Shown here: positions 1 to 64,000 of the stretch, piece after piece | How positions within the stretch are numbered: position 1 is the stretch's first letter | How the letters are laid out: the number at the start of each line of letters is the position of its first letter | Assembly: GCA_022824465.1 (NCBI GenBank) | Contig: JAJDZV010000008.1 | Span: 1-64,000 of the forward strand | Direction of reading: 5' to 3' | Length of the DNA: 64,000 nucleotides | DNA from: Anaerolineae bacterium | Lineage (GTDB): Bacteria; Chloroflexota; Anaerolineae; Aggregatilineales; Phototrophicaceae | Made by a program: the position numbers and the translations under genes | The notes under the pieces: model-generated | The model's input: only the letters and a program-made list of their open reading frames with translations | Database searches by the model: none | Told to the model about the DNA's origin: nothing

Positions 1-149
1 GAGGCCTTCCTGAGCGGAGGCTGAACGGCGGGCGAACCAATCCCAAGGCGCGTCGACCGCTTGCCCGCTCAAGTTGCGCTCTGGGTTGGCAGCGTCTGTC
101 ATTCACCCAACTGCCGCCGATGCCAGAGAAGTCAGGAGCAAAAATAGAC

Positions 150-1835
150 ATGTCGAACACAGAGCGTTTGTTGCCGATGCGAGCCATCGGAGTGCTGTTT
201 GCCGCTTTATGCCTATTGGCGCCCACCGCTGCCGGCGCCTTCGCCCAAGATCTCGCGCGCCCGGCGGGTTGGACGACCGAGTCTCATGGCAATCGAATCC
301 CAGCCAACTACGACATCGTCTTGCCCGACGACCGCATCATCGAGATTTTCATTACGTTTACCGCGGAAGCCTGGGCCGCTGAAGAAGCTGACATGGTCGA
401 AATCTACGGCGAGCGCGGCGCCGACAGAGGGCGCGGTGGCCCCGGCGGTCGCGGAATCGGCCGACCGGCCCGGCCTAACACCGAGGAGCTCGCTGCACAG
501 CTTGATCGCGGCGAACCAGAGGTGGTTGACGCGCTTGAATACTTGCCCGACCTGGCGGCGGTTGCCGCAGCGCTGGACATTGACCTGGATGAATTTACTG
601 AAGCGCTCGGCCTGCCGGAAGGATTTGTGCCGCTGACAGGATTCGGAGGATCCGGTAACGGGCCAGGGCGACAGGGCGGTGTGCAGCCTTCTATTCGGAA
701 TCCCATTTGGGTCCCCGTTACCGTTGAATTCGAAAGTCAAACCTGGCTGCAGGTCGGCTTTCGGTATAAAGGCAATACGGCGCTCAGCATGAGCTGGGCC
801 AATGATGCGACGGCTCTGCCTTTCAAATTGGACTTCGACGAATTCGAAGACGAACACCCCGAGCTTGATAATCAGCGCTTCTACGGCTTTAAGCAGCTGG
901 GTTTCGGCAACAACTTTGACGACCCGTCGTTGCAGCGGGAAAAGGTGGCGGCCGATGTCTTTCGCGCAGCCGGCGTCCCAGCTGCGGAGACGGCATTCTA
1001 CGCGGTGTATGTCGATATTGGCGACGGCCAAGGCTTCCAAGCGTGGGGATTCTATACCGCGGTAGAGTTGCCGGATGATACCTTGATCGAGTCCCAGTTC
1101 GCTGATGACGACGGGAATATGTACAAGCCCTCCGGTGGTGGCGCGACTTTTGCCGCTGGCAGTTTTACTGAAGCGAGCTTTCCCAAGCGCACAAACCGCG
1201 ATTCCGATTTTGCCGACGTGCAGGCGGTATTCGACGCCCTGCACGCCGAAACGCGCTTAAGCAACCCTGCCGCCTGGCGCGAATCTCTGGAAGCTGTTTT
1301 CGATGTAGAGCGCTTCCTGCGCTGGCTGGCCACAAATCGCTTCGTTCAGAAGAGAGACACATACGGCACGATGGCGAAGGACTTCTAACTTTACGCCGAT
1401 AGCGCCAGCGGCCAATTGGTCTGGATACCCTGGGACAATAATGAAGCGATGGACGATGGCAGCCGCGGTCCCGGTCCCGCAGGCGGAAACAATCCCAGCG
1501 CCACGCCCGGGCGCGGGGGACAGTCGGCTTGGACATTCTCGCTGGACGAGGTCACAGCCGAAATCTGGCCGCTGATCGGTTTCCTGCTTGAGGACGCGGT
1601 TTACCATGGGCGCTATATTGAATTACTGACGCAAGTCAGCGCCGAAGTCTTTACGCCCGCGCGGATGACCCCCATCTATGAGGCTAATTTTCAAATGTTG
1701 GCCGACTACCTCGGAGATGTAGACGACTCGGAAGCGATTGATGCCCTGCGCGCCGCTACCGATCAGCTGGTGAGGCATGTCAACGAACGCGCGGCCGCCG
1801 CCGATGCCTTCCTGCGGGAGCATGGCGCGGACTGA
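150..1835 (+). pseudogene. CotH-like kinase family secreted protein, interrupted by in-frame TAA at 1386-1388
   Basis: ORFs 120..1388 and 1416..1835 are in the same frame, separated only by a TAA. Signal-peptide-like N-terminus (MRAIGVLFAALCLLAPTAAGAFAQ). CotH-like motifs 'NRFVQKRDTYGTMAKDF*LYADSASGQLVWIPWDNNEAMD' continue across the stop. Confidence 0.75.
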
Positions 1836-2164
1836 CCAACGCCTGTCTTGCAACCGGCCCGCGAGCGCAGATGGTACTGAATAGGAGACGATGTGGGAGA
1901 GTATGCCGCCGCCAACACTTCCCTGCTTTGTCCGCCTCCTTTTTTTGCTTGGCGATTGACGCTCGGCGCCCAGTGGATTAATCAGCCATCACGACACGCA
2001 TTGAAGCGTCTTTATTGATTTTGACACCATCCAGTCTGTTTCTGTGACCGGCGGCAAAGAGCAAGGGTCTGAAGCGACCGCATTTTGCGAAGGCAATCAT
2101 GGACGTTGTGGTCTACAATGACCGAGCGCGAACCATGTGACGACCAGAAAACCTACTTATAACA

Positions 2165-4135
2165 ATGCGGAATCACAAAAAGCTCCTACCGCAACAACCC
2201 ATGAGTAAGGGACGCCCAACGCCAACACGAATCGCACGCGGTCAGCCACAACCGGCGTTTAACTATGCAGTGGCGCTATGCTGCCTATTCTTCGTGTTCG
2301 CTTCCGGCGTTTTGAACCTCAAGAGCGATCCGATCGAAAACGACGAAATCCGTACGCTGAATCATATTGAGCCCGTTTGGCATTCGGAAACGCGGACAAT
2401 TGCCGAGACCATTCAAAGTGTTTCGATACTCAGCCCTCAACATGGACCGCTGTACTTTGTCATCCTAAACGCCTGGCACATGGTTGCCGGCTCAGATCTC
2501 TTTACGCTTCGTCTGCTGTCCACATTCTTTGGCGTCCTGACCGTCGCGATGACCTATCGTCTTGGCAGGACGTCGAAGCGCGGCGAGGTCGGCGTCGCCG
2601 CCGCCATAGTCCTGTCGTTCCTAGCACTCTATATGTTCTATGTGCATCATCTTCGAATGTATGCTTTGATGTCGCTCGCCAGTTGCTGCGCTCTATGGTC
2701 ATACTGGATGGTGCGCCGAATCAACAGGCCTGAGCGTCTGCATTGGCTATGCTTGTTCGCTGCCGTCGCGCTTTTGCCATATATACATTACATCGGCGGT
2801 CTACTGCTGATGGCAATGGCGTGCTACCACATTGCCTTAACCAGACGAGACCGGCGCTGGCGGCAAATCCTCGCGGTTATGGCTCTGGCGGGACTTGTGT
2901 TCTTGCCTTGGCTCCCGGTGGTAGTTCGCGGACTCTCGGAACATCTAGTTGATCCGTCCGCTGTTCGAGCAAGCACGCTTGAGTCGATTCGCGCGTTGCT
3001 GTCAGTCTTGTCCAACGGCTTGATCCCGCTACCGCTAGTTATTGCCGCGCTAGTTATCCTGCGATACAAACATCTTACGGATGCGCAGAAATACCTGGCT
3101 TTCATCACCGCGGCGACCGTGGCTTTGCTGTTCGCGCTAAATGTATTTTCGCCGACCTTCGTGGCAGAGCGCATGCGATACGTCCTGGTATTAGCGGTGC
3201 CATACTCTTGCGTTGTGGCGTCCGCGACTTTGCTGCTGACTTCACGCAACTTCATTCGCCTGCTGTTGCTGCTCGGATGGTGTATGTCCTACCTTGTCTA
3301 TTTGCGAACGGAAGACTACGCCAGGTTTACCAATATCCTGCAACACGAAACCGCGAAAATCCCGCACTACCAAGACTTTATTTACGAGTCGGACAAGCTA
3401 TCCGGATACAACGAATTGATTCTGAGCTTTCATCCAAATATGGTCCTGTCGTCTAACAAGACGCTTCCATACTACCGGAGACAGATTGACGGATGGGCGT
3501 ATATCGTTCATATCACCTATGATGCCAATGGTGATCTGGTCTTGCAAAGCGGGCATTCGCGCTACGGTACGCCTGATGATATCGCTGCCAACAGCAATTC
3601 AATCTGGGTCTTGCATAATCCTGACCAGACAAGATTGGACGAGATGCCCGTTTACGCCGACTGGTTTCTGCAGCATTTCAAATTCTGCAAACATTTCCAC
3701 GAGAGTGACTTCAGCGTCATCGATTATTATGTGACGAAGTCAGCGCCCTGTGATCTGATCACGTCGGATACGCCCTTTACGGTCCAATACGACAACGGAA
3801 TGGTATTGGCGAATGCGGTAAGTCTCCGATCTACAAATGAGTTGCGTATCTACTTGCGTTGGGCTGCGACAATTGACAGAAAGTACTCGCTGTCGCTGCA
3901 AATCTTTGACACATCAAAGGCGAAAGTCCGCCAAACCGACGCGGTGATCTCAAGAGATCCGATTGATGTATTCTCATTTGACTTGTCCGAGTTGGATCCA
4001 GGCGATTACACTGTGGAGTTGATCGTGTATAACTACGAGACAAAAGAAAGCGAGCCCGGCGTCTTGGTCAGCGGCCAGCAGCGTTTCGAGCGCTCCGTGA
4101 CGCACACCGAGTTTACAATTGACAACCAGGCGTGA
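2165..4135 (+). CDS. GT39/ArnT-like multi-pass membrane glycosyltransferase family protein with C-terminal beta-rich domain
   Basis: 656 aa ORF with 'GPLYFVILNAWHMVAGSDLFTLRLLSTFFGVLTVAMTYRLGR', typical of the dolichyl-phosphate-mannose mannosyltransferase-like fold, and many TM segments. Confidence 0.75.
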   Translation: MRNHKKLLPQQPMSKGRPTPTRIARGQPQPAFNYAVALCCLFFVFASGVLNLKSDPIENDEIRTLNHIEPVWHSETRTIAETIQSVSILSPQHGPLYFVILNAWHMVAGSDLFTLRLLSTFFGVLTVAMTYRLGRTSKRGEVGVAAAIVLSFLALYMFYVHHLRMYALMSLASCCALWSYWMVRRINRPERLHWLCLFAAVALLPYIHYIGGLLLMAMACYHIALTRRDRRWRQILAVMALAGLVFLPWLPVVVRGLSEHLVDPSAVRASTLESIRALLSVLSNGLIPLPLVIAALVILRYKHLTDAQKYLAFITAATVALLFALNVFSPTFVAERMRYVLVLAVPYSCVVASATLLLTSRNFIRLLLLLGWCMSYLVYLRTEDYARFTNILQHETAKIPHYQDFIYESDKLSGYNELILSFHPNMVLSSNKTLPYYRRQIDGWAYIVHITYDANGDLVLQSGHSRYGTPDDIAANSNSIWVLHNPDQTRLDEMPVYADWFLQHFKFCKHFHESDFSVIDYYVTKSAPCDLITSDTPFTVQYDNGMVLANAVSLRSTNELRIYLRWAATIDRKYSLSLQIFDTSKAKVRQTDAVISRDPIDVFSFDLSELDPGDYTVELIVYNYETKESEPGVLVSGQQRFERSVTHTEFTIDNQA

Positions 4136-4263
4136 CACGGGTATCAGGCGCCGTATCTGCGCGCGAGAGCGACGGGCTGTCGCCGCCGAATTCAGTCGCT
4201 AGGCAGTCTTAGAATCCGCTCAGACATACAAGCCTGGCTATACGGGCATGTGCAGATATCGCA

Positions 4264-6174
4264 ATGAGTAGAGCCGGCAACTGGATTGCAAAGAAATCGA
4301 TAGCGCACTTCATCGTGGTCATGCTTTGTGTGTCGATTGTATTTGCTTCTGGCCTGCCGGTTTTGAAGTCCGAACCGGCACGACCAGCTGACATCAATTC
4401 CATAAAGGGAGTGTACATTTCCCGCTCTCATCCCAATTACAGCATTAATGACGTCCTGCGCTTCGTCGCCTTCCAGGATCCAAGTCATCTCCCGCTCTAT
4501 CACGTTGTCCTCAGTCTTTGGATACGGTACACGGGCAGAGATTTGTTCACCATTCGGTTACTGTCGCTTTTCACCGGACTTCTTGCCATTGCAATCACTT
4601 ACCGGCTAGCACGTGAAACAACCGGCAAAGAAGCGGCGCTAGATACGGTCTTGATCGCGTCATTTCTGGCATTCTTTATCTTTTACGCGCATCAGGCCAG
4701 GATGTATGCGCTGTTGACCTTGGCATCATCTTGGACAATGTTGTCATACTGGAGAGTTCTGAAGTCTGGGGAAACTTCAAGTCGACGGTGGTGGCTCTCA
4801 TTATTGGCAAGCAGCACGGTGCTTGTGTATACGCACTACTTCAGTTTTTTCCTGCTGGCCGCAATTGGCGCCTACCATTTATTTTTCGCGCCAAAAAACC
4901 GACGCTGGCTTCAGATTTGCCTCGCCTTCGTTGGCGTCGGCTTGTTGTACTCGCCATGGTTGCCCTATACGCTTTCGATTCTGCGGATTCGCGATGTGCC
5001 GGCGACAGATGCTCTCGCCTTAGGCGATGCGCTTTTGGCGCTGCTTTCGATTTATTCCAACGGCCTGCCACTTGTCTTTGCAGTGGCTGCCGCGTGGCTT
5101 GTCCTGCGGTTCCGGCAGTTATCTTCTTCGCAAATCTACGTAACGATTGTCTGCGTTTTTGTCTTTGCTTTGCTGCTCTTTGCCAACGAGATCACGGCGC
5201 TGATAATTGCGCGGCGCATTCGATATACGATTGCGGCTGGCATCATTCTTAGCTGCAACCTGGCCACAGCGCTTAACTTGTTGCCGCGATGGAACCTGTT
5301 GCGACTGCCGTTTACCGCCCTTTGGGTCGCTCTATTTGTCACGTATTGGCATTCTAGCGAGTTTTATCTGTACACCAACCAGCTCGACCAGAAGCACAAT
5401 ACCGTGCCGCACTTTCAAGACTTGCTGTATGAGCCGTCCATCCAACCGCGAAGAAGCGATTTTGTCCTTAGTTTTCATCGCGATACGCCGCTCAACGAGA
5501 AAAAAATCTTGGAGTACTACGGCAACAAGGTCGGCAACTGGCGTGGACTCATACATATCTCCACTGATGTCGATGGCAATCCAACTGTGCAAAGTACCGA
5601 TACGCGCTACCGGGAGGCGCCGAGCATGACGGCCTGGAACTTTCCGATCTGGCTTGTGCACAATCCGCAAGAGACCGATTTGCGCTCGATGGACGTTTAC
5701 GCCAACGAATTCCTACGCCAGTTTCATGCGTGCGGCCGTTTCCTGGAAACAGACGACTCGATAGTCGACCTGTTTGTGAAACGCGTCATACCCTGCTCCT
5801 TAATCACTGCGCCAGCGCCGCTCGCGATAGACTATGAGGCAGGCGCCGAACTGGCGAATGTCATGCTTGAACCGGGCAATGGAAGGTTGAATGTCTACTT
5901 TTGGTGGACCAATACCATCGCCAATCGCTTTGCGTTTTCGCTGCAACTGTTCGACGAAGACGGCGGCAGAGCAGCTCAATTGGACGACGTGATCGGAGGC
6001 GACGCGCTCTATCACAGATCGCTGGAAATTGCCGACCTGCCGGCGGGCGACTACCGCGCAATGCTAGTCGTATACGACTTCGAATCGCTAGAGAGTCAGT
6101 CCGGCACAGTTGTCGCAGACAAGATGCAGTTTGATCGCGAGTTGGAAATCGGGCGAATATCGATTGGAGACTGA
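4264..6174 (+). CDS. GT39/ArnT-like membrane glycosyltransferase, tandem paralog of the preceding gene
   Basis: 636 aa ORF; 'HLPLYHVVLSLWIRYTGRDLFTIRLLSLFTGLLAIAITYRLAR'; similar to 2165..4135 along its full length. Confidence 0.75.
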   Translation: MSRAGNWIAKKSIAHFIVVMLCVSIVFASGLPVLKSEPARPADINSIKGVYISRSHPNYSINDVLRFVAFQDPSHLPLYHVVLSLWIRYTGRDLFTIRLLSLFTGLLAIAITYRLARETTGKEAALDTVLIASFLAFFIFYAHQARMYALLTLASSWTMLSYWRVLKSGETSSRRWWLSLLASSTVLVYTHYFSFFLLAAIGAYHLFFAPKNRRWLQICLAFVGVGLLYSPWLPYTLSILRIRDVPATDALALGDALLALLSIYSNGLPLVFAVAAAWLVLRFRQLSSSQIYVTIVCVFVFALLLFANEITALIIARRIRYTIAAGIILSCNLATALNLLPRWNLLRLPFTALWVALFVTYWHSSEFYLYTNQLDQKHNTVPHFQDLLYEPSIQPRRSDFVLSFHRDTPLNEKKILEYYGNKVGNWRGLIHISTDVDGNPTVQSTDTRYREAPSMTAWNFPIWLVHNPQETDLRSMDVYANEFLRQFHACGRFLETDDSIVDLFVKRVIPCSLITAPAPLAIDYEAGAELANVMLEPGNGRLNVYFWWTNTIANRFAFSLQLFDEDGGRAAQLDDVIGGDALYHRSLEIADLPAGDYRAMLVVYDFESLESQSGTVVADKMQFDRELEIGRISIGD

Positions 6175-6288
6175 GTGGGTGGTTTCCATGAGCGTCGATT
6201 GCGCGACTGTCTTGCCTGCCGATCTCGGCTGGTTTATGCTGGTTGTTGAGCGTATACTCGCTCGACGAAATGATCCGGACGACGAACG

Positions 6289-6630
6289 ATGAAGCTGCGC
6301 AAGACTGGCAAATCAAAAGACGGCAATCAATGGATCGCGGCCTACGTAACCCATAACCTGCCGGAAGCGCACATCATGCTCGGCAAACTGAAGGCGCATG
6401 ACGTGCCGGCAATGATCCATCAAGAAGCTGGCGCCGCCGCGCTCGGCATAACGCTTGGCAACTTGGGCGAGATCAAGGTCCTGGTTTCACCGGCCGATTA
6501 CGACCAAGCCGTATCGCTGCTGTATCCGGAGGACCGCGATCAGCTAGAAGCCAGCAACGACAAGTTCCGGCTCATTTGGCAAGACGATGGCGACGGCGCC
6601 GAGTACTTTCTGGAAGACGATGAGAAATGA
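6289..6630 (+). CDS. DUF2007-like putative signal-transducing protein
   Basis: 113 aa; 'AAYVTHNLPEAHIMLGKLKAHDVPAMIHQEAG...LGEIKVLVSPADYDQAVSLL' is the typical DUF2007 pattern. Confidence 0.6.
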   Translation: MKLRKTGKSKDGNQWIAAYVTHNLPEAHIMLGKLKAHDVPAMIHQEAGAAALGITLGNLGEIKVLVSPADYDQAVSLLYPEDRDQLEASNDKFRLIWQDDGDGAEYFLEDDEK

Positions 6631-7576
6631 CACGCTGACAAGCATAACCGGCATTCGCGTCGGTCATGTCACGGATGTCGAAGGCGCTACCGGTTGCACC
6701 GTCGTTCTTTGCCCGCCTGGCACAGTTGGAGCGGTTGACGTGCGGGGCGGCGCCCCGGGCACGCGCGAGACCGATCTGCTGCAAGCGCATAATTTGGTGG
6801 AAGAAGTCACCGCCCTTGCCTTGTCCGGCGGCAGCGCCTTCGGCTTGGCGACGGCCGATGGCGTCATGCGCTGGCATGTGGAACGCGGTCTGGGTTATCG
6901 TTCGCGAAGTGGCGCCATCGTGCCGATTGTGCCAGCGGCCATCCTGTTCGATCTCAATATCGGCGCTCCGGGTCGTTTGCCGGATGCCGACGCCGGCTAC
7001 CAAGCTTGTGAGGCTGCGTCAAACGAACCTGTCGCGATGGGCTGCGTCGGCGCGGGCACGGGCGCGCGAGTCGCCGCGATTCGAGGTAATCAGCGCGCCA
7101 GCAAAGGCGGTATCGGTTCGGCTGCGGTCGTTTTGCCTAATCGCCTCATCGTTGCAGCCCTTATGGCGGTCAATCCCGTGGGCAACGTCATCGGAGAAAA
7201 CGGGGAGATTCTGGCCGGCTTGCGGCATGCAAGCGGCAAGGGCTTTGTGTCGACGCTGGACGCAATGGCGTCGATGGCGGCTGAGGCGGGTTCCGCTGAG
7301 AATACCGTGATTGGCGTCGTCGCCACGAACGGGAAGCTGAGCAAAACACAGGCGCAGAAGGTGGCGCAGATGGCGCACGACGGGATTGCGCGCGCCGTGA
7401 ATCCGGCTCATACAATGTTTGACGGCGACACGATTTTTGCGCTGGCTACCGGCGATATTCCGGCAGATACCTCGATTGTCGGCGCCTGCGCCGCGGAAAT
7501 GGTTGCCAAAGCCATTCGTCGGGCTGTACGCCGCGCCACCACTTTGGCGGGCGTGCGAGCGATTGCGGATGATTAG
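6620..7576 (+). CDS. P1 family peptidase (DmpA/L-aminopeptidase-like)
   Basis: 'ITGIRVGHVTDVEGATGCTVVLCP...GGAPGTRETDLL...ALSGGSAFGLATADGVMRW' are P1 family motifs. Start at 6620 overlaps the upstream stop. Confidence 0.9.
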   Translation: MRNDTLTSITGIRVGHVTDVEGATGCTVVLCPPGTVGAVDVRGGAPGTRETDLLQAHNLVEEVTALALSGGSAFGLATADGVMRWHVERGLGYRSRSGAIVPIVPAAILFDLNIGAPGRLPDADAGYQACEAASNEPVAMGCVGAGTGARVAAIRGNQRASKGGIGSAAVVLPNRLIVAALMAVNPVGNVIGENGEILAGLRHASGKGFVSTLDAMASMAAEAGSAENTVIGVVATNGKLSKTQAQKVAQMAHDGIARAVNPAHTMFDGDTIFALATGDIPADTSIVGACAAEMVAKAIRRAVRRATTLAGVRAIADD

Positions 7577-7731
7577 TTGCGCCACTATGATCCGTCAAGG
7601 CTTGGCTTTCGCCGCAAGGCGCAACCGTCATAGGCATCCGCCATGTTAATAGGTTTTTCCCAATTCCTTAAACTTGATTTAGCCCTTTTCAAGTAGGCTG
7701 GACAGAGTACAACGGCGACAGGTCAAGGATT

Positions 7732-8439
7732 TTGGCGCGGAAAAAGAAGATTCTGCTGGTTGAAGACGATGAAATGCTTACCGCCAACCTTGCGGAAAAG
7801 CTGCGGGCCGATGGCTACAACGTCGACGCCGCGCTTGATGGCGAAACCGGCTGGGAGAAGGCGCGCAGCGATTCATACGACTTGATCGTGCTTGACATCA
7901 TGCTGCCCGGCTTGGATGGCATATCGCTTTGCAGATTCATTCGCAATCTGCCCGAAGCCGCTTATGTCCCGATCATCATGCTAACCGCGCGCGGAACGGA
8001 GCATGACAGAATTCAAGGATTGGAAACGGGCGCGGACGACTACATCGTTAAGCCTTTCAGTTTGGGGGAGTTCCTGTCGCGCGTGCGGGCGCAAATGCGG
8101 CGTCCCTCCCCGAACCGCAGCCTGAATCGAGACGAGCTTGCTTCCGGCGACTTGCGCCTCGATCTGACGGCCAGACGCGTATTCAAGCGCGATAGTGAGG
8201 TGAAGCTCACCAACAAGGAATTTACGCTTTTGGCTGTATTCATGCGCAACAAACAGGCGGTGCTTTCGCGCGACTTCCTTATCGCCAATGTTTGGGGCGA
8301 GGATTATCTGATTGGCGAAAGCGACAAACGCACGGTTGATGTCCATATCCGCTGGCTTCGCGAAAAAATCGAAGACAACCCATCACGGCCAAAACGCATT
8401 AGCACCGTGCGCGGCGTCGGCTACCGATTCGAGGGCTAA
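7732..8439 (+). CDS. OmpR/PhoB-family response regulator (TTG start)
   Basis: N-terminal receiver (KKKILLVEDDEML...DLIVLDIMLPGLDG) plus winged-helix C-terminus (RTVDVHIRWLREKIEDNPSRPKRISTVRGVGYRFEG). Confidence 0.93.
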   Translation: MARKKKILLVEDDEMLTANLAEKLRADGYNVDAALDGETGWEKARSDSYDLIVLDIMLPGLDGISLCRFIRNLPEAAYVPIIMLTARGTEHDRIQGLETGADDYIVKPFSLGEFLSRVRAQMRRPSPNRSLNRDELASGDLRLDLTARRVFKRDSEVKLTNKEFTLLAVFMRNKQAVLSRDFLIANVWGEDYLIGESDKRTVDVHIRWLREKIEDNPSRPKRISTVRGVGYRFEG

Positions 8440-8440
8440 G

Positions 8441-9700
8441 GTGGAAGCTCTGCTTACGCATTTGATTGCCGCCATAATCGGCGCGGGCGCCGCCGGATAC
8501 AGTGTTTACCGGCGCCTGCGGGCTGCTAACGCGACGGTGGATCGTCAAAACCGCCAGCTCCACATGCTTCGCGCTCAACGTAACGCGGCGACCAGCGAAC
8601 AGCAAAGTAAGGATGGGTTGACTTCAACTGCCGACCAAATCGCCTTCGACTTGATGTTTTTGCTTGATTCCGAGCGAAGAATCATCGCTCGGAATGAGTC
8701 CGCGACCCATTCCATTGCTGGCGGCGCGGCGATCGGCAAGCCATTGGCGCAGGTGCTGGCATCGCCCGAACTCGACAATTTGATTGCGCTGGCGCAGCGC
8801 GAGAGTGAGCGCCTCGAAGAACAGCTCGTCATCGGCCGCTCGAATTACCGCGTTCGCGCGCAGGCGATAGACAATCTTGCGCGATCTGGCTACGTTGGCG
8901 TCGCCATGCGCGATATTACCGATCTTGTGCATCTGAACCGCGCCCGCCGCGACCTGGTGGCCAACATCTCCCACGAATTGCGGACGCCGATCACGCGAAT
9001 CCGCCTCATCATCGAAGGTCTCTTTCTCGAGGCTGACAAACCAAAACGAAAAGCCAGCATCCAGTCGCTTAAGGAGATCGCCACGGAGACGGATTCGCTG
9101 CTCTGGCTGGCGCAAGAATTGCTTGACCTGTCGATGATCGAGTCGGGCGAGGCGATTCTGCGATTGGTGGAAACACCATTGAATCAAGTCCTGGACGAGG
9201 CGACCGCGCGGCACGAGTCGCAGGCGGAAACCAAGAATCTCAAGATCGTCAGTCATGTTCCTCAAACGTACAATATCCTATGCGATGCTGACCAGTTGAA
9301 GCGCGTTTTGGGCAACTTGCTGCATAATGCCATAAAGTGGTCTCCTCCGAATGAAGCCATCACCATCACCGCCGCCGAACGCGAAGAGGAGATCGTCGTT
9401 ACCGTGTTTGACAATGGTCCCGGCGTGCCTGACGACGTGCGGGAGCGCATTTTCGAGCGCTTTTACCAAGCGGACGTCTCCCACTCGGGCGACGACGGCT
9501 CGGGCTTGGGTCTTGCCATCTGCAAGCACATCGTGGAAGCTCACGGCGGCCAAATCTGGGCGGAAGGCAACAGCCAAGGCATCGGCGGACGGTTTGTCTT
9601 CACGGTGCTAAAAGCCGACGCGAACTTCCAGCTGCGCGCCGCAGAAGCGCCCGCCAGCGAGCCCGAGCGCGAACGGACCCATTCAGTCGCGCCGCTCTAG
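8441..9700 (+). CDS. PAS-containing sensor histidine kinase (PhoR-like)
   Basis: 'LVANISHELRTPITRIRLI' H-box, 'LGNLLHNAIKWSPP' N-box, 'DNGPGVPDD', 'GSGLGLAICKHIVEAHGG' G-boxes. GTG start at 8441, directly after the regulator. Confidence 0.92.
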   Translation: MEALLTHLIAAIIGAGAAGYSVYRRLRAANATVDRQNRQLHMLRAQRNAATSEQQSKDGLTSTADQIAFDLMFLLDSERRIIARNESATHSIAGGAAIGKPLAQVLASPELDNLIALAQRESERLEEQLVIGRSNYRVRAQAIDNLARSGYVGVAMRDITDLVHLNRARRDLVANISHELRTPITRIRLIIEGLFLEADKPKRKASIQSLKEIATETDSLLWLAQELLDLSMIESGEAILRLVETPLNQVLDEATARHESQAETKNLKIVSHVPQTYNILCDADQLKRVLGNLLHNAIKWSPPNEAITITAAEREEEIVVTVFDNGPGVPDDVRERIFERFYQADVSHSGDDGSGLGLAICKHIVEAHGGQIWAEGNSQGIGGRFVFTVLKADANFQLRAAEAPASEPERERTHSVAPL

Positions 9701-9758
9701 GCTATCAATTGATTTCCGCCGTCGATCTGGTAAACTTCGAGCAGAGTAAATCTGAACC

Positions 9759-9931
9759 AACCTTCGGGGCAGGGTGAAAGTCCCGACCGGCGGTGATGCA
9801 TGCAGCGGCATGTGTAGCCCGTGACCCTGGCGGTCGCTGACAAATCGGCGTCGCGTCTCAGCCGTAGCTGGGCAGGTGGATTCCGGTGAGATTCCGGAGC
9901 CGACGGTGAGAGTCCGGATGGGAGAAGGGGG
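9759..9931 (+). promoter_or_regulatory. FMN riboswitch (RFN element)
   Basis: Conserved blocks 'CTTCGGGGCAGGGTGAAAGTCCCGACCGGCGGTGATG', 'AGCCCGTGACC', 'GGTGGATTCCGGTGAGATTCCGGAGCCGACGGTGAGAGTCCGGATGGGAGAAGG'. Confidence 0.97.
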
Positions 9932-10055
9932 CAGGCGCCCTGCGGCAGCTTGCCCGGTTCGCTTTTCGACGCTTGCGCAATCTAGTCGCGCGCAGCTGCG
10001 ATGTTCCGTTGCCCTGCATCGCCCTTCCTGATGGAGCGGAATCTGGAAGCGCGAT

Positions 10056-10865
10056 ATGCAATCCAATCCCGACCACGACAACTATCGATCCGCGCAAAAG
10101 CGCAAGCTTGCACTGCGCCGATTGTCCCCGCTCATGACTATTCTGTTTCTGCTGTTGCTATGGCAGTGGCTAAGCGACCGAGAATTGGTATCGCCGATAC
10201 TTGTGCCGCCGCCAGCCGATGTCTACGCCGCGTTTGCTGCTGCGCTGGACGATGGCAGCCTGGTCAAACACACCTTGGTAACGCTCGGGGAAATGCTTTA
10301 CGGGCTGCTCTTGGGAGTTGCGATTGGCCTCGTCCTCGGATACGCCATCGCCAAAGCGCCCCTGCTGGAGTACATTCTGTCGCCGATTATCGTCGCCTTT
10401 CAGTCTACGCCGATTGTGGCCTATGCCCCCTTGCTGATCATCTGGTTCGGGACGGGACCAACCAGCAAGATCGTGACGACCGCCGTAATCGTTTTCTTTC
10501 CCTCACTGGTAAACGCGATCGTGGGCATTCGGAGCGTATCGCCGCGATTGCGCGACCTGATGACATCCTTGAACGCCGGGCCTTGGCGCGCGTTCAGGCT
10601 GCTTGAACTGCCATCAGCGCTGCCAGTCATTCTCGCCGGTTTGAAGACCAGCACGACCTTGGCTGTGATAGGCGCGGTGGTGGGCGAGTTTGTAAGCGCC
10701 GGCAGCGGCCTTGGCTATCTAGTAACGACCGCGCGGTATCAGTTTGACACGCCCCTGGTCATTGTTTCGGTGCTTACGATGACCGCAATTGCATTGAGCC
10801 TGTATAGCTTGGTGGCTTATGTTGAATGGCGCAGTCTCGCATGGCAGCGTCGATCAGCCGCTTGA
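10056..10865 (+). CDS. ABC transporter permease, probable riboflavin/precursor transporter (RibX-like)
   Basis: SsuC/ThiX-like permease; 'GLKTSTTLAVIGAVVGEFVSAGSGLGYLV'. Immediately downstream of the FMN riboswitch. Confidence 0.85.
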   Translation: MQSNPDHDNYRSAQKRKLALRRLSPLMTILFLLLLWQWLSDRELVSPILVPPPADVYAAFAAALDDGSLVKHTLVTLGEMLYGLLLGVAIGLVLGYAIAKAPLLEYILSPIIVAFQSTPIVAYAPLLIIWFGTGPTSKIVTTAVIVFFPSLVNAIVGIRSVSPRLRDLMTSLNAGPWRAFRLLELPSALPVILAGLKTSTTLAVIGAVVGEFVSAGSGLGYLVTTARYQFDTPLVIVSVLTMTAIALSLYSLVAYVEWRSLAWQRRSAA

Positions 10866-10889
10866 GCTTCGCTAGCGAGGAGACAGCTG

Positions 10890-12038
10890 ATGTTCGTGAT
10901 TATTAGACGCTTGTCAGTGATTATGTTTTGCGCCTTGCTCGGCGGGCTTGTCGCAGGCGCTCAGGACGATCTTGCGGATGAACGCATCTTGCTTACCTTC
11001 ATCCCCAACATCCAGTTCGCCCCCTTTTACGTAGGCATAGAAAACGGCTACTTCTCCGATGCCGGTTATGACATAACGCTGGAGCATTTGCACGAGCCGG
11101 ATGTCCTTGATCTCGTCGCCGTCGGCCAAGCCAATTACGGCATCGTCAGCGGCGAGCAAGTAATCTTGGCGCGCTCAAGGGATCGTGATGTTGTCTATGT
11201 TTTTGAGTGGTTTCAGCAGTATCCGGTCGGCATCGTAGCGACGGGACATAATGGCCTGGGTCTGTACGACATTGGCGACCTGCGCGGACGTCGAGTTGGC
11301 ATCCCCGGGCGCTTTGGCGCGAGCTACACCGGCTTGACGGCAATGCTTCACGGCGCCGGGCTTGCCGAAGGCGACATAGAACTCGTAGAGATAGGTTTCA
11401 ACGCGCCCGAAGCCTTCTGCCTGCAAACCGTTGACGCCGCGGTGGTCTATGTTAACAATGAGCCGCTGCAAATCATCAACCGTTCATTGGCCGGGCAATG
11501 CGGCGACATCGGCATCCCCGATGTCTTCCCCGCCTCCGATTATGCCGACTTGGTGTCCAACGGACTGATCGTCAGCCGCTCTCACTTGAACGATAATCCC
11601 GGGCGAGTCGCGCTTATGGTCGGCGCGCTTCGCGACGCATTGCGGTTTGCAATTGATAATCCGGCGGCTGCCTACCTCGCTAGTCTGCCGCACGTCGACG
11701 CCTTGCCTCGCGAAAGTGAATTAGTCGCGGCCCTGACCGAGGCTGCCGCGCGGCAAGGGGATTTCCTCTACGCCATTCCCGGACGCGACGAAGTCGCCGC
11801 CGGCAGGGAAGCGTTGAGAAGTCGGCTGCGTCAGCAATTCGATAACGAAACGTTGGCGCAAATGGAAGTGCTGCTGAATTCAATTGAGTTATGGGATGCC
11901 GAAGTCCTCGGTTACAGCGATTTGGCTTCTTGGGAAACCATGCGTGACACCTTGGCGCGGATGGACCTGCTAGGCGACGATCTCGGCGATCTGAATGCGG
12001 CTTTCACGAATGAATTCGTAGCGGTTGACGACGCGTGA
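10890..12038 (+). CDS. NMT1/ThiY-like substrate-binding protein, probable riboflavin transporter (RibY-like)
   Basis: Signal peptide; 'ILLTFIPNIQFAPFYVGIENGYFSDAGYDITLEH' typical of NMT1/THI5-like binding proteins. In the FMN-riboswitch operon. Confidence 0.85.
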   Translation: MFVIIRRLSVIMFCALLGGLVAGAQDDLADERILLTFIPNIQFAPFYVGIENGYFSDAGYDITLEHLHEPDVLDLVAVGQANYGIVSGEQVILARSRDRDVVYVFEWFQQYPVGIVATGHNGLGLYDIGDLRGRRVGIPGRFGASYTGLTAMLHGAGLAEGDIELVEIGFNAPEAFCLQTVDAAVVYVNNEPLQIINRSLAGQCGDIGIPDVFPASDYADLVSNGLIVSRSHLNDNPGRVALMVGALRDALRFAIDNPAAAYLASLPHVDALPRESELVAALTEAAARQGDFLYAIPGRDEVAAGREALRSRLRQQFDNETLAQMEVLLNSIELWDAEVLGYSDLASWETMRDTLARMDLLGDDLGDLNAAFTNEFVAVDDA

Positions 12039-12796
12039 AACTGCGCGTCGAGGACCTCGTGGTCAGTTTCCGCAATCCAGACGGTGAATTGCTGCCAGTG
12101 CTCGGTCCGCTATCGTTTTCAGTGTCCGACAACGAGTTTGCATGTGTGCTGGGTCCCAGCGGTTGCGGCAAAAGCACGTTGATTCAGGTGTTGGCAGGGT
12201 TGCTGCCGCCAACGTCAGGCGCCGCCTACAGCGATGGCCAAGTCATAACTCGCCCCCTGTCTGGCGCCGCCATCATGTTCCAGGATACGAATCTGCTACC
12301 TTGGCGCACGGTGCTGGACAATATCGCATTGCCCCTGGAAGTCGCCGGTATTTCACGAGCGGACCGTTATCGCAGGGTGCGAAAACTCCTTCCGCAACTC
12401 AACCTGGAAGACTTCGAGCGTGCCTATCCGGCTGAGCTGTCTGGCGGCATGGCGCAACGCGTCGCCCTCGGACGCGTCATCGTCCAAAAGCCGCGCGCCT
12501 GGCTGTTGGATGAACCCTTTGGCGCGCTCGACGCCCTGACGCGGGAATCGCTGCGCTTGGAATTGCTGCAGCTTCGCGCTGGCGCCCGGCAGACGCTCAT
12601 CCTGGTTACTCACGACATCAATGAAGCGGTGCTGCTGGCCGACCGCGTCATTGTGCTGTCGCGTCGCCCCGGCGCCGTGGTTGCTGATATTGAGATTGCC
12701 TTGCCTCGTCCGCGCGCGGCGGATATGATTTACCAGCGCGAATTCCTGCTGCTTACCAAGGAAATCCGCAGCTACATAGACGAACAGCGCGCCTGA
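12035..12796 (+). CDS. ABC transporter ATP-binding protein (SsuB/TauB-like) of the riboswitch operon
   Basis: Walker A 'GPSGCGKST', signature 'LSGGMAQRVALGR', Walker B 'WLLDEPFGALD'. Overlaps the upstream gene by 4 nt. Confidence 0.93.
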   Translation: MKLRVEDLVVSFRNPDGELLPVLGPLSFSVSDNEFACVLGPSGCGKSTLIQVLAGLLPPTSGAAYSDGQVITRPLSGAAIMFQDTNLLPWRTVLDNIALPLEVAGISRADRYRRVRKLLPQLNLEDFERAYPAELSGGMAQRVALGRVIVQKPRAWLLDEPFGALDALTRESLRLELLQLRAGARQTLILVTHDINEAVLLADRVIVLSRRPGAVVADIEIALPRPRAADMIYQREFLLLTKEIRSYIDEQRA

Positions 12797-12869
12797 ACCG
12801 TCCTTGGCGCCGGCGCGCTATTTCAGCTTTTCATTGACCGCAATAGATCCATCCAGCGAGGTCGACCAG

Positions 12870-14120
12870 ATGAGCTTTCCAGTAGATGAAATCCGCGCGC
12901 TGTTTCCGTCGCTTGGCATGACCGCCGAAGACGGCTCACAGCCGATCTTCTTGGACAATCCAGCCGGAACTCAGGCGCCGCGGACGGTTATGGACGCGGT
13001 GACCGAGTATTACCTCACGATGAACGCCAATTCCGGAGCTATCTTCGCCACCAGCCGTCGTAACGACGAGATGGTCGCGCGCACTCGCGAACGCATGGCG
13101 GAATTTCTGAATGCCGCCAGTCCCAAGGAGATCGTCATCGGCGCCAACATGACAACGCTCAACTTCGCGCTGAGCCGCGCTTTGGCGCGCACCTTGGCGC
13201 CGGGCGACGAAATCGTCCTGACCCGCATGGACCACGATGCCAACGTCAGTCCCTGGACGCTCATTGCTCGCGACTATGACCTGCGCGTCAAGTGGGTCGA
13301 TATCAATGCCGCTGACTGTACCCTGGACATGGACTCGCTGGAAGCAGCCCTGACCGAACGCACCAGGATAGTCGCTACCGCGCATGCGTCAAACGCCGTC
13401 GGCACGGTCAACCCGGTTAAGCAGATCGCCGGCATGGCGCAGGCCGTCGGCGCCTTGCATGTCGTGGATGCGGTCCAAAGCGCGCCGCATGTGCCAATTG
13501 ACGTAGGCGATATCGGCTGCGACTTTTTGATTTGCTCAGCATACAAATTCTACGGTCCCCATCTCGGCATCATGTGGGGACGGGAAGACCTGCTGAACTC
13601 CCTGCCCGCCTACAAAGTGCGCCCGGCCAAAGATGTCGCCCCAAACCGCTGGGAAAACGGCACGCCAAGCTACGAAACCTGGAACGGACTGCGCGCCTGC
13701 ATCGATCACTGGCGCAGACTTGGCGAGCGCTACGGCGACGCCAGCTTGCCGCAATATGACGGCGCCCGCCTGGCGCTGAAGCGAGCGCTGCACTCCGTCC
13801 AAGAATATGAACGGGCATTGGTCGCCGAGCTGATTGATGGCCTGCGCGCCATAAAGGGCGTCGCTGTCGCTGGCATCGTCGACAGCCAACGCTACGCCTG
13901 GCGCGTTCCGACGGTCGCTATGGCGAAGGCAGGCAAGTCACCTGCGGAGATCGCCGCTGAATTGGCGCAAAAGCACGTCTACGTCTGGAGCGGGGATTAC
14001 TACGCGCCCGAAATCATGAAGCGCCTGAACCGCCCGGAGGGCATGGTCCGCCTCGGTATCGCCAAATACAATACACGCGCCGAAATAGCGCGCGTCCTGA
14101 ATCTGATAGAGTCAATCTAA
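12870..14120 (+). CDS. Cysteine desulfurase-like aminotransferase class V protein
   Basis: 'FLDNPAGTQAPRTVMDAVTEYY', 'HASNAVGTVNPVKQIAGMAQAVGALHVVDAVQSAPHVPIDVGDIGCDFLICSAYKFYGPHLGIMWG' (PLP lysine context). Confidence 0.88.
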   Translation: MSFPVDEIRALFPSLGMTAEDGSQPIFLDNPAGTQAPRTVMDAVTEYYLTMNANSGAIFATSRRNDEMVARTRERMAEFLNAASPKEIVIGANMTTLNFALSRALARTLAPGDEIVLTRMDHDANVSPWTLIARDYDLRVKWVDINAADCTLDMDSLEAALTERTRIVATAHASNAVGTVNPVKQIAGMAQAVGALHVVDAVQSAPHVPIDVGDIGCDFLICSAYKFYGPHLGIMWGREDLLNSLPAYKVRPAKDVAPNRWENGTPSYETWNGLRACIDHWRRLGERYGDASLPQYDGARLALKRALHSVQEYERALVAELIDGLRAIKGVAVAGIVDSQRYAWRVPTVAMAKAGKSPAEIAAELAQKHVYVWSGDYYAPEIMKRLNRPEGMVRLGIAKYNTRAEIARVLNLIESI

Positions 14121-14170
14121 CGAAGTCGCCAACGGCGTCTATATCGCTGCCGCCGAAATCGACGCTGAGT

Positions 14171-14437
14171 CTAGCCTGCCATCGCGTTGAGCTGTTTCAT
14201 CAGGCGGCTCTTGCGGCGCGCCGCGTTGCGTTTATGCACGACACCGCGGCTCGCGAGCTTGTCCAGATCGCGGACAGCGATTTGCGTCGCCGTGCGCGCT
14301 TCATCCACATCGCCGCTTTCTATGGCGGCGCGCGCTTTTTTCACCAAGGTCCGAGCGCGATTGCGATACATGCGGTTGTGCAAGCGCCTCTTCTCGTTCT
14401 GCTTGATTCGCTTCTTTGCGGACTTGTGAGTTGCCAT
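14171..14437 (-). CDS. rpsT: 30S ribosomal protein S20
   Basis: 'MATHKSAKKRIKQNEKRRLHNRMYRNRARTLVKKARAAIE', typical S20. Confidence 0.97.
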   Translation of the reverse strand: MATHKSAKKRIKQNEKRRLHNRMYRNRARTLVKKARAAIESGDVDEARTATQIAVRDLDKLASRGVVHKRNAARRKSRLMKQLNAMAG

Positions 14438-14683
14438 ATTCTCTGTATCGAGGAAGCCGCGCTTCCCGTCGCTCCTTTCCGAGCCTTGGTCAAGGCGATA
14501 CCGCCTCGAAATTATCGCCGTACGCGCGCCATCTTAGCATGCCAATTCAGGGCTGTCCAGTGGCTTTCGCGTTGCCCGCCGCGCGGTTCAATTGCTCTAT
14601 CCTTCCCCTACACGCGGCGCGTGCGATTTGCGATAATGTCCCGCGGATTTCCAGAAACCACGGCAACCGTTGATTCAAACAGG

Positions 14684-15370
14684 ATGAAAAGCATGTTCAA
14701 TCGGCTCACGCGCTGCTTCGCTTTGACATTCTCGCTCGCGCTTATGGGCTGCGGCGCTTATCAGACTCCAGTAATGCAGGTGGCGACGGAGCCGCCGGTG
14801 ATCGAAGCTGCCGAAGACGCAGCCAGCGAAGAGCAGCCGACCATGCCTCCCACTGCCACGCCGCTGCCGCCAACGGCGACGCCAACCCCAGAGCCCACTC
14901 TAACGCCGACGCCACCGCCAACCGCGACGCCAGCGCCGACGGCGACGCCCGTCCTTTCGCCGATTGATCGCTTGGTCGCCATGCGCGACGCCGAGAAAGG
15001 CGCCGCCTTATTTGTGACCTTTCAGGAGACGGCCGGCAGCGGCTATTCCTGCTCCAACTGTCATCTGGCCGACAGCGAGAAAACAAATCTTGGTCCGGGT
15101 CTGCTGAATATCAAAGACCGCGCCCTTACGCGCGTCGAAGGTCAAACCGCGGCCGAATACATATACGAATCAATCGTCGATCCGATGGCATACCTGGTCG
15201 AAGACTTTGATCCCGAACTAATGCCAAGGAACTGGTCTGAGATATACTCGGATCTCGAAATCTTCGATATTGTCGCCTATCTGCTAACGCTTGAAGGCGA
15301 GTCGGATATCGACGATCCTGAGCCCGCGGCGTCGGACGCCGAAGCAGCATCTGATCGAGAGCAGGGCTAG
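14684..15370 (+). CDS. Mono-heme c-type cytochrome lipoprotein with Pro/Thr-rich linker
   Basis: Lipobox-like 'LALMGCGAY'; heme motif 'CSNCH'; linker 'PPTATPLPPTATPTPEPTLTPTPPPTATPAPTATP'. Confidence 0.8.
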   Translation: MKSMFNRLTRCFALTFSLALMGCGAYQTPVMQVATEPPVIEAAEDAASEEQPTMPPTATPLPPTATPTPEPTLTPTPPPTATPAPTATPVLSPIDRLVAMRDAEKGAALFVTFQETAGSGYSCSNCHLADSEKTNLGPGLLNIKDRALTRVEGQTAAEYIYESIVDPMAYLVEDFDPELMPRNWSEIYSDLEIFDIVAYLLTLEGESDIDDPEPAASDAEAASDREQG

Positions 15371-15408
15371 TTGAGTCGAGCGCAGTCGGACAGGCTTGCC
15401 GTAAGCCG

Positions 15409-16896
15409 TCACGCTTGGAGAGCCTTGACTTCGTCTCCCAGTCGTTGCTCCGCCGCTGATAACGACGCGCGAGTATCAGACAGCCAGCCGCGGTCATGGC
15501 GGAGCGCCTCCGTCTGCGCATCAAGGACCGCTGCCGTGGCTTCGGGCGCGGCGCCGCCGGGCACGACGCGCGCGGCGACAAACGCGTGCGGATCCAAGGC
15601 TCGCGCCATTTGCGCCTCAGATAGCTCCAGCTGTAAGTCAAGCCGTTCAGCCGCAACATCGCGCAGCATTTTCGCGCTCAGCTGCCCGGGCGGGATCGCG
15701 TTTTCCTGCGCATAATTCACCAATGCCGATACCACACCGTGCGCCTGGCGGAAGGGCAAATCGCACTCGCGCGCAAGCGTGTCGGCCAACTCAGTCACGG
15801 TGGTGAAGCCGGCGCCGGCGCGCAGACGCAGATGCTCGACATTCACGCCCAACGTATCTATCACAGCGCCGTAGAGTCGCAGGACTTCGGTCGCCGTTTC
15901 CAGCGAGCCAAACAGCAGCGGGATGATCTCGTCCTCAATGTCTTGCGTATCGCCGAAGGGGATATTGTGACATTGCAGCGTGATGCCCTGCGCCTGCGCC
16001 ATCATCCGGCTTATCCGCGCGCGTAGATGCTCAAGCACAACCGGATTTCGCTTCTGCGGCATGATCGAGCTGATTTGCAGGAAGCTCTCGTCGATGTGAA
16101 TCGCGCCGCTTTCCTGCGTGGCCCAAAAGAGCATGTCTTTGGTGAAGCGCGATAGATTCACGCCTAGCGTGGACAGAGCGCCCGCCACATCGGTCATATT
16201 GTCGGACGCGCCGATGCTGTCGTAAGTGCTTAGCTGAATCTCGTCAAAGCCGAGCAAGCGCGCGGTGAGTTCGCGGTCAATGGGAAAAGCCGTGCCGGTC
16301 AGCGCCGCCGCGCCCAGCGGACTCTGATTGTTGGTCGCGTAGGCAAAGCGCAGCCGGGCCGAGTCCCGCTGCAAACACGCAAGAATGCCGGCGATATAGT
16401 GCGCCATCGTTGTCGGCTGCGCCGGCTGCGTATGCGTATAACCGGGCATCAGCGTGTCCAAATGCTCGCGCGCGAATGCCAGCAAGCTCTCGCGGAAGTT
16501 GTGCAAGTCAGCCGCCGCTGTGAGCAGCAGGGGACGCAGCGCCAGCCGCGTCAGCGCGTAGCCCAAATCGTTGCGGCTGCGCGCCAGCTGCAAGTTGCCG
16601 CCATGGCTCTCGCCCGCCAGTTCAATCAGCCGGCCTTCCACCGCGAAAAACAAGTCTTCAACGCCGCGCCGATACCTAAGCTGATCGACGTCCAGCGACT
16701 CGACTTTCGCCAGCGCATCAAGCAGCGCCTTGGCGTTCTCACGACTGATAATCTCGCAGCGCCATAACATGACGACATGCGCCCGATTGGCGGCCAGCAT
16801 CGGACCCCAATAATACTTCTTGGCGTCCTCGTAGAAGGGTTTCAGGACATACTCTTCGTACAGCGGGTGCGGAAAGGAAGCGGACGCGCTCGACAC
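15409..16896 (-). CDS. argH: Argininosuccinate lyase
   Basis: 'ARSRNDLGYALTRL', 'MPGYTHTQPAQPTTMAHYI', 'SSIMPQKRNPVVLEHLRAR' fumarase-superfamily signature. Confidence 0.92.
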   Translation of the reverse strand: MSSASASFPHPLYEEYVLKPFYEDAKKYYWGPMLAANRAHVVMLWRCEIISRENAKALLDALAKVESLDVDQLRYRRGVEDLFFAVEGRLIELAGESHGGNLQLARSRNDLGYALTRLALRPLLLTAAADLHNFRESLLAFAREHLDTLMPGYTHTQPAQPTTMAHYIAGILACLQRDSARLRFAYATNNQSPLGAAALTGTAFPIDRELTARLLGFDEIQLSTYDSIGASDNMTDVAGALSTLGVNLSRFTKDMLFWATQESGAIHIDESFLQISSIMPQKRNPVVLEHLRARISRMMAQAQGITLQCHNIPFGDTQDIEDEIIPLLFGSLETATEVLRLYGAVIDTLGVNVEHLRLRAGAGFTTVTELADTLARECDLPFRQAHGVVSALVNYAQENAIPPGQLSAKMLRDVAAERLDLQLELSEAQMARALDPHAFVAARVVPGGAAPEATAAVLDAQTEALRHDRGWLSDTRASLSAAEQRLGDEVKALQA

Positions 16897-16899
16897 GGC

Positions 16900-17799
16900 T
16901 CAGCCTTTCAAGCCAGTCAGCGCGATCCCTTCGATAATGTATCGTTGAAAGATGATGACGACGATCATCAGCGGCAACACCGATAGCGAAGCGCCCGTCA
17001 TTATCAGGTTCCAGGGCGTATCGGCTTCCGAGGAGAATTGCTGGATTCCCACCGGCAGGGTGAACATTTCGCTGCGCGAGGTCGCGATGAGGGGCCAGAT
17101 GAAAGCGTTCCAGTTGCCGAGGAAAGTGAAGATGCTCAGCGCGCCGATTGCGGGCAAGCTAAGCGGCACGGCGATCCGCCAATACAAGCCGAATTCGCTG
17201 ACGCCGTCGATCCTCCCGGCATCGAGCAGCTCGTCCGGCACGCCCTGCATGAACTGCCGCATGAGAAAGATGCCGGCTGCAGTGATCACGCCGGGAAAGG
17301 CGATGCCCCAATAAGTATCGACCCACGTCCCGCCAACTGGTATCGGCGGATTGGACGACATAATGAACCAGGGAATCAGCAGCATTTCAGTCGGCACCAT
17401 CAGCGACGCCAGGAAGGCGACGAAGATAAACTGCTTGCCCGGAAATTGGTATTTGGCGAAGACGAAGCCGGCCAGGGAATCAAAGAATGCGACGCTGATG
17501 GTGCAAATCATCGCAACGATGAGAGAATTCTTATACCAAACCGGCAACTCGGTTTGGGTGATTACCTCGGTATAATTGTTCCATGTCGGCTCGACCGGGA
17601 ACATGTTGCGCCGCAATATCTCGGATTCCGGCTTGAAAGAGGTTGAAATCATCCAGGCAAACGGGAACGTAATAGTGAATACGATGAGCGTGAGTACAAG
17701 GTAAGAAAATACCTTGTATTTCCTGTCGCCGTGGCTTCGCCCGACAGCGGTGGCGCGCGACTGATCTTTGAACAAGTTAGATGGCGTAACCGTCTGCAC
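16900..17799 (-). CDS. Carbohydrate ABC transporter permease (MalG-like)
   Basis: 'TFPFAWMISTSFKPESEI', 'DELLDAGRIDGVSEFGLYWRIAVPLSLPAIGALSIFTFLGNWNAFIWPL' (EAA loop). Confidence 0.92.
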   Translation of the reverse strand: MQTVTPSNLFKDQSRATAVGRSHGDRKYKVFSYLVLTLIVFTITFPFAWMISTSFKPESEILRRNMFPVEPTWNNYTEVITQTELPVWYKNSLIVAMICTISVAFFDSLAGFVFAKYQFPGKQFIFVAFLASLMVPTEMLLIPWFIMSSNPPIPVGGTWVDTYWGIAFPGVITAAGIFLMRQFMQGVPDELLDAGRIDGVSEFGLYWRIAVPLSLPAIGALSIFTFLGNWNAFIWPLIATSRSEMFTLPVGIQQFSSEADTPWNLIMTGASLSVLPLMIVVIIFQRYIIEGIALTGLKG

Positions 17800-17809
17800 G
17801 TTGACCGCC

Positions 17810-18028
17810 TTAGTTGATGCTGCGCGTCGTGAAACGCAGTTGAATAATGGTCACGATCAAGATCACGATAAACAAAACTACCGTCATTGCCGAAGCGTAG
17901 CCCATATTAAAACTTTGAAACGCCTCGCGATAAACGCGCAGAACCACCGTTGTGGTCGCGTCCAAGGGTCCTCCTTGTCCCTGCACGGTCATCGCCACCA
18001 CCGGCGCGAACATGCGCAAGACTGCTGC
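17810..18028 (-). pseudogene. Truncated MalF-like sugar ABC permease (C-terminal ~70 aa only)
   Basis: 'MFAPVVAMTVQGQGGPLDATTTVVLRVYREAFQSFNMGYASAMTVVLFIVILIVTIIQLRF' matches only the last part of MalF-like permeases; no upstream TM domain or EAA loop. Confidence 0.75.
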
Positions 18029-18029
18029 C

Positions 18030-18123
18030 GCGGATTAGGCGCTCCCTCGATGAATGTCCCGCTCTGCGTCGGGAAGTGCAGGTGAAAATCGATGACCTTC
18101 AATCCGTTGTACATAAGCATCAT
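18030..18123 (-). pseudogene. 5' fragment of an amidohydrolase-like gene
   Basis: Minus-strand translation from 18123: 'MMLMYNGLKVIDFHLHFPTQSGTFIEGAPNPR', with an HxH amidohydrolase-like N-terminus and AAAGGA upstream as RBS. Homology stops abruptly near 18030. Confidence 0.5.
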
Positions 18124-18666
18124 CCTTTGCGGCTTGCTCGGTTGCCCAGATTATACGCAAGCGATAATAGCGCATCGGATTGCCGCTGCCCAATCATTGA
18201 CGTGAACAAATGGTCGCCTATTGCCAGCTGAAGTCTGCTAGACTGCTAAACATGAACCCCAAATCGCCCCACATCACCAAGCCAAAGTCATGCTGTTTCT
18301 ATACCGCAACACAACCTTTATCGCCCGAGATCCGTAATTTGCTTGCCGAGGCAACGCTGTATCGATACCGTATCGATAGGAATAGCCTTGAATGGCTTAT
18401 TCTGATATGTATCGTCTATACTGCCAATGTCTATTTGACAGTCTGGACTCGTCTTTTTGCATACAATTCACCTTCTCTGCTTTTATGGGACTTCGGCGTG
18501 AAGCGACGGGAACAAGCGCCAAGACGCCTTTGCCGCCTGCCTCGGCCAGACGGCCGTCCGTAAGCGGCGCTTGCGTCAGTCGGCGCTATTGGAAGTCGCT
18601 CGTTTGCTCGTTATACTTGTCCTCGTTGCGCTTAACGGAAGATTTACGCCTGAAAGGACCTGACTG

Positions 18667-19668
18667 ATGCCGAGACCGGTGACTCTCTTTACAGGACAAT
18701 GGGCTGACGTGCCCTTCGAGACCATCGCCGAAAAAGCAGCCAGCTTCGGCTACGACGGCTTGGAGCTGGCTTGCTGGGGCGATCATTTCGAGGTGGACAA
18801 GGCGCTCGCGGACGACGCCTATATTCAGTCGCGTAAGGATGTTCTACAGCAGCACGGCTTGCAATACTTCTCAATCAGCAATCACCTGGTGGGTCAATGC
18901 GTCGCCGACGCGGTAATCGACGAGCGGCATCGCGCCATCTTACCTGATAGGCTCTGGGGCGACGGCGATGCCGATGGCGTGCGCGCGCGTTGTGCCCAAG
19001 AGATGATCGACACCGCCAAAGCCGCGCTAGCCTTCGGCGTAGACGTCGTCAATGGCTTCACCGGCAGCACGGTTTGGCATCTCATATATCGCTTCCCGCC
19101 GACATCAGACGAGATGATCGACGCTGGCTATGCGCAGTTCGCTGCGCTCTGGAAGCCCGTGCTCGACGCCTACGCCGAGCTAGGCGTGAGATTCGCCCTG
19201 GAGGCCCATCCCGGCGAGATCGCCTACGATATCTACACGGCCGAAAAGACGCTCGAGGCTTTGGATCACCATCCGGCCTTCGGCTTCAATTACGATCCGA
19301 GCCACTTCATCCACCAGCTCTTCGATCCTATCAAGTTCATTGACCGCTTCGCTGACCGCATCTTCCACGTTCACATCAAAGATTCCAAAGTAACGCTGGA
19401 TAACGTTAGCAGCATCCTCGGCTCCCACTTGAACTTTGGCGACGCGCGCCGCGGCTGGGATTTCGTCTCGCCCGGTCATGGCGACCTCGATATTGACGCT
19501 ATGATCCGCGCTTTGAACCGCGCCGGCTACCAGGGACCGCTCTCCGTCGAATGGGAGGACAGTGGCATGGACCGCGAATTTGGCGCGACCGAAGCGGCCG
19601 AATGGGTGAAAGCCAGCGACTTCCCTTCATCAGCTCTGGCTTTCGACGCCGCCTTCGCCGACGAATAG
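18667..19668 (+). CDS. Sugar phosphate isomerase/epimerase (xylose isomerase-like TIM barrel)
   Basis: '[18 protein letters not shown]', '[15 protein letters not shown]', '[13 protein letters not shown]', 'HVHIKDSK', '[13 protein letters not shown]'. Confidence 0.9.
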
Positions 19669-19714
19669 ATGCGAGCCTGTGTATCGTCCGCTTCAAACGT
19701 AAACAATCGTAGGA

Positions 19715-19733
19715 GCGAGCCTTGGCTCGCCCG
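19715..19733. repeat. Intergenic hairpin repeat GCGAGCCTTGGCTCGCCCG
   Basis: GCGAGCC-TT-GGCTCGC inverted repeat between two CDSs; 18-nt core shared with 56873. Confidence 0.7.
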
Positions 19734-19765
19734 CCAGGCTAACCCGCATATTCAGGAGACAAACA

Positions 19766-20968
19766 ATGACAGACGAGAAACAAGTGAGCAGCTCGTTCAC
19801 CAGCATGGCGGCGAGCGGCGGCGGAGCTGACGCGCCACAGATCGGCATCGGCATGTTGGGTTACGCCTTCATGGGCAAGGCGCATACCAACGCCTTCAAG
19901 AAAATCCCGTATATGATGTACCCGCCAGTGGCAATCCCGCGGTTGGTCGGCATCGCTGGGCGCAACGCCGACGCGGTTGCCGACGCTGCCGAGCGCTTTG
20001 GCTACGAAACAGCCTACACCGACTGGCGCGATATGCTCGCCAACGACGCCGTCGACGTCTTTGACAACGGCGGACCCAACGATGCCCACGCCGAGCCCTG
20101 CATCGCCGCGGCCGAGGCGGGCAAACACGTCTTCTGCGAGAAGCCTCTGGCGAGAACGGCGGAAGAAGCCAAATCCATGTTGGACGCGGTCGAAAGCGCC
20201 GACGTAAAACACATGGTCGCATTCAACTATCGCTTCGTCCCGGCTGTCCAGCAAGCGCGCAAGCTCATCGATAGCGGCAAGCTGGGGAAGATCTACCACT
20301 GGCGCGCGGTCTACCTGCAGGAGTGGGGTATGGATCGCACGGCGGAGACCAGTTGGCGCTTCCAAAAGGATATCGCCGGCAGCGGCGCGCTTGGCGATCT
20401 CGGCGCCCACATCATTGATTTGGCGCGCTTCCTGGTTGGCGAGCCCAAAGCCGTTTCCGGCTTGGCGCAAACCTGGATCACCGAGCGTCCTGATGGCGCC
20501 GGCGGCATGGTGCAGTCCGATGTCGACGATGGTTTCGTCGCCCTGTTGGACTTTGAGAACGGCGCTTTGGGCACGGTCGAGGCGACGCGCTTCGCGCAGG
20601 GCCGCAAGAACTTCAACTCCTTCGAGATCAACGCCGAGAACGGCTCGATCCATTTCAATCTCGAGCGCATGAACGAGCTAAACGTCTTTTGGAAGGGCGA
20701 AGAACCCGATACAACCCAGGGATTCCACAATGTGCTCGTCACCGAAGCCCATCATCCCTACTGGGAGAATTGGTGGCCCCACGGACATATCATCGGTTGG
20801 GAACACAGTTTCGTTCACGAATTCCACCACTTCTTCGATGCCATCGTCAATGATCGCGACGTAGCGCCCTATGGCGCGACTTTCGTCGACGGCTATCGCA
20901 ACGCTGTTATCTGCGACGCGATTCTTGCGTCGGCCGCTGCCCGCAAACACATGGACATCCGTTACTAG
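19766..20968 (+). CDS. Gfo/Idh/MocA family oxidoreductase
   Basis: 'IGIGMLGYAFMGKAHTNAF', 'AAEAGKHVFCEKPLA', 'GDLGAHIIDLARFLVGE'. Confidence 0.93.
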   Translation: MTDEKQVSSSFTSMAASGGGADAPQIGIGMLGYAFMGKAHTNAFKKIPYMMYPPVAIPRLVGIAGRNADAVADAAERFGYETAYTDWRDMLANDAVDVFDNGGPNDAHAEPCIAAAEAGKHVFCEKPLARTAEEAKSMLDAVESADVKHMVAFNYRFVPAVQQARKLIDSGKLGKIYHWRAVYLQEWGMDRTAETSWRFQKDIAGSGALGDLGAHIIDLARFLVGEPKAVSGLAQTWITERPDGAGGMVQSDVDDGFVALLDFENGALGTVEATRFAQGRKNFNSFEINAENGSIHFNLERMNELNVFWKGEEPDTTQGFHNVLVTEAHHPYWENWWPHGHIIGWEHSFVHEFHHFFDAIVNDRDVAPYGATFVDGYRNAVICDAILASAAARKHMDIRY

Positions 20969-21037
20969 GCGGATCCATTACCTAGTCAAAGGGGGGAGGT
21001 AGCTTTACTCGCCATTGTTTCGCGGGTTGTCGGTCGC

Positions 21038-23383
21038 TTAGTCTACATACAGTGTTCGGCCGTCGGTCCACACGTGCACCGTTCCCCGCTCGTCGGTGCG
21101 AAACAGGCGCAGCCCGTCCAGCTTTGCGAGCGTGTCTGGGTCGGGGTCTCCACGTCGATTGGCGATATCCGTTTGAAGCACGGCGACCTGGGGCTGAACC
21201 ATGTCAAGGAACTCGTCGTCAATTGAGCGCGCCGCGCCATGTTGTGGAACCTGCATCACAGACGCGACCGGTGAAACGCCGCGCGACAACATGCGCCGCT
21301 GTCCGGCGACGCTCAGGTCGGACGCGAGCAGGAAGGAGGCGTCGCCATACGAGACGCGCAGCACCAGGACGCCATCGCCTAGACGGTCGCTAGGCGCAGG
21401 CCTCTCCGGCGGATGCAGCGCCTCGATAAGCGCGCCGTCGCTGAACTCGATCGTATAGCCAGCCAACGCTTTGACGGCTTGCGCCCCCGAGTGCTTGAGG
21501 CGATTCTGTATCTCCGCGAATATTTCACTTTGGCTGGCCTGCCCGTGATAGAGCCAGGCGCCAATTTGATAGCGTTCCAGCAGGGCATTGAGCGCCGCGA
21601 TGTCCCATTCGTCCGGATGTGTGATGACAAGGAGCTCAATCTCTCGATCATGAAAGGGAATGCGGTCGCCAATGGCGGTGAGCAAACGCGAGCGGTAGCG
21701 TCCGCCGTCGATCAACACCTGCGCCCCGCCGGGCGTCTGCACGAGCGCGGCGTTGCTATGCCCGACATCGAGGAACCAGACGTGCAGCCGTCCGTCGGGC
21801 CGGCTCAATTTCATCGCCCAAATCAAGATCAGTGCCGCCAAGCCAAGCATGCTGACGGCGACGGTTATTTTGTTTCGGCGGACGATTGTCTCCAGTCGCA
21901 TCCAAATCGGTGGACGAGCAGCGTGGATCATGGCATATCCTAACAGCAGCAAGTAATAGAGTTCAATCAAACGTCCGTCAAAATCTACAGTGATTTCGGC
22001 GAAGTCTAGCGCGGCGAAGCCACGCACGAGAGCAATGGTCCAGGACAGGCAGGCGTGCTCCGCCCAAAAGACCAGCGTGCCTATGGCGGGCGCAAGAACG
22101 GAGATGGCAACCGATGCAAAACCGAGCAGAAGCACCGCCGATTGCAGCGGCACAATCAGCAAGTTTACCGGCAGCGACAACAGCGACAGGCGTCCGAAAT
22201 AGAGAATTATCAGCGGCAGCGTAGCAAGTTGCGCCGCGAAAGAGACAATCAGCGGCTCGTTGAGAAAGCTATGCGCCGGTCCCGCAAACTTGGGCGGAAG
22301 GACTTTCTCCAGCAGCGCCTCGAACTTTGTCGCGAGGGGCTCAACAAAGAGGCCCAGCCCGAGGACGGCGAAGAAGCTAAGCTGGAATCCCAGATCAAGC
22401 AGCACGTTAGGATCATGCAGTGATAGCAGCAGGGTGGCGAATGCGAGCGAGGTCGGCAGGAATGTCTTTCGTCGAAGCTGATTGCCAATTACGTAGAGGC
22501 TGCTCATTAATGCGGCGCGAAGGATTCCCGGGCTGGCGCCGACGAACAGCGAGTATAGCGCTATCACTGTGACGGCGCAGGCTGCAGCTATCAAGCTTCT
22601 CTCGCCAATGGCGCTGGAGAATACCCTCATTACGATCGCGCTGACGACAATCATGTTGAATCCGCTAATTGCAATTATGTGCGAAGCGCCGACGCGCTCG
22701 AAGGCCTCCTCCAAGTCTGGCGAGATTCCGCGTTCGTCGCCCAGCAGAATGCCCGTGAGCAATCCTGCTTGCGGCTCGGGCAGGGCACTTTCAATTAGCT
22801 TGCGAACAATCTTCTTGAGCTTCAGCATATCCGCAACCAGCGGGTTGCCGTGTCCGATGCTTTCCCGCTCCAGGCTCGCGTTCGGCATGATAGTAAATAC
22901 GCCTTGCCGGCCAAGATAATCGGCGTACGAAAACGTGTCGCCGGCGCCGGGCGGGTCGAAAGCGCCTGTCGCGCGGACGCGGTCGCCGTAAGCTATGTCC
23001 GCACGGCTGTGGCTCTCTACCAGGACGAGTCCGCTGGTTGTTTCGGTTCTGTTGTTGACAAAGACTGATTCCGCTTCAATTTGCAATTGGATACGGTCAT
23101 CGCGCTCGGCCGGCTCGGCCGCAATGATCCCGGTAATCGTTCCGGAGTAGCCGTTGAAAGCGGCAATTTCGCTGCTGTCGGCGACGAGCGACTGTCGCGC
23201 GGCGCCAGCGCAAACGATGAGCGCAAGCAGGCACAGTCGGCGCAGGCGTTTCCGCGGCATCGCCAGCGCAGCGACCCCGGCAATCGCCATAGCGGCTGCC
23301 AACGGCAGAAGGTCCGTAGCGGGGAGCGCGCGCGCCAGGCTGATCCCAAAAGCCCAAGCCACGGCAATGATTATCAGGCGCAT
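21038..23383 (-). CDS. comEC: ComEC/Rec2 family DNA internalization competence protein
   Basis: 'GLLTGILLGDERGISPDLEEAFERVGASHIIAISGFNMIVVSAIV' ComEC core and C-terminal metallo-beta-lactamase-like domain ('FLDVGHSNAALVQTPGGAQVLIDGG'). Confidence 0.92.
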   Translation of the reverse strand: MRLIIIAVAWAFGISLARALPATDLLPLAAAMAIAGVAALAMPRKRLRRLCLLALIVCAGAARQSLVADSSEIAAFNGYSGTITGIIAAEPAERDDRIQLQIEAESVFVNNRTETTSGLVLVESHSRADIAYGDRVRATGAFDPPGAGDTFSYADYLGRQGVFTIMPNASLERESIGHGNPLVADMLKLKKIVRKLIESALPEPQAGLLTGILLGDERGISPDLEEAFERVGASHIIAISGFNMIVVSAIVMRVFSSAIGERSLIAAACAVTVIALYSLFVGASPGILRAALMSSLYVIGNQLRRKTFLPTSLAFATLLLSLHDPNVLLDLGFQLSFFAVLGLGLFVEPLATKFEALLEKVLPPKFAGPAHSFLNEPLIVSFAAQLATLPLIILYFGRLSLLSLPVNLLIVPLQSAVLLLGFASVAISVLAPAIGTLVFWAEHACLSWTIALVRGFAALDFAEITVDFDGRLIELYYLLLLGYAMIHAARPPIWMRLETIVRRNKITVAVSMLGLAALILIWAMKLSRPDGRLHVWFLDVGHSNAALVQTPGGAQVLIDGGRYRSRLLTAIGDRIPFHDREIELLVITHPDEWDIAALNALLERYQIGAWLYHGQASQSEIFAEIQNRLKHSGAQAVKALAGYTIEFSDGALIEALHPPERPAPSDRLGDGVLVLRVSYGDASFLLASDLSVAGQRRMLSRGVSPVASVMQVPQHGAARSIDDEFLDMVQPQVAVLQTDIANRRGDPDPDTLAKLDGLRLFRTDERGTVHVWTDGRTLYVD

Positions 23384-23505
23384 CAGTCGGAGAATTGCGG
23401 CTACATGAAGGAGACTAGATTACGACCTATGTATGGCCGTGAGAAATGCAAACAGACATCGCTATAGTGATGTCTGTGGCCTGTATGGTGGAGGGCGAAA
23501 AAGAA

Positions 23506-24069
23506 CTAGATGCGGCTGCCCATGGGCGCTTGAGCCGGCCGGTCAAAGCTGATCGGGTCGCCAGCAGATTCGTTGACCGGCGCGTGCGCGGGTTCCATTT
23601 CCGGCTCGGCCGGCGCCGCGACTGGCTCCTCAACCTGCATCAACTGGATGCCGTTGCGGATTTCATCGAGCGTCATGGCGAAGCGCTGTTCAAGCTGGCT
23701 CAATTGCACCAAGACGTATTCGTCGGCTTCGCGCGTTATTTTCTGCGCTTCGATTTTCGCTTGCTCAATCACGAACTCCGCGCGGACCTTGGCTTGCTTG
23801 ACCATCTCCTGCTCATCAATCAGGTCTTCGCTGTGCTGACGCGCCTGCTGGACGATGCGCGCCGCTTCTTCGTTGGCTTCCGCCAGGACGCGGTCACGCA
23901 ATTGGATCGTGCGCGCCGCCTTTTCGATCTCTTCCGGAATCGATATCCTCATCTGGTCGATGATTTCAAGGGCGCGCTCTTCATCCACCATCGTGTACTT
24001 TGTGCCGAAGAGATGCCGTCCCTCGTCAACCAAATCTTCCAATCGATCCACCAAATGTTGAATATCCAT
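23506..24069 (-). CDS. Coiled-coil protein (DivIVA/ATPase-subunit-b-like), unknown function
   Basis: Predicted long coiled coil: 'EEIEKAARTIQLRDRVLAEANEEAARIVQQARQHSEDLIDEQEMVKQAKVRAEFVIEQAKIEAQKITREADEYVLVQLSQLEQRF'. Confidence 0.65.
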   Translation of the reverse strand: MDIQHLVDRLEDLVDEGRHLFGTKYTMVDEERALEIIDQMRISIPEEIEKAARTIQLRDRVLAEANEEAARIVQQARQHSEDLIDEQEMVKQAKVRAEFVIEQAKIEAQKITREADEYVLVQLSQLEQRFAMTLDEIRNGIQLMQVEEPVAAPAEPEMEPAHAPVNESAGDPISFDRPAQAPMGSRI

Positions 24070-24095
24070 CTATCTCCTCCCCAAGTGAGACCGTG

Positions 24096-24602
24096 TTATT
24101 CTTTACCTTGTTGCTTACTGAACTTGGCGCCCAAGGCCTCGGTTATTATCGGCGGCGTCATTGAACTGACGTCGCCGCCCAATTCGGCGATTTCGCGTAT
24201 CGTGCTTGAGCTGATATGCATATACTGCTCATCCGCCAAGATCATGATCGTTTCCAAGTCAGGCGCAAGTTTCTTGTTTGCCATGCCCATCCGAAACTCA
24301 AATTCGAAGTCGCCAAATACCCTCAAGCCGCGAATGATGACTTCCGCGCCGACGGATTGGGCGTATTGTACTGTGAGAACATTATATTTCGCCACTGATA
24401 TCGAAGGGTAATTCGCAAATATTTGCTCCGCCAATGAAACACGTTCGTCGACTTCAAAGAGCACGCGCTTTCTGTTCGGATTGCAGTAGATGGCGACAAC
24501 CAGCTTCTCAAACAGCCGGGAAGCGCGCACAGCCACATCAATGTGGCCGTAGTGAATCGGGTCGAGCGATGCTGGATACAGCGCAATTCCGCGTCCTGCC
24601 AT
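24096..24602 (-). CDS. coaD: Pantetheine-phosphate adenylyltransferase
   Basis: 'ALYPASLDPIHYGHIDVAVRAS', 'ISSSTIREIAELGGDVSSMTPPII'. Confidence 0.95.
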   Translation of the reverse strand: MAGRGIALYPASLDPIHYGHIDVAVRASRLFEKLVVAIYCNPNRKRVLFEVDERVSLAEQIFANYPSISVAKYNVLTVQYAQSVGAEVIIRGLRVFGDFEFEFRMGMANKKLAPDLETIMILADEQYMHISSSTIREIAELGGDVSSMTPPIITEALGAKFSKQQGKE

Positions 24603-24864
24603 CCGTTTTCTCCTGCGCTACCAGCGCATTGTAGTGGCAGTGGGATTTCCGCGCCAACCTATACGCTAGCAGATTTCCAATCCGGCTTTAGAAGCGGCGA
24701 TAGGCGGCTGGGCCAGGTCTACGCGCGTTTTTCAGGCGCCGGCGGGGGCGCGCCGACGATCGGCCGGCTACCTCGGAGGATTCGCGCTGGCCTAAACCAA
24801 AGTCGCGCCGGCCGTAGCAGGATACTCGTCCAAAGAGATCGAGGCGGTTGACGGCGACGCTGCT

Positions 24865-27549
24865 TCAACTGATATCGGCAGCCTCGGGGTAGCGCTGCCT
24901 GACGAACTCGGCGAGCAGTTGCTGTTCGTTCTGCTCCAATGCGGGATCTTCTTCATACAAGGTCAGCGCTTCTTTCTGTACGAGCGTCGCCAATTCGACA
25001 TGCGCGGGATCGAGCAGGTCAAGGGCGTCGTGCCCGCTTTGCCGCGTGCCCAGCAGTTCGCCGGTTCCGCGCAATTGCCAGTCGCGCTCGGCCAAGACGA
25101 AACCGTCATTGCTCTCTTCCATTGCCGAAAGGCGCCGCTCGGCGATAGTCAATTCGCCAACGCTGAGCGCGTCGCTTTGATAGGCGCGGATGCGGTCGAT
25201 GCTGATCTCCGCAGAGCTATCGGGAATGAGAAAACAATACGATTGCCGCTCGCCCCGTCCGACACGTCCGCGAAACTGATGCAGCTGCGCCAAGCCGAAG
25301 CGATTGGCGCCTTCAATCACGATCACGCTTGCATTGGGCACGTCAACGCCGACCTCAGCCACCGAGGTCGTCGCCATCACGTCATACTTGTGCGCGGCGA
25401 AGTCCGACATCAGCTCGTCTTTTTCGGACGCATTCATCTGTCCGTGCAATAGGCAGACGCGAAATCGGAAAAATACCTGCTTGAGTTCTTCGTAAGCGTC
25501 GACGGCGGCAGCGCTCGTGACAGCGTCAGATTTCTCGACCAGCGGGTGAATGTAGAATGCCTGCGATCCCTGTTCGAGTTGTTCGACAACAAATCCATTG
25601 AGGCGTTCGCGTGCTGCCGGATCGATCACCCAGGTCTTGACTGCTTTGCGACCGGTCGGTTTCTCGTCTATGATAGACTGATCAAGATCGGCGAAGCAGG
25701 TCAGCGCCAGGGTACGCGGGAAAGGCGTGGCCGACATCACCAGCAGGTGCGGATTCCCGCCTTTGCCACGCAAACGCGAGCGCTGTTCGACGCCAAAACG
25801 CTGCTGCTCATCAATCACCGCTACAGCCAGGTCGCGAAATTCCAAACCCGCCTGAATCAGAGCATGGGTGCCGACCACGATATCAAGGCCGCCATCCGCG
25901 ACTTCACGATAGATCGCCTCGCGTTCGGCCGTCTTTGTTGCGCTGGTCAGCAGCGCGATCCTCGGCGAATTGTCGCCACTGAGCCGCGCAATCGCTTCCT
26001 GGAGCGCGCGGAAATGCTGTTCCGCCAACACGCCGGTCGGCGCCATCAGAGTGGACTGCTTGCCATTGGCCCAGGCGATGGCGAGCGCGATCAAAGCCAC
26101 AGCGGTCTTTCCCGATCCAACATCGCCCTGGAGCAGCCGATTCATAGGCAGGGGACCGGCAAGATCAGCCGAGATATCGTCGATGGCGCGCTTCTGAGCA
26201 TCGGTCAGCTCGAAGGGAAAGACGTCTTGGATGAAGCGCTTGACGAAGTCGTCGTCTACAGTCAGACGCGGACCCGGATGCGCCTGCCAGGCGCGGCGCC
26301 GGCTCAGCAGCGCCAAGTGGAGCATGAGCAGGCGGTCAAATGCCAGACGCCGCTTGGCGTGACACAGGTGATCTGGACCAGCGGGGAAATGAGCCTGCTG
26401 AATTGCCCAGCCTAGATCGGCCAAGTCGTTGCGCTCCAGCAGCGCGAGCGGCAGGGGATCTGGAATGCGCGTTGCCCAGTCGCTGGTTAGAGCTTTCATC
26501 GTGCGGCGAAATAGGCGCGGGCGCAGTCCCTTGGTCATGCGATACACTGGCGCGATCCCAGCTTGGCGGAGGTTGTCCAAGTCCAGTTCTTCCCACTCCG
26601 GATTGGCCATTTGCGCCATGTCCCTGAAGAAGCGGACTTTTCCCCGAAGGAGCAATTGCATGCCCGCTCTCAGTTTTGCAGCCAGAAAGGGCTGGCTGAA
26701 GAAACGGACGGACATTGAGGCCGTGGTGTCCGACACTTTCACGATCAGGTCGTTTTTGCCCGGACGACCGGCAACCGTGCGGATTCGCTCCACCGTGGCA
26801 ATAACATTCGCGGTTTCGCCGGCCACCAGCTCGCTTATCGAAAGCAGCTTTGTGTAATCAACATAATCTCTCGGCGTCGAGTAGAGCAGGTCGCCGATGG
26901 TGCTTAATCCCAATTGCAGGAGAAGTTCGGCGTATTTTCTTCCGATGCCCTTAACGTCAGTGGTTGGCGCATTGAGTTCGTCGAGCAGGGCGAGCTGCTG
27001 GTCGAGACTTTGACCGGCGCGGGCATGTCGCGGAGGGCGATCAAGTGATGGCATCGGCGGGATATCCAAACGCTGTTGACTGGGGCCGCGCGTGAAGTCC
27101 TCGTCGTAGGATGCGCTGTCGTAGGCGTGAAAGCGCTCGTGGCCGCCTCTTCGCGGCTGCCGCCCGGATCGGCGGTCGACATGATCTCGTCGAGGGGGAC
27201 GGCTACGTCTTCGTGCTGGCGCATCAGCGCGTGACTCTGCCCGCGCCTCCAACTCAGCCAGGCGCTTTCGGTACATGGGCGGCGCCTTCTGCCGATCCAC
27301 CACGCGGTCCAAAAGGTAGTTGATGGTTTCAATGCGCGTTTCCTGAGCGGTAATCGCGTCGTATTCGGCAAGCGTATCGACGATCTCATCCACCAAAATC
27401 TGATGCCGGGGCCGACGCGCTTGCTCTCGCGCTTGCTCCTGCCAGGTGGCTGCGTAGCGGCTCAATCCACCGACCACCGCCGTGTTCTGCGCTCCCTGGT
27501 CTCTTTCTAGTTTCAGAATCTTGATCAGCGTTTCCAATGCTGATGGCAT
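24865..27549 (-). CDS. recG: ATP-dependent DNA helicase RecG
   Basis: 'LLQGDVGSGKTAVALIALA', 'RFGVEQRSRLRGKGGNPHLLVMSATPFPRTLALTCFADLDQSIIDEKPTGRK', 'QLHQFRGRVGRGERQSYC'. Confidence 0.96.
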   Translation of the reverse strand: MPSALETLIKILKLERDQGAQNTAVVGGLSRYAATWQEQAREQARRPRHQILVDEIVDTLAEYDAITAQETRIETINYLLDRVVDRQKAPPMYRKRLAELEARAESRADAPARRRSRPPRRDHVDRRSGRQPRRGGHERFHAYDSASYDEDFTRGPSQQRLDIPPMPSLDRPPRHARAGQSLDQQLALLDELNAPTTDVKGIGRKYAELLLQLGLSTIGDLLYSTPRDYVDYTKLLSISELVAGETANVIATVERIRTVAGRPGKNDLIVKVSDTTASMSVRFFSQPFLAAKLRAGMQLLLRGKVRFFRDMAQMANPEWEELDLDNLRQAGIAPVYRMTKGLRPRLFRRTMKALTSDWATRIPDPLPLALLERNDLADLGWAIQQAHFPAGPDHLCHAKRRLAFDRLLMLHLALLSRRRAWQAHPGPRLTVDDDFVKRFIQDVFPFELTDAQKRAIDDISADLAGPLPMNRLLQGDVGSGKTAVALIALAIAWANGKQSTLMAPTGVLAEQHFRALQEAIARLSGDNSPRIALLTSATKTAEREAIYREVADGGLDIVVGTHALIQAGLEFRDLAVAVIDEQQRFGVEQRSRLRGKGGNPHLLVMSATPFPRTLALTCFADLDQSIIDEKPTGRKAVKTWVIDPAARERLNGFVVEQLEQGSQAFYIHPLVEKSDAVTSAAAVDAYEELKQVFFRFRVCLLHGQMNASEKDELMSDFAAHKYDVMATTSVAEVGVDVPNASVIVIEGANRFGLAQLHQFRGRVGRGERQSYCFLIPDSSAEISIDRIRAYQSDALSVGELTIAERRLSAMEESNDGFVLAERDWQLRGTGELLGTRQSGHDALDLLDPAHVELATLVQKEALTLYEEDPALEQNEQQLLAEFVRQRYPEAADIS

Positions 27550-27552
27550 GGA

Positions 27553-28410
27553 CTATTGCCTCCATTGGCGGCTAAGCGTCGCCACGCCGATCGAACCGGG
27601 GCCGATGTGTGTGCCGATTGTCGGCGTCGTTTCGATGACCAGTGTATCAGATGGAGCGATATCCGCTATCGATTCCAGGAAGCTATCGGCGCCGTGGCGG
27701 TTGGCGACGTGCAGGACAGCCAGTCTATCAAGCGGCGCTTGTTCATGTGTTAGCTGCCGCAATCGTTCCTCCGCCCGTTTCCAGGTGCGCAGGCGACCGA
27801 TCGACTCGACTAGGCCTTCATGCGAGCGGATCACCGGCTTAATCTTTAACATGCCGCCTAGACTCGAGGCGAGCGCATTAACGCGTCCACTGCGGCGCAG
27901 AAACTCCATCGTGTCGACAATTGCATAAACTCTTATACTCCGGCGCGCGCGTTCAATGTCAGCCAGAATGGACTGGCGTCCCGCGCCCTGCAAAGCTGCT
28001 TCGGCCGCAGCCCACACTTGTAGGCCGATGCCAAACGACACTTGACGACTGTCGACGAGCGTGATGCGATCCGGCGCGACTTCTTCGGCGCCGAGGCGCA
28101 TTGCGTTCAAGGTTCCGCTGAGGTTTTCGGCTACGTGTATAGAGATGATTTCGTCCGCGCCGTCAGCCAAGATCTCGTGGAAGAATGCGGCGGCGTCGCC
28201 GGGAGACGGGGCGGCTGTCGTCGGAAAACTGTCCATCGCGGGCAATTCGCGGTAGAAGCGCGCCCGGTCCAGTTGCGCGCCATCGTCGGCGATGCTGTCT
28301 CCGCCAATATTCACGTACGTTGGGATTATGTGGACGCCCAGCGAGCGCGCCAGTTCAACCGGCAAATCGCAGACGCTGTCGGCGGCGATCCGCAGGGCGC
28401 TAGAAGTCAT
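27553..28410 (-). CDS. DegV family fatty-acid-binding protein (FakB-like)
   Basis: 'IAADSVCDLPVELARSLGVHIIPTYVNIGG', 'FPTTAAPSPGD', 'LSGTLNAMRLGAEE'. Confidence 0.9.
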   Translation of the reverse strand: MTSSALRIAADSVCDLPVELARSLGVHIIPTYVNIGGDSIADDGAQLDRARFYRELPAMDSFPTTAAPSPGDAAAFFHEILADGADEIISIHVAENLSGTLNAMRLGAEEVAPDRITLVDSRQVSFGIGLQVWAAAEAALQGAGRQSILADIERARRSIRVYAIVDTMEFLRRSGRVNALASSLGGMLKIKPVIRSHEGLVESIGRLRTWKRAEERLRQLTHEQAPLDRLAVLHVANRHGADSFLESIADIAPSDTLVIETTPTIGTHIGPGSIGVATLSRQWRQ

Positions 28411-29278
28411 CGTCGTATACTTCGCTCTCTTTTTCGAGGACAGCGACGCCGGTCGCCTGGGTTCCCAGATAGGACGCCATCGTAGCGCTGTACATGGTAA
28501 AGGGAAAGTGCTGACCCGGGAATTCCAGCGCCAGGCGATCTTGCATAATCCGCGTCTCTTCGCTGATGTGTTTCGCGTCCTGCAAAATCACGGCGTCCTC
28601 GAGTTCTGTAAACTCCACCAGGAATTCGACCAACCGTTCAATAACCTCGCTGCGCCCGAGCACCTTTTCAATGACAATGACTTGCCCGTCTTCCAGGCTG
28701 ACGAACGGCATGATGCCCAATTGATGGCTCAAGATCGCATGCGACGGTTTCATAAAACCGTTCGCGCGCAGGAAGTTTACGTTCTCGATACAGTAAACGG
28801 AGTAGATCCGGTTGACGGCTTGTCGCACAGTCTGGATGACTTCTTCGGCGGTCTCTTGTTCCTGGGCAGCGCGCGCGGCGACGCGAATTAGCATGCCCTG
28901 TCCGGCGCACAGACTCTGCGAGTCTACGACGGCAATCTCGCAGTTGCCGTTCACTTGCTGCGCTGCCAGGCGGCCATTGCGCCAACTCTCGGATAGTTCA
29001 CGCGAGGGATGTACCGAGATGACGGCATCGCAAAAGTGCGACAGGCGGGTGAACAACTCTGCGTAGTCGCTCTCCGATGGCGGTATGACTTTGGGCGGCG
29101 CTTCAAGCTCCGACATCAACTGGAAAGCCTCCTCCGTATTGATGTCAATATCTTCCTGGTAACGCTTCCCGGCGAATTCAATCGTGTTGGGAATTATGGT
29201 CACGGGCAGGCGCCGCACCAGTCGCGGGTTTGAGAAGCGCGCTCCACTGTCGGTTACAATGTGAATCTTCGGCATCAT
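28400..29278 (-). CDS. DegV family protein (second FakB-like)
   Basis: 'IHIVTDSGARFSNPRLVRRLPVTIIPNTIEFAGKRYQED', 'PPKVIPPSESDYAELF', 'SLCAGQGMLIRVAAR'. Confidence 0.88.
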   Translation of the reverse strand: MMPKIHIVTDSGARFSNPRLVRRLPVTIIPNTIEFAGKRYQEDIDINTEEAFQLMSELEAPPKVIPPSESDYAELFTRLSHFCDAVISVHPSRELSESWRNGRLAAQQVNGNCEIAVVDSQSLCAGQGMLIRVAARAAQEQETAEEVIQTVRQAVNRIYSVYCIENVNFLRANGFMKPSHAILSHQLGIMPFVSLEDGQVIVIEKVLGRSEVIERLVEFLVEFTELEDAVILQDAKHISEETRIMQDRLALEFPGQHFPFTMYSATMASYLGTQATGVAVLEKESEVYDDDF

Positions 29279-30891
29279 TCGACGCTTGCTATGAGCGGAT
29301 ACAAAGCTTGGCCGCCATTGACCACTTCGAATTCTATTCCCTTAATTGTACTTAACAAACGCTCAATTAGCGCGTCTGCGGACTCGGCATTGAAGTCCGC
29401 CCCGCAATAGAGCGTCACCAGCTCTCTGCCCTCGACGCCACTGACGACCAGCGCGTCCTTCAAGGCGGATCCGATATCGGCGGCGGCTACACGGATCGCG
29501 CCGTCGACAATTGCGATATAGTCACGCTCGCGTATCGTCAGCCCGTCGAGGCAGGTGGAACGTGTAGCGCGCGCAATCTGGATCGACGTGACCGCGTCAG
29601 CGGCGGCATGCATAGCAGCGATCGTCGCCTCGAAATCGGCGCCCTTATCGCTTGCATCGCCGAGCGCGACCATAGCGCTGATGCCCTGCGCCATAGTTCT
29701 GGTAGGCAAGACCGCGACGCGCTTGCCAGATTGAATCTTGGCAGCTTGCGCCGCCGCCAGCACGACGTCTTTGTGGTTTGGGAGGACGATGACCTTGTCG
29801 GACGGGCAGCGTTCAATGGCGCTGAGCAAGTCTTCGATCGACGGGTTGCGGGCCGCGCCGCCATCTATGATCCAGTAGCAGCTGAGGTCGCGGAAGATCG
29901 CTTTCATGCCGGCGCCCTCAGCCACCGCAATGACTGACGCAGCGGGATGCCCGGTTTCGCCCGGCTGGCGCTCCTGCAGTCTGGCGAAATCCCGCGCCTG
30001 GAGTTCCATATTCTCTATCACGACATCGGTAAGCGTCGCGCCGGCCTTTACAGCGTAATCCAGGGGAAGGGCGGGATTGTCGACGTGGACATGAACTTTG
30101 ACTGCCGATGAGTCTCCGGCTACAACAACCGACCAGCCGAGCCGCTCCATGGCTTGCCGCGCCGCGTCGACGTCCAGATCGGCGCCGAGCATCAGGAACT
30201 GAACATCGTAACCGTAGGCTTCACTGACGATGGATGGCAGCGTCGCCGGCTCGGCTTTAACTTGCATCGGGGCAGTCTCGCGCGCGCCTCCGCAATTCTG
30301 AGGCGACATGCCTTGCAGGAAGCAGAGCAAGCCCATACCACCCGCATCGACCACGCCGGCGTCTTTCAGCAGCGGCAGCAGATTCGGCGTGTTATCCAAC
30401 GACTTGCGGCTCTCGCTCACAAGGGTCGCCAACAATATGTCAAGCGAATGGTCACGCCGCAAAGACGCGGCCGCCTCGCGCGCCACTGTCAGAATCGTGC
30501 CTTCGACCGGCTGCGATACCGAGGCATACGCGCGCGCAACCGCGGACCCGCAGGCATCGACGAAGAGCGGCGCAGTCAAGACCTTCGAATTCTGTAGACA
30601 ATCGGCAAAGCCCGTCAGCAATTGCGACATTATCGTGCCGCTGTTGCCGCGCGCGCCCATCAAAGCGCCATGCGCGAAGCGATTCGCCACCGTGCTAACG
30701 GCAGCTTCGTCGGTGTTCGCGATCTCCCGCCAGGCGCGTTGCAGCGTATGATAGAGGTTTGCGCCCGTATCGCCGTCCGGCACCGGAAAGACGTTAAGTT
30801 CGTTGATGAGCGCCACGTTGGCGGCTACGTTCGCGACGCCAGCGCCGAATAATGACTTCAGCGCCACGCCGTCAATTTGCAGTTTCTTCAT
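29275..30891 (-). CDS. DAK2 domain-containing protein (fatty acid kinase catalytic subunit FakA/YloV-like)
   Basis: 'LINELNVFPVPDGDTGANLYHTL', 'GARGNSGTIMSQLLTGFAD', 'DAGVVDAGGMGLLCFLQG'. Confidence 0.93.
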   Translation of the reverse strand: MKKLQIDGVALKSLFGAGVANVAANVALINELNVFPVPDGDTGANLYHTLQRAWREIANTDEAAVSTVANRFAHGALMGARGNSGTIMSQLLTGFADCLQNSKVLTAPLFVDACGSAVARAYASVSQPVEGTILTVAREAAASLRRDHSLDILLATLVSESRKSLDNTPNLLPLLKDAGVVDAGGMGLLCFLQGMSPQNCGGARETAPMQVKAEPATLPSIVSEAYGYDVQFLMLGADLDVDAARQAMERLGWSVVVAGDSSAVKVHVHVDNPALPLDYAVKAGATLTDVVIENMELQARDFARLQERQPGETGHPAASVIAVAEGAGMKAIFRDLSCYWIIDGGAARNPSIEDLLSAIERCPSDKVIVLPNHKDVVLAAAQAAKIQSGKRVAVLPTRTMAQGISAMVALGDASDKGADFEATIAAMHAAADAVTSIQIARATRSTCLDGLTIRERDYIAIVDGAIRVAAADIGSALKDALVVSGVEGRELVTLYCGADFNAESADALIERLLSTIKGIEFEVVNGGQALYPLIASVE

Positions 30892-31588
30892 CGCAACTCA
30901 ATTGCCGGTCGCTTATGGCAGCGCGCAACTCGCGAAGCCCGGCGGCGATGCCTCGCTCGTGCTGGAAGACGCAGGTCCCGGCGATCGCCACGGTCGCGCC
31001 GGCCGCGACTACTTTCGTTATCGTGTGCGGGCTGATGCCGCCATCGACTTCAATATCAAGGTCGACGCCCCGCGCATGAGCCATTTTTCGCAGGCGACTG
31101 ATTTTAGGCAGCATGCCCTCGATAAAGCGTTGCCCGCCGAAACCGGGATTGACGGTCATCACATTAACGACCGGCGCCATGTCCATCACTTCCGCGATGA
31201 ACGAGGCCGGCGTATGCGGATTGAGCGCGACGCCCGGGGTGCAGCCGGCTTCCGCGATCTGTCCCAGCACTCGATGAAGATGCAGGCACGCTTCCACATG
31301 CACCGTGATGATGTCGGCGCCGCTATCGGCAAAGCGCCGCACAAATTTCTCCGGTTCCACGATCATCAGGTGCACATCTAGCGGTATCGTGACTGCCTTT
31401 GCCAAAGCCTCAACGACCAGCGGACCCATGGTGATATTGGGCACAAAGCGTCCATCCATCACATCAATATGAATGAGATCGGCGCCAGCGGCTTGGGCTT
31501 GCGCCACTTGATCGCCAAGACGAGAGAAATCAGCCGCCAAAATGGAAGGCGCGATCTTGACTCTTGAATTGTGCATGAGCGCGCTCAA
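30872..31588 (-). CDS. rpe: Ribulose-phosphate 3-epimerase
   Basis: 'KIAPSILAADFSRLGDQV', 'HIDVMDGRFVPNITMGPLVVEAL', 'VMTVNPGFGGQRFIEGMLPKI'. Confidence 0.96.
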   Translation of the reverse strand: MSALMHNSRVKIAPSILAADFSRLGDQVAQAQAAGADLIHIDVMDGRFVPNITMGPLVVEALAKAVTIPLDVHLMIVEPEKFVRRFADSGADIITVHVEACLHLHRVLGQIAEAGCTPGVALNPHTPASFIAEVMDMAPVVNVMTVNPGFGGQRFIEGMLPKISRLRKMAHARGVDLDIEVDGGISPHTITKVVAAGATVAIAGTCVFQHERGIAAGLRELRAAISDRQLSCDEETAN

Positions 31589-31690
31589 TGGACTGTGAAT
31601 GACGCAAGCATGATACTACTGGTTTCTAGCTCCAATAGCAACACGCAGCGGACGTCCCAAGCGCCGGGTTTTCAGGGACCGCCGCAGTTC

Positions 31691-32734
31691 TCATCCGACC
31701 TGTTGATTGGCCAATACCGCGGTCTTCAGCTGGCCGCAGCCGGCGTCGATATCAATCCCGCGGCGCACCCTTACCGTTGCGGGGACGCCATGCTGACGCA
31801 AAATGGCAATGAAGCCATGCAGATTCGCGCTGTCGGCGGGCTTGCCCTCATAGTCGGCCGTGGGATTGAGCGGGATGATATTGACGTGGCAGCGGACGCC
31901 ATGAAGCAGCCGCCCCAGCCGCCGGGCTTCATCCTCGGTATCGTTTTCGCCGGCAATTGCCGCCCATTCGAATGTAATACGCCGGTTGGCGCGCGAGACA
32001 TAATAGCGGCAGGCATCCAGGAGTTCGTCGATGTTCCAGCGCCGATTGACCGGCAATAGGGCGGAGCGCTCGGCATCATCGGCTTTGTGCAGGCTGACAG
32101 CCAGCTTGACTTGCAGGCCTTCATCGGCGAAACGGCGAATCTGCGGCGCCAGCCCGACCGTGCTGATGGTGATATGTCGCGCGCCGATATTCAGCCGCTG
32201 CATGAGGAGGCGCACAGCTTGCAGCGAGGCGTCGTAATTGTGGAAGGGCTCGCCCATCCCCATGAAGACGATATTGCTGAGTCGTTCGCCACGCGCCGCG
32301 AGATCACGCGCGAATGCCATCGCCTGTTCAAATATCTCGGCGGCGCTTAGTTGTCTTCCAAAGCCCATCTGCCCCGTGGCGCAGAAGACGCAACCCATGG
32401 CGCAACCGGCCTGCGACGAGATGCAGGCGGTCTGGCGATCGTCAGCATAGGGCATCAGCACCGACTCGATCAACTGGCCATCGTGAAGCCGGTACAAGCG
32501 TTTCTCCGTGCCGTCTCGGCTGATTTGTCGCGCCGCCAGATCCAGCGCGCCCAGCGTGGCGTTCGCCGAGAGCTGTTCCACCAGGGAGCGCGGCAGGTTC
32601 CGCATCGCGCCAAAGCTGCCAACGCGTCGGCTGTACATCCAGTCCCAGATCTGCTGGGCGCGAAAACCCGGCTCGCCATACTCTGTCAGTAATTCGGCCA
32701 GTTCCGCATAGCTGAGGGCGTAAAGGTTGATCAT
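31691..32734 (-). CDS. rlmN: 23S rRNA (adenine(2503)-C(2))-methyltransferase RlmN
   Basis: Radical SAM motif 'CAMGCVFCATGQMGFGRQLSAAEI', 'NIVFMGMGEPFHNYD', 'HITISTVGLAPQI'. Confidence 0.95.
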   Translation of the reverse strand: MINLYALSYAELAELLTEYGEPGFRAQQIWDWMYSRRVGSFGAMRNLPRSLVEQLSANATLGALDLAARQISRDGTEKRLYRLHDGQLIESVLMPYADDRQTACISSQAGCAMGCVFCATGQMGFGRQLSAAEIFEQAMAFARDLAARGERLSNIVFMGMGEPFHNYDASLQAVRLLMQRLNIGARHITISTVGLAPQIRRFADEGLQVKLAVSLHKADDAERSALLPVNRRWNIDELLDACRYYVSRANRRITFEWAAIAGENDTEDEARRLGRLLHGVRCHVNIIPLNPTADYEGKPADSANLHGFIAILRQHGVPATVRVRRGIDIDAGCGQLKTAVLANQQVG

Positions 32735-32756
32735 ACAGTCGCGATCCTCTTGCCGA

Positions 32757-33698
32757 TCACGCGCCGGTCAGATAGGGCAAAAAGTTAAAAACGGCGTGCG
32801 CGATGATGGCGACGCTGGTGTGATAGCGCAAGCGGAGCCAGGAAAATCCCAGTGAAACGACAAACAAGATCAATATGGCCGGTGTCAAACCATATTGCCA
32901 ATGCATAAGCGTGAAGAATATGGAAGTCAACCACAGGCCGAAGACCGGCTGCAAGGCGCCGCGGTAAAATATCTCTTCCGACACGGCCGGTATGATTGCC
33001 AACAATAGCCCCCCGCTGAGAGTCGCGGTAATCGCTTCGAAATATAGCTGAGCGGATTCGGTTTGTTGCTGGAAGACTTCAGCGGGTACGGATTGCTCCC
33101 AGATGGCTATCACGACTGTCGAGAAAATCCCAAGTCCGACGCCGGCGGCGATGCCTATGCCGGCCTCGCGCAGAGTCGGCATACGCAGGCAGAGCCGATT
33201 GCATACCTCTGACAAGCGCCGCCTCAAGACCCAGCCGACGCCCAGAATTGCCGCCAGCAAGTGAAGCGCGCCAGTCCCGAATAGCTCCAGCATGGCATCC
33301 GACGGTAGAATGGCGACATTGGCGCCGTCGCTTGCCAAATCACGTATCATTAAGTTCATAAAGAAATTCAGGCATCCCAGGAGCATAAGGAAGGCGGCGG
33401 TCTGGTGCACCGCCTTAGTTGCATCAAAGGCGGGCTGCTCGGAATCGCTCAAGCGCTTAATCGCAGCCGCGCACATCCGCCATAAGCCACCGATGCTCAC
33501 GATCCCAAGTGTCAGAATGGCCAACAGCGGATACAGACGCCGGTGCTCGTCGACGAGATTGGCCAGACCGATGACGGGCAATAGATAGATGACAATCAAC
33601 AGCGTCTCGATATTTCTCTTGGCTCCTCGCCCTGGCGCAGCAGGATATTGACAGTGCAGCGCCCTTATGCTAGCATGACCCTGGCCAACCTGCGACAC
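32757..33698 (-). CDS. CPBP family intramembrane metalloprotease (start uncertain, probably internal)
   Basis: 'IIPAVSEEIFYRGALQPVFG', 'SIFFTLMHWQYG', 'SVAIIAHAVFNFL' are CPBP (CAAX protease-like) motifs. Confidence 0.85.
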   Translation of the reverse strand: MSQVGQGHASIRALHCQYPAAPGRGAKRNIETLLIVIYLLPVIGLANLVDEHRRLYPLLAILTLGIVSIGGLWRMCAAAIKRLSDSEQPAFDATKAVHQTAAFLMLLGCLNFFMNLMIRDLASDGANVAILPSDAMLELFGTGALHLLAAILGVGWVLRRRLSEVCNRLCLRMPTLREAGIGIAAGVGLGIFSTVVIAIWEQSVPAEVFQQQTESAQLYFEAITATLSGGLLLAIIPAVSEEIFYRGALQPVFGLWLTSIFFTLMHWQYGLTPAILILFVVSLGFSWLRLRYHTSVAIIAHAVFNFLPYLTGA

Positions 33699-33709
33699 GC
33701 TGGTCTGTT

Positions 33710-33796
33710 GGAGAGGTGGCCGAGTGGTTTAAGGCGATGGTCTTGAAAACCATTGTACGGTTCTCCGTACCGCAGGTTCGAATCCTGTCCTCTCCG
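33710..33796 (+). tRNA. tRNA-Ser(TGA)
   Basis: Cloverleaf: GGAGAGG/CCTCTCC acceptor, anticodon stem ATGGT-CTTGAAA-ACCAT, long variable arm, T-loop GGTTCGAATCC. Confidence 0.95.
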
Positions 33797-33829
33797 CCTC
33801 AAGCCCGGTCGCAATAGGTTAGCCGTTAG

Positions 33830-33917
33830 GGAGAGGTGCCAGAGTGGTTGATTGGGGCCGCCTGCTAAGCGGTTGTACCTGTAAAGGGTACCGCAGGTTC
33901 GAATCCTGTCCTCTCCG
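33830..33917 (+). tRNA. tRNA-Ser(GCT)
   Basis: Cloverleaf: GGAGAGG/CCTCTCC acceptor, anticodon loop CTGCTAA, long variable arm, T-loop GGTTCGAATCC. Confidence 0.95.
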
Positions 33918-33948
33918 TTGATAGATATCTTGGCTTCGGGAAAACTTA

Positions 33949-34362
33949 GTGAGCCAGAAGATTCACATTCAGGCAACCGTCGACGTGCCGAGAGCCAAAG
34001 CCTGGGCGATATACACCGAGCCAGCGCATATAACCAATTGGAATTTCGCCAGCGACGACTGGTGTTGCCCGCGCGCCGAGAATGACCTCAGGGTTGGCGG
34101 CCGACTTTGCTACAGAATGGAGGCTAAAGACGGCAGCTTCGGCTTTGACTTTGAAGCCGTCTATGCTGAGGTTCTGCCCGCGGTCAAGCTCGACTACAGC
34201 TTAACCGATGGACGGGCAGTCGAAACCAGCTTTGAAGACGCGGGCGAAGGCACGACGATCTCCATCGCATTTGAAGCGGAAGCGGAGAACCCAGCTGACA
34301 TGCAACGCGCCGGTTGGCAGGCGATACTTGATAATTTCAAGCGCTATGCCGAGACGCTTTGA
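33949..34362 (+). CDS. SRPBCC/START-like domain protein (GTG start)
   Basis: 'KIHIQATVDVPRAKAWAIYTEPAHITNWNFASDDW...FEAVYAEVLPAVKLDYSL...GTTISIAFEAE', typical AHSA1/SRPBCC pattern. Confidence 0.85.
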   Translation: MSQKIHIQATVDVPRAKAWAIYTEPAHITNWNFASDDWCCPRAENDLRVGGRLCYRMEAKDGSFGFDFEAVYAEVLPAVKLDYSLTDGRAVETSFEDAGEGTTISIAFEAEAENPADMQRAGWQAILDNFKRYAETL

Positions 34363-34455
34363 AGGCTGACTGGCGACGCCGCGTATAGACAAGTCGCGCA
34401 GTCTCCGCGCAACGGCCTCTAGTTATTGCGCCTCTGGCAGACCAAGGTATCCTAA

Positions 34456-35637
34456 ATGATTATCCTCGGCTTGATGTCCGGCACCTCCGCCGACGGCGTC
34501 GATGTCGCGATCTGCGATATCAAGGGCGCGCCCGGCAAATTGTCTGCCGAACTGCTTTTGGGCGCCACCAGCCCGTACGATCCAGACATGCGCCGGCGAA
34601 TCCTGCATTGCTGCGATCCGATCGCAAGCAGCGTCGCCGAGATCGCCGCGCTGAATGTTGACCTCGCTGAGGTCTTCGCCAATGCGGCTTTGGAGACCGT
34701 GCGGCAAGCGGGCATGTCTGCCGCCCAAATCGATTTGATCGGCTCGCATGGACAGACGCTTTGGCATAACGTTACGCCAACGGGCGAGGTCAGCGCATCG
34801 CTGCAAATCGTCGAAGCGGCCGTCCTCGCGGAGCGAACCGGCGTCACGACGATCGGGAACTTTCGCGCGCGCGATATCGCGGTTGGCGGCCAAGGCGCCC
34901 CGCTGACCAGTTATGTCGACTGGCTGCTTCTGCGGCATCCGGCGCATTGGCGAGCGATTCAAAACATCGGCGGCATGGGCAACGTGACCTTTTTGCCGCC
35001 GCTCGCCGACAATTCATCAGCGCCCATCGCCTTTGACACCGGACCTGGCAACGCGCTGCTCGATATCGCCGCTGCCGAATTCTCCGGCGGCGCCTTGACT
35101 TACGATCGCGACGGTCAACTGGCACGGCAGGGACGGGTGAACGAGGCCTGGCTTGACGAGCTATTGAGCCATCCCTATTATGCGCACAATTATCCCAAAT
35201 CCACCGGTCGCGAGACCTTTGGCACGGCCGCGGCGCTGCGCCTACTAGACGAGGCGCGCGAGCACGGACTAAGCCAGAATGAGATCATCGCCACCCTGAC
35301 GGCGCTGACGGCCACAAACATCGCCGACGCCTACCAACGATTTGCGCCGGCGGCTGTGCGCGAGGTCATCCTTGGCGGCGGCGGACGCCACAACCCGGTG
35401 ATTGTCGGCATGTTGCGGGAGCTGCTGGCGCCGGCCAAGGTCTTGGCTCACGAAGACGTCGGCATGGACAGCGACTACAAAGAGGCATTGGTCTTTGCCG
35501 TTTTGGCGCATGAGACCTGGCATGGTCGCGCCGCCACCTTGCCCGCGCTGACCGGCGCCGACAAATCGTCCATCCTCGGGCAGATTACGCCGGGCAAAGA
35601 CTACGCCGACCTGCTTCAGCGAACCTGGCCAAGCTGA
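34456..35637 (+). CDS. anmK: Anhydro-N-acetylmuramic acid kinase
   Basis: 'GLMSGTSADGVDVAICDI', 'SHGQTLWHNVTP', 'NIGGMGNVTFLP', 'FDTGPGNALLD'. Confidence 0.95.
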   Translation: MIILGLMSGTSADGVDVAICDIKGAPGKLSAELLLGATSPYDPDMRRRILHCCDPIASSVAEIAALNVDLAEVFANAALETVRQAGMSAAQIDLIGSHGQTLWHNVTPTGEVSASLQIVEAAVLAERTGVTTIGNFRARDIAVGGQGAPLTSYVDWLLLRHPAHWRAIQNIGGMGNVTFLPPLADNSSAPIAFDTGPGNALLDIAAAEFSGGALTYDRDGQLARQGRVNEAWLDELLSHPYYAHNYPKSTGRETFGTAAALRLLDEAREHGLSQNEIIATLTALTATNIADAYQRFAPAAVREVILGGGGRHNPVIVGMLRELLAPAKVLAHEDVGMDSDYKEALVFAVLAHETWHGRAATLPALTGADKSSILGQITPGKDYADLLQRTWPS

Positions 35638-35725
35638 CCACGAAGCGACTTGGCGCGCGAATCGCGGATGCGCAATCGGCGTATAATGAAACAGACATGA
35701 TGCCTGACAATGCAGGTAGGCTTTG

Positions 35726-36730
35726 ATGAGCCCGATTAAAGAACGAGCCTGGCGTGGCGCGCGCCGCATCTGGAATGATCGCAGCGAAACCACGCGCGCG
35801 CTGCCGGGCATCGTGCTTAGCGCCATACGCAGTTTTGGTCGCTACAGTTCCAGGCAATCGGCGGCGCTGGCATTTTTCGCCCTGTTTTCATTGTTCCCTT
35901 TGATGCTTTTGCTCGCGGTATTCATCGGCGGTTTGCTCGAACCGGCAGCCGCTCAAGAGCAAATTGCCAATGGGCTGCGCGTCTTTCTGCCGGAGGATGA
36001 GGTCATCGTCGAGTTTGTGCGCGACATCTTTGATGAGTCGCTGGAGCAATCGAACTCCTTTGGCCTAGTGGCAATCTTGACCATCGTCTGGTCGTCTCTC
36101 AGCCTTTTCTCCAACCTTACCGCCTCGCTCGACGAGATATTCCGTGTGCCCAAGGGTCGCAGCATCTGGAAGCTGCGCTTGCAGGCCGTCGGCATCAGTT
36201 TGGCGCTCGTGATTCTGGTGATCGCCTCCTTCCTCACTTCGGGCGTGCTTCGCTTGCTATCGGTTATGCAGCTCGATCAGCCCAGTCTTTGGTTGAACAT
36301 CGGCATCCGTTTCTTGCCCTTCGGTCTGGACGTTGTCATATTTTGCCTCCTCTTGCGCTTTGTGCCGGCGCGCTATGTGCACTGGGACGCCGTATTGCCA
36401 GCGGCCCTGCTTGGCGCGATCGGCTGGGAGTTGGCCAAGGCCGGCTTCGGCCTATACATGAATAGCGTGGCGGGATTCCAATTTGTCTACGGCGGCATCG
36501 CAACTGTGATCGTCTTCCTCTTCTGGGCTTTTCTCATCGCCGCAATCTTTCTCTTCAGCGCCGAATTCTGTTCGCGCCTGAACGAATGGATTATCAGCCG
36601 GAGCAACGGTGACGCCGCCCGGCGCCCGTCGGTGAGCATCGCAATTCGCGACGGCCAGATTCAAGTTCGCCTGCCTGATCACGAACTTGCCCGCCAGATT
36701 GAAGCCAATCTCAACGAGGCGAAGGGATAA
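35726..36730 (+). CDS. YihY/virulence factor BrkB family membrane protein
   Basis: 'ALAFFALFSLFPLMLLLAVFIGGL', 'NLTASLDEIFRVPKGRSIWKLRLQAVGISLALV', 'YGGIATVIVFLFWAFLIAAIFLFSAEF'. Confidence 0.92.
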   Translation: MSPIKERAWRGARRIWNDRSETTRALPGIVLSAIRSFGRYSSRQSAALAFFALFSLFPLMLLLAVFIGGLLEPAAAQEQIANGLRVFLPEDEVIVEFVRDIFDESLEQSNSFGLVAILTIVWSSLSLFSNLTASLDEIFRVPKGRSIWKLRLQAVGISLALVILVIASFLTSGVLRLLSVMQLDQPSLWLNIGIRFLPFGLDVVIFCLLLRFVPARYVHWDAVLPAALLGAIGWELAKAGFGLYMNSVAGFQFVYGGIATVIVFLFWAFLIAAIFLFSAEFCSRLNEWIISRSNGDAARRPSVSIAIRDGQIQVRLPDHELARQIEANLNEAKG

Positions 36731-36785
36731 GGCCTCGGGTATCTGTGTATAGGTCTTGACAGACGGCGATCGCAGCGGCGCTTGG

Positions 36786-37640
36786 CTAGCCGACCCGCTT
36801 CAGCCGGCCGGTTCGCTTGGCATAGTTTTCGGCTGCCTTGAAGGCGCGCAAGCCAAGTGGCAAGGTCACAAAGCCGAGCAAGAGCAACGGCACGATGAAT
36901 TGACTCGTCTCGCTGGTCGGGGCGCCTTCGAGGATGGCGGCGCGTGTGCCATCCAGCACGTATGTCACCGGCGAGATTCGCGCGAGCGCTTCCATCCAGT
37001 CCGGCAATACGCTGATCGGATAATAAACGCCGGAGATTAGCAGAAACGACGCCTCCACCACGTTGGTCATTTGCGCGCCGCGTTCCGGATACAGCAGAGG
37101 CAGAATGCTCGCGAGGATGCCGATGCCCACCAGCGACAGGCTGCCAGCCAGGATAACGGCGCCGGCGCCGATCAGATTGGCATTGGATAAGTCCAGCTCG
37201 AAAAATAGCGCCATCGCGATGCCGATGATCAGGGTCGTTATCAAGCCATATGTCAAGGAATACAGAGTCTGCCCCACGAGATGCACCCAGCGCCGCACCG
37301 GCGCCATCAGCGTATATTCGATGGTGCCTTCCCAGCGTTCCCAGGCGATGACTTCGCTTGTCAATATGAATATGGCGGAGAGATAACGCCAGACCAGCGT
37401 GCCAATGATGAGGTACATCGTAAGATACTGCACATCGAAACCGACCGCCTCGCCCGTCAGCGCTTCGGCGCCCTGGGCGATGAAAACCACTGACAGCCCG
37501 CTGGTCAGCGAGTAGAAGAACCAGACCACCTCCCAGCCCCAATAGCGCCGCGTCAGATGCCAGTTCCGCGCCAGAAAAGCATGGACCTGCAAGCTATTGA
37601 GACGCAAGGCGCTCATTCCCCGTGTCATTCGGTTTGGCAT
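36786..37640 (-). CDS. ABC-2 type transporter permease
   Basis: Six TM-like segments, 'VEASFLLISGVYYPISVLPDWMEALARISPVTYVLDGTRAAIL' typical of ABC-2 permeases. Confidence 0.88.
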   Translation of the reverse strand: MPNRMTRGMSALRLNSLQVHAFLARNWHLTRRYWGWEVVWFFYSLTSGLSVVFIAQGAEALTGEAVGFDVQYLTMYLIIGTLVWRYLSAIFILTSEVIAWERWEGTIEYTLMAPVRRWVHLVGQTLYSLTYGLITTLIIGIAMALFFELDLSNANLIGAGAVILAGSLSLVGIGILASILPLLYPERGAQMTNVVEASFLLISGVYYPISVLPDWMEALARISPVTYVLDGTRAAILEGAPTSETSQFIVPLLLLGFVTLPLGLRAFKAAENYAKRTGRLKRVG

Positions 37641-37652
37641 GGCGGCTCCTGG

Positions 37653-38624
<972 letters not shown>

Positions 38625-38792
38625 TGTAGTCCTTGAAAGCCGCCTCGGAAAGGTTGGACGCCGCCTGGCGCGCCGGCAGCCCTAAAGCGCCAAGCCGCGA
38701 TGCTTATGCGCGGACACTGCTTTCGAAGTGGATAATTCGCCGCGTCTGCGCTAAACTAGCGCCGAATTTAGCGGCTCTTGTGGACGCGCCCG

Positions 38793-39341
38793 ATGAACGA
38801 ACCCTCGACGATTGACAGCTATCCCTTTGAACTGAACGATTTTGATCCAGCTGTCGATACGATCACATCGGAAGTAGTCGACCCGGGTCCGAGCGCGGCG
38901 GATCGTTCGGTCGCGCGGCGCGCCAGCCTCCAGATTCTTTACGAACTGGACACTACCGATCATCCCCTGCCCGAAACACTGAAAGCGCATCTCGCTGAGC
39001 GTCCCGAAGCCTACGCCGTCCGGCAGCACATCCGTCGATTTGTCGAAGGCGTGATCGCGCATCGCCCGACGCTTGACGGCATTTTGCAGGAATACGCGCC
39101 GGAATGGCCCGTTGATCAGGTCGCGGTAATCGACAGAAATATCTTGCGTTTGGCGATTTACGAGTATCTGCTGCAGAAACGAAAGACGCCGGCGCCCGTA
39201 ATCATCAATGAAGCCGTGCATCTGGCGCAAGTCTTCGGCGCAGAAAACGCCCACGGTTTCGTCCATGGCGTGCTGGGCGCGATCACATCCGAGCTGGAGC
39301 CGCAAATCGAACGGACGACAGACGAGACTGCGACAGTATGA
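38793..39341 (+). CDS. nusB: Transcription antitermination factor NusB
   Basis: 'ARRASLQILYELD', 'QVAVIDRNILRLAIYEYL', 'APVIINEAVHLAQVFGAENAHGFVHGVLGAI'. Confidence 0.92.
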   Translation: MNEPSTIDSYPFELNDFDPAVDTITSEVVDPGPSAADRSVARRASLQILYELDTTDHPLPETLKAHLAERPEAYAVRQHIRRFVEGVIAHRPTLDGILQEYAPEWPVDQVAVIDRNILRLAIYEYLLQKRKTPAPVIINEAVHLAQVFGAENAHGFVHGVLGAITSELEPQIERTTDETATV

Positions 39342-39865
39342 ATATCTTAGGCGTCGGCGCGTGGGAGCTTATCGCGATTCTGCTTATCATGCTGGTTTTC
39401 GCTGGTCCCAAGCGCATGATTCACTGGTCTTACGTCTTGGGCCAACATGTGGCGAAATTCCGCAGAATATGGTCAGAAACGGTTGACCTGGTGCAGAAGG
39501 AATTCGACGAAGCCGGCGTCGATATCAAGCTGCCCAAAGAGCCGCCAACGCGCAAGAGCTTGAATAGCGCCGTCACAGAGGCCGTCAAGCCGATGACCAA
39601 GCCGGTGCAAGACTCGCTGGATGAAGTGAAAAAGGACTTGGACACGGTCAAAGATGTGGGCGACGCGCTCAACAACAAGAAGAAGCCGGCTCTGCCCGGC
39701 GCCGCCAAGCCTGCCGCCAAACCGCTATCGCCAAAGCGCCGCGCGATTCCCGAACCAGTAGCATTGGGCGCTTGGAGCGCGCCGCAGTCCAAAGCCGATG
39801 CCAACGGCAGCCTGCCCGACCTCGGCGCCTGGTCGCAAATAGCCGGCGACGACGGCCGCTCATGA
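39338..39865 (+). CDS. Twin-arginine translocase subunit TatA/TatB-like
   Basis: 'MNILGVGAWELIAILLIMLVFAGPKRM' short TM plus amphipathic helix; directly upstream of tatC. Confidence 0.85.
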   Translation: MNILGVGAWELIAILLIMLVFAGPKRMIHWSYVLGQHVAKFRRIWSETVDLVQKEFDEAGVDIKLPKEPPTRKSLNSAVTEAVKPMTKPVQDSLDEVKKDLDTVKDVGDALNNKKKPALPGAAKPAAKPLSPKRRAIPEPVALGAWSAPQSKADANGSLPDLGAWSQIAGDDGRS

Positions 39866-40641
39866 CGGATCTCGCGCTTCACGAGGAACTGGAAGACGGT
39901 CATGAGCTCCGTATGGGGTTCTTTGAGCATCTGGACGAACTGCGGCAACGCCTGACGCGCGCGGTCTTGGCGCTGGTGGTCGGCACGGTCGTCGGCATCT
40001 TCTTCACCGACCGCGTGCTTATGCTGCTGCAAGAACCCTACTGCCGCATCCCCAGCGTCGACAATTGCGAACTGGTCATCCTCGACCCGACCGGCAATAT
40101 CCTCATCTATTTCAAGGTTGCGCTCATGGTCGGCGGCATTCTGTCGATCCCGATGGTGACCTACCAGTTGCTCATGTTCATTCTGCCCGGCTTGACGCGC
40201 AAGGAGCGGCGCTACGTCCTGCTGTCCATTCCCGCCACTTCGCTGCTTTTCATCATCGGCGTGTTGTTCGCCTGGCGCATTCTTATGCCGCCGGCGCTCG
40301 GCTTCCTAAACGAGTTTCAAGCGCAGATCTTCGAACCGGAGTGGACAGCCGACGGCTACATCAGCTTCGTCACGTCTCTGCTCTTTTGGATGGGCGTCGC
40401 CTTTCAGACGCCGCTTATCTTCTTCCTCATTTCCCTGCTGGGCATGGTCAGCGCGCGCACGCTGATTCGGCAGTGGCGCGTGGCCATCGTCGGCGCGTCG
40501 ATCGCGGCCGCCTTGATCACGCCGACGATCGACCCGGTGAATATGTTCCTCGTCATGGCGCCGCTGCTGGCGCTCTATAGTCTGAGCATCGTGCTGGTCT
40601 ACTTCGGGCGCAAGCTCTCCGGCGTCGACCGCAAAGACTGA
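39862..40641 (+). CDS. tatC: Twin-arginine translocase subunit TatC
   Basis: 'GFFEHLDELRQRLTRAVLAL', 'ALMVGGILSIPMVTYQLLMFILPGLTRKERRY', 'PTIDPVNMFLVMAPLLALYSLSIVLV'. Confidence 0.95.
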   Translation: MTDLALHEELEDGHELRMGFFEHLDELRQRLTRAVLALVVGTVVGIFFTDRVLMLLQEPYCRIPSVDNCELVILDPTGNILIYFKVALMVGGILSIPMVTYQLLMFILPGLTRKERRYVLLSIPATSLLFIIGVLFAWRILMPPALGFLNEFQAQIFEPEWTADGYISFVTSLLFWMGVAFQTPLIFFLISLLGMVSARTLIRQWRVAIVGASIAAALITPTIDPVNMFLVMAPLLALYSLSIVLVYFGRKLSGVDRKD

Positions 40642-40717
40642 TATTCGACTGACACAACCAGTCTGACTATGCTACAATACCGCCGTTTTGCCCCACTGCA
40701 CACTTGCGGAGACCTCT

Positions 40718-42439
40718 ATGATCCTCGAAAAAGCGCGGCTTATTCGTCCCTACGGCGGCGAACTGGTAGACCTGCTCGCGCCTAGAGCAAACCTGTTGGA
40801 ACGAGCAGCCTACGCCAACACGTTGCCATACGTACAGGTTAGCGCGCGCGTCGTCTGCGACCTTGAGTTGCTGGCGGTCGGCGCATTCTCGCCTCTGCGC
40901 GGCTTTATGGGCTCGGCGGACTATCGCAGCGTGTTAGACGCCATGCGCCTGGCGGACGGCACGCTCTTCCCGATACCGATCACGCTGCCGGTGGATCCGG
41001 GTAGCGACATCGAGATCGGCCGCGATATCGCCCTGCGCGACAGCCGGAACAACATCCTGGCTATCCAGACCATTGAAGAAGTCTATGCATGGGACCTGGA
41101 AGAGACGGCGTGTAAGGTCTTTGGCAAGTTTGATACGCGCCACCCCATCATCGCCGAGATGCACCGCTGGGGCAAAATGAATATCGCCGGTCCGCTTGAG
41201 GTATTGCGACTGCCGCCTCACCTGGATTTCATCGAATTGCGCCGGACGCCAGCCGCGACCCGCGCCGTCCTGGAAAGCTACGGACGAGAAAATGTGGTCG
41301 CATTCCAGACGCGCAACCCGTTGCACCGGGTGCACGAAGCGCTGACCAAACGCGCCGCGGCGGATGTTGACGGAGTGCTGCTGCTGCATCCAGTCGTGGG
41401 CATGACGCAGCCCGGTGATGTCGATCATTACACTCGCGTGCGCGTCTACAAAACCCTGATTGACAACTACTACGAGACCGACCGCAGCCTGCTCTCGCTT
41501 CTGCCGCTGGCGATGCGAATGGCGGGACCGCGCGAAGCCGTATGGCACGCCATCATCCGCCGCAATTATGGCGCCAATCATCTCATTGTCGGGCGCGATC
41601 ATGCTGGTCCCGGACCCGACTCCAAGGGCGAACCCTTCTATGGACCCTATGACGCTCAGGACCTCGTCGCCGAATACGCTGAGGAAATCGGCGTTCAGCC
41701 GCTGCCCTTCACCGAGATGGTCTACCTGGAAGATGAAGACCGCTATGAAGAGAGCGCAAAACTGGTACCCGACGCCAAGGTGCGCAAGATTTCCGGCACG
41801 CAAGTACGCCAGGATTATCTGGGCAAAGGCATGCCATTGCCGCCCTGGTTTTCCCGCCCGGAAGTGGCGCAGATCCTCGCCGACAGCTATCCGCCGGGTC
41901 ACCGTCGGGGCCTTTGCCTTTGGTTCACCGGCTTGAGCGGCTCAGGCAAGTCTACCACGGCCGAGCATATCGTGAATCTTCTGCTGGAGAAGGGGCGCAA
42001 CGTCACCGTTTTGGATGGCGATGTCGTGCGTACGCATCTCTCCAAGGGCTTGGGATTTAGCAAGGAAGACCGCGACACGAATATCCGACGCATCGGCTAT
42101 GTGGCGAGCGAAATCGTGCGCCACGGCGGCTTGGTGATCTGCGCCGCTATCAGCCCCTACCGAGCCACGCGCCAGGATGTGCGCAATCTGGTGGGCGCGG
42201 GCTTCCTTGAGATTCACATGGCGACGCCGCTTGAATTCGTTGAAGCGCACGACGTCAAGGGACTGTACGCCAAGGCGCGCCGCGGAGAGATCACCGGCTT
42301 CACTGGCATCGACGATCCCTATGAACCGCCGCTGAATCCCGAAATCACCCTAACTGCCGAAGGCGCCACCGCCGAGGCGAACGCGCAACTGGTCGTGGAC
42401 CGGCTGATTGAGCTAGGCTACGTCCGCGCCGATTCGTAA
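40718..42439 (+). CDS. Bifunctional sulfate adenylyltransferase / adenylylsulfate kinase (Sat-CysC fusion)
   Basis: Sat motifs 'QTRNPLHRVHEALTKRA', 'VGRDHAGPG'; CysC motifs 'FTGLSGSGKSTTAEHIVNLL', 'LDGDVVRTHLSKGLGFSKEDRDTNIRRIGYVA'. Confidence 0.95.
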   Translation: MILEKARLIRPYGGELVDLLAPRANLLERAAYANTLPYVQVSARVVCDLELLAVGAFSPLRGFMGSADYRSVLDAMRLADGTLFPIPITLPVDPGSDIEIGRDIALRDSRNNILAIQTIEEVYAWDLEETACKVFGKFDTRHPIIAEMHRWGKMNIAGPLEVLRLPPHLDFIELRRTPAATRAVLESYGRENVVAFQTRNPLHRVHEALTKRAAADVDGVLLLHPVVGMTQPGDVDHYTRVRVYKTLIDNYYETDRSLLSLLPLAMRMAGPREAVWHAIIRRNYGANHLIVGRDHAGPGPDSKGEPFYGPYDAQDLVAEYAEEIGVQPLPFTEMVYLEDEDRYEESAKLVPDAKVRKISGTQVRQDYLGKGMPLPPWFSRPEVAQILADSYPPGHRRGLCLWFTGLSGSGKSTTAEHIVNLLLEKGRNVTVLDGDVVRTHLSKGLGFSKEDRDTNIRRIGYVASEIVRHGGLVICAAISPYRATRQDVRNLVGAGFLEIHMATPLEFVEAHDVKGLYAKARRGEITGFTGIDDPYEPPLNPEITLTAEGATAEANAQLVVDRLIELGYVRADS

Positions 42440-42456
42440 CGGCGGAAGACGCGACG

Positions 42457-45453
42457 CTAAGCCGCGGCCGACATTTGCCTTCCATCGTTCGCCAGCAGCG
42501 AATGCCGGAAGACCGCCTTCTCCACTTCCACAAACAGCAGTACGAGCAGGCCAGCGACCACGCTGACGGCAATGTGGTCTATGCTGAGCGCGCGCGTGTC
42601 AAATGGCTCCTGGAAGAAGGGGACGTATACCACAATCAGCTGCAAGGCAAATGTCGAAAGCACCGCCCAAAACATAAGCGGATTGCCTTTGAAGCCGGCG
42701 CGCCAGAAGGTGGTGCGGTCGCCAGCGTGAATAGCGACCACCTGGAACATCTGCGTGAACGCCAGAACGGTAAAGGCGATAGTCCGCGGGGTGCGCTCTA
42801 CCTGGCTCAGGAGATGTCTACCCGGGTCTCGGCTGCCTTCGTCGTGCTCCGCCATGAATTGGGACCCGGCTTCGCCTGTGCCGAGAAAGGCGGCGCGATC
42901 GCTTGCTGACCAATCGTCCCATGCCTCAGGCACGGCGGCGTCTCCCGCCAATTCAACCACAGCCCCGCGCTCAAGCGCCTCCAAGCCAAGAGACGGGCTG
43001 AAGGCGTCCAGACCAATCGTGGTGTAGCCCCAAGCGTAGCTGGCGATGGTCAGAATCGCAATAAGGATGCCCACCAGCACGATGTGTATGCCGGTGCCGC
43101 CGGCGAAGATGCTTTCATTGGTGGGGCGCGGTCGCCGGCGCATGACGCCTTCTTCCGCCGGTTCAAAGCCCAGCGCGATGGCCGGCAAGCCATCGGTCAC
43201 CAGGTTGATCCATAGGATCTGAATCGCCAGCAGCGGAATCGGCATGTTTATCAGCAGCGCGACAAACATCACCAGAATCTCGCCGACGTTCGAGCTCAGC
43301 ATGTACTTGATGAATTTTCTGATATTGTCGTAGATTGCGCGCCCTTCTTCAATCGCCGCGACAATCGAGCGGAAGTTATCGTCGGTCAGGATCATCTCGG
43401 AGGCGCCTTTGCTGACATCGGCGCCGGTGATTCCCATCGCCACGCCGATATCGGCTTGCTTCAGAGCCGGCGCGTCATTGACGCCGTCGCCTGTCATTGC
43501 CACGATGTTGTCTTGAGCCTGCAACACTTGCACCAGCCGGAGCTTGTGCGCTGGCGACACGCGCGCGAAACAGGAAGCCCGCCGCGCCGCGTCTTGCAGC
43601 TGCTCGTCGCTCATCGCGTCCAGCTCGCTGCCGCTGATTGCATGTTGCCCGGCAGTGATTATGCCGAGGTCGCGGGCAATCGCCTCCGCGGTTAAGACGT
43701 GATCGCCAGTGATCATAATGGTGCGAATGCCGGCCTCACGCGCGCGCTGAACGGCGGTCTTCGCTTCCGGGCGCGCCGGATCGAGTATGCCGATCAAGCC
43801 GATGAGTTCCAATTCGCGCTCGATCTCCGGCGTGACCTGGTCCGGCAGTGACTGCAGGGGCTTCCAGGCGATGCCGAGCACGCGCAAGCCATCGTTCGCC
43901 AGCGCGTCGACGCGCTTCTGCCAGACGCCGCGGCGTCCCTCGCTCATATCGACGACAGCTTCGGGTGTCTGCTCCATCGCCGACCAATCGATCAAGCGGT
44001 CGGGCGCGCCCTTGGTGATGACAACGTATTCAGCGTCGGGGAACAGTTGACGCGCGGTCTCGCCTTTGACCGAATGCACGGTGGTCATCGCCTTGCGCTC
44101 GCTGCTGAAGGGCAGTTCAGCCACGCGCGGCATCTCGCGCTCCAGTCGCTCGCGGGTGAAGCCGATCTTCTGCGCCGCAACCAGGAGCGCCGCTTCCGTG
44201 CTGTCGCCGACCACTTTGACTTGGTCGCTCTTGTCATGTGTCTCCAGGTAGACGTTGGTCGAAAGCGCCATCGCCTTCAACATGCGTTGCGCCGCGAAGT
44301 CTTTCTCGGTATCTACCGGCTTGCCCAGATTCGCCGGATCGTGCGTGCCCAGCGAGAATAAGCCGCCCTCGGCGACATATCCGGCGCCCTCGACGCGGAT
44401 ATCGTCATGCCGCGGCAGCACGAGGTAGGTCGCGGTCATCTCGTTCTTGGTCAGTGTGCCGGTTTTGTCGGAGCAGATGATATTCACCGAGCCCAAGGTC
44501 TCGACCGCGGGCAGGCGGCGGATCAGCACGTTGCGTTTCACCATGCGGTTGGCGCCGAGGGACAAGCCGATGGTGACCAGCGCGGGCAAGCCCTCCGGCA
44601 CGGCGGCCACCGCCAGGCTGATGGCGATGAGGAACATTTGCTCGGCTGGTATTCCCTGGATCAGGAAGCCGACGAAGAAGACAATCGCCACCACGATCAA
44701 AGCCGCAGTCGCCAGGATATGCCCCAGGTGATTAAGCCGGCGCTGCAGCGGCGTCGTGCCCTCCTCCACATGCAGCAGCATGGTGGCGATGTTTCCGATT
44801 TCGGTTTGCAAGCCGATCTTGGTCACGACCATCTCGCCGCGACCATAATTCACCGCCGTGCCCATATAAGCCATGTTCGCGCGATCGCCCAGAGGCACGT
44901 CGCCGGCGATATCGATGACTGACGCCGACTTCTCCACCGGCACAGATTCGCCCGTCAGCGCGGCTTCTTCAATCTGCAGATTGATCGACTCGATCAAGCG
45001 CCCGTCGGCTGGAATGCGGTCGCCTTCGCCAATCAGGACAATATCGCCGGGCGCCAGTTCTTCGGCGCTGATTTCGTGAACCTGCCCGTCGCGCCGCACG
45101 CGCACTTGCGGCACCTGCAGGCGGCTGAGGGCGGCAAGCGCTTGCTCCGCTTGATACTCCTGATAGATGCCCAGCAGGGCGTTGAGCGCGACGATGGCGA
45201 GGATGACAATGACATCAGTGGCTTCGCCAAGCAGCGCTGAAATCGCCGCGGCGACTATCAAGACGATAACCATGACATCGGTGAATTGGCTGAGGATAAG
45301 CTGCGCCCAATTCGTACCTTCGTCCGTCGGCAGCGCGTTTTTTCCGTATTCGGCTTGACGGACGCTGGCCTCGGTCGAGCTCAGTCCCTGCGCCGGGTCT
45401 ACGCGAAGCTCGCGTGCCAGGTCATCAACATCCTTGCGAAACGCATCCATCAT
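42457..45453 (-). CDS. Cation-translocating P-type ATPase (P2A Ca2+-type)
   Basis: 'ICSDKTGTLTKNEMTA' (DKTGT), 'MITGDHVLTAEAIARDLGI', 'MTGDGVNDAPALKQADIGVAMG', 'AVPEGLPALVTI'. Confidence 0.95.
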   Translation of the reverse strand: MMDAFRKDVDDLARELRVDPAQGLSSTEASVRQAEYGKNALPTDEGTNWAQLILSQFTDVMVIVLIVAAAISALLGEATDVIVILAIVALNALLGIYQEYQAEQALAALSRLQVPQVRVRRDGQVHEISAEELAPGDIVLIGEGDRIPADGRLIESINLQIEEAALTGESVPVEKSASVIDIAGDVPLGDRANMAYMGTAVNYGRGEMVVTKIGLQTEIGNIATMLLHVEEGTTPLQRRLNHLGHILATAALIVVAIVFFVGFLIQGIPAEQMFLIAISLAVAAVPEGLPALVTIGLSLGANRMVKRNVLIRRLPAVETLGSVNIICSDKTGTLTKNEMTATYLVLPRHDDIRVEGAGYVAEGGLFSLGTHDPANLGKPVDTEKDFAAQRMLKAMALSTNVYLETHDKSDQVKVVGDSTEAALLVAAQKIGFTRERLEREMPRVAELPFSSERKAMTTVHSVKGETARQLFPDAEYVVITKGAPDRLIDWSAMEQTPEAVVDMSEGRRGVWQKRVDALANDGLRVLGIAWKPLQSLPDQVTPEIERELELIGLIGILDPARPEAKTAVQRAREAGIRTIMITGDHVLTAEAIARDLGIITAGQHAISGSELDAMSDEQLQDAARRASCFARVSPAHKLRLVQVLQAQDNIVAMTGDGVNDAPALKQADIGVAMGITGADVSKGASEMILTDDNFRSIVAAIEEGRAIYDNIRKFIKYMLSSNVGEILVMFVALLINMPIPLLAIQILWINLVTDGLPAIALGFEPAEEGVMRRRPRPTNESIFAGGTGIHIVLVGILIAILTIASYAWGYTTIGLDAFSPSLGLEALERGAVVELAGDAAVPEAWDDWSASDRAAFLGTGEAGSQFMAEHDEGSRDPGRHLLSQVERTPRTIAFTVLAFTQMFQVVAIHAGDRTTFWRAGFKGNPLMFWAVLSTFALQLIVVYVPFFQEPFDTRALSIDHIAVSVVAGLLVLLFVEVEKAVFRHSLLANDGRQMSAAA

Positions 45454-45919
45454 TGCAGTGTCCTCTATCTGCGACCACTCACATGAAACTGCTTGCGCAA
45501 AGGCGGCCGGTCCCTTCGCGCATAAAGCGATTGGCCATGTGATTCAGTATATTTGACAGCGATTTTAGCGCATTATTGCCAGCATCATGGGCAATTGAGT
45601 CTGGACGATAGACAGGCGCGCGGCCACGACGCCGCTAATGTCCTCATGAGAAAATCGGCGAAAGCGCAAGCTCAGGCATAGGCGTCAAGATATTGAAGCG
45701 GCGGAAAATAGCTTCTTCGGCAATCTGGCAATCCGGCAAGCTGACGAACTCGCAGCAGGCGCTTTCCGCTTGTTCAAGGTCAGATGATTACAGAATAGCA
45801 GAGACCGGCGCCGAATGGGCGACCATTTCGTCGCGCATGCGTCTTTGCTATTGTCAAGTTTCGCAGTTCTGACTAGTATCGCATCGCATTGCGGTATACG
45901 AATTCAGCGGGCAAAGCGC

Positions 45920-46960
45920 ATGAAAACGATCGACCTCAGAAGCGACACTGTCAGTCATCCCACAGCCGAGATGCGCGAAGCCATGGCCAACGCGGAAGTC
46001 GGTGATGATGTTTACCACGATGATCCGACGGTGAACCAGCTGGAAGCGGATGCTGCCGCAATCTTCGGCAAGGAGGCGGCTGTTTTCGTCACAAGCGGCA
46101 CCCAGGGCAATCTCTGCGCCTTGCTGGCGCATTGCCAGCGGGGCGAGTCGATCATCATCGGCGACGCCTCGCATATCTTCCGCTATGAACAGGGCGGCAT
46201 GGCGCAGCTTGGCGGCATCATCCCGCATACGCTGCCGGTGCAATCGGACGCCACGATGCGCCTCTGCGACCTCGAGGCGGCGATAAACCCCGACGATGAG
46301 CACAAACCGGTCACGCGTCTGGTCGCGCTGGAGAACACGCACAACATGGCTGGCGGCGTACCGATTTCGGCGGAATACACGGCGCAGGTCGCCGAAATCG
46401 CCCGACGGAACAATTTGATCCTGCACATTGACGGCGCGAGGATCTTCAACGCTGCCGCCGCATTCAAGGTAGATGTGCAAGAACTGGCCGCCGGCGCCGA
46501 TTCGGTGACATTTTGCCTGTCGAAGGGGCTTTGCGCGCCAGCCGGTTCGATCCTGGTGGGCGATCGCAGCTTTATCCGCCGCGCCCGACGGGCTCGCAAG
46601 GTCCTTGGCGGTAGCCTGCGTCAAGCGGGCGTGCTGGCGGCCGCTGGCATGATCGCGCTGCACAAAATGCGCCATCGCTTGGTTGATGACCACGCGCATG
46701 CCCAATTGCTAGCGGAAGGCTTGAGCGAAATCCCGGGTTTGGTCATCAAGAGCCAGAACACAAACTTCATATTCTTCACGCTCGCCGACCAGGTCGCGAT
46801 GCCCTTGGACGACTTTGTTAACAGATTGCGCCGCGACTATAATGTATTCATGTCGCCGTACAGCGGCGAGCGCGGTGTCATTCGTCTGCGAACGCACTAT
46901 TGGATTGATCGCGCCGCGATCGCCAAAGTCATATCTGCCGTGAGCGCTATCTTGTCATGA
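45920..46960 (+). CDS. ltaE: Threonine aldolase family PLP enzyme
   Basis: 'IDLRSDTVSHPTAEMREAMANAEVGDDVYHDDPTVNQLE', 'LENTHNMAGG', 'HIDGARIFNAA', 'FCLSKGLCAPAGSILVGD'. Confidence 0.92.
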   Translation: MKTIDLRSDTVSHPTAEMREAMANAEVGDDVYHDDPTVNQLEADAAAIFGKEAAVFVTSGTQGNLCALLAHCQRGESIIIGDASHIFRYEQGGMAQLGGIIPHTLPVQSDATMRLCDLEAAINPDDEHKPVTRLVALENTHNMAGGVPISAEYTAQVAEIARRNNLILHIDGARIFNAAAAFKVDVQELAAGADSVTFCLSKGLCAPAGSILVGDRSFIRRARRARKVLGGSLRQAGVLAAAGMIALHKMRHRLVDDHAHAQLLAEGLSEIPGLVIKSQNTNFIFFTLADQVAMPLDDFVNRLRRDYNVFMSPYSGERGVIRLRTHYWIDRAAIAKVISAVSAILS

Positions 46961-47697
46961 TGCCCGAGGCTCCCTTTGATCCCTTGGAGCAGTCGGAAAG
47001 GCGGCTCAAGGACCAGCCGATCCCGCCCGATTCCACGGAGGCCGCGGCCGACAGCGCACAGGCAGGCGCCACTGCTCGCGCCACATACCGCGGCGCAAGC
47101 GATCCCTTGTTTGGTTTTATCATCGCCGCCGCTCTAAGCGTCGGTTTGACGCCGCTTCTGCCTGGCAACGTCGAACTGCGTTTTTCGCTTGCTTGGGGCG
47201 CCCTTGCCGGCGTCAGCGTACTCTCCTGGCTGCTTGGAAATATGGAGCGTATAGATCAAGAACGGCCTGAGAATCTAGGTTGGGGCATACTCTACGCCGT
47301 TATGCTGGGAATACCGTTCTTGGTTACGCTCAGTCAGCAGGTGTTGGCTCCGGCGGCGGCGCGTCTCTTCCCGGGCATGACAGCCGGCAGCCTGCTTGCT
47401 TTTCTCGTCTTCGTGATGCCGCTCGCCGAGACGCTTTTCTTTCGCGGCTTGCTGCAAGGTCAGCTGGCATTCTGGCTGGTGGGCTTGCTGGCGGCGATGT
47501 GGAATATCGTGCTCTTCTTCCCGGTCATGTGGCAATCCGTCACGGATTTGCCGGCCGTCGCTGTGGTCATCGCCGCACTGCTTCTGATGATGAATTTGCT
47601 TTATGTCTACGTGCGGAAGCGCAACGGCTTGGCATCCAGTTGGATCTGTCAGATCGTCGCCAACCTGATTATCTTGTACATCCCGTTCCTTCAATAG
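46957..47697 (+). CDS. CPBP family intramembrane metalloprotease-like protein
   Basis: Multi-TM protein; 'FVMPLAETLFFRGLLQGQLAFWLVGLLAAMWNIVLFFPVM' resembles the CPBP EExxxR motif but with AETxFFR. 4-nt overlap with the upstream gene. Confidence 0.6.
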   Translation: MMPEAPFDPLEQSERRLKDQPIPPDSTEAAADSAQAGATARATYRGASDPLFGFIIAAALSVGLTPLLPGNVELRFSLAWGALAGVSVLSWLLGNMERIDQERPENLGWGILYAVMLGIPFLVTLSQQVLAPAAARLFPGMTAGSLLAFLVFVMPLAETLFFRGLLQGQLAFWLVGLLAAMWNIVLFFPVMWQSVTDLPAVAVVIAALLLMMNLLYVYVRKRNGLASSWICQIVANLIILYIPFLQ

Positions 47698-47767
47698 CCA
47701 TTCGCCCTGAGGCCAAAGCCACGAAGATTCAGTTGCGGCTGCAGGCGATTAGTGCCTTGCTTGAAGC

Positions 47768-48481
47768 CTATTCCGCGAGGTGCTCCAGCGGGTCCGGCTT
47801 CGGCAGAGGCTTGACGAATCCAGCGACGAATATCGTCAGCACACCGGTCAGGAAGCCGCCGATATGCGCCCAATGCGCCACATCGGTCTCCACGCCGACC
47901 CATCCCAGAAACTGCAGAGCGTCCATGAGCAGCCAGTAGCCGAGGAAGACCACCGCCGGTAGCTTGATCGTCCAGACGAAGGGACGGAAGAAACCCAGCA
48001 TCGTGCGTACCTTGGCGTTCGGCTTCAGCGCCAGGAAGCCGCCCATGATGCCCGCGATCGCGCCGCTGGCGCCTATGACGAGGCCCGTGTCCGAGACCGT
48101 GCAAACCGTGTTTCCCAGCAAGACATGCGCTACGGTCGCCGCTGCGCCGAAGCCTAAGTATGCCGCCACATATTTGAGGCTGCCCAGGTAGCGCTCCACC
48201 AAGCCGCCAAAGAGGAACAGGAACCACATATTCCCGAGCGCATGCGCCGCGCTGGCATGCAGGAAGAGACTGCGGAATGTATCCAGGCTGGTTGTCGCAA
48301 AAGATTGCTCGCCAATCTTGCAGACTTCCAGCCCGTAGTTCTGCAGCGCCGACTTGAGATAGCCGTCGCCTTTGGCGTCAACCGAGAGCTCCCAGAGGAA
48401 CACCAGCAGGTTGACAGCGATGATTACAATGGTCGCTTTTGGGACCGCCCGGTCGCGCCCGACAATGTTGATGGGAAACAT
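47768..48481 (-). CDS. Rhomboid family intramembrane serine protease
   Basis: 'FLHASAAHALGNMWFLFLFGGLVE', 'VIGASGAIAGIMGGFLAL' (GASGA), 'VAHWAHIGGFLTGVL'. Confidence 0.93.
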   Translation of the reverse strand: MFPINIVGRDRAVPKATIVIIAVNLLVFLWELSVDAKGDGYLKSALQNYGLEVCKIGEQSFATTSLDTFRSLFLHASAAHALGNMWFLFLFGGLVERYLGSLKYVAAYLGFGAAATVAHVLLGNTVCTVSDTGLVIGASGAIAGIMGGFLALKPNAKVRTMLGFFRPFVWTIKLPAVVFLGYWLLMDALQFLGWVGVETDVAHWAHIGGFLTGVLTIFVAGFVKPLPKPDPLEHLAE

Positions 48482-48559
48482 GTCGTAAGCCTCACTATCT
48501 TCGTCGCCTTATACGGTAGCATAGGCGCTTGGTTGCGCGCAAGCCGGCTGACCTGGCTC

Positions 48560-49249
48560 TTACCCTCGCGGAATGCGCGGCGGCATGATGAAAAATGACA
48601 GAAGAAATATCAGCGCCAGCCCGGTGATGAAGCCGCCGACATGACCCCAATGAACATTTATGCGCGGCGCGACCGACCCCACTTGGTAGAAGAACTGCAG
48701 GAAGAACCAATAGATTAGGTATACCCAGGCGGGTACATTGACATCGTAGTTGAACACCTTAAGGATGACGATCTTCGACTTGATGCGGTCGGTGGGAAAC
48801 AAAAAGAGGAAAGCGCCGATGATGCCGGAAATCGCGCCGCTCGAGCCAATCATGTACAGCGGCTCGGCGCAATTGACGCTATCAAATAGCAGATGGCCCA
48901 AGTGTCCGCCGAAACCAACCAACATATAGAAAGCCAGAAAACGCAGGTGGCCCAGATGCTCTTCAATCCGTGAGCCGAATACGTAGAAGATTATGATGTT
49001 AGACGTGAGATGCACAAAACTCATGTGGAGAAAGATGCTGCGAATGCCATCGAGCAAAGTCGCCGCCAGCGGCTGAACGCGCACCGCGCAGATATCCAGC
49101 GCATAGTTGCGGTAGACCTCTTCCAGCGACAAGCCGCCAAGAAATGCGAATAACACTACAAAGGCAAAGGACAGCACATTGGCCGCCGTGACGAAGAAGG
49201 CCACGTATGGTCGATAATTCGTCGTGCCGACGATCTTATAGGGGATCAT
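48560..49249 (-). CDS. Rhomboid family intramembrane serine protease (tandem paralog)
   Basis: 'FLHMSFVHLTSNIIIFYVFGSRIE', 'MIGSSGAISGIIGAFL' (GSSGA), 'VHWGHVGGFITGLA'. Confidence 0.92.
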   Translation of the reverse strand: MIPYKIVGTTNYRPYVAFFVTAANVLSFAFVVLFAFLGGLSLEEVYRNYALDICAVRVQPLAATLLDGIRSIFLHMSFVHLTSNIIIFYVFGSRIEEHLGHLRFLAFYMLVGFGGHLGHLLFDSVNCAEPLYMIGSSGAISGIIGAFLFLFPTDRIKSKIVILKVFNYDVNVPAWVYLIYWFFLQFFYQVGSVAPRINVHWGHVGGFITGLALIFLLSFFIMPPRIPRG

Positions 49250-49346
49250 GGCGTCGCGCTGCGATTCACCTGCGCTTACAGCTTAGCACAGTCGACGGCA
49301 GAGCGGCAAACGCGCGCCTCAAGGCCGAAACGCGCGCCTCAATGAA

Positions 49347-50483
49347 CTAGCGCTCGTCCATCGGGACAAACTCGCGGTCGTGCGGACCAACATAATTCGC
49401 CTTGGGACGAATCAGGCGCCCGCCCATTTGCGCAACCACATGAGCAGACCAGCCCGCTATCCGCGACATCGCGAACAGCGGCGTGAACATGTCAACGTCC
49501 AAGCCCAGCATATAGAGCACGATGGCGCTGTAATAGTCCACGTTGGGGTAAAGATTGCGCTGCACGAAGTAGTCATCGGCGCGCGCCGTCTCTTCCAGCT
49601 TTACTGCCACATCCAGCCATTTGCGCTCGCCGGAGCTTTCCGCCAGCGCTTCCGCATGACGCCTCAAGATGCCTGCGCGCGGATCATTCGACTTGTAAAC
49701 CCGGTGGCCGATGCCCATGATGCGGCGCTTGCCCGTCTTGATGTTGGCCTCGAACCAGGGCGCGACATTGTCCACCGCGCCAATCTCGAGGAACATTCTC
49801 ATTGCTTCCGAATTGGCGCCGCCATGGGATGGACCCTTCAGCGCGCTGATGCCGGCGACGATCGCGCTGTGCAAGTCGGAACCGGTGGCGGCGACGACGC
49901 GCGTGGCGAAGGTGCTAGCATTCATTCCGTGCTCAGCCAGCAAGACGAGATACACATTCAACGCGGCGCAGGCGGTCGCGTCGGGCGCGTCGCCCGACAT
50001 CATATAGACGAAATTCTCGGCGACGCTCAGGTCCCTGCGCGGCACAATCGGCACTTGTCCGTCGACGATCCGCATCCAGGCCGCGCATATCGTGGTGATC
50101 TGGCCCGTCAAGCGAAAAGCTTTGGCTTTGGCGGCTTCTTTGTCGCTCAGATTCTCGGCGTCGGGGTCAAAGGCTGAAAGCATGGAGACAGCGGTTCGCA
50201 AGACAGCCATCGCGGGCGTATCCGCGGGCAGCGACTTCATCATTGCGATGACGGCATCCGGGATCGCCGCCTTCGCCGCGACAGTCTCGCGCAGGCATTC
50301 GTATTCGGCGCGACTAGGCAGACGCTCGTTGAATAGCAGAAACAGGATTTCTTCAAACGAGGTGTTTTCGGCGAGGTCTTCTATGGCGTAGCCATTATAA
50401 ATTAGCTTTCCGATGCTGCCGTCAATATAGCTGGTGCTGATATCGGCGACGACTGCGCCATCAAGCCCGCCCCTGTCTGTCAT
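49347..50483 (-). CDS. Citrate synthase family protein
   Basis: 'GLDGAVVADISTSYIDGSIGKLIYNGYAIEDLAENTSFEEILFLLF', 'EHGMNASTFATRVVAATGSDLHSAIVAGISALKGPSHGGAN', 'IMGIGHRVYKSNDPRA'. Confidence 0.95.
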   Translation of the reverse strand: MTDRGGLDGAVVADISTSYIDGSIGKLIYNGYAIEDLAENTSFEEILFLLFNERLPSRAEYECLRETVAAKAAIPDAVIAMMKSLPADTPAMAVLRTAVSMLSAFDPDAENLSDKEAAKAKAFRLTGQITTICAAWMRIVDGQVPIVPRRDLSVAENFVYMMSGDAPDATACAALNVYLVLLAEHGMNASTFATRVVAATGSDLHSAIVAGISALKGPSHGGANSEAMRMFLEIGAVDNVAPWFEANIKTGKRRIMGIGHRVYKSNDPRAGILRRHAEALAESSGERKWLDVAVKLEETARADDYFVQRNLYPNVDYYSAIVLYMLGLDVDMFTPLFAMSRIAGWSAHVVAQMGGRLIRPKANYVGPHDREFVPMDER

Positions 50484-50604
50484 ATACCGGTTCTCCTTTG
50501 TGCCGCTGGCGCCGGCCGCGAATTCAATGCGCGCTAGTATAGCACTCGGCAATTTGAGCTTCAATATACATAAATGGCTTAGCGCTGCCTCGCGAAAACT
50601 GCCG

Positions 50605-50631
50605 TTGCAACTGCCGCGGACCTGTGATAAT
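50605..50631 (+). promoter_or_regulatory. Candidate sigma70-type promoter for the leader ORF/JAMM operon
   Basis: TTGCAA (50605-50610), 15-nt spacer, extended -10 TGTGATAAT (hexamer GATAAT 50626-50631). Predicted start ~50638, just before ATG 50641. Confidence 0.45.
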
Positions 50632-50640
50632 CTCACCGGC

Positions 50641-50739
50641 ATGACCCTTAATCTTCAATTGGAAGTCTTGAATCAGCCCTGTTGTTGTCTCAGCAGCGAC
50701 GAAGTGGCGCCTGCCCGCGTCGGGAATGAGGTTGTCTAA
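50641..50739 (+). CDS. Candidate polycysteine leader peptide (MTLNLQLEVLNQPCCCLSSDEVAPARVGNEVV)
   Basis: 32-codon ORF with three consecutive TGT Cys codons (50680-50688), followed by a terminator-like hairpin and a sulfur-transfer operon. Confidence 0.55.
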   Translation: MTLNLQLEVLNQPCCCLSSDEVAPARVGNEVV

Positions 50740-50772
50740 AGCTGAGGCTGAACAAGCTAAGCCCAAGCGGAC

Positions 50773-50805
50773 AAGAGCCAGCCCCAGCGGTTGGCTCTTT
50801 TGATT
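50773..50805 (+). terminator. Intrinsic terminator/attenuator-like hairpin in the leader
   Basis: AAGAGCCAGCC-CCAGC-GGTTGGCTCTT (11-bp stem with one G-T wobble, 5-nt loop) followed by TTGATTATT; 24 nt before the next ATG. Confidence 0.65.
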
Positions 50806-50828
50806 ATTCGGCGAGAAACGGAGCAGCA

Positions 50829-51311
50829 ATGAGCCGCATATACCTAAGCGAATCACAGAACCGGCGCATATCCGCGCACTTGGAGTCCGCCTATCCCCAC
50901 GAGGGCGCTGGCTTTCTACTCGGTCATTTCGTCGATGGGTATATCGCCGCCACTGATGTGGTGATTGACGACGTCATTCCTTCCGAAAACTCCAGCGCGG
51001 AAGACGAGCGGCATCACCGTTTTGTGATGACGCCGCAAGCCTGGATGCGCCTGGAAGACGAAGCAGACAGACGGGGCTTGAGACTGGTCGGCTGCTTTCA
51101 TAGTCACCCGGACGCGCCCGCGATTCCCTCAGCCTTTGACCGTGAACACGCGCTGCCAAACTTCCTCTACATGATCGTTTCAGTCAACGCGGGGCGGGCA
51201 GGGGAACTGCGTTCCTGGGAGATCTCGCGTGACAACCAGGTCGAGCACATTTGCGCGGTCGTCAGCGACGACGAATGGCGAAAGATAATGAAGTGGCAGA
51301 CTGTCAATTAG
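50829..51311 (+). CDS. M67 family JAMM/Mov34 metallopeptidase (Mec-like)
   Basis: JAMM motif 'LVGCFHSHPDAPAIPSAFDREHA' (HxHPxxPxxPSxxD) and 'PHEGAGFLLG'. Confidence 0.92.
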   Translation: MSRIYLSESQNRRISAHLESAYPHEGAGFLLGHFVDGYIAATDVVIDDVIPSENSSAEDERHHRFVMTPQAWMRLEDEADRRGLRLVGCFHSHPDAPAIPSAFDREHALPNFLYMIVSVNAGRAGELRSWEISRDNQVEHICAVVSDDEWRKIMKWQTVN

Positions 51312-51329
51312 ACTGAAAAGGAGTTGAGC

Positions 51330-51605
51330 ATGGCGAAAATCCGTATTCCGACGCCGCTACGCGCCTTCACCGGTGGCGCGGCCGACATTGATGTCGCTGG
51401 CGCTACCGTGGGCGCGGCGCTTTCGAGCCTTGTCGAGCAACACCCGGAATTGCGCGACCACTTGTTTGAAAAGGACGAACTGCGCAGCTTTGTCAACGTA
51501 TTCATCGGCGACGAAGATATTCGCTTCTTGCAAGGCTTGGATACTGAGATCGCCGCTGGCGAAAGTCTGCGAATCATCCCAAGCATCGCCGGCGGGCGCG
51601 GCTAG
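51330..51605 (+). CDS. ThiS/MoaD/CysO-like ubiquitin-fold sulfur carrier ending in AGGRG
   Basis: 'KIRIPTPLRAFTGGAADIDVAGATVGAALSSLVEQHPELRDHLFE...FVNVFIGDEDIRFLQGLDTEIAAGESLRIIPSIAGGRG'. Confidence 0.9.
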   Translation: MAKIRIPTPLRAFTGGAADIDVAGATVGAALSSLVEQHPELRDHLFEKDELRSFVNVFIGDEDIRFLQGLDTEIAAGESLRIIPSIAGGRG

Positions 51606-51622
51606 AAAATGGAGCAACGAGA

Positions 51623-52867
51623 ATGAACAAAATTCATGCGCGCTTGGCCGACCTCAGCCACGACGAGGTACGCCGCTACAGCCGCCACGTAATCATGCCC
51701 GAAGTCGGCATGGAAGGGCAGCGCCGCTTGAAAGCCTCATCCGTCCTGCTAATTGGCACGGGAGGCTTGGGCAGTCCGCTGGCGCTATACCTCGCGGCCG
51801 CCGGCATCGGGCGCATCGGCTTGGTCGACTACGACGTGGTAGACTTCACCAATCTACAACGCCAAGTCATCCACGGGGTCAGCACCGTCGGCCTCTCCAA
51901 ACTGGATAGCGCCGCGACCCGCATGCTCGATCTCAATCCCGACATCGTTGTGGTCAAGTATAACGAGCCGCTCACCTCGGAGAATGCCCTGCGCATATTC
52001 AGCCAGGATTGGGACATCGTCATCGACGGCACCGATAACTTCCCTACGCGCTATCTTGTGAATGATGCCTGTGTCAAGCTTGGCATTCCAAACGTATACG
52101 GCAGTATTTTCCGCTTCGAAGGCCAACTCAGCGTCTTCTATGGCGAGAAAGGTCCCTGCTACCGCTGCATGTTCCCCGAGCCGCCGCCACCGGGCTTGGT
52201 TCCCAGTTGCGCGGAAGGCGGCGTCCTGGGCATTCTGCCCGGCACCATCGGCACCATGCAGGCGACCGAAGCAATCAAGCTGCTGCTTGGCATTGGCGAT
52301 CCCATGATCGGCCGGATGATGCTCTACGATGCGCTGGAATTGAGCTTCCATACCATCAAAATCCGCAAGGATCCCACGTGCCCGGTTTGCAGTGTCCCCA
52401 AAGAAGACATCGTGCTGATAGACTACGAGCAATTCTGCGGCATGCCGGCGCATGACCACAGCGAATACAGCACGGTCGAAGACGCTGACGATATCAGTAT
52501 CAAATCGGTCTCCGTTCATGATATGCGCGCGGCGCTGGAAAATGGCGATGACGTGGTCGTCATAGACGTCCGCGATCCACATGAATGGGACATCAGCGCG
52601 ATCGACGGCGCCCTCCGCATTCCCAAACCGGATATCCAGTTGGCCAAGAACGGAATCCAGGCCGGGCGCAAGCTATGGGAAGAGACCGTCTTGCTCGAGA
52701 TTCCCAAAGACAAGACGCTCTACGTCCATTGTCGCTCGGGAAAGCGCAGCGCCGATAGCATCGCCTACTTGTCGGAAATCGGCTATGACCTGGACAAGAT
52801 GTACAACGTTGAAGGCGGCATCCTGGCTTGGGCTGACGAAATCGACCCGGAGATGCCGAAGTATTAA
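51623..52867 (+). CDS. MoeB/ThiF-like adenylyltransferase with C-terminal rhodanese domain (MoeZ-like)
   Basis: 'VLLIGTGGLGSPLALYLAAAGIGRIGLVDYDVVDFTNLQRQ', zinc CxxC pairs ('CYRC','CPVC'), rhodanese 'VHCRSGKRS'. Confidence 0.95.
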   Translation: MNKIHARLADLSHDEVRRYSRHVIMPEVGMEGQRRLKASSVLLIGTGGLGSPLALYLAAAGIGRIGLVDYDVVDFTNLQRQVIHGVSTVGLSKLDSAATRMLDLNPDIVVVKYNEPLTSENALRIFSQDWDIVIDGTDNFPTRYLVNDACVKLGIPNVYGSIFRFEGQLSVFYGEKGPCYRCMFPEPPPPGLVPSCAEGGVLGILPGTIGTMQATEAIKLLLGIGDPMIGRMMLYDALELSFHTIKIRKDPTCPVCSVPKEDIVLIDYEQFCGMPAHDHSEYSTVEDADDISIKSVSVHDMRAALENGDDVVVIDVRDPHEWDISAIDGALRIPKPDIQLAKNGIQAGRKLWEETVLLEIPKDKTLYVHCRSGKRSADSIAYLSEIGYDLDKMYNVEGGILAWADEIDPEMPKY

Positions 52868-52893
52868 CTCATTCCGCTATACTGAAAATGTAG

Positions 52894-52914
52894 GGGCGAC
52901 GCGGTGAGTCGCCC
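52894..52914. repeat. Intergenic hairpin repeat GGGCGAC-N7-GTCGCCC
   Basis: TGTAGGGGCGACGCGGTGAGTCGCCC; perfect 7-bp inverted arms; related to copies at 19715, 56873 and 57208. Confidence 0.7.
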
Positions 52915-52998
52915 ACGAAGAACACTATAGCCCGATTTGATATAGCATTGCCTGAGTCCTCACTCGGATCCGCATCTAGCGACTTTGTGGATGGGGCG

Positions 52999-54045
52999 CT
53001 AGCCCGCCATCAACTGCCGCATCAATCCGTCCAGCACCGCCTCCGAAGGACGCAGGTTCGCCTCGTCCAGTTGCGCCAAGGGTGTCTCCACCAGCTCTTC
53101 CGTATCCGCCAATGTCGGCCGCGGCTCTTCATAGTAAATCAGCCCGGTGGAGAAGATCTGCTCGCGCATCGAGCGCTCCAGCACATCCAAGGCCATGCGT
53201 TTGTTGCGCGGATCGTGCTCGTTGTCCAACTTCTTCAAGCGCACAAAGCTGCCATCGTGCATTTCGACATCAATGATGTCGCCCGCTTCATAGTCGTCGA
53301 TCTTGATCTCCTCCTGGGCATGGACATAATCCGGCGCCAGGATCTGAATCTCGTGCAGCGGAATCTCGTGGTCGCGGCCATACGGATAACTCTTGGTCGA
53401 TGTTTCGGCGTTGTTGAAAGTGACGCAGGGGCTGATGATATCCAGCACTGCCGTGCCTCGATGCCGGACCGCCGCCTGCAGCAAAGCCTGCACCTGCTTG
53501 GCATCGCCGCTGAAGCTGCGCGCGACGAAGGTGGCGCCCGCGATGACCGCCTCCAGGGCGAGATCAATCGGCGGCATGTGGTTTGTGCCGTAATACTTTA
53601 GGAATTGTCCTTCGTCGGCGGTGGCGGAAAACTGCCCCTTGGTTAGCCCATAAACGCCGTTGTTCTCGATGATGTAGATGAAGGGCACATTCCGCCGGAT
53701 GACATGCTTGAATTGTCCCATTCCGATTGAGCCGCTGTCGCCGTCGCCGCTGACCGCGATGCATTCAAGCTCGGTGTTCGCTAGCAGCGCGCCAGTGACC
53801 ACCGACGGCATGCGTCCGTGCAACGCGTTGAAACCATGCGACCCGCCCAAGAAGTAAGCCGGCGTCTTGCTCGAGCAGCCGATGCCGCTGACCTTGATGA
53901 TCTTGTGCTGCTCCAAGCCCAGTTCGTAAGCCATGCTGATGAGCTGATTCGAGATTGAATCGTGCCCGCAGCCGGGGCAAAGCGTACTCGGTCTGCCTCT
54001 GTATTCGTTGCGGCTCAAGCCCAGGTGATTTGTCCGTGGCGGCAT
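52999..54045 (-). CDS. korB: 2-oxoacid:ferredoxin oxidoreductase subunit beta
   Basis: 'LCPGCGHDSISNQLISMAYELGLEQHKIIKVSGIGCSSKTPAYF', 'AVSGDGDSGSIGMGQFKHVIRRNVPFIYIIENNGVYGLTKGQFS' (TPP motif GDGD). Confidence 0.93.
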   Translation of the reverse strand: MPPRTNHLGLSRNEYRGRPSTLCPGCGHDSISNQLISMAYELGLEQHKIIKVSGIGCSSKTPAYFLGGSHGFNALHGRMPSVVTGALLANTELECIAVSGDGDSGSIGMGQFKHVIRRNVPFIYIIENNGVYGLTKGQFSATADEGQFLKYYGTNHMPPIDLALEAVIAGATFVARSFSGDAKQVQALLQAAVRHRGTAVLDIISPCVTFNNAETSTKSYPYGRDHEIPLHEIQILAPDYVHAQEEIKIDDYEAGDIIDVEMHDGSFVRLKKLDNEHDPRNKRMALDVLERSMREQIFSTGLIYYEEPRPTLADTEELVETPLAQLDEANLRPSEAVLDGLMRQLMAG

Positions 54046-54046
54046 A

Positions 54047-55879
54047 TTAACCCTCCTGCTCTTTCAGGCTCTCGTAGATCCACGTGGGCGTCAACGGCAA
54101 GCCATCGCCGAGCGCCAGCGACCTGACATGTGAGATATTCTCCGGATGTTCCAGGCGGATCAGCTGCGTCAACTGACCGTCAAAATTGTTCTCGATCACA
54201 AAGACGCTTCTGTGCTGATCGATGAAGTCGCTTATCTCCGGCGCCATCGGCAGCGCGCGCACGCGCAAGTAATTCGTTTTGATGCCGTCATTTGCCAGCC
54301 AGTCGCGCGCTTCACGGATTGCGTCATCGTTTGTTCCGAAAGTGATGATGCCGATATCGGCCTCGCTCTCGGCGTCCACAAGCGGCTGTGGCAGCATCCC
54401 GCGGGCAGTGTTCATCTTGCGCCGCAAGCGCGTCATGTTTTCGATCCAGTCATCGCTGCGCTCGCTGTAGGTGGCGTATTCATCGTGTCCTGTGCCCCGC
54501 GTGAAGTAGCCGGCAAAGCGATGAGCCGTGCCCGGCACCGTCCGGTAGGCGATGCCATCGCCATCGACATCCAGGTAGCGGCCCCACTTGCCATGCTCGT
54601 CTATGAACGCTTGCAGCTCGCCGGCCTTGAGGACTTTGCCGCGGCTGATGGGCTGGTTCGGATAGTCAAAAGGTTCAGACAGCCAGTTGTTCATGCCCAA
54701 GTCCAGGTCGCTCAAGACGAAAACCGGCGTCTGCAATGCTTCGGCAATATCAAAGGACTTCCAGCCGAACTCGAAGGCTTCTCTCAAATTGCCCGGCATG
54801 AGGCAAATCTGCCGCCCATCGCCATGACCCAGGAAGTGAGTGAAGAGCAGGTCGCCCTGGCTGGTGCGCGTGGGCAAGCCGGTGCTCGGTCCCATGCGCG
54901 TGATATTCCAGAAGACAGCCGGAATCTCGGCGAAATACGCCAATCCGGCGAACTCCGCCATCAAGCTTATGCCCGGTCCGCTTGTCGAGGTTAAGGAGCG
55001 CGCGCCCGCCCATCCGGCGCCGACAACGATGCCAGCGGCCGCCAACTCGTCCTCCGCCTGCACGACGGCGATTGTGTTCTCATTGTCTTCAGTCTGGCGC
55101 AAATGCTTGTATGCAATGACGCCATCGACAAAGCTGGTCGACGGCGTTATCGGATACCAGGCGACCACGTTGACGCCGCCGAAGATGGCGCCGAGCGCGC
55201 CCGCTTCGTTGCCCGTCATCATGATCTTGCCGCGCGTTCCATCCATCCTCTCGAATCGATAGGGATCGCTCTTGACTATATTCTCAGCCGTCCAGTGATA
55301 AGCCAGCTCGACGATGTCCTGGTTCATCCGCGCCGGCTTCTCCCGCCCTTTGAAGTTATCAAGCAGCACCTGATAAATGAGGTCCAGCGGGATATCAAAG
55401 AGCTGCGCAACCGCGCCGACATAGGTCATATTCTCGACCAGCTTGCGGAAGGCTGACGGCACTTTCGTCTGACGCATCAGCTTGGTCACCGGAATTTCGT
55501 AATACGATATATCCTCGCGCTGATTGATCACCCGGGCGATCTTGTCCGTGGTGATGCAGACGCCGCCCGGCGGTAAATTGGAGACATCTTCGGGCGCCGT
55601 CGCGTCGTTGTAGGCGACCACAATCTCTGTCACCGCCTTCCGCGCCGTGTAGCCATCTTTGCTCGCGCGGATCGTATACCAGGTCGGCAAGCCCTTGATA
55701 TTCGACGGGAAGAGATTCTTGCCGTTGACCGGTATGCCCATGCGGAACAATGACATCACCAGCACGTTGTTCGAGGTCTGGCTGCCCGAACCGTTCTTGG
55801 TCGCGACCGAAAAAGCGAAGTCGTTGATGACCGGTTCGCGCGTGAGTATCTTGCTTTCAGTTTGCGGTTGAATTGCCAT
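54047..55879 (-). CDS. korA: 2-oxoacid:acceptor oxidoreductase subunit alpha (gamma-alpha fusion)
   Basis: N-terminal gamma-like domain ('NVLVMSLFRMGIPVNGKNLFPSNIKGLPTWYTIRAS') fused to alpha ('GNEAGALGAIFGGVNVVAWYPITPSTSFVDGV', 'TSTSGPGISLMAEFAGLAYFAEIPAV'). Confidence 0.93.
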   Translation of the reverse strand: MAIQPQTESKILTREPVINDFAFSVATKNGSGSQTSNNVLVMSLFRMGIPVNGKNLFPSNIKGLPTWYTIRASKDGYTARKAVTEIVVAYNDATAPEDVSNLPPGGVCITTDKIARVINQREDISYYEIPVTKLMRQTKVPSAFRKLVENMTYVGAVAQLFDIPLDLIYQVLLDNFKGREKPARMNQDIVELAYHWTAENIVKSDPYRFERMDGTRGKIMMTGNEAGALGAIFGGVNVVAWYPITPSTSFVDGVIAYKHLRQTEDNENTIAVVQAEDELAAAGIVVGAGWAGARSLTSTSGPGISLMAEFAGLAYFAEIPAVFWNITRMGPSTGLPTRTSQGDLLFTHFLGHGDGRQICLMPGNLREAFEFGWKSFDIAEALQTPVFVLSDLDLGMNNWLSEPFDYPNQPISRGKVLKAGELQAFIDEHGKWGRYLDVDGDGIAYRTVPGTAHRFAGYFTRGTGHDEYATYSERSDDWIENMTRLRRKMNTARGMLPQPLVDAESEADIGIITFGTNDDAIREARDWLANDGIKTNYLRVRALPMAPEISDFIDQHRSVFVIENNFDGQLTQLIRLEHPENISHVRSLALGDGLPLTPTWIYESLKEQEG

Positions 55880-55946
55880 GAGAAACTACGCAGTGTTTTG
55901 CGTACTACTCCTTTCGCAACAGTTATCCAAAGTGTCGTGCTCGCTT

Positions 55947-56645
55947 CTATCGACCACGCTCCAGCTCCCAGGAGCCGTTGTCAGGTTCATATCGCAATAG
56001 ACTGGTATGCTCCAAAAATGCCCGGCGCGCGCCGTCGAAGTCTTCGTTTCGAATCAAGCGGAGAATCCGCGAGTGATAATCCCAGACCTTGCGCAGATAG
56101 CTGTAATCCTCGTAGCGATTGACGCCGACCTCCTCATAGAGGTCCCAATAGGCTTCCAAAATGCCGAGCACAAACTTGTTGTCGAGGCGCCTGAACACAG
56201 TCAGGTGGAAGATTCGATGCTCTGGATTGGGAATGTGAATCGGACGCGAATCCAGCTTGCGATAGGCGCTGTCCAAGCAATCCTGCATGACCTCGAGATC
56301 GGCGCCAGTGAGCAAGCCGCAGGCTTCATTCCAATAAGCCGCCTCGACATGATTGCGCAAGGAGGCGAATGACTCAAAGCGCTCGCCGCAAGCCAAGGCG
56401 TACATCGCGCTAAGGCGCACCGCCGGCGTAAAGGCATATTCCATAATCCGCGTGCCTCGCTTGGAGCGCACCTCGACCCAGCCCATCGTCCGCGCCACTT
56501 CAAGCTGCTCGCGGACTTTGTTGGCGCTCATATCCAGGTGAGCGTCATTGGTCAACTCCTGGATCGACGGCAAGCGGTCGCCGGGCTGATAACCCTGCCG
56601 GATGATGTAATTCAGAAAGTCGGAACCCAGATTGATGTCCATCAT
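55947..56645 (-). CDS. GntR-like (FadR/FCD type) transcriptional regulator
   Basis: N-terminal wHTH 'YQPGDRLPSIQELTNDAHLDMSANKVREQLEVARTMGWVEVRSKRGTRIM'; helical FCD-type C-terminus 'NHVEAAYWNEAC...PNPEHRIFHLTVFRRL'. Confidence 0.85.
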   Translation of the reverse strand: MMDINLGSDFLNYIIRQGYQPGDRLPSIQELTNDAHLDMSANKVREQLEVARTMGWVEVRSKRGTRIMEYAFTPAVRLSAMYALACGERFESFASLRNHVEAAYWNEACGLLTGADLEVMQDCLDSAYRKLDSRPIHIPNPEHRIFHLTVFRRLDNKFVLGILEAYWDLYEEVGVNRYEDYSYLRKVWDYHSRILRLIRNEDFDGARRAFLEHTSLLRYEPDNGSWELERGR

Positions 56646-56872
56646 TCGTCAGATGAATGCAATCAATGTATCGTTGCTATCAATTATATTGTTGAATGGG
56701 TGCTTCTGTCAAGACCAATTGCCGGTTTCCGTGTGTACATCGCTCCGTAGTTTCCATGGTGGGATTCGAGAACATTCCAACGGAAACTCATCCAAATCAG
56801 TAATCGAAAACACGTAGTTGGAAAGACTCCCAGCGATGTAGAATCGCCTAAATCAACGAGCGCGTGTAGAGA

Positions 56873-56890
56873 CGAGCCTTGGCTCGCCCG
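56873..56890. repeat. Intergenic hairpin repeat core CGAGCCTTGGCTCGCCCG
   Basis: Identical 18-nt core to the copy at 19716-19733. Confidence 0.7.
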
Positions 56891-57207
56891 CGCTCGCTAA
56901 AAGCTTTCAATCACTCTTCGCATGACTAACTCGGAACTACCGAGAACACCGAAGCAGTGGCAATAGAGTAATGAGAATTACGATAAAGCACGGATTTGTA
57001 AGGCTTGTCCGATAACTCAAGTTCAACCCGAATTACGCGATTTATCAGCACGTAAACGGCCTCATACTGGCCGAATCCGCGCGAAAACTGTCAATTCAGC
57101 CCCAACTCCGCTGATTTTAGCTCCCCTTCACTGATGATTCGGGTAAGGGGCCGGGGGATGGGGTAGAATTAGCGCATGACACATTACATTATCGGACATG
57201 CCTTGCA

Positions 57208-57233
57208 GGGTCGACTCACAGAATCGCCCCTAC
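57208..57233. repeat. Intergenic hairpin repeat, inverted orientation
   Basis: Reverse complement reads GTAGGGGCGATTCTGTGAGTCGACCC, related to the copy at 52894. Confidence 0.6.
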
Positions 57234-57336
57234 GACGTCCCCAAGCTTTCCGCACTATATTCTTGGAACTACTGACAGCACAGAGAATCCAACTCAGTCG
57301 ACCAAAATCAGCGTAGTGCAAATTACGTTTCGCGCA

Positions 57337-58503
57337 TCAGCCCCGCAGCGCGCTCATGCGCTCAGCCGCGCGCTCCAGCGTCTCGTCGCTTTTGCAGAAG
57401 GCGAAGCGCACATGATTCTCGGCGTGATGTCGGTGTTTCGCGCTGAAGAAAGCCGAGGGCGGGATCGTCGCCACGCCGATCTCTTCGATCAAATGGCGAC
57501 AGAACTCGACATCGTTGCCATCGTAAACCGCCGAAAAGTCGCCCATGATGAAGTAAGTGCCTTCGGGCTGTATCGCCGTCATGCCGGCCGCCTCGATCAC
57601 TTGCATGACCAGATCGCGCTTGTGGGAATATAGCGCCTGATACTCTTCATAATAGCTGGTCCCCAGTGTGAAGGCGTAGGCAGTAGCCGCCTGCGCCGGA
57701 TGATTGGTCGCGAAGGTTATAAATTGATGCGAGCGCCACACGCCCGTGATCAGTTCGGGCGGACCATAAACCCAGCCGATCTTCCAACCCGTCATGCCAA
57801 AAGTCTTGCCGGCGCTGCCGATGGTCACCGTTCGTTCGAACATGCCCGGCAATGACGCAATCGCCACATGCTGATGCCCCTCGAAGGTCAGGTGTTCATA
57901 GACCTCGTCGGAAATGACGATGACATCGCGCTCTATGCACAGCTCGGCGATGAGCTTCAATTCGGCGCGCGTATACACGCGGCCCGATGGGTTGTTCGGC
58001 GTATTGAGGATGATGGCGCGCGTGCTGTCGCGGAAGGCGGCGCGTAACTCCGCCTCCTCGAAGGTCCAGTTTGGCGGATGCATCGGGACGTAAACAGGCG
58101 TCCCGCCCGCCATAATCACGCCGGGCACATAGCTATCGTAATATGGCTCTATGACGATGACCTCGTCGCCCGGGTCGACCAAACCCATTATCGCGCTGTA
58201 GACGCCCTGGGTCGCGCCGGCGGTGACGATGACGCCGCTTTCAGGGTCGACATCCAAACCATAGAAGACGCCGGCATGCCGCGCCACCCCTTCGCGCAAA
58301 GCCGGCAAACCCGGGCTGGGCGCGTACTGATTGGCGCTGTCACTCTTGAGCGCTGCGACCGCCGCGTCAATGATCGCTTGGGGTCCGTCGAAGTCGGGAC
58401 GCCCTTGGCCCAGGTTGACCGCCTTGTGCTGCGCCGCCAACTGGTTGATCTCGGTGAAGATCGTTGTGCCGAATGGCGCTACCCGCTTTGCGTATGATGG
58501 CAT
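57337..58503 (-). CDS. Pyridoxal-phosphate aminotransferase class I/II
   Basis: 'AVNLGQGRPDFDGPQAIIDAA', 'TAGATQGVYSAIMGLVDPGDEVIVIEPYYDSY', 'NTPNNPSGRVY', 'SAGKTFGMTGWKIGWVYGP'. Confidence 0.95.
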   Translation of the reverse strand: MPSYAKRVAPFGTTIFTEINQLAAQHKAVNLGQGRPDFDGPQAIIDAAVAALKSDSANQYAPSPGLPALREGVARHAGVFYGLDVDPESGVIVTAGATQGVYSAIMGLVDPGDEVIVIEPYYDSYVPGVIMAGGTPVYVPMHPPNWTFEEAELRAAFRDSTRAIILNTPNNPSGRVYTRAELKLIAELCIERDVIVISDEVYEHLTFEGHQHVAIASLPGMFERTVTIGSAGKTFGMTGWKIGWVYGPPELITGVWRSHQFITFATNHPAQAATAYAFTLGTSYYEEYQALYSHKRDLVMQVIEAAGMTAIQPEGTYFIMGDFSAVYDGNDVEFCRHLIEEIGVATIPPSAFFSAKHRHHAENHVRFAFCKSDETLERAAERMSALRG

Positions 58504-58562
58504 GTCTGGCTTCCTGCACTTTGTCCAATGGTCAACTGCCCAACTTGGCAGAGGCGGCGCTC

Positions 58563-59450
58563 TCAATCGTGATTGAGCAATCCAACTGCGATTTCTTTGC
58601 CAAGCTGAAAATATGGAATATTCGTGCGTCTCTTTACGAACCTAAAATGGACCGTTCGCCCCTTTGTCAATTCTCTTAATCGTTGCCAGTGGCGTTGATA
58701 CTTGACTGGCTCGCCGTTTCTTGTTTTCCAGCCATTCTTGACCCAAGCCGGCAGCCACTCGTTCATGCCCTTTGACAGATACTCTTGTGCCGTATAAACC
58801 GTCGCGCTTTCATACTGTCTCTGATGCTCTAATGCTCTTATGGCGGCGACAAGAGTAGATTCCTGCTCGGAATTGCCAGGCAATAGCTGCTTTATTTCTT
58901 GGGCGCTTTCTTTATAGATAACTTGCGCGGCAAAAGCGCAAGCTTTCTTCTTCGAGTCCACTACAGTCGTAATGTAGATTGCCGCATCGGTTTCAGGCTC
59001 TGCATCTTGCGACGCATCGCTTTCTGGTCGCGAATTCATACGCGCGCGCTTTTCCTTGACCGCTAGCCGATCGCAACGTTCGTTTAACTCATTGCCCGAA
59101 TGCCCGGCGACATACTTCCAATCAAGCTGGTGACTTTCGCCGCGTCTGCCATAATCCCGCCAGAGTGTTTTGTTGCGGGTCACCTTCTTCTTGCCCGTAG
59201 CGATATCGATCACGTAACGCGAATCAGTCACAATCGTGACTTGCGCCGGGCGCTTTAATGCCTTCAAACCCTCGATGACAGCTGTCAGTTCCATCCGATT
59301 ATTGGTGGTGTTCTCCTCGCCGCCGCTAAGCACTGTCTCCTTAAGTAGCTTCCCATTCTCATCAACCGCGCGCAATATCGCCGCCCAACCGCCCGGCTGA
59401 TTCTCCGCATGAATATCACAAGCGCCATCTGTGTAAATCGTGATTTGCAT
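58563..59450 (-). CDS. Ribonuclease HI with additional degenerate C-terminal RNase H-like domain
   Basis: N-terminal 'ITIYTDGACDIHAENQPGGWAAIL', 'NRMELTAVIEGL', 'VTDSRYV', 'GHSGNELNERCDRLA'; C-terminal 'WLPAWVKNGWKTRNGEPVKYQRHWQRL'. Confidence 0.9.
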   Translation of the reverse strand: MQITIYTDGACDIHAENQPGGWAAILRAVDENGKLLKETVLSGGEENTTNNRMELTAVIEGLKALKRPAQVTIVTDSRYVIDIATGKKKVTRNKTLWRDYGRRGESHQLDWKYVAGHSGNELNERCDRLAVKEKRARMNSRPESDASQDAEPETDAAIYITTVVDSKKKACAFAAQVIYKESAQEIKQLLPGNSEQESTLVAAIRALEHQRQYESATVYTAQEYLSKGMNEWLPAWVKNGWKTRNGEPVKYQRHWQRLRELTKGRTVHFRFVKRRTNIPYFQLGKEIAVGLLNHD

Positions 59451-59524
59451 CTCGTCCGCCAATTGGCATAAGATTAGGGCGCAGTCTAACACAGCCGACA
59501 AGTTCAGCGACAGGGTGACCAGCC

Positions 59525-59959
59525 ATGGCGGAACAACCTGACCTGCAGAAGATGCGCTATGACTCGCTGCTCAAGATCACGCGAACGATGGGCGGGGCGG
59601 CGCTCTCCGGCGCTGTGCCCACGCCGACCCTCGAGCTGGCGAAACAACTGGGCATCTCCATCGCCGATGCCTGGATGTGCTTTGATATCTATCGCACGTA
59701 CTTCGGCAAAGACCTAAACAAGCAAGACCTGGCGCGCATGTTTCAAACCACCGGCCTTATCGTGCTCGGCGGCGGCGTCGCCGGTTATATCGGCATCCGC
59801 CTGGCGCAGGCGATTCTAGCGGAAATCCTGGAACAAGTGCCGATCGCCAATTCGATCATTACCGGCTTCGCTTTCGGCAGCTCTACTTTCATCGTCGGCT
59901 TGGCGTGGCTGGCAATCGTCGAGCAGAGTTACTTCCAGCATGGCGCGGACGAGACCTAA
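59525..59959 (+). CDS. Hypothetical membrane protein
   Basis: 144 aa ORF; two hydrophobic segments ('GLIVLGGGVAGYIGIRLAQAILAEIL', 'IITGFAFGSSTFIVGLAWLAIV'); no overlapping better ORF. Confidence 0.6.
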   Translation: MAEQPDLQKMRYDSLLKITRTMGGAALSGAVPTPTLELAKQLGISIADAWMCFDIYRTYFGKDLNKQDLARMFQTTGLIVLGGGVAGYIGIRLAQAILAEILEQVPIANSIITGFAFGSSTFIVGLAWLAIVEQSYFQHGADET

Positions 59960-61266
59960 GCGCCTTGCAAGGCTATCTGCCTGGTCATCAGCGTGCGGAT
60001 CAAAGCCAGCAGCAGCAGCGCAAGCAAGCCTCCGCCGGCGCTCACGAACAGGAAGCCGCCCACACTGAATAGAAAGCCGGAGCTCAATGTCCCCAACCCT
60101 GCGCAGAAAGCCACCAGCATATCGTTGAAGCCGGCCACGCGCGTGCGCTCGGCGCCGGTCAGCGCATCCGCCAACATTGACGATCCCGCCACATAACCGA
60201 AATTCCAGCCCAAGCCCAGCAAGAACAGCCCGGCAATCAAGTAGGGCATCTGTGAAGATAGCGGCGCGATAATCGTCGACGCAATCAGCGTAAGCGCCGC
60301 TACAACCATCATCGTCACCCGGCCATAACGGTCGATCAGATAACCAGTCAAGGGCGAAAGCCCAAACATCCCCAGCACATGCGCGCCGATCACCAGCGAA
60401 ACCTGCGCGTTTGAATGGTCTTCCAGGTGCATGTGCCAGGGCGTAATCGTCATCAAAGTAACCATCACCGACTGGCTGATTACCATCGCGAGGATCGCCA
60501 GCTGGACCGTGGGCAGTCGCAGCAGCTCGCTCAACTTGTGACCGCGCTCCGGTCTTGCCGGGTCAATCACCGGCTCCGAATACTGCTCGGCAACGAGCGC
60601 CGGCTCCGGCCGCAGGAAGAAAAACGTGATGAGGAAGGACACGGCATACATAAAGCTCGCGACCACCCAGGGACCGGTCGTCAATTCGCCAGCCGCCGAC
60701 GCCGCCGGCAGCGTCGCTTGCAGCAGCTGCGTCTGCGCCAGCGCCGGACCTGTCACGATCTCGAGCGATAGTAATCGCGCCAGTTGACTGCTAGGCTCGA
60801 CCAAGGCGGGACCAAATATCGCGCCGATCGTGCCGGCGAACACCACGCGGCCAATCATCTGCGCGCGCTTGTCCACCGGGAACATCTCGCCAACGACGAA
60901 GCGGCTCATTTGCGAGCCGGATCGCGCCATACCCAAGGTGGCGGAACTTACAAGCAGCAAGGGTAAATTGCCATTGAGCACGGCATAAACTCCGATCATC
61001 CCGCCGGCTAGACCAATGCCATAAGCGGTGCACAATCCGTTGCGCCGCCCGTAACGCCCCATGATCACACCCATGAAATAAGCCATGATGGAATGCGAGA
61101 ATGTGACCATCGTGGTCGGCAAGCCGGCGGCCGCGTCCGACCCGCCGAGGATCCCCGCCGCAATTGAATGCAGCGTGATGATCGATATCTGCGCCGCCGA
61201 GAACAAACTCTGCGCCACGAAAATCGTGACCAACAGACGATGGCTCACCCTCAAGGGATATTTCAT
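59956..61266 (-). CDS. MFS transporter
   Basis: 'MGVIMGRYGRRNGLCTAYGIGLAGGMIGVYAVL', 'SPLTGYLIDRYGRVTMMVVAALTLIAS', 12 TM-like segments. Confidence 0.9.
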   Translation of the reverse strand: MKYPLRVSHRLLVTIFVAQSLFSAAQISIITLHSIAAGILGGSDAAAGLPTTMVTFSHSIMAYFMGVIMGRYGRRNGLCTAYGIGLAGGMIGVYAVLNGNLPLLLVSSATLGMARSGSQMSRFVVGEMFPVDKRAQMIGRVVFAGTIGAIFGPALVEPSSQLARLLSLEIVTGPALAQTQLLQATLPAASAAGELTTGPWVVASFMYAVSFLITFFFLRPEPALVAEQYSEPVIDPARPERGHKLSELLRLPTVQLAILAMVISQSVMVTLMTITPWHMHLEDHSNAQVSLVIGAHVLGMFGLSPLTGYLIDRYGRVTMMVVAALTLIASTIIAPLSSQMPYLIAGLFLLGLGWNFGYVAGSSMLADALTGAERTRVAGFNDMLVAFCAGLGTLSSGFLFSVGGFLFVSAGGGLLALLLLALIRTLMTRQIALQGA

Positions 61267-61389
61267 CGTCGCTCCACGCTGAGCCCGCTTGCGCCGTACG
61301 CGGTACTGGCCGCCAATCGGTCCGTTGATAAGTCCCTTTCCCTCATTTTGGGGCAAGGGGCAAGGGGACGGGGGCTTGGCGTCATCTTC

Positions 61390-64000
61390 TCAGTCCGCCA
61401 GGAAGTTGCGCAGAACCGTATGCAAAATCCCGCCGTTGCGGAAGTAGTCGACTTCGACCGGCGTATCCAATCGCACGGTAACTTCAAACTGTTTCCGCGA
61501 GCCGGCTTCATCGGTCGCTTGGACCGTTAGCCGCTGCATTGGCTCAACCTCATCCGTCACCGGAATGTCAAAGGTCTCGCGCCCGCTCAGTCCCAGCGAA
61601 GTGTACGACTCGCCCTCGGCGAACGTGAGCGGTAAAACGCCCATCATCACCAAATTGCTGCGATGAATGCGCTCGATGCTCTCGGCGATCACGGCTCGGA
61701 TGCCCAGCAGCAGCGTGCCCTTGGCCGCCCAATCTCGCGATGAGCCCATGCCGTAGTCCTTGCCAGCGAGAACAATCAAGGGCGTGCCATCCGCTTGATA
61801 GCGCAGCGCCGCGTCGTAGATCGGCATCTCTTCCATAGTCGGCAGGTAGGTTGTCACGCCGCCTTCGCTGCCGGGAACCAATAGATTGCGCAAGCGTACA
61901 TTGGCGAAGGTGCCGCGCGTCATCACCCGGTCGTTGCCCCTCCGCGAGCCGAAGCTGTTGAAATATTGCGGGCTGACGTCCCGTTCAAGCAGATACTGCC
62001 CGGCCGGCCCATTGATGGCGATGGCTCCCGCCGGCGAAATATGGTCCGTAGTTACCGAGTCGCCTCCCTTGACCATGACGCGAGCGCCCAAAATCGGCTC
62101 AATCGGCGGCGATTCACGCGGCAGATCAACGAAGAACGGCGGTTCCTGAATATAAGTGCTGTCGGCCCTCCATTCGTAGACTGGCTCGTCCGTGCTCGGT
62201 ATCGCGTTCCATTCTTCGTTGCCGTCATAGACATTGCCGTACAGCTCCAGGTACATGCCAGCGTCGAGACTTTCCTGCACCGTGCCCACAATTTCTTCCT
62301 GGCTCGGCCATATATCGCGCAGAAACACCTCCGCGCCGCGTTCGTCCGTGCCAAGCGGCTCGCTAGCCAAGTCGATATCGACCGTTCCCGCCAACGCATA
62401 TGCCACCACCAAGGGCGGCGACGCCAGGAAGTTCGCCCGCACATCCGGTCCAATCCGCCCCCCGAAATTGCGATTGCCGCTGAGCACCGAAGCCGCCACG
62501 ATATCGGCTTCGTGTATCGCCTCGCGCACCGGCTCGGGCAAGGGACCGCTGTTGCCGATGCAAGTCGTGCAGCCGTAACCGACCGTGTGGAAGCCCAGCG
62601 CCTCCAGGTGCGGCGTCAAGCCGGCTTTGTCCAGGTATTCCGTCACCACCTTGGAACCCGGCGCCAGGCTCGTCTTCACGTAAGACTTTCGCGTCAAGCC
62701 GCGCTCGTTGGCTTTCTTCGCCAGCAATCCCGCCGCAACCATCACCGACGGATTGCTCGTGTTGGTGCAAGATGTGATCGCGGCGATGACCACCGAGCCA
62801 TGCGTCAATTCGGCGCTCTCGCCGTTTGCCCGCACTTGGCCCAGCGCGCCCAGTTGCTCCCCGGACAAGGCGAAACCCTGCGGACCCAGCGGCGCCGTCA
62901 ACACTTGATTGAAGCGCGGCTTTAGCTCGCTGACCAAGATGCGATCTTGCGGGCGCAGCGGTCCAGCCACGCTCGGCTCAACCGTGTTCAAGTCCAATTC
63001 CAGCGTGTCGTTAAACGCCGGATCAGGCGTCGCATCGCTGCGGAAGAGTCCTTGTTCCTTGCAATAGACTTCCACTAGCTGCGAAAGGTCTTCATCGCGT
63101 CCGGTGCGCCGCAGGTAACTCAACACTTCATCATCCACCGGGAAGAAGCCCATGGTCGCGCCGTATTCCGGCGCCATATTGGCGATGGTGGCGCGGTCGG
63201 GCAGGGTCATGCTGCTCAAACCCGGTCCGTAAAACTCGACGAACTTGCCAACGACGCCTTTCTCGCGCAGCATCTGTGTCACCACCAGCACCAGATCAGT
63301 CGCGGTCGCGCCCTCGGGCAGCTGACCCATCAGCTTGAATCCGACCACTTCCGGCATCAGCATATAAACCGGCTGACCCAGCATCGCCGCTTCCGCCTCG
63401 ATGCCGCCAACGCCCCAGCCGAGCACGCCCAGCCCGTTGATCATAGTGGTATGGCTGTCCGTGCCCACCAGCGAATCCGGCAGCGCCACCAAGCCATCGC
63501 CCTGTGGATCGTCATAAAGCTGCACCACCTTCGCCAGATACTCCAGATTCACCTGATGCACGATGCCGGTCGCCGGCGGCACAACCTTGAGATTCTCGAA
63601 GGCTTTCTGCCCCCAATGCAGAAACTCGTAGCGCTCGCGATTGCGCATGAATTCCATTTCGGCGTTGCGCTTTATCGCGTCGGGCCGCCCGAAGACATCC
63701 ACTTGCACCGAATGGTCAATTACCAGGTCAACCGGCACAACCGGGTTGATCTTCTGCGGATCGCCGCCCATTCGCGCCATGGCGCTGCGCAACGCCGCCA
63801 AGTCGACCAGCGAGGGCACACCGGTGAAATCCTGCAGGATCACACGCGCCGGACTGAAGGGGATCTCGACCGGCTCATAGTAGTCCGCGTCCCAGGACGC
63901 CAAATTGACGACATCCTCGGCTTGGAAGAGCCGCCCATCCTCGTTGCGCAAGGCATTTTCCAGCAGTACCTTGATGCTGAAGGGCAGCCGGTCGATATTG
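61390..64000 (-). CDS. acnA: Aconitate hydratase (5' end beyond window)
   Basis: '[20 protein letters not shown]', '[32 protein letters not shown]', '[20 protein letters not shown]', '[26 protein letters not shown]'. The frame stays open through 64000 ([22 protein letters not shown]). Confidence 0.95.

Follow-up and report, generated by a model that had tools for sequence, protein, structure and literature searches.

The attenuators of the trp, his, leu and ilv operons combine control codons, a leader stop and an antiterminator/terminator switch set by the position of the ribosome, and in the textbook cases their leaders carry a Shine-Dalgarno sequence. Leaders with runs of Cys codons have been described in mycobacteria, where leaderless polycysteine short ORFs reportedly function as attenuators that respond to cysteine (Canestrari et al. 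2020, doi 10.1111/mmi.14498) and where leaderless polycysteine uORFs include one before cysA2 (Shell et al. 2015, PMC4633059). The mycobacterial cys leader peptides were described without a conserved terminator (PMC1262725), and the mycobacterial leaders have been discussed in terms of translation attenuation (PMC13236596). In Rhodobacterales, a predicted Cys uORF with a terminator, uORFC-8-2, precedes cysS (PMC8632094).

Here we describe an element in a 64,000-nucleotide stretch (hereafter the window) of an Anaerolineae (Chloroflexota) genome that is very probably a ribosome-mediated transcription attenuator, with a leader peptide inferred to be translated from a leaderless transcript. As in the mycobacterial leaders, a leaderless-looking short ORF in which Cys codons cluster lies upstream of a sulfur/cysteine operon, and the case of cysA2 (a thiosulfate sulfurtransferase gene) parallels a second Chloroflexota copy before a rhodanese gene. 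Unlike the mycobacterial leaders, the Chloroflexota element, from another phylum, keeps an intrinsic terminator and an antiterminator, and in many relatives from outside the genus its clusters combine Cys with Met. The consecutive Cys codons stand near the end of the short ORF in the rhodanese leader alone, at codons 13-15 of 20; those of the JAMM leader are codons 14-16 of 32. Because of the conserved terminator, we do not class the element as a mycobacterial-type leader and regard it as similar only in its working. Like uORFC-8-2, it has Cys codons in tandem within a uORF and an intrinsic terminator after it, but uORFC-8-2 is alphaproteobacterial, has two Cys codons and controls cysS, whereas the Chloroflexota elements precede JAMM and rhodanese genes. 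The control codons, leader stop and position-dependent switch of the trp, his, leu and ilv attenuators are all represented; the difference is a leader that looks leaderless.

Results

Organization of the locus

The element sits between a divergent citrate synthase gene and an operon encoding a JAMM peptidase, a ThiS/SAMP-like sulfur carrier and a MoeZ-type E1/rhodanese protein (Table 1). This combination of JAMM, sulfur carrier and MoeZ-type E1 is also found in SAMP/ThiS-JAMM-E1 systems and in CysO-CysM-Mec+, the cysteine route of actinobacteria; a cysM-like gene precedes JAMM in some relatives within the order, but none is adjacent to it in the window. The sulfur carrier ends in GG-R-G, with the Gly-Gly not terminal, and the adjacent JAMM peptidase may trim this tail before E1 activation. 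Elsewhere in the window, two adjacent minus-strand genes (47768-48481 and 48560-49249) look by eye like rhomboid-family membrane proteases, each with a GASGAI-like or GSSGAI motif.

Table 1. Positions in the window of the putative attenuator and of the operon that follows it.
Feature	Position	Strand	Remarks
-35 element TTGCAA	50605..50610	+	TTGC(C/A/G) kept in genus alignment
Extended -10 TGATAATCT; hexamer TAATCT at 50628-50633, preceded by TG	50625..50633	+	7 nt upstream of leader ATG
Leader-peptide ORF, leaderless-looking, 32 codons, MTLNLQLEVLNQPCCCLSSDEVAPARVGNEVV then stop	50641..50739	+	orthologous leaders in relatives
Control codons Cys-Cys-Cys (TGT TGT TGT)	50680..50688	+	Cys cluster kept, rest drifts
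Antiterminator 5' side (GGG..TG..TTGTCT)	50722..50737	+	overlaps last leader codons and stop; predicted to pair with 50769-50785
Antiterminator 3' side (GGACAA..CA..CCC)	50769..50785	+	overlaps terminator 5' arm; predicted fold
Intrinsic terminator hairpin AAGAGCCAGCC-CCAGC-GGTTGGCTCTT	50773..50799	+	kept with base-pair-keeping changes
T-rich tail TTGATTATTC	50800..50809	+	T run starts inside 3' arm: CTCTTTTGATT
Shine-Dalgarno GGAG of JAMM gene	50820..50823	+	outside hairpin and T-rich tail
JAMM/Prok-JAB peptidase (PF14464), first gene of operon	50829..51311	+	
ThiS/MoaD/SAMP-like sulfur carrier (PF02597), C-terminus ...GGRG	51330..51605	+	
E1-like adenylyltransferase with C-terminal rhodanese domain, MoeZ type (PF00899 + PF00581)	51623..52867	+	

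A sequence-only reading of this region had proposed the 32-codon ORF with its three consecutive TGT codons, and its coordinates check out. The Cys codons occupy codons 14-16, in mid-ORF, and the stop codon lies at 50737-50739. When both strands of the whole 64 kb were scanned for ORFs of 8-45 amino acids with an ATG or GTG start, TANNNT 5-8 nt upstream and at least three Cys in eight codons, this ORF was the sole strict match. A pattern match at position 18252 (MNPKSPHITKPKSCC...) was dropped: its ORF has at least 50 codons and no dense Cys cluster.

The same reading had placed an extended -10 before the leader. That element stands, with its hexamer reassigned: alignment in register with relatives gives TAATCT (TGnTAATCT), not GATAAT, and this makes the leaderless reading tighter. 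The spacer between TTGCAA and the hexamer is 17 nt in the window sequence, and the 7-nt gap from TAATCT to the ATG places the expected transcription start at the ATG or within ~1 nt of it. That gap is exactly 7 nt in 49 of 60 JAMM leaders and the TG of the extended -10 is present in 56, while a Shine-Dalgarno-like motif for the leader ATG was found in none of the 60. A TA-like signal ~10 bp before a start most probably indicates a leaderless gene (PMC3160421), a rule that makes the leaderless reading well founded in the absence of data on the transcription start site (TSS). Promoter spacing and the missing Shine-Dalgarno motif thus fit a leaderless start, which we infer from sequence only.

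Conservation of the leader and terminator

Near relatives of the JAMM protein are found in Chloroflexi/Anaerolineae MAGs, several of which, judged from their names, appear to come from sponge projects. Leaders in these relatives were scored as ATG ORFs of 8-60 codons that carry at least three Cys in eight codons and have TANNNT 5-9 nt upstream of their start. Such a leaderless-spaced Cys-cluster ORF was present directly upstream in 60 of 80 named Anaerolineae JAMM loci; the same criterion gave four matches on both strands of 493 kb of other sequence, or 0.0025 per 310 nt. Several of the remaining 20 loci have weaker variants, in which the cluster has two Cys or the TANNNT is missing. Of 27 JAMM loci sampled from other parts of Chloroflexota, none had a strict leader within 1.5 kb upstream, so the trait looks clade-limited. 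Across the leaders the Cys run is kept and the remaining predicted peptide drifts.

The predicted 11-bp stem and 5-nt loop with a T-rich tail was confirmed (5' arm 50773-50783, 3' arm 50789-50799), 29 nt separating the hairpin from the JAMM ATG. Although it is the best of four terminator-like sites on both strands of a 2.6-kb region, shuffled sequences give 2.4. By itself the hairpin is unremarkable and it is its conservation that is notable; the case therefore rests on comparison. Any stem of 6 bp or more followed by a T-rich tail was counted as a terminator. One occurs in the interval from the leader stop to the JAMM gene in 54 of the 60 loci, compared with 0.85 expected from dinucleotide shuffles. 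The stems vary by lineage with their pairing kept (AGAGCCAACC/GGTTGGCTCT in L116, AGCCGACC/GGTCGGCT in L131 and GAGAGCTAACC/GGTTAGCTCTT in L080). Inside the window's genus, the hairpin is nearly invariant in the consensus fold, and RNAalifold on the genus alignments recovered the terminator only, with little formal covariation because both arms hardly vary.

The sequence-only reading had named loss of the Cys codons or hairpin upstream of orthologous JAMM-ThiS operons as grounds for its refutation. Both are kept.

A few leaders depart from this plan. In a close relative (G027; L003 on G027:C7, and L052), the promoter and first half of the leader are retained, but all sequence starting with the Cys codons and ending with the terminator is gone, fusing what remains to the JAMM ribosome-binding region; unless this is an assembly fault, it is a natural constitutive version. 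One leader (L028, G019) stops early, at 22 codons, with the downstream antiterminator sequence retained, and in another (L022, G028) the ATG reads AAG. These two could be decaying or re-set attenuators.

Predicted alternative folds depend on ribosome position

To represent a stalled ribosome, we masked the transcript as far as 10 nt beyond the final Cys codon and truncated it immediately behind the terminator 5' arm. The window then folds at -28.6 kcal/mol, with the two antiterminator sides paired. Masking to just past the stop codon leaves -2.8, and adding the 3' arm yields the terminator at -18.4. With the ribosome at the stop in these worked folds, the antiterminator cannot form and the terminator does. 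The alternative antiterminator for which the sequence-only reading had suggested a search is thus present, and is kept as a pairing, in silico only.

With the ribosome placed on the Cys codons, we then estimated how likely the leader 3' end is to capture the terminator 5' arm, and compared the mean probability with that in shuffled sequences. Capture was 0.62 vs 0.33 for genus JAMM leaders (n=31, p=1.9e-9; direction holds in 30/31), 0.60 vs 0.32 outside the genus (n=32, p=2.5e-7; 27/32) and 0.62 vs 0.22 for the rhodanese leaders described below (n=18, p=7.6e-6; 18/18). Since the sequences are related, these p-values are optimistic and overstate independence. Duplex energies between the leader 3' end and the terminator arm gave a weak signal for the genus (mean z -0.33 and -0.38 in its two sets), and the wider set alone gave a clear one (mean z -1.19); the ensemble test, which includes ribosome masking, is the more telling of the two. 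In genus leaders the antiterminator 5' side encodes a conserved peptide end, RVGxxAV and stop, so that conservation of the peptide end is probably, by inference, conservation of RNA.

These computations show the anatomy, the conservation of its parts, the mutual exclusion of the two folds and their dependence on ribosome position. The leaders (60/80), terminators (54/60) and position-dependent antiterminator strongly support the attenuator proposed earlier, with the response to Cys remaining inferred.

These results bear on whether stalling at Cys codons could instead alter access to the downstream start without any termination of transcription, as has been proposed for mycobacteria. Descriptions of the polycysteine leaders there present them as translation attenuators (PMC13236596) with no conserved terminator (PMC1262725), and the Chloroflexota leaders likewise look leaderless. 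Here, however, 54 of the 60 leaders have a terminator downstream, the JAMM Shine-Dalgarno lies clear of hairpin and tail, and capture of the terminator arm varies with ribosome position; we consider translation attenuation improbable.

Cys and Met codons are interleaved outside the genus

In 34 leaders outside the window's genus, Met accounts for 52 of the 87 residues (60%) that are not Cys but lie inside the cluster, bounded by its first and its last Cys, as against 34 of 794 elsewhere (Fisher p=1.6e-37, uncorrected for relatedness). Clusters containing Met occur in 29 of the 34 (CMCMC, MCMCMCMCC, MCCMMMCC), and alternating control codons (CMCMC) lie upstream of JAMM in L079, L085, L100, L106 and others. 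In the window's genus, Met fills only 1 of 32 such positions. The simplest reading of the mixture suggests that Cys/Met attenuators may sense both sulfur amino acids jointly; a local RNA-structure effect is not excluded.

A Cys- or Cys/Met-rich nascent peptide might also stall the ribosome through oxidation or metal binding, in which case the signal would be redox or metal rather than Cys-tRNA. Cys clusters could bind metal or form disulfides, and the CMCMC-type mixtures outside the genus would suit copper or redox chemistry. Neither the spacing of the Cys residues (CCC, CxCC, CMCMC, MCCMC) nor the rest of the peptide is conserved, however; in many leaders the cluster falls within ~20 residues of the N-terminus and so would still be inside the exit tunnel; and the downstream genes are sulfur-transfer genes. 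Arrest of this kind therefore seems very unlikely to us.

A second leader and a putative regulon

A search combining the promoter pattern with Cys codons revealed a second leader in the same genome, MSKQKTRGALQSCCCMASDF and stop (G000:C5:152390-152446; L132:1516-1578), before a rhodanese/3-mercaptopyruvate sulfurtransferase-like gene and a SufE/CsdE-like gene. It was found in all 30 genus loci examined, with 19-20 codons and the extended -10 exactly 6 nt before the ATG. Among 29 leaders of 20 codons, Cys occupies codons 13, 14 and 15 in 22, 29 and 27, respectively, and both TGT and TGC are used at codon 13. A hairpin with a T run lies 3' of the ORF, and in most of these leaders GCGGGU just past the stop is complementary to ACCCGC in the terminator 5' arm and loop. 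Versions of the rhodanese-type leader occur in other families (L248, L249, L264 and L269-L272). In another family of the order, a Cys/Met leader, MNTMRQNCMCCMCEKRGR, is found upstream of a cysM-JAMM pair (L044, at 733-789; L045; L046).

By these sequence patterns, the putative attenuator belongs to a small regulon. The search relied on promoter patterns and chosen gene families, and the list is incomplete, as copies may have been missed. Most other pattern matches in the genome look like chance or sit inside other genes. No such leader was seen at any of ten PALP-family loci fetched from the same genome, and its cysS has no ATG polycysteine leader, only one short TTG frame with two Cys.

The idea that nothing is regulated here, the predicted hairpin merely ending stray transcripts in the gap that separates the JAMM operon from the divergent citrate synthase gene and the ORF being fortuitous, gains something from the intergenic position and from a window terminator count near chance (4 found, 2.4 expected), but sequence comparison already contradicts it, with 0.0025 chance matches expected per locus against 60/80 observed and a separate second copy before rhodanese-SufE, and we regard it as practically untenable.

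Discussion

The attenuator we propose would work as follows. RNA polymerase would start at the leader ATG or within a base of it. Initiation by 70S ribosomes on a 5'-terminal AUG is established for leaderless mRNAs generally, and a 70S ribosome loading on this AUG would arrive at the three Cys codons. With ample Cys-tRNA it would proceed to the stop codon and cover the leader 3' end; 50773-50783 would then pair with 50789-50799, and transcription would stop before the JAMM gene. With charged Cys-tRNA scarce, it would stall at 50680-50688 and leave 50722-50737 free for 50769-50785, a pairing predicted to occupy the terminator 5' arm and let polymerase continue into JAMM-ThiS-MoeZ. The cell thus probably turns the operon on when cysteine is short. 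The leaderless start, translation, termination and the role of Cys as signal are inferences, there being no transcription start, ribosome or expression data.

We found no report of cysteine-directed attenuation in Chloroflexota in the literature searched, as judged by title and abstract. The best Rfam match in the region, among families that include T-boxes and riboswitches, was an unrelated sRNA below its gathering score (E=0.33), and four related loci gave no match. What appears new is that, in Chloroflexota, a leader inferred to be leaderless is joined to an intrinsic terminator/antiterminator in front of JAMM/rhodanese operons, and that relatives use mixtures of Cys and Met codons. A broader hypothesis, to which we give an even chance, is that this Anaerolineae clade has its own sulfur regulon of leaderless transcription attenuators (on JAMM-carrier-E1, rhodanese-SufE and, in some families, cysM-JAMM), with an origin separate from that of the polycysteine leaders in mycobacteria. 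In this regulon, Cys codons interleaved with Met codons would read the charging of both tRNAs at once, and Cys-only control would be derived in the window's genus.

The findings extend cysteine-directed attenuation, known from mycobacteria, to Chloroflexota, and offer a clear example in which a leaderless leader peptide apparently drives the attenuation of transcription; the ribosome must load on a 5' AUG with nothing in front of it, early enough to set the pace of the polymerase. With Cys and Met codons mixed, the idea that two charged tRNAs are sensed jointly can be put directly to the test. In uncultured bacteria, the putative attenuators tie JAMM/sulfur-carrier/E1 operons and rhodanese-SufE operons to the supply of cysteine, which helps to assign these operons a function.
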